This document shows, piece by piece, positions 1 through 43,528 of a stretch of DNA of 43,528 nucleotides. The DNA comes from Bacillota bacterium. Lineage in GTDB: Bacteria > Bacillota > Limnochordia > Darwinibacteriales > JAAYFS01. The DNA lies in assembly GCA_012728115.1 (NCBI GenBank), contig JAAYFS010000016.1:1-43528 (forward strand). The letters are read 5' to 3'. The translations under genes and the position numbers were made by a program. The notes beneath the pieces were generated by a model. That model worked only from the letters and a program-made list of their open reading frames with translations, ran no database searches and had not been told where the DNA came from. Within the stretch, counting starts at the first letter, position 1, and every line of letters begins with the position of its first letter.

Positions 1-306
1 GATGAGTTCTACACAGATTGGATCCGATGAATTAACTAAATAGGAACCTAAAGTCATCGGATCTGGTATCGAGATATTATTGACAAAAGCACTAATACTT
101 GGATGGGGCCAAAGTCGGGCCGCGTTACTGGTTATCCGAATTCCAATTGGAGCGCCAGTTAAGTTCTTTACAAAATGGACGCGGTCAATCAACCCGACAA
201 GTAGACCGATAGTAAAATAGGAGAATGGTTCTTGAGGAAGTAATTCGCTAAAACTATACAGTAAATTTATTTTCTGTCTGTTAATGTCTAGTGTCAAAAT
301 ACTCAC
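1..306 (-). CDS. Unknown protein, 5' part only (cut by left edge)
   Basis: An open frame runs without a stop from about position 306 to the left edge on the minus strand, so only the first 100 or so residues are present. AAGGAAGG (309-316, minus sense) precedes two in-frame starts: GTG at 306, which is too close, and TTG at 297, which is better spaced and probably the true start. The visible part has no signal peptide; it has one moderately hydrophobic stretch (SYFTIGLLVGLI) and then a mixed alpha/beta composition. I do not recognise the family. It is divergent from the response-regulator gene. The evidence is an open frame, a plausible SD and an upstream extended -10; function is unknown. 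Confidence 0.5.
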   Translation of the reverse strand, partial: MSILTLDINRQKINLLYSFSELLPQEPFSYFTIGLLVGLIDRVHFVKNLTGAPIGIRITSNAARLWPHPSISAFVNNISIPDPMTLGSYLVNSSDPICVELI

Positions 307-321
307 CACCTTCCTTATATC

Positions 322-332
322 TAATTATATCA
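322..332 (-). promoter_or_regulatory. Extended -10 promoter for the leftmost gene
   Basis: On the minus strand TGATATAAT (324-332) forms an extended -10 element about 10 bp upstream of the ribosome binding site of the partial gene. No good -35 is seen, which is tolerated for extended -10 promoters. The start point would fall close to the SD, giving a very short leader. Confidence 0.35.
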
Positions 333-372
333 TAGTCTATTGGTAAAGAATATCTACAACTGAGAAGGGAAC

Positions 373-428
373 TAGATTCCACTGTTGAAACAGTATATAA
401 TAATAAGTAGGTAAGTTGTAAATTACAA
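373..428 (+). promoter_or_regulatory. Putative promoter and palindromes upstream of the two-component operon
   Basis: TATAAT at 396-401 has a weak TAGATT 17 bp upstream (373-378). Two short palindromes overlap this area: ACTGTT-GA-AACAGT (381-394), between the two hexamers, and TTGTAA-A-TTACAA (416-428), in the leader. They could be operators, for example for autoregulation by the downstream response regulator, but they do not match a motif I can name. Confidence 0.35.
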
Positions 429-453
429 AAATTTAATAGATGGGGAGATTTGT

Positions 454-1152
454 GTGGCTAGAAATAGGATTTTAGTGGTCGATGACGATATACGAATTGT
501 TGAGCTATTGAAGGCCTATCTTGAAGCCGATGATTTTGAGGTTTGTACAGCCCTTAATGGCAAGGAAGCTTTAGAACAATTTAACTTAGTTAAGCCTGAT
601 CTGGTGTTGTTGGACATAATGATGCCAGAACAGGATGGACTCAGTGTGTGCCGAGAAATTCGTCGTCATGATACAACGCCGATCATATTCTTAAGTGCGA
701 AGGGCGATGAAATCGACAAGGTTGTAGGCTTAGAAGTAGGAGCTGATGATTATATTACCAAACCTTTTAGTCATCGCGAGTTAATCGCTAGAGTAAAGGC
801 AAATATTAGAAGGGATCAGTTGGTGGAAAGAAAGATTCAACAAAGTCCTCTTACATTTGGTGATCTTTCAATCGACCCGATTCAACGAGTAGTAACTGCT
901 CGTGGTAGCGTGGTTGATTTGGCTCCAAAGGAATTTGATTTGTTACTGTTTTTGGCTAATCATCCAAATCAAGTGTTTAAGCGTGAACAAATCTACGAAA
1001 AAGTTTGGGGCTATGATTACTATGGTGGATTGAGAACGGTCGATGTTCACATTACTCGTCTAAGAAACAAGGTCGAGGTAAATCCAAGTAATCCCAAGTA
1101 TCTAGTTACAGTGTGGGGGGTAGGATACAAATTTGCAGCTCCCGATAATTAA
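454..1152 (+). CDS. OmpR/PhoB-family response regulator
   Basis: A DNA-binding response regulator of a two-component system. The receiver domain (residues 4-117) has the acidic pocket VVDDD, the phospho-acceptor Asp54 in LLDIMMP, and the switch Ser and Lys of FLSAKGD and ITKPF. A winged-helix DNA-binding domain follows (about 130-228; EFDLLLFLANHP, YDYYGGLRTVDVHITRLRNK and a terminal VGYKF). Length of 232 aa is normal for the family. It starts with GTG 7 bp after GGGGAG. It overlaps the downstream histidine kinase by 20 bp, so the two are translationally coupled partners. The kinase layout resembles PhoR/WalK, but the signal and target genes cannot be read from sequence. Confidence 0.93.
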   Translation: MARNRILVVDDDIRIVELLKAYLEADDFEVCTALNGKEALEQFNLVKPDLVLLDIMMPEQDGLSVCREIRRHDTTPIIFLSAKGDEIDKVVGLEVGADDYITKPFSHRELIARVKANIRRDQLVERKIQQSPLTFGDLSIDPIQRVVTARGSVVDLAPKEFDLLLFLANHPNQVFKREQIYEKVWGYDYYGGLRTVDVHITRLRNKVEVNPSNPKYLVTVWGVGYKFAAPDN

Positions 1153-2938
1153 TAAGAGCTTGTTTCGAAAGTTAATTTTTAGCTATCTTTTGTTAGTGCT
1201 TCTCACAACGGGTATTCTTGGATTTTTGGTTAGCCATATTATGCAAAACTTCTTCTATAACCAAACGGTCGCTGAGTTAGTGGACAAAGGAGAAAGTCTG
1301 ATAAATCTAATAAATGAAGGACAACCTTACCATGCGATTTTAAGATCACTAGGTGAACCGATCGACACTAGTGTGATCATTATTGATCCAATGAGCGGTG
1401 CAATTTTAGGAAAAACTACCCATGCTGTGCCGATAGATAACAAGCTTGGTAGGATTATCGAACAACCCGATTTCCTAGAGGCTATTCGGGCTGGTGAAGT
1501 TGTAATCCGAGAAGAGTATAGTGAAGCATTCGGTGAAGTAGTACTGACAGTGGCGGTCCCTAATGTTTATAATGGGAGGGTGAAGGAGGCTTGTGTTTTA
1601 TATGCTCCTTTAGCAGGGTTATCACCTTTAATGCAGAAGCTTCTTTCTTCAATTCATCTTTCCGCTTTGGGGGTTGCGGTAATTGCTTTACTAGGAGCTT
1701 ATTGGTTATCGAAGACACTTCTTGCTCCGATCCAAGAGATGACTAAAACGGCTCACCGTTTAAGCAGTGGGGATTTTTCCAAACGGATCAATTTGCATGG
1801 CGAAGATGAAGTGGGGCAGCTTGCTAAGGCATTTAACCGGATGATCGATGGATTGCAAGATGCGATTCGCAAGCTTTCCTTAGAGAAAAATAGGATCCAA
1901 CACGTGATCTCTAATATGGCTGAAGGAGTAATAGTTGTTAGCACCGATAACCACATTGTGTTGGCTAATAGCCGAGCGCTTCAACTTTACAACGTTAACG
2001 AAAATGATATCAGTGATTTACCGATCGCGGATTGGCCCGAATCGGTAGATTTGGCTGTAGCCATTGAAATTGCGATCAGTGAGGGCGAAACCTGTACTGT
2101 AAAGTCAGAAATTGATAGCACTAATAAATCAGTTATTATTCATGCATCACCCCTCCGATCTGAAATTGACGAGCAGTGGGGGGCTGTAGTAGTTATCCAA
2201 GACATCACTGAATTGGAAAACATCGAAAGATTGAGACAACAGTTTGTAGCAAATGTCTCACATGAACTACGTACCCCTTTATATATCATTCGCGGGTTTG
2301 CTGAGGCAGTGATAGATGATATTGTAACCGAACCAGCAAAACAAAAAGAGTATTTAGGTAACATAATTGAAGAAACAGATCGCCTTAACCGTTTAGTAAC
2401 CGATCTATTGGATTTAGCTCAAATTCAATCGGGAAATCTGAGATTAAAATTGAAACAGCTTGATGTAGAAGAGATAGTAAATCGAGCTATTTTCCAACTC
2501 CAAGGACAAGCCCAAGAAAAAAAGGTTTCGCTAACTAGTAAAATCCAAGGAGAACTCCCTCAAGTTGTCGCGGATGCTGATCGTGTAATCCAAATTCTTG
2601 TCAACCTTGTAGCTAATGGGCTAGAATACACTCCGCAAGGTGGAAGTGTTGTAGTTTCGGCTGAGGTAACGAAAGATCAGAATTATGTTAAGATCAAAGT
2701 TAGCGATACTGGAGTCGGTATACCAAAAGAACATCTAGAGCTTATCTGGGAACGATTCCATAAGGTGCAAAGTGCTCGAACCCCGACCAAAGTTGGATCT
2801 GGGCTTGGTCTTTCAATAGTAAAGAGTTTGGTGGAGGCTCATAACGGTGAAGTCGAAGTAGAGAGTGTTGAAGGTAAAGGTTCTACCTTTGCGTTTACCC
2901 TACCAACGAATCGGATTGATATCCAAAGGAGGAGCTGA
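1133..2938 (+). CDS. Membrane sensor histidine kinase (HAMP-PAS-HisKA-HATPase)
   Basis: Cognate sensor of the preceding regulator. Order: transmembrane helix (about 14-36), an extracytoplasmic sensor region (37-170), second helix (about 172-193), HAMP (194-245), PAS (about 254-360), HisKA with the phospho-accepting His377 in FVANVSHELRTP, then the HATPase with N box (NLVANGLEYTP), G1 box (DTGVGIP), F box (ERFHK) and G2 box (GSGLGLSIVK). This is the WalK/PhoR architecture. The TTG start lies inside the regulator gene; a TTG at 1160 is an alternative. The gene is complete. The stop codon sits one base before the ATG of the hemerythrin gene, which makes a three-gene operon and suggests redox or oxygen may be part of the signal (inference). 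Confidence 0.92.
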   Translation: MQLPIINKSLFRKLIFSYLLLVLLTTGILGFLVSHIMQNFFYNQTVAELVDKGESLINLINEGQPYHAILRSLGEPIDTSVIIIDPMSGAILGKTTHAVPIDNKLGRIIEQPDFLEAIRAGEVVIREEYSEAFGEVVLTVAVPNVYNGRVKEACVLYAPLAGLSPLMQKLLSSIHLSALGVAVIALLGAYWLSKTLLAPIQEMTKTAHRLSSGDFSKRINLHGEDEVGQLAKAFNRMIDGLQDAIRKLSLEKNRIQHVISNMAEGVIVVSTDNHIVLANSRALQLYNVNENDISDLPIADWPESVDLAVAIEIAISEGETCTVKSEIDSTNKSVIIHASPLRSEIDEQWGAVVVIQDITELENIERLRQQFVANVSHELRTPLYIIRGFAEAVIDDIVTEPAKQKEYLGNIIEETDRLNRLVTDLLDLAQIQSGNLRLKLKQLDVEEIVNRAIFQLQGQAQEKKVSLTSKIQGELPQVVADADRVIQILVNLVANGLEYTPQGGSVVVSAEVTKDQNYVKIKVSDTGVGIPKEHLELIWERFHKVQSARTPTKVGSGLGLSIVKSLVEAHNGEVEVESVEGKGSTFAFTLPTNRIDIQRRS

Positions 2939-2939
2939 A

Positions 2940-3347
2940 ATGGCCGCTATTGAGTGGAGAAGCGATTTAGAAACTGGAATCGCTAAGATCGATAATCAAC
3001 ATAAAGAAATCTTTAGGCGGATCAATGATTTCCTTGCTGCGTGCGAGCAAGGAAAGGGAAAAGACGAGTTGGAAAAAACTCTTGCATTCTTGACAGATTA
3101 TGTACAGATCCACTTTAAAGACGAAGAAGATTTACAGATCCAATCAAAGTATCCCGACTATGAAGCTCATCGCAAACAACATCAAGATTTTAGAAAAAAC
3201 ATTATTGAAGTTCAGAATAAGCTTAAAGCTGAGGGAGCAAGTTTAGCGACAGTATTATTAGTTAACCGAATTGTGGTTAACTGGTTGGTAGCGCATATTG
3301 GGCGTGTCGATAAGGCTTTCGCCGAGTATCTTAAGAAACAAGCCTAG
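2940..3347 (+). CDS. Bacteriohemerythrin
   Basis: A 135-residue four-helix-bundle oxygen-binding protein with a non-heme di-iron site. All seven classical ligands are visible: His21, His58, Glu62, His77, His81, His119 and Asp124 (motifs NQHKEIF, HFKDEE, HRKQH, HIGRVD). The chosen ATG follows AAAGGAGGAG by a few bases and lies one base after the kinase stop; an earlier in-frame start inside the kinase gene would add residues that do not fit the family. In anaerobes and micro-aerophiles such proteins store, deliver or scavenge O2. Coupling to a two-component system is suggestive of an oxygen response. Confidence 0.92.
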   Translation: MAAIEWRSDLETGIAKIDNQHKEIFRRINDFLAACEQGKGKDELEKTLAFLTDYVQIHFKDEEDLQIQSKYPDYEAHRKQHQDFRKNIIEVQNKLKAEGASLATVLLVNRIVVNWLVAHIGRVDKAFAEYLKKQA

Positions 3348-3349
3348 TG

Positions 3350-4816
3350 TTATCTAGCGAATAGATTTGTTAAATGATTGATCTTAACTGCTAGATCCTC
3401 AGTTAGTTGTGAAGCTTTAACGCGCCATTGCCAATTGTTTGCTACAGTGCCTGGCATGTTCATGCGGGCATCACTATCAAGGAAAATGAAGTCTTGCATT
3501 GGAATGATCGCCATTCTTGCTGGTGATGCGTACGCTGTTCTGATCAAGTGCCAGACAACCAATTGATCTTCGACTTTCTCATGGAGTCCTAAGTATTCTC
3601 GAATAAACTTTTGAGCCTCTTTTTTGTTCTTTCTATACCAACCCAAGGTAGTATCATTGTCATGAGTACCAGTGTACACCACACAGTCATAACTATGATT
3701 GTGTGGTGTATGTATATTGCTCCTTATGTTTTCAAAGCCAAAATGAAGTACTCTTAAACCAGGAAATTTGAATTTATCTCGGAGTTCTTCCACTTCTGGA
3801 GTTATCAATCCTAGATCTTCAGCAATGATAGGCAATTCTTTTAGGGACTCCTTAATCGAATAAAAGAAATCTTCAGCGGGTCCTTTACGCCAAACTCCGT
3901 TCTCGGCGGTTTTATTACCGTATGGTACTGCCCAATAGCCTTCAAAGCCGCGAAAATGATCCAACCTTATGATGTCTACTAGGGAGAGTAGTTTTTTGAA
4001 TCGGAGTTTCCACCAGGAATAGTTTTGCTTACGATGTTCCTCCCAGTTATAAAGCGGGTTTCCCCAGAGTTGTCCCTTTTTACTAAAATAATCTGGTGGA
4101 ACACCAGCTACCTCTCGGGGTAGGAGTTGTTCGTCCAAATCAAACAATTCTGGATGACTCCAAACATCAGCACTATCGAGGGAAACAAATATCGGTAGAT
4201 CCCCAATAATCTTGATTCTTTTCTTCCGTGCATATTTCCTTAAATTATTCCATTGTTCAAAGAAAAGAAACTGTAGAAAGATTTGATACTGAATTTCATC
4301 AAACAAGGACTCTCGAATGCTTTCTAAGGCATCAGGTTCACGATATTTTAATTCTGTAGGCCACTTTGTCCAAATAATGTTATACTGACTCTTAATCGCC
4401 ATAAACATCGCAAAATCTGGTAGCCATTCGATATTTTGATGGTAGAAGCTTGATAAATCACCTTTGAATCTTTGAAAAGCCAGTCTAAACAGGTGTTCTT
4501 TTATCTCTTTTGCTTCATCATAATCTGTTTTTTCGGGAGGAAACGAGCGGGTAATTCTTATTTCATCTTCACATAGAAGACCTTTAGTAACCAATTGTTT
4601 GGGACTAATGAATAACACATTACCTGCGATTGCCGAGTAGGATTGATACGGAGAATTTGCAAATCCAGTTGGTCCGATCGGTAGTATTTGCCAAAGGCTT
4701 TGCCCACTCATCGATAAAAAATTAATAAACTGATAAGCGCCTGAACCAAGATCACCAATTCCGTAATCACCAGGTAGAGAAGTAATATGTAATAAAATTC
4801 CACTCTGTCGTTCCAT
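3350..4816 (-). CDS. malQ: 4-alpha-glucanotransferase (amylomaltase)
   Basis: GH77 enzyme that transfers alpha-1,4-glucan segments between maltodextrins, in glycogen, starch or maltose use. The 488-residue length is typical. Seen: N-terminal GILLHITSLPG, the YQSYSAIAGN region, the nucleophile Asp in IRLDHFRGFEGYW, the acid/base Glu in IIAEDLG, and the transition-state Asp in TGTHDND. The ATG at 4816 follows GGGGGA at 6 bp; an upstream in-frame ATG (4891) lacks an SD and would add 25 non-homologous residues. It converges on the hemerythrin gene with a 2-bp gap and no clear terminator between them. It is cytoplasmic and stands alone, without other glycogen genes nearby. Confidence 0.93.
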   Translation of the reverse strand: MERQSGILLHITSLPGDYGIGDLGSGAYQFINFLSMSGQSLWQILPIGPTGFANSPYQSYSAIAGNVLFISPKQLVTKGLLCEDEIRITRSFPPEKTDYDEAKEIKEHLFRLAFQRFKGDLSSFYHQNIEWLPDFAMFMAIKSQYNIIWTKWPTELKYREPDALESIRESLFDEIQYQIFLQFLFFEQWNNLRKYARKKRIKIIGDLPIFVSLDSADVWSHPELFDLDEQLLPREVAGVPPDYFSKKGQLWGNPLYNWEEHRKQNYSWWKLRFKKLLSLVDIIRLDHFRGFEGYWAVPYGNKTAENGVWRKGPAEDFFYSIKESLKELPIIAEDLGLITPEVEELRDKFKFPGLRVLHFGFENIRSNIHTPHNHSYDCVVYTGTHDNDTTLGWYRKNKKEAQKFIREYLGLHEKVEDQLVVWHLIRTAYASPARMAIIPMQDFIFLDSDARMNMPGTVANNWQWRVKASQLTEDLAVKINHLTNLFAR

Positions 4817-4834
4817 GCTTTTCCCCCTCGAATA

Positions 4835-4863
4835 AATCCTTTCCGTTTTTAGGGAAAAGGATT
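4835..4863. repeat. Inverted repeat in the malQ/rubrerythrin intergenic region
   Basis: AATCCTTT (4835-4842) pairs with AAAGGATT (4856-4863) around a 13-base loop. It lies in the leader of malQ, upstream of its SD, and upstream of the rubrerythrin -35. It could be a leader hairpin or an operator; there is no U-run after it, so it is not a normal terminator. Confidence 0.4.
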
Positions 4864-4884
4864 CAACCAACAGCTGGAAATTAA

Positions 4885-4932
4885 TTGACAAACAGGGGCT
4901 TTTTGGATAAAATGCAAATGATTATTGATAAT
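4885..4932 (+). promoter_or_regulatory. Sigma-A promoter of rubrerythrin with possible PerR/Fur-type operator
   Basis: TTGACA (4885-4890), a 17-bp spacer and TAAAAT (4908-4913) form a strong vegetative promoter. Immediately after the predicted start point is ATTAT-TG-ATAAT (4921-4932), an AT-rich inverted repeat like the core of PerR/Fur boxes. PerR control of rubrerythrin is common in Clostridia (family knowledge); here it is inferred from this half-conserved box only. Confidence 0.6.
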
Positions 4933-4949
4933 AAAGGGGAGGAATTACA

Positions 4950-5489
4950 ATGCAATCTAAATTAAAAGGAACAAAAACGGAACAAAACTTATTAGCGGCA
5001 TTTGCTGGTGAATCTCAAGCACGGAATAAATATACATATTTCGCATCAGTTGCGAAAAAAGAAGGTTATGAACAAATCGCTGCTATCTTTGCCGAAACTG
5101 CAGATCATGAGAAAGAACATGCTAAGAGATTCGCGAAGTTTCTTGGCATGATCGGAGACACAGCAGCTAACCTTAGGGATGCTGCCGAAGGTGAAAACTA
5201 TGAATGGTCAACGATGTACAAAGAATTCGAAAAAACTGCAAGAGAAGAAGGTTTTGATGAGATAGCTGATGTATTTAGAGAAGTCGCTGAAGTAGAAGAA
5301 GAACATGAAAAGCGCTATCTAAAACTACTAGAACGTGTGAAAGATGGCACAGTATTCGTGCGCGAAAAGTCGATTAGATGGCAGTGTCGCAATTGCGGAT
5401 ATGTACACGAAGGTACAGAACCGCCAGAAAGTTGTCCTGCGTGTGCTCATCCGAAATCGTTCTATCAAGAATACCCAGAGAACTTCTAA
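4950..5489 (+). CDS. rbr: Rubrerythrin
   Basis: Cytoplasmic non-heme iron peroxidase that reduces H2O2 in anaerobes. The N-terminal ferritin-like di-iron domain (residues 1-140) shows the ligand motifs [20 protein letters not shown] and [13 protein letters not shown]. The C-terminal rubredoxin-like domain (about 148-179) carries the four iron-binding cysteines in CRNC and CPAC. Length of 179 aa is typical. ATG follows GGGGAGG at good spacing. It is preceded by its own strong promoter and followed by a perfect palindrome, so it is probably a monocistronic unit. Confidence 0.95.
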
Positions 5490-5518
5490 AATTACGAAAT
5501 CGTTTTGGGATAAAAGGC

Positions 5519-5548
5519 GGAAAACATTAGCATATGCTAATGTTTTCC
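5519..5548. repeat. Perfect 30-nt palindrome after rubrerythrin
   Basis: GGAAAACATTAGCAT is followed directly by its exact reverse complement with no loop bases. As RNA it would form a long hairpin 30 bp after the rubrerythrin stop and 42 bp before the next start. The only U-run is inside the 3' arm (UUUU), so it may be a terminator or mRNA-end stabiliser, or a dyad protein-binding site. Confidence 0.6.
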
Positions 5549-5590
5549 TACATTGTAAAGCTTTTCTACCAAAAGAGAGGATGGCGAGAA

Positions 5591-6508
5591 TTGAGACTCT
5601 TTAACGCTAGATTTCTTGATGATGATAGTAATTTCATCGGCTTTTTGTATGCGGACGGTACCGCTATTAATTTAACCAAAGCTGCGGCCATTTATGATGT
5701 AACTGTAAATGCCGAGGCTTTTGCTTTGACGGTTAATTCCTGGACTACGATCGACGAATTATTACGGTATTTTGAAAATATAAGGGAAGTTGTGGGTACC
5801 ATATTAGACTTCGTTGAAGTACATAATTTACTCTCAGAATTAAGGATTCAAAGATCATATCAGGTCGTTTCGCCAGTTTTAACTCCTAGTAAAATCATTT
5901 GTATCGGGAAAAATTACGTTGAACATGCTAAAGAAACTGGTTCCGAACCTCCTTCAGAGCCTGTTCTATTTAGTAAATTGCCAGAATGTATTACAGGTCA
6001 TGAAACAAAAATTACATGGTCAAAACACCTTGGAAGACTGGATCCAGAAGTTGAACTTGCTGTAGTAATTGGACGATATACTAAGAATGTTCGGGCTGCA
6101 GATGCCTTTCTGTACGTTGCTGGCTATACGATTTTAAATGATTTAACGGGCCGTGATCTTCAAAGCAAGTTTAAGCAAAAGGGATGGCCCTGGTTCCGGG
6201 CCAAAAACTATGAAAATTTTGCTCCGATGGGGCCTTTTCTTTTGTTACATGACCCAAACAAGGATCCTAATTCGTTCCGCCTCACTTTAAAAGTAAATGG
6301 TGAAGTTCGACAGTCTGAATTGTGTTCGGAAATGATTTTTAAGATTCCAGAGCTAATTGAAACAATATCTGCTCATGTTCCTTTGCAACCAGGAGATGTA
6401 ATCGCTACTGGCACCCCAAGCGGAATTGGACCTTTAGCCGATGGTGATATTGTTGAATGTGAAATACCTGAAATAGGGGTATTAAGAAACTTTATTGAAA
6501 TCAAGTAG
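5591..6508 (+). CDS. Fumarylacetoacetate hydrolase (FAH) family protein
   Basis: A 305-residue FAH-fold hydrolase/decarboxylase. The N-terminal part (1-95) is the variable domain; the catalytic domain runs from KIICIGKNYVEHAKE to the end, with metal and active-site motifs DPEVELAVVIG, ILNDLTGRDLQ, the KNYENFAPMGPF loop and GDVIATGTPSGIG. Relatives act on acylpyruvates, 2-hydroxyhepta-2,4-diene-1,7-dioate or oxaloacetate; the substrate cannot be told here. The TTG at 5591 is preferred because GAGAGG lies just upstream; an in-frame ATG at 5534 would sit inside the 30-nt palindrome and add 19 unrelated residues. Confidence 0.85.
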   Translation: MRLFNARFLDDDSNFIGFLYADGTAINLTKAAAIYDVTVNAEAFALTVNSWTTIDELLRYFENIREVVGTILDFVEVHNLLSELRIQRSYQVVSPVLTPSKIICIGKNYVEHAKETGSEPPSEPVLFSKLPECITGHETKITWSKHLGRLDPEVELAVVIGRYTKNVRAADAFLYVAGYTILNDLTGRDLQSKFKQKGWPWFRAKNYENFAPMGPFLLLHDPNKDPNSFRLTLKVNGEVRQSELCSEMIFKIPELIETISAHVPLQPGDVIATGTPSGIGPLADGDIVECEIPEIGVLRNFIEIK

Positions 6509-6520
6509 CTAGTTGTTCCG

Positions 6521-6549
6521 CTAAAGATTTCCAGCCTAAACGCCGAATA
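6521..6549 (+). promoter_or_regulatory. Possible sigma-28 (SigD) promoter for the flagellar operon
   Basis: CTAAA (6521-6525), a 16-bp gap and GCCGAATA (6542-6549) resemble the class III flagellar consensus TAAA-N15-GCCGATAT. It lies 35 bp upstream of the fliD start, and fliD is a classical late flagellar gene. One extra spacer base and one inserted A in the -10 keep this tentative. Confidence 0.45.
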
Positions 6550-6583
6550 ATATAGTGAGTAAATTTTTTGAGGAGTGGAGTTT

Positions 6584-8371
6584 ATGTTAAGAATAGGCGG
6601 AATAGCTTCTGGATTAGATACTGAGCAAATTGTTTCAGATTTAATGCGGGCCGAAAGAATACCTTTAGATAGAGTATATCAGCAAAAGGTTCTTGCTGAG
6701 TGGAAACGTTCTTCATATCGTGACGTTAATACGAAACTACTAAGATTAAGAAATGCCGCTTTTGATCTTAGACTTCAGTCAAGCTTTCTGCCACGCACAG
6801 TAGCTTCCTCAGATGCTTCTAAAATTACAGCGACTGCTACAGGTGGAAGTGTTTCTGGTAATTATCGGATTCAAGTAGGGAAGCTAGCTGATATCGGTAT
6901 GCATAAAACTTCGACGGGGGTAGGTAAAGATTTTTCGACATACGTGTCGGAATTAGAAGAACCTGCTACCATTTATCTTCGTGCCAAGGATGGGACAGTT
7001 AAAGGAATCGAAATCACCGCCAGCGATGATATAAATAGTTTTGTAAAGAAAATCAATGATAACAGTAAAGAGTTAGGATTTAATGCTTATTATGATTCGT
7101 ATGCAGATCAACTAGTTTTATCGACCAATTCAACTGGGGTGTCCAGCACAATTGAAGTCGTTAATCAAGGGGCAACGGACTTCTTTGATGTGGTTCTCGG
7201 TCTTAATACAGGATCGGTTTCAGTTATTAATCAAGAAGGAGCGATTGAGATCTCGCTCCATGAAGATCAATTAACTGAAGGATTGAAGGTAACGATCGGA
7301 AATAAAACTTATGCTATATGGGATAGCACTTCGTTTTTGTATCCATCGGAGGAAGCAGCTTCACTCGGAATGCAAGCAGATGTTGTTTATGATTTAAATA
7401 ATGGTGTCGAAGGCTTTTTAAACATCATTATTGATGAACTACCTGAAGGAATCAATGGAGTAATTCAAGATGGGAAACTTGTACTTACTTCTCAAGAGCC
7501 AGAAACCAATCTTCCAGAAGTCTATGTCTCGAATGTAATTGTGCGCGGCTCGAATGCTGAATTGACCATAAACGGAGTAAGTACCCAACGGGAGAGTAAT
7601 ACCTTTGATTTAAGCGGAACTAATGTTACTCTTCGTAATACGACTGATTCGCCAGTAACGATCTCTGTTGAACACGATGTCGACAAGGTATATGAAAACA
7701 TCAAAAGCTTCGTGGATTTATATAACGAAATTATAGACGAACTTAATGTACTAATAAGAGAACCACGATTTCGTGACTATGCACCGCTAACCGATGAACA
7801 GAAAAAAGAAATGAGCGACAAAGAGATCGAATTATGGGAAGAGAGAGCGAAAAGTGGTCTTTTACGTGGTGATACCGTAATCAGTGGAATTCTTTCGGAC
7901 GTTAGATTAAGTCTAACTTCGGCGGTTGGCGATGTCGAAGGACCATATAAACTGTTAAGTCAAATCGGGATTACAACTGGTGCTTGGAGCGAGAATGGAA
8001 AACTACACATAAACGAAAGTAAGTTGAAAGAAGCGATAAGAACCAATCCCGATGGAGTAATGGAACTATTTACGAAAGCTACCGAAGAAGACTCTCAGGG
8101 TGGTATTGCAAGACGAGTCTACGCGAGTATCGATAAAGGATTTAACCGAATTGTGGAAATAGCAGGAAAAGATAGTGTTGTTTATGATCAGAGTACGATC
8201 GGTGAGCAAATTAGAAGCTACGAAAGTCGAATAGAGGCTATGGAAGAACGTTTAACAAGATTGGAAAATAGGTATTGGAATCAGTTCGTGGCTATGGAAA
8301 GAGCTATGGCCGAATTGAATCAACAGGCTGATTGGCTATATCAGCAGTTGATGGCATTCGGTGGCCAATAG
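6584..8371 (+). CDS. fliD: Flagellar filament cap protein FliD (hook-associated protein 2)
   Basis: A 595-residue extracellular cap protein that folds flagellin subunits into the growing filament. The N-terminal signature LRIGGIASGLDTEQIV and the conserved domain (10-110) match FliD_N; the C-terminal domain (about 390-595) ends in a long amphipathic coiled coil (IGEQIRSYESRIEAMEERL onward), the expected D0 part. The middle (about 120-350) is variable, with a FLG-hook-like segment. ATG at 6584 follows GAGGAG at 9 bp; a GTG at 6575 overlaps the SD and is rejected. It is the first gene of a fliD-chaperone-cheW unit with short gaps. Confidence 0.95.
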   Translation: MLRIGGIASGLDTEQIVSDLMRAERIPLDRVYQQKVLAEWKRSSYRDVNTKLLRLRNAAFDLRLQSSFLPRTVASSDASKITATATGGSVSGNYRIQVGKLADIGMHKTSTGVGKDFSTYVSELEEPATIYLRAKDGTVKGIEITASDDINSFVKKINDNSKELGFNAYYDSYADQLVLSTNSTGVSSTIEVVNQGATDFFDVVLGLNTGSVSVINQEGAIEISLHEDQLTEGLKVTIGNKTYAIWDSTSFLYPSEEAASLGMQADVVYDLNNGVEGFLNIIIDELPEGINGVIQDGKLVLTSQEPETNLPEVYVSNVIVRGSNAELTINGVSTQRESNTFDLSGTNVTLRNTTDSPVTISVEHDVDKVYENIKSFVDLYNEIIDELNVLIREPRFRDYAPLTDEQKKEMSDKEIELWEERAKSGLLRGDTVISGILSDVRLSLTSAVGDVEGPYKLLSQIGITTGAWSENGKLHINESKLKEAIRTNPDGVMELFTKATEEDSQGGIARRVYASIDKGFNRIVEIAGKDSVVYDQSTIGEQIRSYESRIEAMEERLTRLENRYWNQFVAMERAMAELNQQADWLYQQLMAFGGQ

Positions 8372-8383
8372 AGGTGTCTGCCT

Positions 8384-8872
8384 ATGTTAACCCGAAATAT
8401 GATCGCTGATTTGGACCTCTGCCTCGACGAACAAATCTGCCTCTATCAGGAATTGTTGTCGCTTGCTAAACAGGGTGAGTCGTTGACTGACAATGAAGAT
8501 TTATTGATAAATATCCAAGAATTGCTCGGTAAGCGTAGCGAAAAAATTGCTCAGATCCATCAAGTTCAGGAGCAATTAGTTTCACTTTGTCGAGATATAG
8601 CCAAGTCGATTGGGTATGAGAAAAATGAAATTAATATATATGAATTTGTTCCGCTGGTTTCTAAGAATGCTGACCAGAAAGTTCAGGAAATTGCCCGTTT
8701 GATAAAAGAAATTCAGACCAAGGATGAACAACTTTCCCTGTTTATTTCTGAAAAGGTAGAAGGGATAAAACAAAAGATCAAGAAGGTACAAGTAGGGATA
8801 AAGTCGAACAAGGCTTATGAACCTTCAACTATCCAAGGAGAAGGTGTGTTCATTGATCAAAAGATTAAATAG
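8384..8872 (+). CDS. Putative flagellar export chaperone (FlgN/FliT-like)
   Basis: A 162-residue, almost entirely helical, charged protein. The pattern LCLDEQICLYQELLSLAKQ, then a conserved-looking LLGKRSEKI and further heptads, is that of FlgN/FliT-type chaperones that hold hook-associated or cap proteins for export. It starts 12 bp after fliD, where fliS, fliT or flgN-type genes often lie. Family membership is inferred from helix pattern and position, since these chaperones are poorly conserved in sequence. The last 25 residues look disordered. Confidence 0.65.
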   Translation: MLTRNMIADLDLCLDEQICLYQELLSLAKQGESLTDNEDLLINIQELLGKRSEKIAQIHQVQEQLVSLCRDIAKSIGYEKNEINIYEFVPLVSKNADQKVQEIARLIKEIQTKDEQLSLFISEKVEGIKQKIKKVQVGIKSNKAYEPSTIQGEGVFIDQKIK

Positions 8873-8892
8873 GGCGGAAGGGGAGACTGGCT

Positions 8893-9375
8893 ATGACGAT
8901 ATCGACAACCGAAGAAAGGCAATTTGTTGTCTTTGACTTAGGAAATGAGTCTTTTGGGATCGATATTGCAGTTGTAAAGGAGATTATTCAAAAAACTGAT
9001 TCAACAAAACTTCCAGAAATGGATGAGTTCATTGATGGAATAATTAACGTCCGCGGAGATGTTATTCCGATTATTTCGTTAGGCAGAAAGTTCAAACTTT
9101 ACGATTCGGTTACTGAGGATCAAGAAACAAAAGTGATCATTGTGGAGTTGGAAGGCACCTTGGTTGGTTTAGCAGTTGACTCAGTTGAAGAAGTTTTACG
9201 AATTCCCGCAACGAGTATTCAGCGTCCGACAGCTATCGCTGGAATTAATCTTAGATATATCCAGGGTATTGCTCAACACGACGATAGATTGCTTATTTTG
9301 TTAGATGTCAACGAAGTTTTTTCTATCAATGAGAAAGAGGTCTTGATGGAAGCTACTAGCTCCTTCCCTGAATAG
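8893..9375 (+). CDS. cheW: Chemotaxis coupling protein CheW
   Basis: A 160-residue CheW-like adaptor linking chemoreceptors to CheA at the membrane array. It has the two SH3-like subdomains: FVVFDLGNESFGIDIAVVKEII, then IINVRGDVIPIISLGRKF, VIIVELEGTLVGLAVDSVEEVLRI and RLLILLDVNEVFS. Length is typical. ATG follows GGAAGGGGAG. It lies 20 bp after the flagellar chaperone and should be co-transcribed with fliD. Confidence 0.93.
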   Translation: MTISTTEERQFVVFDLGNESFGIDIAVVKEIIQKTDSTKLPEMDEFIDGIINVRGDVIPIISLGRKFKLYDSVTEDQETKVIIVELEGTLVGLAVDSVEEVLRIPATSIQRPTAIAGINLRYIQGIAQHDDRLLILLDVNEVFSINEKEVLMEATSSFPE

Positions 9376-9465
9376 TAGTGTTGTTAAAAGGGTTTCAACT
9401 AGAAATGAAGAATAATAAATACGGTATTGCCTATTCAGGAAATGATTTTTTAAAGGAGGAAAAAC

Positions 9466-11130
9466 ATGGAGAAATATACAATCGGTGTGGATTTCGGTAC
9501 TCTATCTGGAAGAGCCGTTTTGATTAGAGTTTCTGATGGAGCCGAAGTTGCAACCAGTGTCTATGAGTACAGTAACGCCGTGATGGACGAAACATTGCCT
9601 GACGGAACTCGTTTAGCACCTGATTTCGCCCTTCAAGACCCTCAAGACTATTTAGATGTCTTTACAATCACAATTCCAGCAGTTCTTAAAGAAAGCGGTA
9701 TCAAGCCCGAGCAAGTTATTGGTGTTGGGGTTGATTTTACCGCGTGTACAATGTTACCAACTACAAAGGACGGAGTTCCTTTGTGTTTCCTAGATGAGTG
9801 GCGTAGCAATCCTCATAGTTGGGTGAAATTATGGAAACATCATGCAGCCCAAGATGAAGCTAATAAGATCAATGAGATTGCTGCAAAACGCGGAGAAGAA
9901 TGGTTAGCTGAGTATGGTGGAAAATACTCTTCAGAATGGTTCTTCTCAAAAGTTTGGCAAATTCTTGATGAAGCACCTGAAATCTATGAAGCTGCAGATA
10001 GACTGATTGAAGCTACTGACTGGGTAACTTGGCAGCTAACTGGTGTAGAAACAAGGAATGCTTGTACAGCTGGGTACAAGGCAATCTGGAGTAAGGATAG
10101 AGGTTTCCCTTCAAAAGATTTCTTTAGAGAACTAGATCCTCGCCTGGAGAATGTTGTTGAGGAGAAAATGTCACATGATATCGTCCCTCCTGGCAGAGCT
10201 GGGGTTTTAACTGAGGAATGGGCGAAAAAGTTGGGCTTGCCAGCTGGCATAGCTGTTTCAGTTGGTCACGTCGATGCCCATGCGGCAGTTCCTGCAACAA
10301 CCGTTGTTTCTCCACGAAAAATGGTTATGGTTATGGGAACTTCTATTTGCCATATGGTTTTGGGAGAAACCAAGCATACTGTTGAAGGTATGTGTGGTGT
10401 AGTTGAAGATGGAATTATTCCAGGATTATTTGGTTATGAGGCTGGACAGTCGGCGGTAGGAGATATATTTGGCTGGTTTGTAGATAATTGTGTTCCTGAA
10501 GAATATGAGAAAAAGGCTAGAGAAGCAGGAATGAATATTCATTCTTATCTCACCAAGCTTGCGGAGGAACTCAAACCAGGGGAAAGTGGACTCTTGGCGA
10601 TCGATTGGTGGAATGGAAATAGATCCATCCTTGTAGATGCGGACTTAACTGGTGTAGTGTTAGGATATACTTTGACAACTAAGCCTGAAGAAGTTTATCG
10701 TGCTTTGTTAGAAGCAACCGCTTTTGGAACCAGAATGATCATTGAAGCATTCGAAAGTAATGGAGTGCCCATCGACGAGCTTTATGCTTGCGGTGGCTTG
10801 CCAGAAAAGAACAAGCTCTTAATGCAAATATATTCTAACGTAACTGGAAAGCCGATTAAAGTGGCTAAGTCTTCGATCGGACCAGCTTTAGGTGCTGCAA
10901 TGTGGGCAGCAGTTGCTGCTGGTAAAGAAGCTGGCGGATATGATGATATCGTTGAAGCGGCTCAATACATGGCACATCTTAAAGACGAATCATATACTCC
11001 GCAACCAGAGGAACAAAAAGTATATAACAAACTTTTTGCTGAGTACAAACTTTTACACGATTACTTCGGCCGCGGAGCTAATGATGTAATGAAACGCTTA
11101 AAGGCTATCAAAGCTGAAGCACGTGCCTAA
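9466..11130 (+). CDS. araB: L-ribulokinase
   Basis: FGGY-family sugar kinase, 554 residues, phosphorylating L-ribulose in L-arabinose breakdown. The N-terminal phosphate loop [17 protein letters not shown], the substrate-side DEWRS motif with [22 protein letters not shown], the [10 protein letters not shown] loop, the MGTSICHM motif and the second ATPase motif ACGGLPEKN are all as in AraB-type ribulokinases rather than xylulokinase. ATG follows AAAGGAGG at 6 bp. araA, araD and a transporter are not in the window, so the gene is isolated from its pathway. It ends in a strong terminator. Confidence 0.9.
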
Positions 11131-11183
11131 AAATGTAGAAAAGGAGCGCGAGATTTTTCTCGTGCTCTTTTTCTACATTTTTA
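11130..11183. terminator. Bidirectional intrinsic terminator after araB
   Basis: AAAATGTAGAAAAGGAGCGCGAG pairs (with small mismatches) with CTCGTGCTCTTTTTCTACATTTT, followed by more T on the plus strand and T's on the minus strand as well. It would end araB transcription and also any transcription through the zinc-ribbon remnant on the other strand. Arms are at about 11130-11152 and 11158-11180. Confidence 0.85.
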
Positions 11184-11267
11184 TGAAAATGCATTGCCGC
11201 ATTCACTACAATACTTTGCGCTTTGTTCAGATGCGTTACTATATTTGATGCAATACTTTACTCCTTG
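11181..11267 (-). pseudogene. Remnant of a zinc-ribbon protein
   Basis: Reading the minus strand, a stop-bounded 28-codon frame encodes VKYCIKY...AKYCSECGNAF before a TAA that abuts the terminator. This is the zinc-ribbon pattern CxxC-x(n)-CxxC, but the second Cys of the first knuckle is Tyr and the frame has no ATG, GTG or TTG start. The position expected for the initiator is GTA, and a GGAG stands upstream. It looks like a decaying gene or the detached zinc-binding end of one. It is downstream, on the same strand, of the small membrane ORF at 11339-11602. Confidence 0.45.
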
Positions 11268-11338
11268 TTAAATATCGCGGTTTTAGATTATGTCTGCTTA
11301 TTCGAAGTTCCTTAGAAATTTTCGATCAATCCTCCAAA

Positions 11339-11602
11339 CTATCTGGCATTTTTGTCATAACTACCGAACACTCCTATTCCGAAACTAGTTTTTATTAATA
11401 TTGCTCCAAAACCAAAGACTAGTATTCCAAAAACGGCCCCCGCGATCGGGGTATCCAGATTACGATGTCCGAATTCTGGCAAAAACATATGGTTTGAACC
11501 GTTTGGTCTGCTAATCGCAAAGAAAAAATTTAAGAAAAGACCAAATCCAACAATAGTAAGAATTAGCCAATAACAAAAAGTGTGATGCCACTGGAAGTTC
11601 AT
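11339..11602 (-). CDS. Small putative membrane protein
   Basis: 87 residues with two hydrophobic helices (about 10-30, ending LFLNFFFAI, and about 52-72, AGAVFGILVFGFGAILI) separated by a polar loop. There is no good SD before the ATG and no known family is recognised. It stands on the minus strand in a gene-poor, decaying zone; the zinc-ribbon remnant follows on the same strand. Zinc ribbons are often fused to small membrane proteins, so both could derive from one former gene or operon (inference). It may be a remnant itself. Confidence 0.35.
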   Translation of the reverse strand: MNFQWHHTFCYWLILTIVGFGLFLNFFFAISRPNGSNHMFLPEFGHRNLDTPIAGAVFGILVFGFGAILIKTSFGIGVFGSYDKNAR

Positions 11603-11730
11603 TTTCTTGACATTTGAACAGCTTCATTCAATCGAATAAGCGCTATTTTTCACCTCATAACATCATGCGTATGATATATTTGTCTATTTTGTTAATAAAG
11701 TTTTAACTAAGAATGGAGGAATTCGCGTAA

Positions 11731-12057
11731 ATATGTCTAATTATTAAACTGAAATCACATTATGTTGACCTGGAGTTCACATTTTACCCTGAAGCAAATG
11801 TAGCTGAAAATCCGTTTAAAACGTTATTTAAGGGGACTAAGGCTCGAAAAAAGAGTTTAATAACCTTTGATAATGGTCTACCAGAATCAAAAATATGAAT
11901 AAAATGTGAACATTATGTTTAAGACGCCAAACAATTTGGCAAGAATTGTTGATGTAGATACTAATTTGTTTATTAGCGTCTTGAAGGGGGTGTTGGAGGG
12001 GTAAGCTGTGATACTAGTAGGGCAGATGGAATGGCTGCGCTTGTAAAAGAAGTTTAG
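11731..12057 (+). pseudogene. Frameshifted gene remnant upstream of the LamG protein
   Basis: Three protein-like segments occur in sequence but in different frames: 11731-11898 (a 55-codon stretch containing YVDLEFTFYPEANVAENPF), 11915-12004 (29 codons starting ATG, with NNLARIVDVDTNLFISVL), and a third ending at 12057 (SCDTSRADGMAALVKEV). GGAGGA and an ATG (11733) stand at the front, followed by a stop after four codons in that frame. The composition is that of real coding sequence broken by frameshifts and stops. I cannot name the parent family. The 5' leader of the LamG gene presumably runs through the end of it. Confidence 0.4.
11911..11981 (+). repeat. Nested inverted repeat in the leader region
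   Basis: AAGACGC near 11920 pairs with GCGTCTT near 11976, and inside it GCCAAA-CAA-TTTGGC forms a second small hairpin (11926-11940). It lies about 110 bp upstream of the first LamG gene. It may be chance within the gene remnant or a structured leader; no known riboswitch consensus was recognised. Confidence 0.25.
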
Positions 12058-12084
12058 GAAAAATGAACAAAGGAAGGTGTTAAA

Positions 12085-14670
12085 ATGTTTTCTCAGAAAC
12101 AACTGAAGGTCACTATTGCTTTTATGCTAGTATTAGTATTAGGCTTAGCAGTGTTGGCTGTTTCTGCTCAAGAAGCAGAGTACTTATGGGTGACTGTTAA
12201 CCAAGACAACGACGCAGTAGATTATACTGGTGTAATGTGGACTACCATATCTGATAAACAATATTACCGTGGTAGTGAAACCACAACCATGTCAAGACAT
12301 GGACATGCTGAGTTTACCTTTGAAGGTTCAGCTGTACGCTGGATAGCTAGTACAGGTGGAAAAGGTATTGCTGACGTTTATCTTGATGGTGAATTAGTTG
12401 CTGAAGGCATAGACCTTTATAGTGAAGAAGTACAATTCCAACAAGTGATTTTTGAAGCTCTCGACTTAGAACCAGGCGTTCACGTCTTAAAGATTGACGT
12501 AACTGGTAAGAAGAACCCTGCTTCGACAACTACTCAAGTTGGTATTGACGCATTCCAATACATTCCTTCATTAGCAAGCGTTATTACGCAAGCTGAGGAA
12601 TTCTTAGCAGCTCAAGATATTATTCCTGAGCCAAGAGTACTTGAAATCGTTGCTGGCTTCGAAGCAGTTATTAACGATGCTAAAGCCGTACTAGCAGATG
12701 AAAGTGCTGGCTTAGAAGCTCAATATGCTGCAATCGTGGCTTTAAATCAAGCTAAAGATGGATTCTCCATTCTTTCAGCTGGTGGCGGACCAATCCTTGC
12801 TTGGGGATTCGACGGTGGCTTAAGTGGTGCTGAGGTAGTTGCTGGCGAGGCAACCTTCGTAGACGGTGTTGTAGATACTGCAGTTCACCTCGATGGAGCA
12901 ACAGCTCTCGCACTTGGTAGCGGCCCTGCATTTCAACCTTCCGAGTTATCGGTTTCTTACTGGTTTATGAGAACTGGTGATATGCAGAATAAAGAAAGTA
13001 TCGCTATCTGGTCGAAGGACGATATGGACTGGGCTGGAAACGGCTGGTATATCACCATGGACGACCGTGGTGGCTCCAACAGAGCAGTATCTGTAGTTGT
13101 AGATGGTGGCGATCCATTCTACGTATCTGCAGATCTCCATGAGTTCTATCCAGAAAACGAATGGGTAAACGTAGTTGTAACATTCAGTAGTGAGACTGGT
13201 GAAGCAGCTATTTATCGTAATGGCGTACCTCAAGAGATTATCGTAACTGGAGCTCCAAAGTCTATTACAGCTTCTGATATAGTAACCTATCTTGGCTACA
13301 CTGGTCCTGGCTGGAGTTCAGCATTTGCTCCAGGAGCATTTGACGAAATCAGAATCTATGACCGTGTAATTACTGAAGCTGAAGTTAAGCGTATTGCTTC
13401 AAGACCTGAGTTAGTTGCTACTTGGAGTTTTGAAGGCGAATTAGATGGCGACGCAGAAGTTACCCTTGGCGAACCAACATTCGTAGATGGAGTTAAGGGT
13501 CAAGCTCTCAATCTCGATGGCACATCCGCTATCGCACTCGGCAGTGGACCACAGTTCCAACCTGCAGAGTTAAGTGCATCCTACTGGTTCAAGAGAACTG
13601 GTGACATGACAATGAGAGAGAGCATCGCTATCTGGGCTAAGGACGATATGGATTGGGCTGGAAACGGCTGGTATATCACCATGGACGACCGTGGTGGCGC
13701 TAATAAGCCAGTAGCTGTAATGGTTGACGGTGGTGGCTCACTATTCTGCACTAAGGCGGATCTCCATGAATTTTATCCAGAAAATGAATGGGTTCATGTA
13801 GTTATCAGCTTTAGCAGTGCAACTGGTGAAGCAGCTATTTACCGCAATGGTGTACCTCAAGAAGTAGTATTTGAAGGAACCCCAGAAAGCATTACTGCTT
13901 CCGATATCGTAACCTATCTCGGTTACACTGGTCCTGGCTGGAGTTCAGCAGTTGCCCCAGGAGTATTCGATGAAGTAGCTATCTACTCATCCATCCTAAC
14001 CCCAGACGAAGTAATGGCACTTTATCGTGATGCTTCCTTGGTTGGTTACTGGTCATTTGACGGTACCTTAGACGGTGCTGAAGTGGTTCATGGTGAACCT
14101 CCATTTGTTCAAGGTGTATCTGGAAGAGCAATTGGTCTTGGTACCCAGCAAGGTCTCAACCTTGGTTCAGACCCAGCATTTAAATCCCCTGAGATCACAG
14201 TTTCTTGGTGGATTAGAAGAACTGGTGATATGGGTCCAGGCGCTGAATACATGACATTCTGGGCAAAAGGTTCAGGAGACTGGGCAGGTAATGGTTGGTT
14301 CGTAACTCTTGACGCACGTGGCGGAACCCCACATGCTGTAAAAGTATGGACCGACGGTCAAAACCAATTCCTAGTTGAAGGCGACCTCAATGATTTCTAT
14401 CCAGAAGGCGAATGGGTGCATGTTGCATTTACATTCAGCTCTGAAACCCAAGAAGGTAAGATTTACAAGGATGGCGTTCTCCAAGACGTGAAATTGTCTG
14501 GAACACCAGAAACCATCACTGCTCGTGAAGATGCAGAAGACAACAACGTATGGATCGGCTTTAACAGCCCTGCATGGAACTCAGCATGGCTACCAGCAGA
14601 GATGGACGAAATTAGAATTTACAATCGTGTTCTAACTGATGAAGAGATCATTGGTCTCGCTATCAGATAA
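12085..14670 (+). CDS. Secreted carbohydrate-binding-like protein with three LamG domains
   Basis: 861 residues, secreted. Signal peptide 1-28 (cleavage likely after VSA). Residues 31-160 form a beta-sandwich domain with GSAVRWIAS, KGIADVYLDGELV and the terminal VGIDAFQYI, a pattern seen in carbohydrate-binding modules. A helical linker (163-230, FIVAR-like) follows. Then come three concanavalin A/LamG-like domains (about 238-435, 436-650, 652-861), each with NGWY/FITxDxRGG, an EFYPENEWV-type segment and a closing D-E-RIYxR strand. There is no LPXTG, S-layer domain or membrane anchor. Codons are richer in GGC, ACC and ATC than in neighbours, which suggests strong expression. ATG follows AAGGAAGGTG. 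No catalytic domain is seen, so binding or a structural surface role is inferred. Confidence 0.85.
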   Translation: MFSQKQLKVTIAFMLVLVLGLAVLAVSAQEAEYLWVTVNQDNDAVDYTGVMWTTISDKQYYRGSETTTMSRHGHAEFTFEGSAVRWIASTGGKGIADVYLDGELVAEGIDLYSEEVQFQQVIFEALDLEPGVHVLKIDVTGKKNPASTTTQVGIDAFQYIPSLASVITQAEEFLAAQDIIPEPRVLEIVAGFEAVINDAKAVLADESAGLEAQYAAIVALNQAKDGFSILSAGGGPILAWGFDGGLSGAEVVAGEATFVDGVVDTAVHLDGATALALGSGPAFQPSELSVSYWFMRTGDMQNKESIAIWSKDDMDWAGNGWYITMDDRGGSNRAVSVVVDGGDPFYVSADLHEFYPENEWVNVVVTFSSETGEAAIYRNGVPQEIIVTGAPKSITASDIVTYLGYTGPGWSSAFAPGAFDEIRIYDRVITEAEVKRIASRPELVATWSFEGELDGDAEVTLGEPTFVDGVKGQALNLDGTSAIALGSGPQFQPAELSASYWFKRTGDMTMRESIAIWAKDDMDWAGNGWYITMDDRGGANKPVAVMVDGGGSLFCTKADLHEFYPENEWVHVVISFSSATGEAAIYRNGVPQEVVFEGTPESITASDIVTYLGYTGPGWSSAVAPGVFDEVAIYSSILTPDEVMALYRDASLVGYWSFDGTLDGAEVVHGEPPFVQGVSGRAIGLGTQQGLNLGSDPAFKSPEITVSWWIRRTGDMGPGAEYMTFWAKGSGDWAGNGWFVTLDARGGTPHAVKVWTDGQNQFLVEGDLNDFYPEGEWVHVAFTFSSETQEGKIYKDGVLQDVKLSGTPETITAREDAEDNNVWIGFNSPAWNSAWLPAEMDEIRIYNRVLTDEEIIGLAIR

Positions 14671-14739
14671 GAACTATGATTCGTAAATACTCGTAGAAAA
14701 TAGATTATAAATAAAATGAAGTAAAAACCATTGTATGTG

Positions 14740-14783
14740 AAATGGGCACTGCCAAGGCTTTTTAGGGCGGCGCCCATTTTTTG
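14740..14783 (+). terminator. Intrinsic terminator after the first LamG gene
   Basis: AAATGGGC (14740-14747) pairs with GCCCATTT (14772-14779), with inner GCC/GGC pairing, followed by a T-run. It separates the two LamG genes, so the second needs its own promoter. Confidence 0.8.
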
Positions 14784-14806
14784 TTTAATAATTTTGCATA
14801 ATAATA

Positions 14807-14886
14807 TTGAAAAACCGTTAATTATGTTAGATAATATAAAGTGAATATTTAACTCTGATGCTTGGATAAATGACGGGAGGTGATCA
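14807..14886 (+). promoter_or_regulatory. Promoter and unusual leader of the second LamG gene
   Basis: TTGAAA (14807-14812), a 17-bp spacer and GATAAT (14830-14835) make a plausible sigma-A promoter. The leader is about 100 nt and contains GGGAGGTGATC (14876-14886), a near-full complement to the 3' end of 16S rRNA, yet no ATG, GTG or TTG follows at normal distance. It may be a ribosome standby or stabilising site, or the relic of a leader peptide. Confidence 0.45.
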
Positions 14887-14939
14887 GCTGCGATCTGATT
14901 TAGTAGCCACTCATTGTTAGCACAATCATTATTAAGAGG

Positions 14940-16922
14940 ATGGTGAATAGTTTGTTAAAAATTAATGGTTTTACAATGGTTGTAGGATTGATGATAGTCT
15001 TGGGCTTAATTAGTGCTATGCCAGCAGAAGCACCTGTGCCTGAAGAAATCCTTCAAAATGATTATCTTTGGACTACCGTCAATAATGATGACCCTGCAGT
15101 TGAATATACAGGTGTTATGTGGGCAACCATTAATGATGACAGACACGTAAAAGGTAGCGAAACAACAACCATGTCAAGACATGGACATGCAGAGTTTACT
15201 TTCGAAGGTTCTGCTATTCGTTGGATTGCTAGCGTTGGTGGAAAAGGTATTGCGGATGTTTATATGAATGATGAGTTAATTGCTGAAGGCGTAGATTTAT
15301 ATAATCCTGAAGTATTATATCAACAAGTTATTTATGAGGATCTTGAATTAGAAGAAGGAACATATACCCTTAAGGTTGACGTTACTGGAAAGAAAAATCC
15401 AGCTTCGATTACAACCCAAGTTGGAATCGACGCATTCCAATATATTCCTTCACTCGCTTCAGTTGTAGCTGATGCTCAAGCATACTTGGATGAGCAAACA
15501 GATAATCCTGACCCTGCTTATCAAGAAGCTAAGGCTGCATTTGTAACCGTATTAGACCAAGCTAACCAAGTCTTGGATAAATCAAGAGCTACTAGAGAAG
15601 AAAAATATCGTTCAATTATCGATATTAGGGTAGCACTTGAAGAGTTTAAGTTGGCTACTGCTGGTGACGGTTTAGTTGCTGAGTGGAAATTCGATGGCGT
15701 TCTCGATAACGCAGAAATTAAAGCTGGTGCGCCTGAATTTATCGAAGGTGTACGTGGTCAAGCTATTCAACTTGACGGTGCAAGTGACGCGTTAGTACTC
15801 CTTGGTGGCGAAGAATTACAACCAGCTTCAATCACAATCTCCTACTGGATGATGAGAACTGGTGATATGCAAGAGCGCGAAAGTATCGTTATCTGGTCTA
15901 AAGGCGATACCGATTGGGCAGGCGACGGTTGGTACATCACCTTAGATGACCGCGGTGGCGCTAACCACGCAGTTAAGTTGATTGTTGACGGTGCAAATGG
16001 TTTCTATACAAAGGCTGATTTACACGAGTTCTATCCAGAAAATGAATGGGTACATGTAGCAATTACCTTTGATTCAGGAACTGGCGAATATGCTATTTAC
16101 AGAAATGGAGTAGCTCAAGAAGTTGAAGCAAGCGGTAGCTTCTCGTCCATTACTCCAACTGGTAGCATTGAAACTTGGTTAGGCTATACTGGTCCAACCT
16201 GGCAATCAGCTTGGGCAGCAGCAGCGTTTGATGAAATCAAACTCTACAGCCGTGTACTTTCAGCTCAAGAAGTTGCTGACTTAGCGGATCCATCATTAGT
16301 AGGTCACTGGACGTTTAATGGTGAGACAGGCTCGGCAGAAGTGGTAGCTGGTGAACCTGGTTTCGTAACTGGTCAAATCGGTCAAGCGATCGATGTGAGT
16401 GGAGAAGTTGCTCTCGCTTTAGGAACTGGTCCACATCTTCAATCGAGTGAAATAACCATCTCTTACTGGTTAAGACGCATCAGCGATATGTCTCAACGTG
16501 AAAACGTTCTCATCTGGGCGAAAGCCGATACAGATTGGGGAGGAAATGGTTGGTACATTACCTTGGACGATCGCGGTGGAGCTGGCCATGCTGCTAAATT
16601 GATCGTAGACGGCGCAGAAGGTGTCTATACTGTAGCGGATATTAATGAGTTCTATCCAGAAGGTGAATGGGTACATGTAGTAATTACATTCAGTACCGAA
16701 ACAGGCGAATACGCTATCTATCGCAACGGTGTTGCATTAGAAACTGAAGCAGGAGAAACCGCAGTATCTATTACTGCTGGTGAAGATGTAACTGCTTACC
16801 TTGGATGGAACGGTCCATCATGGAAAGGTGCTTGGTTGAATCAACAAGTTGATGATCTCAGGATCTACAACCGAGTACTCAGTGCAGAAGAAGCTCTAGC
16901 ACTCTATGAAGCAGCTCAATAA
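14940..16922 (+). CDS. Secreted carbohydrate-binding-like protein with two LamG domains
   Basis: 660-residue paralogue of the preceding protein: signal peptide (about 1-30, hydrophobic core VVGLMIVLGLISA), the same beta-sandwich domain (about 40-170, with SETTTMSRHGHAEFTFEGSA shared with the first protein), a helical linker (172-240) and two LamG folds (about 245-445 and 450-658) instead of three. The start is uncertain: ATG 14940 overlaps the AAGAGG SD, GTG 14943 is close, and TTG 14952 is best spaced. Shared long nucleotide runs between the two genes point to a tandem duplication with loss or gain of one LamG unit. It is presumably exported to the cell surface or medium; the ligand is unknown. 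Confidence 0.85.
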   Translation: MVNSLLKINGFTMVVGLMIVLGLISAMPAEAPVPEEILQNDYLWTTVNNDDPAVEYTGVMWATINDDRHVKGSETTTMSRHGHAEFTFEGSAIRWIASVGGKGIADVYMNDELIAEGVDLYNPEVLYQQVIYEDLELEEGTYTLKVDVTGKKNPASITTQVGIDAFQYIPSLASVVADAQAYLDEQTDNPDPAYQEAKAAFVTVLDQANQVLDKSRATREEKYRSIIDIRVALEEFKLATAGDGLVAEWKFDGVLDNAEIKAGAPEFIEGVRGQAIQLDGASDALVLLGGEELQPASITISYWMMRTGDMQERESIVIWSKGDTDWAGDGWYITLDDRGGANHAVKLIVDGANGFYTKADLHEFYPENEWVHVAITFDSGTGEYAIYRNGVAQEVEASGSFSSITPTGSIETWLGYTGPTWQSAWAAAAFDEIKLYSRVLSAQEVADLADPSLVGHWTFNGETGSAEVVAGEPGFVTGQIGQAIDVSGEVALALGTGPHLQSSEITISYWLRRISDMSQRENVLIWAKADTDWGGNGWYITLDDRGGAGHAAKLIVDGAEGVYTVADINEFYPEGEWVHVVITFSTETGEYAIYRNGVALETEAGETAVSITAGEDVTAYLGWNGPSWKGAWLNQQVDDLRIYNRVLSAEEALALYEAAQ

Positions 16923-16929
16923 TTAAGAT

Positions 16930-16980
16930 AAAGAAAGCCGCTGGAGGGGTTAGATTCCCCCTTCCAGCGGCTTTCTTTAT
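16930..16980. terminator. Bidirectional terminator between LamG and ABC exporter genes
   Basis: AGAAAGCCGCTGGAGGGG pairs with CCCCTTCCAGCGGCTTTCT around an 8-base loop, with T/A tracts on both sides. It serves the LamG gene on the plus strand and the exporter operon on the minus strand, which ends at 16995. Confidence 0.9.
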
Positions 16981-16994
16981 TATGTTAGCGAAGA

Positions 16995-18779
16995 CTAGAC
17001 TGCTTCTACCAAGTACTTGTATTGCACGTTATAAAGGTCGTGATAGAGTCCTTTCTTCGCAATTAATTGTTCATGGGTTCCGATTTCGACGATTTCACCG
17101 TTATCGATAACCATAATTCGATCCGCATTCCGAATTGTTGAGAGTCGATGGGCGATTACGAATGAGGTTCTATTCTGGAGAATTCTGTCAATCGCTTTTT
17201 GCAATAACACTTCGGTGTTAGTATCAACGCTCGCGGTGGCTTCATCGAGGATCAATATCTTTGGGTTAGCAAGTAGGGTTCGAGCAAAGCATACTAACTG
17301 GCGCTGTCCTACCGATAAGCGTGAACCTCTTTCTTGGACATCAGTGTAATAACCATTTTCCATCTTGGTGATAAAATCATGAGCATAAACTGCTTTAGCA
17401 ACATCTCTTACTTCTTCTTCGGTAGCCCCAGGTTTACTATAACGGATATTATCCATGATCGTACCAGAGAAGATAAATGGATCCTGAAGCATTATTCCTA
17501 TATTTTCTCTGAGCGATTCCAAGGTAACGTACTTAATATCTTGGTTATCGATCAATACTTGCCCTTCATTAGGGTCATAAAAACGGGCTAAAAGGTTTAT
17601 AATTGTGGTCTTTCCCGAACCAGTTGGTCCTACTATCGCAATTGTTTCACCTGGTTTAACCGTGAAATTTATATCTTTAAGCACTTGTTTCTTGCCATCG
17701 TATGAGAAGTTAATGTTCTTAAACTCCACCTTGCCTTTTACGTTCGTTAGCGATCTAGCTTCTGGTTCATTTACGATCTCGGCTTTTGTGTCAAGGAGTT
17801 CAAAAATTCGTTCAGAAGAAGCCATTGCAACTAACAGTTGATTATAGAAGTTACTCAACATTATTACTGGATGCCAAAAGCGCCTTAGATAGATCGTAAA
17901 GGAGATTAGCACTCCGATTTTGACTCCATCGATTTGAAGAAGGCGAGCGCCATACCAGAAGATAATGATATTTCCTATGGTGGAGATTAATTCGATCGAT
18001 GGATGGAACGCGGAGTTAATTCTGATCGCTCTCATCCATGATGTAAATACGTCATCTAGGACACCGCGAAAGATTCGGATGTTTTCATTTTGCCGGACAT
18101 AGGCTTGAATTACTCGGATTCCAGCAATATTTTCGTGAATATAAGCGTTAAGATTCGAGAGTTTCCGTCGAACTTGGCGCCATTCTCGTCTAATCGCATT
18201 TCTAGTTAAAAAGATCAAGACCATAAACAAAGGAACAGTAGTTAATGTGACCGCAGCGAGCTGAGGATGGATTGCAAACATTAATACTGCTGCTACCACT
18301 AGCATCGACATTTCGGTAATAACATTAACAATACCGTTAGTGAACAAACGGTTTAAACTATTGATGTCGTTAACGATCCTGGTCATTATTTTTCCTGCTG
18401 GGTTGTTGCCGAAGTAGTTGTAGGACAAGGTTTGAGTGTGGTTAAACACATCTCGCCTTAAGTCTAGTAGAGCAAGCTGACCAACTCGGTTAGCAATGGC
18501 AATTTTATATCTTGTTGTAATGTATCCGATACCAATGGCGATGACATAAACGATCGACATTATTAGAATTCCTCGGAAATTTCCATTTGGGACGTATTCG
18601 TCGATTGCGATTTGAATGAAATATGGACCGATTAATTCAATCATAGTTGCTGTAAACATTAGAGTGATGGTTAGTATAATGTATTTCATATAGGGACGCA
18701 GGTACTTAGCAAGTCTTTTCAACTGACTGGTGTTTAGGGCAGCGGTTACGGCTTCGTCGGTTTGATAAGTATTTCTCAT
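16995..18779 (-). CDS. ABC exporter half-transporter, subunit with consensus Walker B
   Basis: A 594-residue half-transporter: six transmembrane helices (about 30-320) of the exporter (type IV) fold, then a nucleotide-binding domain with Walker A GPTGSGKTT, Q-loop IMLQDPFIFSG, signature LSVGQRQ (deviating from LSGGQ), Walker B ILILDEATASVD with the catalytic Glu, and H-loop AHRLST. Its ATG overlaps the stop of the upstream partner by 4 bp (ATGA), so the two are co-translated. Together they form a heterodimeric exporter like BmrCD, LmrCD or TM287/288. The substrate may be a drug, peptide or lipid; unknown. Confidence 0.92.
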   Translation of the reverse strand: MRNTYQTDEAVTAALNTSQLKRLAKYLRPYMKYIILTITLMFTATMIELIGPYFIQIAIDEYVPNGNFRGILIMSIVYVIAIGIGYITTRYKIAIANRVGQLALLDLRRDVFNHTQTLSYNYFGNNPAGKIMTRIVNDINSLNRLFTNGIVNVITEMSMLVVAAVLMFAIHPQLAAVTLTTVPLFMVLIFLTRNAIRREWRQVRRKLSNLNAYIHENIAGIRVIQAYVRQNENIRIFRGVLDDVFTSWMRAIRINSAFHPSIELISTIGNIIIFWYGARLLQIDGVKIGVLISFTIYLRRFWHPVIMLSNFYNQLLVAMASSERIFELLDTKAEIVNEPEARSLTNVKGKVEFKNINFSYDGKKQVLKDINFTVKPGETIAIVGPTGSGKTTIINLLARFYDPNEGQVLIDNQDIKYVTLESLRENIGIMLQDPFIFSGTIMDNIRYSKPGATEEEVRDVAKAVYAHDFITKMENGYYTDVQERGSRLSVGQRQLVCFARTLLANPKILILDEATASVDTNTEVLLQKAIDRILQNRTSFVIAHRLSTIRNADRIMVIDNGEIVEIGTHEQLIAKKGLYHDLYNVQYKYLVEAV

Positions 18780-20557
18780 TGCTCCATCAGACCTCCTTGT
18801 GCGGTTTTTTGTTCCTGATCATTATCAAAATAACTGTAATAGTCTCGGTATTGTTGGAGAACAGTTTTATAGTATCTTCCACGTAATTTCATTAGTTCTT
18901 GATGCGTACCGCGTTCCACAATCGCACCGTTTTCTAGGAAAATGATTTCGTCAGCATCTTTAACCGTTGAAATTCTGTGGGCGACGATTAACGTGGTGCG
19001 ACCTGGCATAATTTCTTTCAAAGTTTGTTGAATAGCGTGTTCAGTTTCCATATCAACACTTGATGTCGCATCATCGAGAACAAGGATCTGCGGATCACTA
19101 AGAATTGCTCGAGCGATAGAGATCCGTTGACGTTGACCACCTGACAGTCCAATTCCGCGCTCTCCAATAACTGTTTCATATTTATCTGGAGTAGCCATTA
19201 TAAAATCGTGTGCATCAGCAATTTTAGCAGCATGTTCTATTTCATCCATAGTTGCGTTAGGATTAGCGAACGCAATGTTGTTGGCAATAGTATCAGAGAA
19301 AAGGAAAGTATCTTGCATAATGATTCCGATATTCTTACGTAAGGCATCCAGTTTATAATCCTTAACATTAACTCCGTCAATCGTTATTTCACCTTGATCG
19401 ACATCATAAAAGCGAGCGAGCAGATTAATGATCGTAGATTTGCCAGAACCAGTATCTCCCATAATAGCTGTTACAGTACCTGGTCTTAACTCCAGATTAA
19501 TATTTCGTAATACGGGCTCTTTTTCATAAGTAAACCAAACGTTATTGAATTTCACGTGTCCGTTGAACTTTTGAATGGTTGCTGGAATTTCAGGATCCTT
19601 AATTGCAGGTTCTTCATCAAGTAGTTCAAACACCTTTTCCATTGATGCAATTGCGTTTTCCACTTGGTTGACTAATCCGTTTAGGCTATTGATGGGTCCA
19701 TTAAGTTGAAGTAAATAAGCATTAAACGCAACTAACGTTCCTACAGTCATGCCATGATTAATAATTAAATAGCCACCAACAAAGATAATCACTGTTAAAC
19801 CTACACCATTAATAAATCTACCAAAAGGTACATATTTCGCCCTGATATCAGCCGCTTTAATATGCCTATCGGTATACTCTTGAGCAACCTCAGTAAATTG
19901 TTCAATCTCGGTTTCTTCACGCCCAAAAGATTTTACTACTTGAATACCAGTAATGTTCTCTTGGACTGTGGAGGTTAAGTTTTCAAAAGACTCACGGATA
20001 CTACGAAATGTGGGACGAAGATATTTGGACATTGAGCGAGTGTTAATATAAAGAAATGGGAGTACGAAGCATAGGGCGATGGTAAGTGGAATGTTTAAGT
20101 AGAACATCATACTGAAAGTAACAATTAGGGTAACAATTGATTCAAATAGTTGGACAAGACCAGAGTTTAATACATGCTGGATGGAATTTAGGTCACCAAC
20201 GATTCTGTTCATTAGTAATCCAGTTCTCTGTTTATCAAAGAACTTAAAAGATTGAGATTGAATCTTGGCGAATAAATCACGACGAATATCATACACCACT
20301 CGTTGGGAAGTGTACTCGTAGATATATAGTCTGCTATAAATAAGGATGAGTCTTAGAAAAGCTAGAACAAGTAGGAGAGTTATTAAGGGTCCGAGTTTGT
20401 CAAATTGCTGCGCTTGGAGAACGTCGTCTACGATCGTTCGAGTTACAATTGGTAGTACAACTCCAGTACCAATAGATCCAAGAGCGATAACCAGCCCTAA
20501 TACGTTGAGTGGAAGGTAGGGTCGTGAGTATTCAAAAAGTTTTTTAAAGTAATGCAT
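18776..20557 (-). CDS. ABC exporter half-transporter, subunit with degenerate Walker B
   Basis: 593 residues; six transmembrane helices followed by a nucleotide-binding domain with Walker A GDTGSGKST, canonical signature LSGGQRQ, Walker B ILVLDDATSSVD (Asp in place of the catalytic Glu) and H-loop AHRIST. The degenerate site of the heterodimer would be built from this subunit's Walker motifs and the partner's LSVGQ signature, as in other asymmetric exporters. The ATG at 20557 is 9 bp after AGGAG; an in-frame ATG at 20566 directly abuts the SD. It lies about 20 bp after the LacI-family gene and should be in one operon with it. Confidence 0.92.
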   Translation of the reverse strand: MHYFKKLFEYSRPYLPLNVLGLVIALGSIGTGVVLPIVTRTIVDDVLQAQQFDKLGPLITLLLVLAFLRLILIYSRLYIYEYTSQRVVYDIRRDLFAKIQSQSFKFFDKQRTGLLMNRIVGDLNSIQHVLNSGLVQLFESIVTLIVTFSMMFYLNIPLTIALCFVLPFLYINTRSMSKYLRPTFRSIRESFENLTSTVQENITGIQVVKSFGREETEIEQFTEVAQEYTDRHIKAADIRAKYVPFGRFINGVGLTVIIFVGGYLIINHGMTVGTLVAFNAYLLQLNGPINSLNGLVNQVENAIASMEKVFELLDEEPAIKDPEIPATIQKFNGHVKFNNVWFTYEKEPVLRNINLELRPGTVTAIMGDTGSGKSTIINLLARFYDVDQGEITIDGVNVKDYKLDALRKNIGIIMQDTFLFSDTIANNIAFANPNATMDEIEHAAKIADAHDFIMATPDKYETVIGERGIGLSGGQRQRISIARAILSDPQILVLDDATSSVDMETEHAIQQTLKEIMPGRTTLIVAHRISTVKDADEIIFLENGAIVERGTHQELMKLRGRYYKTVLQQYRDYYSYFDNDQEQKTAQGGLMEQ

Positions 20558-20578
20558 GCTGATCATCTCCTAACACAT

Positions 20579-21577
20579 TTATGGTTTTTTAATTGCTGCA
20601 ACTGATTGCCTTTCCACAAGAACAGTATCGATGCAAGCAATCTGATATGGTAGAGGTTCATCGGCGTTGATTCTATTTAGCAACATCTTAACTACAGTAT
20701 GGCAAGCGAAATCGATGTTTAGATCAAAGGTGGTAAGTGATGGCGTGGCAATCTGTGCCATATCAGAATTTCCTAATCCGATCACAGATACTTGTTCAGG
20801 AACTCTAATCTTTAGTTCATATAAAATTTGTACCACCTTTAAGGCACATCGATCAGATTCGCAGAGAAAAGCTGTTGGCAAATTGTTTTCTTGAGCGAGG
20901 CGGGGAATAACTTCCGTGATTTGATCGCGATGATGGATAATGTGTTCTTCGTAAACCTCTAAGGATCGTTGCTCGAGTGCTGTGCGGTATCCGAGGTATC
21001 TTTGTGGATTTGCAAAAACTCCTTCAACACCAATAAAACCAATTTTTGTATGTCCTTTTTCGATCAAATATTTAGCTCCTCGGTAGCCAGCTTTATTAAA
21101 ATCGTAATAGACATGATCACAATCAGTGTTGTAACAATAATTGTTAAACACAACGATATTGTCCACTTGTTTGTTTACGATTTTGGCATAATCATCGGAG
21201 AAAGAGCCAAGGAGAATCGCACCATCAAAACATTGTTTTGAAAGATTGTACGGAAGGACAAGCTTGTCGTGGCTCTCCTGGTCTACAAATTCCATCGTAA
21301 ATTGCGCATTACATTCGCGAATATACTTCTCGATCCCCTGGACCTTATAACTAAAATTACTGTTATCCTCGACATAACGTCGCCGAACGAGTAATAGAAC
21401 GTTAATTTTATCGTTGCATTTTGGTTTTCTATAACCTAATTCTTGCGCTTTTGCTTTTATAATTTGTCTCAACTCATCACTGACACCTGGCCGATTGGAT
21501 AAGGCTCGGCTAACAGTAATGGGGGAAACATTGAGTATTTCGGCGATAGTTGCGATAGTTACTTTTCCTTTTCCCAA
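20579..21577 (-). CDS. LacI/GalR-family transcription regulator
   Basis: About 332 residues. The N-terminal helix-turn-helix and hinge are visible (VTIATIAEILNVSPITVSRALSNRPGVSDE and AQELGYR), followed by a periplasmic-binding-like sensor domain (about 60-330) with the SVIGLGNSDMAQ and PSLTTFDLN motifs. The TTG at 21577 is 6 bp after AGGAGGT; GTG 21583 abuts the SD. LacI regulators usually sense sugars or nucleosides and control catabolic operons; here the gene heads an exporter operon and faces the D-amino-acid lyase/GGT operon. CG-centred palindromes in the shared intergenic region are likely its operators. Confidence 0.9.
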   Translation of the reverse strand: MGKGKVTIATIAEILNVSPITVSRALSNRPGVSDELRQIIKAKAQELGYRKPKCNDKINVLLLVRRRYVEDNSNFSYKVQGIEKYIRECNAQFTMEFVDQESHDKLVLPYNLSKQCFDGAILLGSFSDDYAKIVNKQVDNIVVFNNYCYNTDCDHVYYDFNKAGYRGAKYLIEKGHTKIGFIGVEGVFANPQRYLGYRTALEQRSLEVYEEHIIHHRDQITEVIPRLAQENNLPTAFLCESDRCALKVVQILYELKIRVPEQVSVIGLGNSDMAQIATPSLTTFDLNIDFACHTVVKMLLNRINADEPLPYQIACIDTVLVERQSVAAIKKP

Positions 21578-21592
21578 ATTCACACCTCCTTC

Positions 21593-21676
21593 TTTTACCG
21601 TTATTTACATTATATTAATTTAGCGGTACAAAATCAACTTTTAACGTTAAAATCAACAAAAGTTTATCGTTATAAA
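21593..21676. promoter_or_regulatory. Three LacI-type operator-like palindromes
   Basis: TTTTACCGTTATTT (21593-21606), TTTTAACGTTAAAA (about 21638-21652, perfect) and TTTATCGTTATAAA (21663-21676) each centre on CG, the typical centre of LacI/GalR operators. The centres are at about 21599, 21645 and 21668, that is 46 and 23 bp apart. The first lies over the predicted start point of the LacI-gene promoter and the second just upstream of its -35, so autoregulation is likely and control of the divergent operon is possible. Confidence 0.6.
21609..21637 (-). promoter_or_regulatory. Sigma-A promoter of the regulator-exporter operon
   Basis: On the minus strand TTGATT (21632-21637), a 17-bp spacer and TATAAT (21609-21614) form a good promoter whose start falls about 25 bp upstream of the TTG of the LacI-family gene. 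It is flanked by operator-like palindromes. Confidence 0.7.
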
Positions 21677-21750
21677 ATACGAAGGATTTGTGAGGTGATG
21701 AATTGAATTCATTAAGTAATTGATAAAAATTGGGAGAAGGAGTGTTGTCT

Positions 21751-22827
21751 GTGGATATATTTGATTTACCAACACCCTCGATCTTAGTGGATTTAGACAT
21801 TCTCCAAAGAAATATTCATTCAATGCAGCAACGAGCAAATGAAGCTTCGGTAAAGCTAAGACCTCATGTAAAGACTCATAAGTCAAAAAAGATTTTGCAA
21901 ATGCAGTTGGAAGCGGGAGCACACGGAATAACTTGCGCCAAAGTTAGTGAAGCAGAAACGATGGTGGGAGAGGCAAAGGATATTTTGATTGCTTATCCAA
22001 TTATCGGGGATGAGCAGCTAGGGCGAGCAGTAGCGTTAATGCAACGAAGTAGAATTATCCTCGCGTTTGATAGTATTTATGGAGCAGAAAAAATCAATGA
22101 ATTTGCTCGCGAGAATAATAGAATAATTAATTTATACATTATCATTAATACAGGTGGAGATCGGGATGGCGTTAAACCTGGTGGGGAAGCGCTTGAGTTA
22201 GCGATGGCAACAAAGGAATATAGAAATATCAATATAGTAGGAATCATGACTCATGAGGGACATTTGTACTCAACCGAAAAAGTGCGTCTTCAAAGCGAGA
22301 TGAAGAATGTGTACCAAGCGATGCTTAGCACTGGCGAACTACTCCGAAAGAATGGTTTTGATATAGAGGAAATCAGTACGGGTTCGACACCAGGATGTTT
22401 ATCTGGGATTGTAGCAGAAGGAATCACGGAATGGCGCCCAGGAACGTATGTTTTTAATGATATTCAAGAGAGTATGTTGGTCACCTCGGTCGAAAATTGT
22501 GCCTTGACTGTTCTAGCAACAGTGGTTGGCCAACCTACCGATACGCGCTACATCTTAGATGCGGGTTCTAAAACGTTAACAGTTACTGATCATCCAGAAA
22601 TAGGCTATGGGCTGATAAAATCCGCTCCGAATGCTAAAATCGAAAAGCTGAGCGAGGAACATGCTGTTGTTCATGCACCGAAGGATAGCCTTTGTATCGG
22701 ACAAAAGATAGAAATCATTCCTAATCATGTTTGTCCCGTAGTAAATCTTACGGATTATTTTTATGTGGTTAAAAATAAGACAGTTATAGACCAGTGGCGG
22801 GTTGATGCCCGTGGGAAAGTGGTCTAA
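21751..22827 (+). CDS. D-threonine aldolase / D-serine dehydratase-like PLP enzyme
   Basis: 358-residue fold-type III (alanine-racemase-like) PLP enzyme. Seen: PTPSILVDLDILQRNI at the start, the PLP lysine in RPHVKTHKS (Lys41), MTHEGH, STGSTPG (phosphate binding) and near the C-terminus PNHVCPVVNL, whose His and Cys are the metal ligands of the D-threonine aldolase/DSD group. It cleaves D-beta-hydroxy-amino acids or deaminates D-serine; which one cannot be told. The GTG at 21751 is 8 bp after AAGGAG; upstream TTG codons overlap the SD. It lies 26 bp before the GGT gene, so they form an operon divergent from the LacI-family gene. Confidence 0.85.
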   Translation: MDIFDLPTPSILVDLDILQRNIHSMQQRANEASVKLRPHVKTHKSKKILQMQLEAGAHGITCAKVSEAETMVGEAKDILIAYPIIGDEQLGRAVALMQRSRIILAFDSIYGAEKINEFARENNRIINLYIIINTGGDRDGVKPGGEALELAMATKEYRNINIVGIMTHEGHLYSTEKVRLQSEMKNVYQAMLSTGELLRKNGFDIEEISTGSTPGCLSGIVAEGITEWRPGTYVFNDIQESMLVTSVENCALTVLATVVGQPTDTRYILDAGSKTLTVTDHPEIGYGLIKSAPNAKIEKLSEEHAVVHAPKDSLCIGQKIEIIPNHVCPVVNLTDYFYVVKNKTVIDQWRVDARGKVV

Positions 22828-22853
22828 TTAATTAAAGAAAGGGAGAATAAATC

Positions 22854-24461
22854 ATGAAATTTGATCCACTGTACAATCCTTATCCCTCATCACGACAGGT
22901 TGTTTATGCGAGTAACGGAATGGTCGCAACATCTCAACCACTAGCGGCTCAAGTTGGTCTGGATGTTCTAAAAAGAGGAGGAAATGCTATCGATGCTGCT
23001 GTAGCAACCGCGGCAGCTTTAACAGTTCTTGAACCTACCTCCAATGGAATCGGAGGAGATGCTTTTGCTCTTATTTGGACAAATGGCAAGCTATATGGGT
23101 TGAATAGTAGTGGGTTTTCACCAGCGAAAATTTCAATTGAAGCGGTTAAAGCTAGAGGACATGAGAAGATGCCTGTTGTCGGTTGGGAATCTATAACAGT
23201 ACCAGGAGTTCCTGCTGCATGGGCTGAGTTAACGAAAAAATTCGGGAAAATGCCTATGGTGGAAACATTAAAAGGTGCAATAGATTATGCCGATAAAGGA
23301 TACCCGATTTCTCCGATACTTTCAACGCTTTGGCAAAACGCTTTTAATTACTTTAAGCGTTCAATGAAGGACGAAATGTTTAATAACTGGGCAAAAGTGT
23401 TCGCTCACGAAGGACGTGCTCCGCGAGTTGGAGAGATTTGGCGATCTCCTGATCATGTTAAAACACTTCAAGAAATTGCGGAAACGAATGGTGAATCATT
23501 CTATCGAGGAAAAATTGCTGAACTGATCGCCCAAGCCTCAGCCAAAGATAATGGGTTTTTAACTGCAGATGATTTAGCTAGCTTCGTACCCGATTGGGTA
23601 GAACCGATTAAAGTGAATTATCGAGGATATGATGTATGGGAAATCCCGCCAAATGGTCAAGGGCTTGTTGCTTTAATGGCTTTAAATATCCTAAATGGTT
23701 TGGAGCTCATCGATCGGGATTCACCTGCGACATTGCATAAGCAAATTGAAGCGATCAAACTTGCTTTCGCCGATGGGCAACACTATATTACTGATCCACG
23801 GAAAATGAAAGTGGCGGTAGAAGATCTCTTGTCTGAAGCTTACGCTGCAGAAAGACGAAAGTTAATCACTGATTATGCACGTAAGCCAGAAATCGGGGAA
23901 CCCTACGGTGGAGGAACAGTATATTTAGCAACTGCTGATGGTGAGGGCAATATGGTTTCCTTTATCCAGAGTAATTACCGCGGTTTTGGTTCTGGCGTGG
24001 TTATTCCAGGTACAGGAATTGCACTTCAAAATCGAGGCGAAACATTCTCACTCGATCCAACTGAAGTAAACTGTTTAGAACCCCGAAAACGAACCTACCA
24101 TACGATAATTCCTGGCTTTTTAACAAGAGATAACGAACCTGTAGGTCCCTTCGGAGTGATGGGAGGCTTTATGCAACCCCAAGGTCATGTCCAAGTGATT
24201 TGTAATACTATCGACTTTAACCTCAACCCACAAGCGGCTTTGGATGCTCCTCGCTGGCAGTGGATCAAGGATAAGGCAGTGGAGATTGAGAATACAATGT
24301 CGCCTACAATAAGTTCTGCCTTAGCAAGAAAAGGGCACGTAATTTCTATTCCAGTTAGCCGCAACAGCTTTGGGCATGGGCAGATAATTTGGCGGGATAA
24401 ATCAGGAGTTTTAGTAGGTGGTTCCGAATCAAGAACAGATGGAACAGTAGTGGGTTATTAA
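22854..24461 (+). CDS. Gamma-glutamyltransferase family protein
   Basis: 535-residue Ntn-hydrolase precursor. The autocleavage/catalytic threonine is Thr355 in YGGGTVYLAT, giving a large (1-354) and small (355-535) subunit. Other motifs: NGMVATSQPLAAQVG at the start, RGGNAIDAAVA, EPTSNGIGGD, and the small-subunit MVSFIQSNYRGFGSG and GVMGGFMQPQGHVQV. There is no signal peptide, unlike many secreted GGTs, so it may act in the cytoplasm on gamma-glutamyl compounds such as glutathione or poly-gamma-glutamate pieces. Co-transcription with the D-amino-acid enzyme points to use of D-containing or gamma-linked peptides (inference). ATG follows AAAGGGAG. Confidence 0.9.
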   Translation: MKFDPLYNPYPSSRQVVYASNGMVATSQPLAAQVGLDVLKRGGNAIDAAVATAAALTVLEPTSNGIGGDAFALIWTNGKLYGLNSSGFSPAKISIEAVKARGHEKMPVVGWESITVPGVPAAWAELTKKFGKMPMVETLKGAIDYADKGYPISPILSTLWQNAFNYFKRSMKDEMFNNWAKVFAHEGRAPRVGEIWRSPDHVKTLQEIAETNGESFYRGKIAELIAQASAKDNGFLTADDLASFVPDWVEPIKVNYRGYDVWEIPPNGQGLVALMALNILNGLELIDRDSPATLHKQIEAIKLAFADGQHYITDPRKMKVAVEDLLSEAYAAERRKLITDYARKPEIGEPYGGGTVYLATADGEGNMVSFIQSNYRGFGSGVVIPGTGIALQNRGETFSLDPTEVNCLEPRKRTYHTIIPGFLTRDNEPVGPFGVMGGFMQPQGHVQVICNTIDFNLNPQAALDAPRWQWIKDKAVEIENTMSPTISSALARKGHVISIPVSRNSFGHGQIIWRDKSGVLVGGSESRTDGTVVGY

Positions 24462-24464
24462 TTA

Positions 24465-24493
24465 TTGACATCTCTTCAATTCTATGGTAATTT
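24465..24493 (+). promoter_or_regulatory. Sigma-A promoter upstream of the broken cysK
   Basis: TTGACA (24465-24470), a 17-bp spacer and TAATTT (24488-24493). The spacing and a perfect -35 make this convincing. It starts just after the GGT stop and drives the cysteine synthase locus. Confidence 0.6.
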
Positions 24494-24563
24494 AAAGATA
24501 ATTAAATACAAGAAATCCTATCGGAATACTAGGGATTAACCATCGAAGTGGGGAGGAAATTGA

Positions 24564-25472
24564 ATGATATATGACAATGTCTTAGAGCTTGTGGGAAATA
24601 CTCCTCTTGTTAAAGTAAATCCAAGTCTAACTAAGGGTAAGCAGATTCTTGCTAAATTAGAAATGTTCAATCCCGCAGGTAGCGTTAAGGATTGAATTGC
24701 TTAGAATATGATCGTAGCTGCTGAACGAGAAGGATTGCTAAAACCCAGGGGAACTATAATTGAACCTACTAGTGGCAACACAGGAATCGGGTTAGCAATG
24801 GTTGCAGCAGTTAAGGGTTATCATTTGATCCTTACTATGCCAGCAAGTATGAGTATTGAAAGACGGAATCTTTTAAAATCCTATGGAGCCGAGATTATCT
24901 TAACTCCAGCGGAAATGGGGATGAAAGGAGCGATTGCAAAAGCAGAAGAGTTAGTTGCAGCTAATCCTGACTATTTCATGCCCCAACAGTTCCGTAATAT
25001 TCATAACGTAGAGATCCATATCAAAACAACCGCCCAAGAAATTATTAAACAAACTGATGGAAAGATCGATGCCTTCGTTGCAGGAATTGGCACTGGTGGA
25101 ACGATCACGGGTGTTGGGCAGGTGCTCAAGGAGATGAATCCGAAGATCAAAGTATTTGCTGTTGAGCCTTTACAATCACCTGTGCTATCTGGGGGAAATG
25201 CTGGTCCACATCGAATTCAGGGAATCGGTGCAGGATTTGTGCCTGAAATTCTAAATTTAGACGTTATCGATGAGATTATTACTATCGATGATTCCGATGC
25301 TTTTGAAATGGCTAGGAAGTTGGCACAAAAAGCTGGGCTATTAGTGGGAATTTCAAGTGGAGCAGCAATGTTAGGAGCACTTAAAGCGTCCGAACAATTT
25401 AGTGAAGACCAAACAATCGTTGCTATTTTTCCTGATACAGGTGAACGTTACCTTAGTTTGTTTAGTGATTAA
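24564..25472 (+). pseudogene. cysK: Cysteine synthase with two in-frame stop codons
   Basis: O-acetylserine sulfhydrylase frame of 302 codons that is intact at both ends but interrupted by TGA (24693-24695, codon 44) and TAG (24702-24704, codon 47), directly after the PLP lysine (Lys42) in PAGSVKD. Family sequence expects an Arg (KDR) at the first and a Leu (IAL) at the second, so each stop is one or two base changes from sense. The rest shows [22 protein letters not shown] and PDTGERYLS with no frameshift. ATG follows GGGGAGG and a promoter is present. A fragment could restart at ATG 24708 but would lack the PLP lysine. It is either a very recent pseudogene or a sequencing artefact. Confidence 0.88.
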
Positions 25473-25493
25473 AGCGAAAGAAACCTTTATAAG

Positions 25494-25527
25494 CAAGTCT
25501 CCTTCAGATTTGAGGGAGACTTTTTTC
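25494..25527 (+). terminator. Intrinsic terminator after cysK
   Basis: AAGTCTCC (25495-25502) pairs with GGAGACTT (25515-25522), followed by T-rich sequence. Confidence 0.8.
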
Positions 25528-25596
25528 CTAACAGGAAAAGCCTCTCTTAAATTGAATTTATTATGGGACTGTATTTTCTGGAAGGAGAGTATTATC

Positions 25597-26574
25597 GTGT
25601 TTAAGTTTCTTCGCGGTTTGGGATTCGTGTTCGCTTTGGTAATCTTTTTCGGCTTTATAGGTTTTCTAATTCAATCATATGACAGTAGTAGAGTTGAAAA
25701 AACTCTACCACCTCCAGGCGAAATAGTAGATCTTGGCACTCATAGCCTTCATGTTAACGTTGTCGGTAGTGATGGCTATCCGATTGTACTAGAATCAGCG
25801 ATTGGTGGCTGGTCGGAGGATTGGAGTTTGGTTGTCCCTTTATTAGCTGATCTTGGACAAGTTGTAGTTTATGATCGTGCGGGCTATGGTTGGAGCGAAG
25901 TAGGGGCTTTGCTTCGTAGTCCAGAAATCATTGTTGAAGAATTGAATCAGCTTCTCGCTGGTTTAGAATTGGAACCACCATATATCTTAGTGGGGCACTC
26001 CGAGGGTGCTTCTTATATTCATCTTTTTGCAAGTAAGTATCCTGAAAAAGTTGCGGGTCTTGTTTTCTTAGATGCGAGAATTCCAGAGTTTGAAGAAAGA
26101 GTACCCGCAGCCAAACAGGGACGAGAAATGAATCAAAAAATATCAGCAATTCTCGGTGGTTTTTCTCGGATCGGAGTTTTTCGGTTAGCATATTGGGCAA
26201 TGGGAGAAAGAATGGTTCCCATGGTACAAGAATTCCCTAAAGAAACTCAAGACAGATACGTACGAGTTGGCTTAAGACCAAAATATTTTGAAACAGTACG
26301 GAATGAAGGTATGATGGTTGAAGAAATGGACTTGTTAGTTAAAGAAGCTGGAGGATTTAAAAATACTCCGCTGGTGGTAGTAAGTCAAAATAGAGACAGA
26401 GATAATGAAAATACCGAATCTAAAGAGGCTTGGATTGAGCTTCAACAAGATCTAACTAAGTTATCGACCACTAGTACTTTTATGTTCGCTAATACCTCCA
26501 ACCACCAGATCCATATCTATGATCCCGAAACTGTGGTTGAAGCGGTTCAGTGGGTAATTGAGAGAATAAGGTAA
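25597..26574 (+). CDS. Membrane-anchored alpha/beta hydrolase
   Basis: 325 residues. An N-terminal hydrophobic helix (about 6-27) anchors or exports the protein; the rest is an alpha/beta-hydrolase fold with strand ending VVVYDRAGYGWS, nucleophile elbow GHSEGAS (Ser135), the acid strand GLVFLDARIPEFEE and a late histidine in NHQIHIYDPE. The GTG at 25597 is 7 bp after AAGGAGAG; the frame is open further upstream through the cysK end and terminator but lacks a start with an SD there. Substrate unknown; relatives include esterases and haloalkane dehalogenase-like enzymes. It stands as a single gene between terminators. Confidence 0.8.
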   Translation: MFKFLRGLGFVFALVIFFGFIGFLIQSYDSSRVEKTLPPPGEIVDLGTHSLHVNVVGSDGYPIVLESAIGGWSEDWSLVVPLLADLGQVVVYDRAGYGWSEVGALLRSPEIIVEELNQLLAGLELEPPYILVGHSEGASYIHLFASKYPEKVAGLVFLDARIPEFEERVPAAKQGREMNQKISAILGGFSRIGVFRLAYWAMGERMVPMVQEFPKETQDRYVRVGLRPKYFETVRNEGMMVEEMDLLVKEAGGFKNTPLVVVSQNRDRDNENTESKEAWIELQQDLTKLSTTSTFMFANTSNHQIHIYDPETVVEAVQWVIERIR

Positions 26575-26586
26575 GAGTAAATTAAG

Positions 26587-26616
26587 AACGAGCAACGCAT
26601 TATGGTTGCTCGTTTA
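26587..26616. terminator. Hairpin terminator shared by converging genes
   Basis: AACGAGCAAC pairs with GTTGCTCGTT around an 8-base loop. It lies between the hydrolase (plus) and DJ-1-like gene (minus), and overlaps the last codons and stop of the latter. T-runs are short on both sides. Confidence 0.65.
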
Positions 26617-27118
26617 AACAATTAATAATCGGATTAGCAAAGCCTTCGGCGGCTTCTGGTCCATTACCCGTGATAATTTTGCCATCGGTTTCGATCAGAT
26701 TTCCAGTATAGTTTGCTCCGTTTTCTTTTAGTGTTGGTGCGCCGTCGGGGAAAACTGTACAAGTTTTACCAGTTAAAACACCTGCATTTGCAAGAATAAC
26801 CGGAGCAATACAAATGGCTGCCAGGACCTTATCTTTATCAACCATCTCACGAGCTAATCTATGAGCAAGCTCGTCTTCAAAATACTGTTCGGAACCGCCT
26901 CCTCCGACATAGACTAAGGCGTCGATCGTGTTAGTGTCGATTTTATCAACGGTGATATCAGGTTTTACCTCCATTCCAAGTTTGCCGATCGCTATATTCG
27001 TTGTAGTTGAGGCAGTGATTGTTTTAAATCCAGCTCGCTCAAAAGCATCCTTTGGAATTTGGTATTCTTCATCGCGAAATTGGTTTTCGGCAATTACTAA
27101 GACAATGGTCTTCAACAA
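26600..27118 (-). CDS. DJ-1/PfpI-family protein
   Basis: 172-residue flavodoxin-like protein of the DJ-1/ThiJ/PfpI superfamily. The nucleophile-elbow cysteine is Cys103 in AAICIAP, preceded by DALVYVGGGGSEQYFED; a Glu in the ENQFRDEEY region would pair with it. Members act as glyoxalase/deglycase-like or stress proteins or as proteases; the specific role is not evident. The TTG at 27118 is about 7 bp after AGGAG; GTG 27124 adjoins the SD. It is divergent from aspartate kinase, which lies 170 bp away. Confidence 0.85.
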   Translation of the reverse strand: MLKTIVLVIAENQFRDEEYQIPKDAFERAGFKTITASTTTNIAIGKLGMEVKPDITVDKIDTNTIDALVYVGGGGSEQYFEDELAHRLAREMVDKDKVLAAICIAPVILANAGVLTGKTCTVFPDGAPTLKENGANYTGNLIETDGKIITGNGPEAAEGFANPIINCLNEQP

Positions 27119-27228
27119 TATCACACTCCTATTCGTTTGCTTACTAATTTCTGTGCAATTAGTATAAATTCCTTTTACTAGTCATTGTTGAAAAAATGTA
27201 AAAACTTTCGGAAGATATAAGGCCTCTA

Positions 27229-27257
27229 TTGGCAGATTAGAATCAGTGTGATAGATT
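27229..27257 (+). promoter_or_regulatory. Promoter of aspartate kinase
   Basis: TTGGCA (27229-27234), a 17-bp spacer ending in TGA, and TAGATT (27252-27257): an extended -10 promoter. The leader is about 25 nt, too short for a lysine riboswitch or attenuator. Confidence 0.6.
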
Positions 27258-27288
27258 AGTATTAATATGGTGTGGGAGGAAACAAGTA

Positions 27289-28605
27289 ATGGAAGTAAGA
27301 GTTGCAAAATTTGGGGGGTCTTCCTTAGCGGATGCTGATTCGTTTCGTCAAGTGCGGGCGATTGTAAAAAAAGATCCTGCTTGCCGTTATGTAGTCCCTT
27401 CAGCTCCTGGCAAAAGATTTGCTGGCGATCACAAAGTTACTGATCTGTTATATATCTGTTATCACAATCGTGAAGAGGGTATAAGTTTCGACGATGTTTT
27501 CGCAATGATTAGTGAGCGTTATGTGCAGATAGTTAAGGAACTGAACTTAACTATTGACATAAAGAGTTACTTGGATGAGGTTTATACAAATATTAAACAA
27601 GGGGAATCCGTTGATTATATCGCAAGCCGTGGCGAATATTTGAATGGATTAATTCTTGCGGAGTACTTAGAGTTTACGTTCTTAGATCCTGCAGAATTCA
27701 TAGTTTTTGATTATAAAGGTGTTTTTGATTCCGAAGAAACTCATCGGAGAATTAAAAATACCGTTGCTCGTATTGCTAATGCAGTTATTCCAGGTTTTTA
27801 TGGTGCCAGACCAAACGGAGAAATTAAGACATTTCCGCGTGGAGGCTCGGATATTACTGGAGCAATCATCGCTCGAGGAGTACAAGCTAGTTTGTATGAG
27901 AACTGGACCGATGTCTCAGGCTTTCTAATGGCGGATCCAAGGATAGTAGAGAATCCAAAACGCATCGAAATAATTACGTATCGAGAACTACGTGAGTTGG
28001 CATATAACGGTGCTAATGTTTTGCATGAAGAATCGATTTTTCCAGTTAGAGAAGCTGGGATCCCGATTCGAATTCGTAACACCAAAGCACCTGATGATCC
28101 AGGAACATTAATCGTTCGAGATGTACCAAAGGGTGAGAGAGTCGGACAGATCACTGGTATTGCGGGTCGCAAAGACATGACCATTATCTCCGTAGAGAAG
28201 GCGTTACTTAACTGCGAATTGGGTTTTGCCAGACGGCTTTTATCGATTTTGGAGCGCAATGAAATCTCGTTTGAGCATATGCCTTCGGGAATTGACGCGA
28301 TTTCTTTAGTGATCACTGATTGTCAATTGGAAAATAAACTAGATAAAGTGCTCAATGAAATTCGATTGGAATTAGATCCAGATACAGTCGAAGTTTTCCA
28401 TGATATCGCTTTGATTTCGACCGTAGGACAAGGAATGGCGTTTACCGCTGGTATGGCAGCCAAACTCTTTGTAGCTTTAGCTGAGGAGAAGATCAATATT
28501 CGGATGATAGACCAAGGTTCTAGTGAAATCAATATTATTGTCGGCGTTCAAACTAAAGACTTTGAACGAGCGATTAAAGCAATTTACAACGCCTATGTGA
28601 ATTAA
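27289..28605 (+). CDS. Aspartate kinase
   Basis: 438-residue enzyme phosphorylating L-aspartate, the entry step to lysine, threonine, methionine and diaminopimelate. The kinase domain (1-285) has VAKFGGSSLADADSF, the S-APGKR segment, the HKVTDLL motif, FPRGGSDITGA and the WTDVSGF motif. Two ACT domains follow (about 300-438: MTIISVEKALLN and ISTVGQGMAFTAGMAAKLF), consistent with amino-acid feedback. ATG follows GGGAGG. It is monocistronic, between its own promoter and a strong terminator. No homoserine dehydrogenase fusion. Which paralogue (lysC, dapG or thrA type) is not decided. Confidence 0.92.
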   Translation: MEVRVAKFGGSSLADADSFRQVRAIVKKDPACRYVVPSAPGKRFAGDHKVTDLLYICYHNREEGISFDDVFAMISERYVQIVKELNLTIDIKSYLDEVYTNIKQGESVDYIASRGEYLNGLILAEYLEFTFLDPAEFIVFDYKGVFDSEETHRRIKNTVARIANAVIPGFYGARPNGEIKTFPRGGSDITGAIIARGVQASLYENWTDVSGFLMADPRIVENPKRIEIITYRELRELAYNGANVLHEESIFPVREAGIPIRIRNTKAPDDPGTLIVRDVPKGERVGQITGIAGRKDMTIISVEKALLNCELGFARRLLSILERNEISFEHMPSGIDAISLVITDCQLENKLDKVLNEIRLELDPDTVEVFHDIALISTVGQGMAFTAGMAAKLFVALAEEKINIRMIDQGSSEINIIVGVQTKDFERAIKAIYNAYVN

Positions 28606-28638
28606 AAAAAGTACGGGGAAAACCCCCGTACTTTTTTT
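28604..28638. terminator. Bidirectional terminator between aspartate kinase and spoVS
   Basis: AAAAAAAGTACGGGG (28604-28618) and CCCCGTACTTTTTTT (28624-28638) are perfect complements around a 5-base loop. It gives a U-run in both directions and serves the two converging genes. Confidence 0.92.
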
Positions 28639-28673
28639 AAGCTAAATTATTCCCTAAAAACCAGAAAACAAGA

Positions 28674-28934
28674 CTAGCGAGCTTCAACAATTAATTTCAT
28701 AGCCGTTCTTTCTTCTCCGTCAATCTCCATTTCAACGAATGCTGGGATGCAAATTAAATCTATCCCACTTGGTGCTAGAAAACCTCTAGCTATCGCAATA
28801 GCTTTGATCCCTTGGTTGATGGCACCAGCACCAACAGCTTGTAACTCGACAGCACCACTTTCTCTTACCGATCCAGCAATGGCTCCAGCAACAGAATTAG
28901 GATTTGATTTTGATGACACTTTGAATAATTCCAA
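28674..28934 (-). CDS. spoVS: Stage V sporulation protein S
   Basis: An 86-residue Alba-like protein needed for spore coat assembly and septation in Bacillus and found widely in Bacillota and some non-sporulating groups. Nearly the whole sequence is recognisable: ELFKVSSKSNPNSVAGAIAG, VGAGAINQGIKAIAIARGF, SGIDLICIPAF and DGEERTAMKLIVE. The TTG start at 28934, behind AGAGGGGGT, gives exactly the length of the family; the longer open frame upstream is non-homologous and non-coding. It converges on aspartate kinase. A possible sigma-H-like promoter is present upstream, as for spoVS in B. subtilis (family knowledge). Confidence 0.93.
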   Translation of the reverse strand: MELFKVSSKSNPNSVAGAIAGSVRESGAVELQAVGAGAINQGIKAIAIARGFLAPSGIDLICIPAFVEMEIDGEERTAMKLIVEAR

Positions 28935-29025
28935 TGAAGATTTACCCCCTCTGGCTCTTTGAGAAAAGATGTAGTTATGATACCACTGCAAAACATTAGT
29001 TGGCGCAGGGGACCATACACTTATA

Positions 29026-29052
29026 TAATTAGATGTTTGTCTGAAAATTCCT
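29026..29052 (-). promoter_or_regulatory. Possible sigma-H promoter of spoVS
   Basis: On the minus strand AGGAATT (29046-29052), an 11-bp gap and ATCTAATTA (29026-29034) resemble the sigma-H consensus RNAGGAWWW-N11-RNNGAATWW with about one mismatch in each half. B. subtilis spoVS is sigma-H dependent. The resemblance is modest and AT-rich sequence makes chance matches common. Confidence 0.3.
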
Positions 29053-29088
29053 TGTTTTTTAAGATGTTTTTTCCAAAAAATTTCCAAC

Positions 29089-29898
29089 TTAGTTTGTTTC
29101 AGCGAATGATTCGTATACTTGGAAACTATATGTTTTTGACGATTCGCCCCAGAAGATCCTTATTCTATGCGGTGTTTCGTTTTCTAATACTACATAGTAT
29201 TTGTAAGGGACGAGGATACGACTAATACCTTGCATTCCGATTGAATAGAGAGTGACATCTTCATTTTTGAGAATATCTTTGATAGTCTCAGGAGCCTTGG
29301 AACGCTTAATGAATCTATTTAATCGGTCACCATTAATAATATCCATTTTAACATAGTAGCCTTTTCCGCTGTTGATATCAATTAATGTTCCGATAAACTC
29401 ATCTTCGCCACGAGTAACGATCGATTGTATATAGTAAGGTAATGATTCTACATCAACGGTATTTACATCATATTCAAAATCGGAACGAAAACTATTCTGG
29501 TCATATTTAGAAAACTGTGTAATCACTTTGTTGGTATCGTAATCTTGCACAGTAAATCTTCGATCATACCCAAGTTGTTCGATCTGTTCAGGATGGAAGA
29601 ACCGTAACTCTCCCTGGACGATTTGCATGTCTTGGTTCAAATAGGCGTGATAAGAATAATCAGGAGTGGTGGTTCTCAATTCAGCTGTTTTTGTTTCTTG
29701 ATTAATTACTAAGGAGTTTTTAAATGCATACTCTTTTTCGCCTGTCTTTGAGTAGACACTGATGGAATAATTCTGTTCGGGCGGGAGGAAAGAAGTAACA
29801 TCATGATATACTATACTAGGATTCGGACTAATGCATGCAGAAGATAATAAGGTCAAAATAGTAAAAGAAAGGAATAAAAGAACATGTTTCTTTGACAA
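29089..29898 (-). CDS. Putative lipoprotein of unknown function
   Basis: 269 residues with a type II signal peptide: KK near the N-terminus, hydrophobic core VLLFLSFTILTLL and lipobox SSAC with Cys22. The mature part is predicted mainly beta, with no recognised domain; motifs include YNPQ-like polar strands, LINQ-type repeats and a C-terminal HRIRIFWGESSKTYSFQVYE. It should be anchored to the outer face of the membrane. It lies upstream of spoVS on the same strand with a 155-bp gap, so a link to sporulation is possible but unproved. SD is GGAGG (minus sense, before 29898). Confidence 0.8.
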   Translation of the reverse strand: MSKKHVLLFLSFTILTLLSSACISPNPSIVYHDVTSFLPPEQNYSISVYSKTGEKEYAFKNSLVINQETKTAELRTTTPDYSYHAYLNQDMQIVQGELRFFHPEQIEQLGYDRRFTVQDYDTNKVITQFSKYDQNSFRSDFEYDVNTVDVESLPYYIQSIVTRGEDEFIGTLIDINSGKGYYVKMDIINGDRLNRFIKRSKAPETIKDILKNEDVTLYSIGMQGISRILVPYKYYVVLENETPHRIRIFWGESSKTYSFQVYESFAETN

Positions 29899-29974
29899 TT
29901 TGTTCTACCTCCTGTTGAATAGTAGTTTGACTATGAACATTATATCATAACAGAACTGATTGGGAGTGATATTT

Positions 29975-31651
29975 ATGACCGATAAATATCCAGAATTCTT
30001 AAGTCTTCTATGGCCGCACGGAGTTGACCGCAAAGATTCGGTTTATAAGATCACTGAGTATGATCATATTGTAAAGGATCTTGAACTAGAAAAACTAGCT
30101 GGCCTTTTAACCACGAATAGAGCGTATCCGATTCACCTTTCCTCGTTGCTTGAGAAGTTTTCGTCCGATCCTAAAGTTCTCAGTTATCGACTAGATATTG
30201 TGGAGGACTTTATGTCAAATTCGTCAATCAACGGAATTTTTAATGAACTTTTGTCCTTAATTAGTGAACTGGAAAACATTTCGCGGACGAGAGGGGATTA
30301 TGAATCCGAGGTTGATCCGTTAATCTACCGAATCGGAGAACTAGACGTTTATTATCAATGTATCGAGTTGTTACGAAAAGTACTTGATCAAAGCGTAAAC
30401 TCGGAAGGACTTTTAGCTCTGCGTTCGCATATCCTATCGATAGTGGAGAGTGATGAATACATCTCACTAGGCGATGAACTGCCGAAGATGAGAGAGATAT
30501 TAAACAAATGTCAAAGTCTAACTATCGGTGTGAATTTGGATGCTCAATTACGACCTAAGGAAGCGGTTTTAGTATCGATCAATGATCAGGAATATACACA
30601 AGGAAGCCTCTTGGATCGTTTATTAAACATTCAACCTAAAACCGATGGGTTTAAAGGAATCTCACCTTTGCAGGTAATAGCAAAAGGTAGTGGACCTGAG
30701 GTTGAGCAGGAGAATGCAATTCTACGGCAAGCTATTTTACAAGCCATTAAGAAAACCGTTCGTTCTGTGTTACGTCCAGTAACGCCAATGATTAGGAGAT
30801 ATATTCGTTTGAACGGTGACTTTCTCTTTGCATTAGCACCCGAGATCGCTTACTATCTCGGATTGGTAAAACTAATCAACACTCTAAAGGCCGAAGGGCT
30901 TCCTGTATGTAAACCTGAACCTTTAGCTATGTCTGCTAGGGTTTTTGTGGTAAAGGATATCTACAGTGTTAATCTTGCTCTGCAAAGAAAAACAAAAAGA
31001 AAAATTGTGGTTAACGATATAAGTTTCGATGAGAATGGGCGTATTTTCATTCTTACGGGACCGAATCAAGGTGGAAAGACCACTTTTGTGCAAGCGATCG
31101 GATTAGCACAGTTTCTGTTTCAATTAGGTAGTTATGTACCTGGTAGTGAAGCAAAGATCAGTCCAGTAGATCGAATCTTTTCTCATTTTCCTGTTAGAGA
31201 AAAGCCTGAATCTAATCTAGGAAGAATGGGCGAAGAATGCGCGCGAGTTAGCGAGATTTTCGAACAAGGTTCGATGCATAGTCTTGTGTTACTAAACGAA
31301 ACTTTATCGAGTACCAGTCCTCAAGAAGGAATGTACATTGCCAAGGGAATTGTTTCTGGATTGCGATTAATGGGTGCGAGAGCTATATATGCAACGCATT
31401 TTCATGAGTTGGCTTCTGATCTTGACAATATTAATAATTCGGTTCAAGGAAGCAGTAAGGTTGAGAGTTTAGTCGCTGGGATCGATCCAACCCGTACCGC
31501 AGAAGGTGGATTTTCCGAAAGGACCTTTAAAATCATTGTCGGACCGCCAGAAGGACTCAGTTACGCTCGCGAAATTGCCAGGAAATATGGAGTAAGTGTG
31601 GAGCAAATAAAAGATAGGCTTGAAGAGAGAGGCGTTTTAAATTTAAGTTAA
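29975..31651 (+). CDS. MutS-related ATPase (no mismatch-recognition domain)
   Basis: 558 residues. The N-terminal two thirds correspond to a MutS lever/clamp-like helical region (about 1-340); the C-terminal ATPase (about 345-558) has Walker A GPNQGGKTT, a SNLGRMGEECARVSEIF segment, Walker B LVLLNETLSST and ATHFHEL. MutS domain I (mismatch-binding Phe-x-Glu) and the Smr nuclease domain of MutS2 are absent, so this is a MutS-like family of unproved role. Walker B has Asn where MutS1 has Asp (LDE to LNE), while the Glu remains. ATG 29975 follows GGGAG at 8 bp; the TTG at 29960 is an overlap with the SD. Confidence 0.85.
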   Translation: MTDKYPEFLSLLWPHGVDRKDSVYKITEYDHIVKDLELEKLAGLLTTNRAYPIHLSSLLEKFSSDPKVLSYRLDIVEDFMSNSSINGIFNELLSLISELENISRTRGDYESEVDPLIYRIGELDVYYQCIELLRKVLDQSVNSEGLLALRSHILSIVESDEYISLGDELPKMREILNKCQSLTIGVNLDAQLRPKEAVLVSINDQEYTQGSLLDRLLNIQPKTDGFKGISPLQVIAKGSGPEVEQENAILRQAILQAIKKTVRSVLRPVTPMIRRYIRLNGDFLFALAPEIAYYLGLVKLINTLKAEGLPVCKPEPLAMSARVFVVKDIYSVNLALQRKTKRKIVVNDISFDENGRIFILTGPNQGGKTTFVQAIGLAQFLFQLGSYVPGSEAKISPVDRIFSHFPVREKPESNLGRMGEECARVSEIFEQGSMHSLVLLNETLSSTSPQEGMYIAKGIVSGLRLMGARAIYATHFHELASDLDNINNSVQGSSKVESLVAGIDPTRTAEGGFSERTFKIIVGPPEGLSYAREIARKYGVSVEQIKDRLEERGVLNLS

Positions 31652-31822
31652 AATGATGAAAATGCCAATTAAACAAATATTTAACGAAAATTACAAAGGG
31701 AAATGGTGGTATTTGTCAAATAGAATACTGATAAGGGTATTCATACGTTTGATAGTATAGCTGGTATTATTATCAGCTTACTATTGTAATTAGGGGTAAT
31801 AGAGTAGATGGGAGAGTGGCTT

Positions 31823-33703
31823 ATGTTTAACACACTAATTAACAGAATCAATTTACCTCAAGAACTGATTGATGTCGCAAAGAGTAGTCCATATATTATC
31901 ATGCCCAATAGTCGCGATGAGTTACTAAACTTAGCGATCAATGGGATGGTAAATGGTATATATGAAGTCTCTTACGAAGTTCCTGGTAAAGGCGAAGTTG
32001 TTGAGGCTTCTGTTACTTCATGTAAGAATGGAATCTCAGTAAACTTTCCTGAAGAATATATGCGGAGAAGAGATCCAGATTGCTTAGTTATTGGTGATAA
32101 AAAACCGACTGATAAACCAACTTTTGTTGAACGTTTCGGTCGGGAGTTTGACTCGGTAAGACAAGAAACCCTCGATTGGTTAAAGGATCAACCTCTAATT
32201 TTTTTGCCCTTTATGGCGGGTGGTTTCGAGTATGGTTATCCTGCCTTATTAATTGCCCCTAAGAATGCAGCTTTTTTTGCTGGAGGTTTAGCTGATTTAC
32301 AAGGATTTTTTCCAGTAGATCAAATTCCTGAGAATTTCACGCCTAAAGCCTATGTTTACTTAGCACCTCCTTTTAGACATACGCATTTTGATGGAAAACA
32401 AGTAGTTGTTCATAACAGATTAGAAGAGGTACATGAGGTATTCTCTTATAACCTTTATCCAGGTCCTAGTGCTAAGAAAGGCATTTACGGGGTTTTACTT
32501 AATATCGGGGAGAAGGAAGGTTGGACCACTTTACACGCTTCAACTGTTAAAGTTATCACTCCATACGAAAACGTGATGACCATCATGCATGAAGGTGCTA
32601 GTGGTGGCGGAAAAAGTGAGATGATTGAGGATCTCCATCGTGAACCAGATGGTAGTGTCCTTTTAGGTACAAATATAGTTACTGAAGAAAAAATAAAACT
32701 CGATCTACGGGAGACTTGTGAACTACAACCAGTAACAGATGATATGGCGCTATGTCCTCGCCAATTACAAGAAGGTTCGACTCGTTTGGTGGTTAAGGAT
32801 GCAGAAGAAGGCTGGTTTTTAAGGATTGACCATATAGACAAATATGGTACCGACCCTCACTATGAACGCTTATGTATTCATCCAAAAGAACCACTAATAT
32901 TCTTAAACCTTGATGGCGTTCCTGGTGCAACATGTCTAATTTGGGAGCACATTAAGGATGCTCCTGGTAAGCCATGTCCAAACCCAAGAGTAATCATGCC
33001 TAGAAGGCTTGTGCCTAACGTGGTAGAGGAACCTGTAGAAGTAGAGATCAGAAGTTTTGGTGTTCGAACACCTCCATGTACCAAAGAGAATCCAAGTTAC
33101 GGTATTATCGGATTCTTCCATTTCCTCCCACCAAGCTTGGCGTGGTTATGGAGACTGGTGGCACCACGAGGATATGCAAATCCAAGTATTGTAGATACAA
33201 AAGGGATGACGAGCGAGGGCGTGGGCTCGTACTGGCCATTTGCTACAGGACGGATGGTGGATCAAGCAAATTTACTTTTAGAACAAATCCTGCAAGCAAC
33301 AAGCACGAGATATATCTTAACTCCTAATCAATATGTGGGAGCATACCATGTCGGCTTTATGCCCCAATGGATAACACGTGAGTATTTGGCTCGTCGTGGT
33401 AGTGCCAGATTTAAAATGGAACAATTAGTTCCTTCTCGTTGCGAATTACTAGGATACTCATTAGAATCCGTTAAGGTTGATGGAACAAAGTTAAGTAGAG
33501 GGCTTATCCAAACGAACTACCAACCTGAAGTTGGCAATGACACTTATGATGAAGGAGCACGGATCTTAAAAGAGTTTTTCAAAAAAGAATTGAAAAAATA
33601 CTTAACCGATGATCTAAATCCTGTCGGACGCCAAATCATTGAGTGTTGCTTGGATGATGGAACGCTCGATGACTATTTAGGGTTTATTCCAATGAGATAT
33701 TAG
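31823..33703 (+). CDS. DUF4914 protein with HPr-kinase/PEPCK-like P-loop
   Basis: 626 residues, cytoplasmic, no membrane segment. I recognise the family as DUF4914. In the middle (about 257-268) stands EGASGGGKSEM, a P-loop matching the GxSGxGKSE form of HPr kinase and the PEP carboxykinase superfamily, preceded by a beta strand (YENVMTIMH) as in those folds. Other conserved-looking stretches: PLIFLPFMAGGFEYGYP (about 125-140) and the C-terminal YVGAYHVGFMPQWITREYL. It probably binds a nucleotide and transfers phosphate, but the substrate is unknown. ATG 31823 is 6 bp after GGGAGAG; ATG 31808 overlaps the SD. It stands alone, with a terminator after it. Confidence 0.75.
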   Translation: MFNTLINRINLPQELIDVAKSSPYIIMPNSRDELLNLAINGMVNGIYEVSYEVPGKGEVVEASVTSCKNGISVNFPEEYMRRRDPDCLVIGDKKPTDKPTFVERFGREFDSVRQETLDWLKDQPLIFLPFMAGGFEYGYPALLIAPKNAAFFAGGLADLQGFFPVDQIPENFTPKAYVYLAPPFRHTHFDGKQVVVHNRLEEVHEVFSYNLYPGPSAKKGIYGVLLNIGEKEGWTTLHASTVKVITPYENVMTIMHEGASGGGKSEMIEDLHREPDGSVLLGTNIVTEEKIKLDLRETCELQPVTDDMALCPRQLQEGSTRLVVKDAEEGWFLRIDHIDKYGTDPHYERLCIHPKEPLIFLNLDGVPGATCLIWEHIKDAPGKPCPNPRVIMPRRLVPNVVEEPVEVEIRSFGVRTPPCTKENPSYGIIGFFHFLPPSLAWLWRLVAPRGYANPSIVDTKGMTSEGVGSYWPFATGRMVDQANLLLEQILQATSTRYILTPNQYVGAYHVGFMPQWITREYLARRGSARFKMEQLVPSRCELLGYSLESVKVDGTKLSRGLIQTNYQPEVGNDTYDEGARILKEFFKKELKKYLTDDLNPVGRQIIECCLDDGTLDDYLGFIPMRY

Positions 33704-33732
33704 CATACAATATAAATAGTTATTAATTCATG

Positions 33733-33766
33733 GAGGCTACTTAGAACTAAAGTAGCCTTCGTTTTT
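33733..33766 (+). terminator. Intrinsic terminator after the DUF4914 gene
   Basis: AGGCTACTT (33734-33742) pairs with AAGTAGCCT (33750-33758) around a 7-base loop and is followed by CGTTTTT. It ends just before the SD of the CDF transporter. Confidence 0.85.
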
Positions 33767-33783
33767 CAAAGGAGTTGTTTGTA

Positions 33784-34668
33784 ATGGAGCGCTATAAGGC
33801 AGCAGCGCGTGTATCGTTTATTTCTCTGATCGCTAACCTTATTTTGACAATAGCAAAACTAATAATCGGATTTCTTTCAGGCAGTGCTGCTTTAATTGCC
33901 GATGGTGTACATACCGCATCGGACAGCGTTTCGACAGTCATCGTGATTCTAGGGATGAGGATCGCGAGCCTTCCTCCTGATGAGAAACACCCTTATGGTC
34001 ATGGTAGGGCAGAAACGGTTGCTACCAAAATGCTATCGTTGATCCTGCTCTTTATCGGTGTGAATATAATTTTTTCATCTGTTCGAGTACTTATTGCAGG
34101 AGAATATCTTGTACCAAAAGAAATAGCACTATGGATAGCAGTAATTTCCATCATTGTCAAGGAGTGGATGTATCATTATACGATCCGTATTGGGAAAAAA
34201 ATCCAAAGTCAAGCGTTGATCGCTGATGCTTGGCACCATCGTTCGGATTCATTTTCATCAATTGCTTCCTCACTTGGGATTCTATTTGCCAGAATAGGTT
34301 ATCCTATCTTCGATCCCATAACTGCAGCCTTTGTGGCAATTTTTATTATCCAGGTTGGATGGAAAATATTTAGAGAATCAGTAGATGAAATAATGGATGC
34401 TCAAGTAGATGAGGAATTACTAGCGGAAATCACTGATGTAATTAATAAGGTGGTTGATGTCCAAACCGTTGATAGAATAACGGTGCATCGTTATGGATCA
34501 GAACTTCATATTGATGTAACAATCAGTGCTTCTGATGAGCTAACGTTGACTGAAGGACATGAATTAATTCATCGGGTTGAGGAGTCGTTAAATAAAAGTT
34601 TTACTAATGCCACTCACATTGATGTTCATATTGAACCGATTCCTTTAAAAAACGAACAATCCGATTGA
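33784..34668 (+). CDS. Cation diffusion facilitator (CDF) metal transporter
   Basis: 294-residue membrane exporter of divalent metals (Zn, Mn, Fe, Cd or Co) driven by the proton gradient. Six transmembrane helices (about 8-205); the metal site HxxxD/DxxxD occurs as D40-x-x-H43-x-x-x-D47 in ADGVHTASD and again in ADAWHHRSD. KHPYGHGRAE is the family loop between helices 2 and 3. A cytoplasmic ferredoxin-like domain (210-294) carries His residues near the end (HIDVHIEP). ATG 33784 follows AAAGGAG at about 9 bp; a TTG at 33775 overlaps the SD. Metal not predictable. Confidence 0.92.
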   Translation: MERYKAAARVSFISLIANLILTIAKLIIGFLSGSAALIADGVHTASDSVSTVIVILGMRIASLPPDEKHPYGHGRAETVATKMLSLILLFIGVNIIFSSVRVLIAGEYLVPKEIALWIAVISIIVKEWMYHYTIRIGKKIQSQALIADAWHHRSDSFSSIASSLGILFARIGYPIFDPITAAFVAIFIIQVGWKIFRESVDEIMDAQVDEELLAEITDVINKVVDVQTVDRITVHRYGSELHIDVTISASDELTLTEGHELIHRVEESLNKSFTNATHIDVHIEPIPLKNEQSD

Positions 34669-34689
34669 AAAAACCTCAATCGGATTGTT
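34644..34689. terminator. Perfect 13-bp hairpin at the CDF/plsC boundary
   Basis: AACAATCCGATTG (34655-34667) pairs exactly with CAATCGGATTGTT (34677-34689). On the minus strand the hairpin is followed by TTTTTT (34645-34650), so it mainly ends plsC; on the plus strand it overlaps the CDF stop codon. Confidence 0.85.
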
Positions 34690-34719
34690 GATATCCTGTT
34701 TTTCTAACACTTGAGTGAT

Positions 34720-35430
34720 TTACAGTTTTGATACGACAATATCTCGAACTTTACCGGGTAGTTCTTTGAGTTCATCGTTTGTTAAATCCTTGGTTTCAAT
34801 TGGCTTAGAAATAACTAAACGTAAATTTGCTGGTTCGATTTTGGAATTATCCTCACCTAGGATGATCTCTGTTCCAGTAATGGTTAGAGGAACAATGGGA
34901 ACCGAAGGCTTTGTGGCTAGTTTGAGGCTTCCGCGCTTAAACTCTCCAACGCCCTGGCCGTGATTAAGCTGTCCTTCGGGGAAAATTACCATTGAATAAC
35001 CTTGGTTAACATAGTCGATCGCTTCGTTAATCGTGGTTAAAGATTGTCTTAAGTCTTTCCGATCCATAAAGACGCAATGTGCATACTTCATCCAGGTACT
35101 GATGATGAAAAAGTTCTTCGCTTCCACAATCGATACAAATCCTTTGGGCATATTAATATATCCAAGAATAACGGCACTATCAAAATGCCCTGGATGATTG
35201 GCAATAAAGACTACAGGTCCTTTCTTGGGTAGATTCTCTTCACCTTTTACCGTGACACGGGAACCAGTCAACCAAATCAGGACACGAGCGAGTCTGCGCA
35301 AGTATCGATACGTAATCTGATCGCGGGCATCGATCAGTTTTAGTTTGTCACAGACGATTACTAGTAGCAGAGCAGGACTAGTAAGAACGACATAAATCCA
35401 GCCGAAGAAATAGAAGCAGAACTTTCTCAT
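34720..35430 (-). CDS. plsC: 1-acyl-sn-glycerol-3-phosphate acyltransferase
   Basis: 236-residue PlsC family membrane enzyme that acylates lysophosphatidate to phosphatidate in phospholipid synthesis. N-terminal hydrophobic stretch (6-27), then catalytic HX4D motif NHPGHFD (His79, Asp84), substrate motif with ENLPKKGPVV, and FPEGQ (150-154; usual FPEGTR). ATG follows GGGGGA. It has its own promoter and a terminator shared with the CDF gene. A single gene; the acyl-donor type (acyl-ACP or -CoA) is not visible. Confidence 0.9.
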   Translation of the reverse strand: MRKFCFYFFGWIYVVLTSPALLLVIVCDKLKLIDARDQITYRYLRRLARVLIWLTGSRVTVKGEENLPKKGPVVFIANHPGHFDSAVILGYINMPKGFVSIVEAKNFFIISTWMKYAHCVFMDRKDLRQSLTTINEAIDYVNQGYSMVIFPEGQLNHGQGVGEFKRGSLKLATKPSVPIVPLTITGTEIILGEDNSKIEPANLRLVISKPIETKDLTNDELKELPGKVRDIVVSKL

Positions 35431-35470
35431 TATAAATCCCCCTGTTTCGCAACATTAAAGCTTATATCTA

Positions 35471-35499
35471 ATAATATCTTTTATATAGAAATTTGACAA
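35471..35499 (-). promoter_or_regulatory. Promoter of plsC
   Basis: On the minus strand TTGTCA (35494-35499), a 17-bp spacer and TATTAT (35471-35476). The start would lie about 30 bp before the ATG. Confidence 0.65.
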
Positions 35500-35555
35500 G
35501 CACCCGTAAAGGATGTTGAGGGTGCGAAAACTATAACATCGAAAGGAGGAGCGCT

Positions 35556-36935
35556 ATGCCCAAGAGAAAATTTTTCAGATTAGCATTAGTCCTTGTTATT
35601 TTAGTTTTGGCAGTGGGGTGTTTTCCTGGGCCATCTCCTTATACTGTAATTGGGCGAGTGGTTGATCAGAATGGTAATGGAATTGAAGGAGTGGAAGTTC
35701 GATTTAGTGGCACACTGATAACAGCGTACACTAATAAAAATGGATACTTTCAAGCGCAGATTCGTGGGCCGAAAATTGTAACTCCATATAAACCAGGATA
35801 TGAGTTCTCACCAAAACAACTATCTGTGAATGGCGAACCAGAAACTACAGTATATTTAAGTGAAGATTTTGTAGGAGTTTTTTATACAGTTAATTTAGAA
35901 GGATATGTCTATATCCTAGAAAATCCACAAGTTCTTTCGTTATCGGAGGCAGCTGATGAGTACTTGATTTCAACGGAATCTTTGCCTCCTTCTGGGTATG
36001 GACCACTAGTTAATGCAGCTGTCGAGCTTAAAGAGCTAGGTTATAATACATATAGCGCTAAAACAGATTATCGCGGTCGTTTTGTTTTTTATGACCTGCC
36101 AGTTGGGCCAAAAGAATTAACGATAACTCATTTCCAACTTCGTGATCCGATCCATCGCACAGTAAATATTAAAAAGGGCCTAAACTACGTTGCCGACCAA
36201 TATGCGGGTGTGGGATTCTATATCTACATCGGTATTGATGAGTACCTCCATGATTTAGATTTGCCAAGGATCAATGCTGCGAAAAACGCTAACGAAATGC
36301 AACAAGCCTTAGCGTCAGGGGTTTTAAAAGGTTTCGATCGAATTTTAACTAATCATCAGGCCACTAAGGCAAACATTAAAGCTGCTATTGACGATGCTAG
36401 ACGTTTAGCAGGTCCCGAGGACTACTTGGTAATTTATTTTTCAGGAAGGGTATTCAACGACCCAACCATCGGTTTAGATTACTTAGTTCCTTTTGATGGC
36501 AGAGATTATGGCTCAAAACCTGATAAGACTCTAATTACCGATGGTGAATTAGAGGGATGGCTAAGAAATTTCCCTGGAGATGTAACAGTTATTCTTGATG
36601 TGGATTATTCTGGATCCTTTATTGACGGGATTGTTACTTATGCTCCTCAATCGATCGAACCTTTAGCTTTAAGAAGATCTGGTTATACTGTAATCACATC
36701 GACGCAGAATGATGAACGTAATGTTTATGAACCTGGATCACCGTTTACGAGGTTCGTAGTCGAAGGATTAAGCACTCGAAAAGCAGATTCTAACTGGGAT
36801 AGAGAGATCACTGCATATGAGTTGTACAATTATGTTAGCAATCGGATGAAGAGCTATTTCCAAGGTGATCTGGATGCACATACTCCAAAATTTCATTCGT
36901 ATACACCGAATACGGTTATTTTAAGATATCAATAA
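35556..36935 (+). CDS. Pseudo-caspase lipoprotein (C14-like domain without catalytic dyad)
   Basis: 459 residues. Type II signal peptide with lipobox AVGC (Cys22), so anchored outside the membrane. Residues 28-100 are a carboxypeptidase-regulatory-like beta-sandwich (VIGRVVDQNGNGIEGVEV); a second such domain with TDYRGRFVFYDLPVG (about 110-205) follows. From about 221 to 459 is a peptidase C14/caspase-like domain: YIYIGIDEY, NAAKNANEMQQAL, RILTNHQATKANIKAAIDDA, YLVIYFSGRV, DYLVPFDG, ITDGELEGWL and VTVILDVDYSGSF. The catalytic His (usual SGHG) is Arg298 and the catalytic Cys (usual DACYSG) is Asp350, so no protease activity is expected. SD AAAGGAGG. Co-transcribed with the next gene. Confidence 0.8.
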   Translation: MPKRKFFRLALVLVILVLAVGCFPGPSPYTVIGRVVDQNGNGIEGVEVRFSGTLITAYTNKNGYFQAQIRGPKIVTPYKPGYEFSPKQLSVNGEPETTVYLSEDFVGVFYTVNLEGYVYILENPQVLSLSEAADEYLISTESLPPSGYGPLVNAAVELKELGYNTYSAKTDYRGRFVFYDLPVGPKELTITHFQLRDPIHRTVNIKKGLNYVADQYAGVGFYIYIGIDEYLHDLDLPRINAAKNANEMQQALASGVLKGFDRILTNHQATKANIKAAIDDARRLAGPEDYLVIYFSGRVFNDPTIGLDYLVPFDGRDYGSKPDKTLITDGELEGWLRNFPGDVTVILDVDYSGSFIDGIVTYAPQSIEPLALRRSGYTVITSTQNDERNVYEPGSPFTRFVVEGLSTRKADSNWDREITAYELYNYVSNRMKSYFQGDLDAHTPKFHSYTPNTVILRYQ

Positions 36936-36954
36936 TGAAGAAGGAGGAGAGACC

Positions 36955-37722
36955 ATGGTAAACAAAAGGACGCTAGCGTTAGTTTTCCTAATGGTTTTCG
37001 TAGTTAGTTTTGCTACAGTAGCTCAGGCTTTTACGCCACGCGAACCTGTTAGTACGGAAATGCCAGCAGTATCGTGGATTGAAGGCAATCGCATCTATGT
37101 TGCAGTATCTAACGAAGATATTAATCGAGCAGAGTACACCATCGAATTGATCAATAGTAACCAAAGATTGCGTCCAGTTATTGAGAAACGTAATGTAGTT
37201 GTACCAGGACGTTCGGTACTTGTTGAATCATTTGATCTTCATATGTTTGGAGTAAGATCGACTGCTCCAGATACTGTATATATCAGTTCCAATTACCAAC
37301 GGACGGTAGTTCCAGTACAAACTAGCGATTTGTACAACGTTAGTAGTTATGTAGTCGCAGCACGGGAACGATTCGATGTAACGGTTTCCCTAGCCGACCT
37401 ATTAGAAGGCGAGACTGGTTTTCAATTAATTGTTGATAATGAATACTTTGTAAAGGGAACGAATGCAACTGGAGAAATAAGCGTTGAGCATGTTTATGGA
37501 GGGTTAAAGAAAGTACCAGGACGTCAAAACATTTTCGAGTACGAACAACCTTCCTTGGTACTTGGAATGCGGGCCCCAAGAATGCTCGGAACGGGAGTAC
37601 TCACTTTCAATATGGTAAGGGCGATCAGTGAGGGAAGGACTACTTATCGTGATATTATTCCAGGACCGATGATCTTGGTTTATGGAACCGATATGAGGTT
37701 TATTAATAACACTGGATTCTAA
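36955..37722 (+). CDS. Secreted protein of unknown function
   Basis: 255 residues with a classical signal peptide (1-25, cleavage after AQA). The mature protein is beta-rich, without cysteines or a membrane segment. An N-terminal part with VSNEDINRAEYTIELINSNQ and a stretch on VVPGRSVLVESFDLHMF look like an immunoglobulin-like sandwich. No family recognised. It starts 19 bp after the pseudo-caspase gene with AAGGAGGAG before its ATG, so the two are one operon and may act together outside the membrane. A strong terminator follows. Confidence 0.75.
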   Translation: MVNKRTLALVFLMVFVVSFATVAQAFTPREPVSTEMPAVSWIEGNRIYVAVSNEDINRAEYTIELINSNQRLRPVIEKRNVVVPGRSVLVESFDLHMFGVRSTAPDTVYISSNYQRTVVPVQTSDLYNVSSYVVAARERFDVTVSLADLLEGETGFQLIVDNEYFVKGTNATGEISVEHVYGGLKKVPGRQNIFEYEQPSLVLGMRAPRMLGTGVLTFNMVRAISEGRTTYRDIIPGPMILVYGTDMRFINNTGF

Positions 37723-37728
37723 AGTTTT

Positions 37729-37766
37729 AAGCCGTTGAATCTTTTAAAGATGATTCAACGGCTTTT
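37729..37766 (+). terminator. Terminator of the pseudo-caspase operon
   Basis: AAGCCGTTGAATC (37729-37741) pairs exactly with GATTCAACGGCTT (37752-37764), followed by TTC. The next gene's -10 element begins 20 bp later. Confidence 0.9.
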
Positions 37767-37784
37767 CTAATTTTTCTGATATGT

Positions 37785-37790
37785 TATAAT
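37785..37790 (+). promoter_or_regulatory. -10 element of the HD-domain/rapZ operon
   Basis: A consensus TATAAT at 37785-37790; the -35 region (TTTTCT near 37763-37768) is poor. The start point would be about 37797, which makes a TTG start at 37799 nearly leaderless and supports the ATG at 37835 as the true start of the next gene. Confidence 0.5.
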
Positions 37791-37834
37791 GGGAAGCGTT
37801 GGAAGAATATAAAGATGGGAGTAGATTTTCTTAT

Positions 37835-39034
37835 ATGACCGAACCAGTGATCCACTTATCAAAAGCTGTCAATGCATTTACCTCCGCGATCGATTTAGGA
37901 ATATCGCGAGTCGAAAGTCATTCTCAACGCGTTGCGTATATTAGTACCGCAATTGGCGAAGCTATAGGTTTAAGTGAATCCGAATTAAATGAACTCTATC
38001 TAGCATCTTTATTACACGATATTGGTGTATCTAGAAAGAGAGAACTTGTGAAGATATCACAATTCGAATTAGAAGAAGACAACTTTTTGCCCCATTGCAA
38101 ACGTGGAGCGGAGCTGTTAAACAGGTGCTTATTATTCAGTCATTTGGCAAATGTTGTTCTCTCTCATCATGATTCTTGGAAAGGGCATTCTTTTTCTGGT
38201 CTGCAAGGCAATAATATCCCTCTTTTAAGTCGGATAATTCATTTAGCGGATCGGGTTGAAGTGCTACTTACACCTAATGAATATTATTTATGGGTTGCAG
38301 ATGAAATAAAGGAGAGAATAAAGACAGGTTCGGCTGCCAGATTTGACCCAACGCTTGTCGAAGCTTTTCTTGAAGTTTCAGCGTCTGATAAGTTTTGGTT
38401 AGATCTGAATACTAAATACCATCAAACGCAGTTGGAGAAATTTCATAATTCATTTGAAACGCCAGTAACCATTGATGAACTAGAACAGATGGCGGAGCTT
38501 TTTGCATCTCAGGTTGACGATAAAAGTCCTTTTACCGCACGGCATTCACGCGGTGTGGCTCGGAAAGCGGTTGAATTGGCCAAGCTATTTGATTTTTCAG
38601 AAACGGATATCCGCCTTATGTGGGTAGCTGGATTGCTACATGATTTAGGAAAATTAGCAAAACCAGATGAAATACTTGAGTATCCCGGTAAACTTGACCA
38701 GAAACAAATGCTGGTGATGAAACGCCATACATATTTTACATATCAATTACTCGGTCAAATGGGACCTGGTTTTAGTAAAATTCAACCCTGGGCCGCTTAC
38801 CATCATGAAAAACTTAATGGCTCTGGTTATCCTTTTGGATTAAAGGGGAAAGATCTAGATCTAGGCAGTAGGATCATGGCGGTCGCCGATATTACCCAAG
38901 CATTAACAGAAGAGCGACCTTATCGAGGTGCAATGAAGACGAGTGATGTTACCAGAATTCTAACTCAGGCAGTTAAAGATAATCATCTTGACGGCGATGT
39001 TGTTAATAAAGCTATTAAGTATTTAATTTCTTGA
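37835..39034 (+). CDS. Protein with two HD domains, second of HD-GYP type
   Basis: 399 residues. The first HD domain (about 10-185) has SHSQRVAYIS, LLHDIGVSR and VVLSHHDSWKG but lacks GYP; the second (about 215-399) has FTARHSRGVARKA, GLLHDLGKLAKPDEIL, AAYHHEKLNGSGYPFGLKG and IMAVADITQALTEERPYR, the full HD-GYP set for c-di-GMP (or cGAMP) hydrolysis. No membrane segment and no sensor domain. ATG 37835 follows GGGAG; a TTG at 37799 is in the likely start point of transcription and is less likely. It is first in an operon with rapZ (22-bp gap). Confidence 0.88.
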   Translation: MTEPVIHLSKAVNAFTSAIDLGISRVESHSQRVAYISTAIGEAIGLSESELNELYLASLLHDIGVSRKRELVKISQFELEEDNFLPHCKRGAELLNRCLLFSHLANVVLSHHDSWKGHSFSGLQGNNIPLLSRIIHLADRVEVLLTPNEYYLWVADEIKERIKTGSAARFDPTLVEAFLEVSASDKFWLDLNTKYHQTQLEKFHNSFETPVTIDELEQMAELFASQVDDKSPFTARHSRGVARKAVELAKLFDFSETDIRLMWVAGLLHDLGKLAKPDEILEYPGKLDQKQMLVMKRHTYFTYQLLGQMGPGFSKIQPWAAYHHEKLNGSGYPFGLKGKDLDLGSRIMAVADITQALTEERPYRGAMKTSDVTRILTQAVKDNHLDGDVVNKAIKYLIS

Positions 39035-39056
39035 TTGACAGAGAGGCTGATAAAAC

Positions 39057-39917
39057 TTGACACTAAACCAAATGAGTTTCACAATTGTAACTGGTTTGTC
39101 GGGAGCAGGAAAGACTCAGGCAATGAAAGCGTTGGAGGATCTAGGTTACTTTTGTATAGACAATCTTCCACCTGCTTTGTTGCGCGCTTTGGTTGATCTG
39201 CATGAAAAGTCTCATGAAGAAAGAAGGTTTGCCGTAGCTATCGATGTTCGAGGACGGGAGTATTTCCAACATCTAACCGAGGCTTTGGATTGGCTCGATG
39301 AGAATGGTTATCGTTTTAAGATCATTTTTCTAGAATGTCGGGATTCAGTACTAGTAAGACGATTTAGCGAAACAAGAAGGGCACATCCGTTGCAAACCAA
39401 GGGTAGTATTTTTGAAAGTATTGAAATGGAAAAGAAATTGCTCGCCGATGTTCGCAATCGAGCTGATGTAATCTTGGATACTTCGGTTATGAAACCTGTA
39501 GATTTAAAGGTAAGACTCAATAGTGAACTAACTGGCCGCCCATTAGAACAACTACTTACGATCGACTTGTTTTCCTTTGGCTATAAATATGGTGCGCCGA
39601 TTGATGCAGATATAATTTTCGATGTAAGGTTTGTCCCGAATCCATACTATATCGAAGAGTTTAAAGATAAGACAGGTAAGGATAGGGAATGTGCAGAATA
39701 CATTTTGAAGGATGAGACGCTTCAGTTTTTTATCGACCAATTTGTCACTATCATCTCGAGATTGATTCCACAGTATAGTAAAGAGGGAAAGAATCGACTT
39801 ACAATCGGTATAGGGTGTACAGGCGGTCAACATCGCTCGGTAGCAACCGTGATCGAGATTAACCAGAGATTAAAACAGAAAGGATTTATGACGTCGGTAC
39901 GTCATCGTGAAGTTTAA
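39057..39917 (+). CDS. rapZ: RNase adapter / nucleotide-binding protein RapZ (YvcJ)
   Basis: 286-residue RapZ family protein. N-terminal Walker A GLSGAGKTQAM, then CIDNLPPALL, FLECRDSVLVRRFSETRR (Walker B region), and the C-terminal domain with FSFGYKYGAPIDADIIFDVRF, NPYY and the signature IGIGCTGGQHRSV. In Enterobacteria it controls GlmS mRNA decay; in Bacillus YvcJ is linked to competence and has NTPase activity. The TTG at 39057 is 10 bp after GAGAGG; ATG 39072 lacks an SD. In many Bacillota it lies before yvcK and whiA; here it is followed by the permuted phosphoglycerate mutase. Confidence 0.93.
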   Translation: MTLNQMSFTIVTGLSGAGKTQAMKALEDLGYFCIDNLPPALLRALVDLHEKSHEERRFAVAIDVRGREYFQHLTEALDWLDENGYRFKIIFLECRDSVLVRRFSETRRAHPLQTKGSIFESIEMEKKLLADVRNRADVILDTSVMKPVDLKVRLNSELTGRPLEQLLTIDLFSFGYKYGAPIDADIIFDVRFVPNPYYIEEFKDKTGKDRECAEYILKDETLQFFIDQFVTIISRLIPQYSKEGKNRLTIGIGCTGGQHRSVATVIEINQRLKQKGFMTSVRHREV

Positions 39918-39938
39918 GGTTCGCAAAAAAAGTATGAA

Positions 39939-39994
39939 TTCACCCTGGTAATCATAGACTACGATAAGGCAATTGAGATTATGTTTGGGGTGAA
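39939..39994 (+). promoter_or_regulatory. Leader hairpin that could mask the SD of the mutase gene
   Basis: TTCACCC (39939-39945) is complementary to GGGTGAA (39988-39994), which includes the GGGGTG that serves as ribosome binding site for the ATG at 39998. A 42-nt loop makes the 7-bp stem weak unless helped by protein or internal structure. Confidence 0.3.
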
Positions 39995-39997
39995 ATT

Positions 39998-41572
39998 ATG
40001 TCGCGAGCAGTTTCAATTCGAGATTACTTGACTGAAATGTATCAAAAAGGAATTACGGATTATTGGATGCCACCAGCAGTCAAGTACGCCAAAGGTCGCC
40101 CATTAGGGCGAATTAATGATTCGGATTGCGTCATTTTTGCTTGTAGGCGTGGTGAGCGTGAAATCCAGTTAACTGAGGCGTTGACTCAACCAGATTTTTC
40201 TGGATTTGTTCGCTCTCGCGTTCCAAAGACGTATTTTTTTCCTTTGATTGAATACCATGAGAAGTTTCGTAACTTAATCCCGCTGCTACCTACTGAACGG
40301 GTGCGGATGCCTTTGGGGAAAGTGTTGGAACAGGCAGGTATTCGCCAGATTCGCGCAGCTGAAGCAGAAAAGTTCGCTCATGTAACCTTCTTTTTTGATG
40401 GGAGAAACGAAGAAGTAGCAGATTGTGAGTATGTACGATTCGATATCTCAAAAGAAAATTATCATATAGACTTAGCTGATCAATTAATGCGGTTTGTTGA
40501 AACAGTGAAGGAAAACCATCAACAGAAGTACGAATTTATGCTCATAAACTTCGCTGCTGGCGATATTCTTGGTCATGTTCCAGATTTTTTAAGGCAAGTG
40601 ATGTGTGCGGAAGCAGTTGATCTTGCGCTGGGTAGCTTAGTTAGGTGGGCACAAGAATCGGAGCTGACGATAATAATCACCGCTGATCATGGTCTATTGG
40701 AACAAGCATTTCTACCTGATGGAAGCTTTAGCATCGCCCATACGGCGGCAAAGGTTCCATTTATTTTGATCCCACCGACTGAACCTGAAGGGATTTATTT
40801 GAGAAGCGGTGGCTCGTTAGCAGATGTGGCACCAACCGTACTCAATTTGTTTGGCATAGCTCAATCTCCAGAAATGACTGGCGAATCACTGTTAATTTTA
40901 AACAACAACGAAAAAATATCTACAAAAGGTGTGGTATTGGTAGTACTAGATGGGTGGGGAATCGGGGTAAATGATCCATTAATCAACCCAATTTTCGCTG
41001 CTAGAATTCCGAATTTAGAAAAATACATCAATAGTTATCCTTATACCGAACTTTTTGCAGCTGGCGAGCATGTGGGTTTGTTACCAGGGAGTCCAGGAAA
41101 TTCTGAAACAGGACACCTAACTTTAGGTGCTGGTAGGGTGGTTATCCAGGATGAAGTGCGAATTCCAGAAGCGATAAAAAAAGGTGAGCTCTTGTCCCAT
41201 ACTAATTTTCACGAGTTGTTAATGAGAACTGCTTTTCGCCAAAATGCGGTTCACGTGCTTATGTTATTATCGGAACAGAGTTCACATGGTAGTATTGGTG
41301 AAACACTAGGAATTCTCGAGGCGATCAAATATCATCGGATTGATCAAGTATTTATTCATTGCATTCTCGATGGAAGAAGTGCGCCACCGCGTGCCGCGAT
41401 CGATCTAATCGAGAAATTTGGTAAGGACTTAAAAACCCTTGAAATTGGTGAAATTGTAACTATTGTCGGAAGAGGCTTCGCTTTGGATAGAAGCGGTGAT
41501 TATCAAAATACTACGCAGATCGCATATGAAGCCTTCATCGACGGTAAAGGTTACCCTGTTTGTGTATTGTAG
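39998..41572 (+). CDS. Circularly permuted 2,3-BPG-independent phosphoglycerate mutase-like protein
   Basis: 524 residues containing essentially all of iPGM but rotated. Residues 1-300 match the C-terminal half of ordinary iPGM: YQKGITDYWMPPAV, the CRRGER segment (Arg50), EAEKFAHVTFFFDG (Lys125), NFAAGDILGH (Asp189, His193), ITADHG (Asp230, His231) and IAHT (His248), then LADVAPTVLNLFG and EMTGESLL. After a linker (301-310) residues 311-524 match the normal N-terminal half: VLVVLDGWGIG (Asp318), GSPGNSETGHLTLGAGR (catalytic Ser369), EQSSHGS (His430), LDGRSAPP (Arg460), and GRGFALDRS (Arg492, Arg498). Thus all metal ligands and the phospho-serine are kept; the Asp of DGRD is Ser461. The gene is one clean frame. 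It would interconvert 3- and 2-phosphoglycerate if active. Confidence 0.88.
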   Translation: MSRAVSIRDYLTEMYQKGITDYWMPPAVKYAKGRPLGRINDSDCVIFACRRGEREIQLTEALTQPDFSGFVRSRVPKTYFFPLIEYHEKFRNLIPLLPTERVRMPLGKVLEQAGIRQIRAAEAEKFAHVTFFFDGRNEEVADCEYVRFDISKENYHIDLADQLMRFVETVKENHQQKYEFMLINFAAGDILGHVPDFLRQVMCAEAVDLALGSLVRWAQESELTIIITADHGLLEQAFLPDGSFSIAHTAAKVPFILIPPTEPEGIYLRSGGSLADVAPTVLNLFGIAQSPEMTGESLLILNNNEKISTKGVVLVVLDGWGIGVNDPLINPIFAARIPNLEKYINSYPYTELFAAGEHVGLLPGSPGNSETGHLTLGAGRVVIQDEVRIPEAIKKGELLSHTNFHELLMRTAFRQNAVHVLMLLSEQSSHGSIGETLGILEAIKYHRIDQVFIHCILDGRSAPPRAAIDLIEKFGKDLKTLEIGEIVTIVGRGFALDRSGDYQNTTQIAYEAFIDGKGYPVCVL

Positions 41573-42086
41573 GGCGAGAGATTAGCAGTGTCCCGAGAAT
41601 GATTTTAAATAAATCCCCAGCTAAGAAAGGCAGAACTCCAGTAGTTAAAGCTTGGGCCAGGGTTATTTTAGTAACGAGCATTAATTGGAATACTCCAGCA
41701 GAATAAATCACCAAAATTGTACCAAGAGTGAGAATCCCAAAAAGAAAAAGCTTGTTTTGAACACCAAATTTTTCGATACAAAGCGAAATAACACAGGCTG
41801 CGATCACAAATCCCCAGAGATAGCCACCTGTTGGACTAAGGAGAGTGCCAAGTCCAGATTTTCCACCTGCAAAAACTGGAAGTCCAAAACATCCAATTAT
41901 TATATAGATAATCTGGCTAAGAGCTGCGTTTCGCGGTTTAAGTATGCTTCCAGCGATAATCACTCCAAAGGTTTGACCAGTCACTGGTACTGGACTAAGG
42001 GGAAGTGGTAAAGCTACCCAAGCTAAAGCAGCGGTCAAAGCAGCACAGAAAGCAGTGATTACAAGTTCTTTTATGGATAGTTTCAT
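41535..42086 (-). CDS. bioY: Biotin transporter S component BioY
   Basis: About 183-residue integral membrane protein, the substrate-binding (S) component of a biotin ECF transporter. Six hydrophobic helices; motifs: VALPLPLSPVPVTGQTFGVI near the start, IIYIIIGCFGLPVFAGGKSG, GYLWGFVIAA and the C-terminal LPFLAGDLFKIILGTLL. The start at 42086 is 7 bp after AGAGGT (an ATG at 42089 is just before it). Its last 38 bp overlap the 3' end of the mutase gene on the other strand, so neither has room for a terminator between them. The A, A' and T subunits are not in this window. Confidence 0.92.
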   Translation of the reverse strand: MKLSIKELVITAFCAALTAALAWVALPLPLSPVPVTGQTFGVIIAGSILKPRNAALSQIIYIIIGCFGLPVFAGGKSGLGTLLSPTGGYLWGFVIAACVISLCIEKFGVQNKLFLFGILTLGTILVIYSAGVFQLMLVTKITLAQALTTGVLPFLAGDLFKIILGTLLISRPTIHKQGNLYRR

Positions 42087-42147
42087 CATTTCTACCTCTT
42101 CATTTTCATCATGGTTCCAATACCAATTTGACATAGCAAACCGACTT

Positions 42148-42161
42148 TCCTATTGATAGGA
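42148..42161. promoter_or_regulatory. Palindrome in the bioY/PAP2 intergenic region
   Basis: TCCTAT-TG-ATAGGA has 6-bp perfect arms and lies upstream of both bioY (minus) and the PAP2 gene (plus). It does not match the BirA operator as I know it. It might be an operator; evidence is the symmetry only. Confidence 0.3.
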
Positions 42162-42171
42162 GAATTATTTC

Positions 42172-42200
42172 TTGATTTTTTCCAGAAACTAAATTAATCT
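42172..42200 (+). promoter_or_regulatory. Possible promoter for the PAP2 gene
   Basis: TTGATT (42172-42177), a 17-bp spacer and TAATCT (42195-42200). The spacing is right and the -35 is good; the -10 is weak. Confidence 0.35.
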
Positions 42201-42242
42201 AAATAGGTAATTCACCGCATTTATCTATTTAGGGGGATAACA

Positions 42243-42890
42243 GTGAGACGGTTTATTATGACCATCCTGATAGTTTGTCTATTGGTGACCTCTAGTAAAT
42301 TTGTCTGGGCAAGTTCGAATGAAAGTAAGATACTCTTTAGTGTTCGACCGACAGCATTAGAAACAGCAGGTTTTGTTACAGGCTTGGCAGTTATTCCGTT
42401 TGATCAAGAAATTTTTGATTTTTTAAACGAGTATCCTTTGATTAATTCTGAAATCGTAATCGATAGCCTAAATATGTTAGGCGATGTAAGGTTCCAAAGT
42501 GTAGCAAGTTTGTTACTTGCGTTAAGTGGAAATGAGGTTGGGGAAGAACTTCTATATGCTATTGGTTTGACTGGGCTTAATACTTTTGTTCTAAAAACCC
42601 TTACGGGTATGGCTCGACCAAAAATGGGTGAAGGGCCTATTTTTACAGGCATCGGCTTTGATGATGATTATTTCGCTTTTCCATCAGGTCATACTTCATC
42701 GTCTTTTGCAGTTGCTACAGTGCTTGCTGAATACTATCCAGAGTATTCTTGGTTATTCTATTCGGCAGCGAGTTTAATCGGATTAGCACGTATTTATTCG
42801 GACGAACATTGGCCTAGTAATGTGATCTTTGGTGCGGCACTAGGACACTTTTCAGCACGACTTATACTAAACTACGAATTCAGATTCTGA
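42243..42890 (+). CDS. PAP2-family phosphatase, exported
   Basis: 215 residues: signal peptide or anchor (1-24), then a type 2 phosphatidic acid phosphatase core. Motifs KX6RP (Lys118, Arg125-Pro126), PSGH (147-150) and RX5H (Arg183, His189 in ARIYSDEHWPSN) are intact. Acts on lipid phosphates such as undecaprenyl pyrophosphate, phosphatidate or phosphatidylglycerol phosphate at the outer membrane face. The GTG start follows GGGGGATAA. It ends 15 bp before the next gene, whose SD begins at once, so they form an operon. Confidence 0.88.
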   Translation: MRRFIMTILIVCLLVTSSKFVWASSNESKILFSVRPTALETAGFVTGLAVIPFDQEIFDFLNEYPLINSEIVIDSLNMLGDVRFQSVASLLLALSGNEVGEELLYAIGLTGLNTFVLKTLTGMARPKMGEGPIFTGIGFDDDYFAFPSGHTSSSFAVATVLAEYYPEYSWLFYSAASLIGLARIYSDEHWPSNVIFGAALGHFSARLILNYEFRF

Positions 42891-42905
42891 AAGAGGTGGA
42901 TGACT

Positions 42906-43528
42906 TTGGATGCGTGGGAACGTTTCCATTCATGGATGAACGATGAGAAAATAGATGAAGAAACGAAAAATGAATTACAAAGCATTCGAGCTAACGATGA
43001 GGAAGTTTACGATCGCTTTTATAAAACGCTTGAGTTTGGAACTGGAGGTTTAAGAGGTAAAATCGGTGCAGGAGCGAATAGACTAAATATCTATACCATT
43101 CGTTTAGCGTCTCAAGCTTTTGCTAATGTATTAATTAAAAAGGGTAGGAGTTCACAAGGTGTTGTAATAGCTTATGATTCTCGTAATTGGTCGCGGGAAT
43201 TTGCCCATGAAGCAGCCAAAGTAATGATCGGAAATGGAATTCCAGTTCACATTTTTGATGATATCGCGCCTACACCTATGTTGTCGTTTGCCGTACGACA
43301 TATCGGTGCAGGAGCTGGAATTATGATTACCGCAAGCCACAATTCACCAGAATACAACGGATTTAAAGCCTTTGATGAGAAAGGTGTCCAGCTTTTAGAT
43401 GATTTAGCTTTAGCTGTAAGTGACCAGATGAAAACTCTTAGTCTATCCGATGTTAGAGTAGAATCTCAGCCTGATGTACATCCGCTTTGGCATGTTCTAG
43501 GAGAAGAGACATATCAAGCATATTTTCA
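42906..43528 (+). CDS. Phosphohexomutase (phosphoglucomutase/phosphomannomutase), 5' part
   Basis: The first about 207 residues of an alpha-D-phosphohexomutase of the long Bacillota type (PgcA-like). Visible: LEFGTGGLRGKIGAG (about 45-60), AYDSRNWSREF, the phospho-serine loop ITASHNSPEYNGFKAF and the start of domain 2 beyond. Cut by the right window edge. TTG 42906 is 8 bp after AGAGGT; an in-frame ATG at 42900 is only 1-3 bp from the SD. It interconverts glucose-6-P and glucose-1-P for glycogen, UDP-glucose or cell-wall glycolipids; co-transcription with a lipid-phosphate phosphatase suggests envelope glycolipid synthesis. Confidence 0.92.
   Translation, partial: MDAWERFHSWMNDEKIDEETKNELQSIRANDEEVYDRFYKTLEFGTGGLRGKIGAGANRLNIYTIRLASQAFANVLIKKGRSSQGVVIAYDSRNWSREFAHEAAKVMIGNGIPVHIFDDIAPTPMLSFAVRHIGAGAGIMITASHNSPEYNGFKAFDEKGVQLLDDLALAVSDQMKTLSLSDVRVESQPDVHPLWHVLGEETYQAYF

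Follow-up and report, generated by a model that had tools for sequence, protein, structure and literature searches.

The window, by which we mean the whole stretch of 43,528 nucleotides that was analysed, constitutes an entire contig (C2) of its MAG and carries an open reading frame of 524 codons, running uninterrupted from an ATG start, whose product is a phosphoglycerate mutase of the iPGM type with its two halves in swapped order (Table 1). The first segment combines the C-terminal part of the transferase domain with most of the phosphatase domain and includes Arg51/Arg54 (R261/R264 of Geobacillus stearothermophilus iPGM), Lys125 (K336), Asp189, His193, Asp230, His231 and His248. It is followed by a linker of ~9 residues, 2–4 residues longer than those of most relatives, and by a second segment with Asp318 (D12), the nucleophile Ser369 (S62), His430 (H123), Arg460 (R153), Ser461 (a change from D154) and Arg492/Arg498 (R185/R191). 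Between the permuted gene and the phosphohexomutase gene lie bioY and a PAP2 gene; in several relatives from the window's order, rapZ, the permuted gene and the phosphohexomutase gene are directly consecutive. Elsewhere in the window, positions 31808-33700 encode a full-length DUF4914 protein (1091 bits), and positions 35556-36932 a protein of secreted appearance that contains a carboxypeptidase-regulatory-like repeat and matches a caspase (EACC1-associated) family below threshold, at 53 bits where the cut-off is 140.

Table 1. Features of the permuted iPGM gene and its flanks in the window
Feature	Position	Strand	Evidence
rapZ, 80 bp upstream of the permuted gene, same strand	39057..39917	+	
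Complete ORF of the circularly permuted iPGM, 524 aa	39998..41572	+	ORF, phmmer, TIGR01307, rotated alignment, AF2 model
Segment 1, aa 1-301 = iPGM ~213-510	39998..40900	+	phmmer, structure alignment
Linker, about aa 302-310, old C-terminus to old N-terminus	40901..40927	+	
Segment 2, aa 311-524 = iPGM ~4-210	40928..41569	+	phmmer, structure alignment
Ser369 codon, equivalent to phosphorylated Ser62 of iPGM	41102..41104	+	
Ser461 codon, site of the Asp154-to-Ser substitution of the substrate pocket shared across the family	41378..41380	+	
Phosphohexomutase (PGM_PMM), truncated at the end of the contig	42900..43526	+	

An earlier note, made from the letters of this DNA, had proposed a natural circular permutation in one frame with a good start, and both parts of this proposal stand. 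The protein matches the Pfam families Metalloenzyme (PF01676) and iPGM_N (PF06415), as well as NCBIfam TIGR01307, the latter in two swapped stretches (358 bits against a cut-off of 330.65) and at E 1e-5 or better in 49/49 members of alignment A4. In a PDB search with phmmer, residues 11-300 aligned with residues 220-510 of iPGM (1EJJ) and residues 308-518 with residues 2-210. Moreover, the score of a global alignment to G. stearothermophilus iPGM rose from −20 in the native order to 695 after rotation at 308/309 and 709 at the best rotation (50 composition shuffles: mean −124, maximum −58), so that the swap of the second segment to the front, as suggested in that note, yields a match from end to end. 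The cut falls at iPGM residues ~210/213, inside the transferase domain where the new ends had been placed. At the level of sequence, the permutation is thus certain.

AlphaFold2, run with 49 permuted homologues, produced a single compact model (mean pLDDT 93.9, pTM 0.90) for which iPGM structures rank first in both Foldseek and VIA-align comparisons. The best structure alignment superposes model residues 4-300 on residues 213-510 of 1ejj (Z 20.5), and each half of the model matches 1EJJ/1O98, as the proposed overlay on iPGM required. A sequential structure aligner gave a full-chain TM-score of 0.47 against iPGM, which is expected and no sign of a different fold, because such programs align one half at a time; segment 2 modelled by itself was predicted less well (pLDDT 77) but still matches 1o98/1ejj. 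On the strength of these predictions, the iPGM fold is very likely kept despite the permutation.

The gene lies 2 kb from a contig end, a position that could favour an assembly artefact or two adjoining normal genes read through as one. A profile scan of 84,980 bacterial and archaeal species genomes, which used a CRRG[ED] pattern, gave 211 relatives, of which the best 80 were retained; order, junction and breakpoint are the same in eight further genomes from the order of the window and in all 80 of these loci, which come from independent projects and include the isolates Levilinea saccharolytica and Oscillibacter valericigenes. In addition, no repeats were found at the locus, and dN/dS values of 0.08-0.24 in six pairs (0.12-0.24 in close pairs, 0.08-0.11 in two more distant ones) indicate that in the relatives the gene is under purifying selection. 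Because the same order recurs in independent genomes, the arrangement is not a misassembly: the artefact reading has a negligible probability, and it is refuted for the family. Two of the grounds for refutation raised in the earlier note, a misassembly and a tandem pair of normal genes, therefore find no support in the independent assemblies, and the search for the same order in other genomes that it called for was successful.

The permuted form occurs in 9/37 genomes of the window's order, in one of which (G026) the gene is divided by contig ends, with its start on C22 and the rest on C36. With strict thresholds and each centre genome included, it is present in 9/73 genomes of the class, all nine within the window's order, in 3/151 genomes of the order of Levilinea and in 2/197 of that of Oscillibacter. 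The 80 retained loci belong to Bacillota, Chloroflexota, Bipolaricaulota, Thermotogota and Fidelibacterota, as well as to one Actinomycetota and one Thorarchaeota MAG, some of these bins being possibly contaminated. Judging from the scanned genomes, the permuted iPGM is a multi-phylum family rather than a singleton, and its presence is wide but patchy. Searches of plasmids and phages revealed no permuted copy, the matches listed being all two-piece ordinary iPGMs; neither did a search of viral contigs, which returned low-identity relatives of presumably ordinary order.

In a tree of rotated sequences (45 permuted versus 32 ordinary), the permuted proteins all fall on one side of a single branch (SH-aLRT 100), a split that recurs in a careful rotated tree including the divergent L146 (UFBoot 100 / SH-aLRT 99, 100% of 200 bootstrap trees); a single origin is therefore likely. 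Other enzymes of the alkaline-phosphatase superfamily are known to keep the ordinary order, so the permuted state is the derived one. None of 42 ordinary sequences carries the SSHG/DGRS signature in an ordinary-order iPGM, and no intermediate was found among them. L146 itself (G118:C318:3232-4770) is the first branch within the permuted clade and has neither DGRS nor CRRG, with YDLRGER and, where DGRD/DGRS is expected, GRRGER; its substrate may be different yet again.

Fifteen metal-site and substrate residues, whose roles we take to be those described in the 1EJJ/1O98 work, were compared between 83 permuted and 42 ordinary sequences in the numbering of G. stearothermophilus iPGM. D12, S62, D403, H407, D444, H445 and H462, together with H123, R153, R185, R191, R261, R264 and K336, occur in every sequence of both groups (83/83 and 42/42); the sole loss concerns position 154, which is Asp in all 42 ordinary and Ser in all 83 permuted proteins. 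In the window protein, the two-metal site and the Ser nucleophile are complete. The alignment bears out all seven metal ligands assigned from the letters (Asp189, His193, Asp230, His231, His248, Asp318 and Ser369), the retained Lys of EKFAHVT (Lys125) and substrate arginines, and the replacement of the DGRD Asp by Ser (Ser461). By contrast, the altered Arg spacing that had been suspected at CRRGER was mistaken, as this motif aligns gaplessly to NFRPDR with Arg51 and Arg54 on Arg261 and Arg264; the real changes at this site are Asn259 to Cys and Phe260 to Arg.

Thirteen signature columns (121, 122, 124, 149, 154, 186, 189, 195, 231, 259, 260, 265 and 299), all located in the transferase domain, set permuted apart from ordinary sequences, with xSSHG in place of GGVHS and usually CRRGER in place of NFRxDR. 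Columns 259 and 260 are biased by the CRRG[ED] in the pattern used for the scan: L147, which was retrieved independently of this pattern, has Leu at 259. The retention of the metal/Ser set and the confinement of the signature columns to the transferase domain indicate that the half which cleaves off the phosphate has stayed intact and that the one which handles substrate and acceptor has been re-specified. The protein could nonetheless simply be a true PGM isozyme that interconverts 3PG and 2PG and tolerates both the permutation and the Asp154-to-Ser change, since it scores above the TIGR01307 cut-off; it also keeps 14 of the 15 known catalytic and substrate residues. Against this stand the fixed difference at position 154 and the fixation of all 13 signature columns, which lie in the transferase half. 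Alternatively, the combination of an intact metal site and Ser62 equivalent with an altered transferase pocket would suit a phosphatase, in which the Ser-phosphate forms but the pocket offers no acceptor hydroxyl, and water takes the phosphate as in alkaline phosphatase; the strong conservation of the whole transferase domain and of Arg153, Arg185, Arg191 and His123 would be unexpected, however, if transfer had been lost.

The search for an ordinary PGM in the window's own genome, also proposed in the earlier note, retrieved two iPGMs of ordinary order, both on contig C46. One (G000:C46:42744-44282; locus L035 6715-8277) has GDSNVGH instead of GNSEVGH (N61D, E63N) around the nucleophile Ser62, a variant also seen in ordinary iPGMs across the window's class. 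The other (G000:C46:50550-52091; locus L035 14545-16119), the third iPGM homologue of this genome, contains a GNSEVGHNALGCG motif; together with its copies from three further genomes it forms a deep branch of its own. Several Clostridia with the permuted gene also carry an ordinary iPGM, most Chloroflexota with it have dPGM and/or the archaeal-type iPGM (aPGM), and both Bipolaricaulota tested have aPGM. The two ordinary iPGMs of the window's genome and the presence of another PGM in most genomes with the permuted gene suggest that the latter is probably a paralog whose substrate has changed, and an accessory, non-housekeeping role is favoured; together with the patchy distribution, they argue against the isozyme. 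In favour of the isozyme, four of the 23 genomes checked for iPGM, dPGM and aPGM (G079, G103, G106 and G107) have none besides the permuted gene, which might be their sole PGM, or these genomes might be incomplete.

Across 69 loci, the neighbours of the permuted gene include HAD hydrolases (40), an importer (35), LacI (22) and RpiR (20), an aPGM homologue (17), a PRK/uridine-kinase-like protein (17) and a cyclic 2,3-diphosphoglycerate (cDPG) synthetase (10), and operons are likely because the gaps, typically −4 to +38 bp, amount to a few bases or overlaps. The importer consists of a fused permease plus ATPase/SBP, and its SBP is closest to hexose-phosphate-binding AfuA (4r72) and PLP-binding P5PA (6wce), AfuABC being a hexose/heptose-phosphate transporter (PMC4546632). 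No such transporter/HAD operon surrounds the permuted gene in the window and its nearest relatives, which counts against the reading favoured below. Divergent operons in Anaerolineae include iolB/iolD or UxaE/D-mannonate oxidoreductase. Also in Anaerolineae, L107:9514-10713 and its relatives (UdkL, alignment A2) are two-domain kinase-like proteins encoded beside the permuted gene, with ~185 N-terminal residues of unknown type, a uridine-kinase/PRK domain and no close characterised relative. Two neighbour clusters, c11 and c17, were set aside as probably spurious antisense ORFs in GC-rich loci, because they have no Pfam match and an odd composition.

The neighbouring cDPG synthetase was identified at 1e-113 to the M. 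fervidus enzyme 8ork, whose pathway begins from 2-phosphoglycerate and whose product has been described as exclusive to hyperthermophilic methanogens (PMC10690619). The bacterial homologues (L080:6602-7957, L049:2692-4068 and eight more loci) share operons with the permuted enzyme and the importer. Their presence in 10 loci would suit an isozyme that is perhaps needed in special circumstances or by a branch that consumes 2PG, for instance cDPG synthesis. For the window's genome this idea fails: no cDPG synthetase was found in it, and among the 37 genomes of its order only G026 has one, on the contig that carries the start of the permuted gene. Furthermore, the neighbours in general are importers and phosphatases, not gap/pgk/eno, and on balance we regard the isozyme as unlikely. 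HAD phosphatases and organophosphate importers would be fitting company for a phosphatase, although the adjoining HAD enzymes would make it redundant; this reading appears improbable.

We therefore favour, with a probability of about 0.68, a re-purposed iPGM branch whose members act as accessory enzymes on a changed substrate, the latter being preferred because Asp154 to Ser and 12 further changes in the transferase domain are fixed in the family. As far as sequence can tell, the most likely function is that of a metal- and Ser-dependent phosphotransferase or phosphatase for a phosphoglycerate-like organophosphate other than 3PG/2PG. Two Mn/Zn ions would activate Ser369 to take the phosphate from the bound substrate, as in the first half-reaction of iPGM, and the pocket, remodelled by the changes from Asp154 to Ser, from GGVHS to xSSHG and usually from Phe260 to Arg, would bind a related organophosphate, probably acidic and phosphoglycerate-like, whose phosphate would then be moved to another hydroxyl or released. 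The enzyme would leave housekeeping to a separate PGM. Its substrate would, in many relatives, probably be imported by the neighbouring AfuA/PhnS-type ABC transporter, whereas in the window's lineage the gene would have left the importer operon for its present place between rapZ and the phosphohexomutase gene. A bolder and rather doubtful proposal is that the permuted clade forms a distinct enzyme family whose activity is new. Its members would be metal-dependent phosphomutases or phosphatases for an acidic organophosphate that the cell imports, such as 2,3-diphosphoglycerate, a compound derived from cyclic 2,3-diphosphoglycerate or another phospho-sugar-acid; they would serve an undescribed route of organophosphate scavenging found across anaerobes, the permutation having accompanied the change of function.

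Natural circular permutations of enzymes of central metabolism are rare, and the present one marks a whole clade over several phyla and two isolates rather than being the curiosity of one MAG. Its coincidence with fixed pocket changes allows a clean test of whether a rewired chain topology goes together with a new function, and the conserved operons suggest that Anaerolineae, Bipolaricaulota and Clostridia have an uncharacterised pathway for organophosphates. Since domain and family searches with TIGR01307 take no account of order, they label the clade as plain GpmI. Among open-licence papers no account of a permuted iPGM was found, in keeping with the earlier note, so that novelty is likely, not proven; a survey of bacterial PGMs mentions none and calls iPGM paralogs rare (PMC2964296). 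With the permuted iPGM, a textbook enzyme probably has a re-purposed branch that has so far escaped description.

Compared to known systems, the protein shares both domains with ordinary iPGM (GpmI, TIGR01307, PF01676 + PF06415; 1EJJ, 1O98), as well as the metal ligands, the Ser nucleophile and the substrate Arg/Lys/His residues, and after rotation is ~36% identical to the G. stearothermophilus enzyme over 495 aligned positions. It differs from the ordinary succession of phosphatase-N, transferase and phosphatase-C by its swapped order, with the old ends joined and new ones at ~210/213, by Asp154 to Ser, xSSHG and usually CRRGER, and by its separate branch in the tree. aPGM (TIGR00306 / NF003160), encoded beside it in the 17 loci mentioned above, belongs to the same alkaline-phosphatase superfamily but is unpermuted, not homologous from end to end and matched only weakly, below the cut-offs. 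Phosphopentomutase DeoB has the phosphatase-domain fold in common (3m7v, Z 11.4 over 173 residues) but a different cap/transferase domain, and the permuted protein scores far below the DeoB family cut-off. Eukaryotic glutathione synthetase, a known natural circular permutation (PMC2876114), represents the same type of event in a different enzyme, with termini joined, new ends opened and the fold kept; unlike in that case, the permutation of iPGM distinguishes a clade whose active site has changed.
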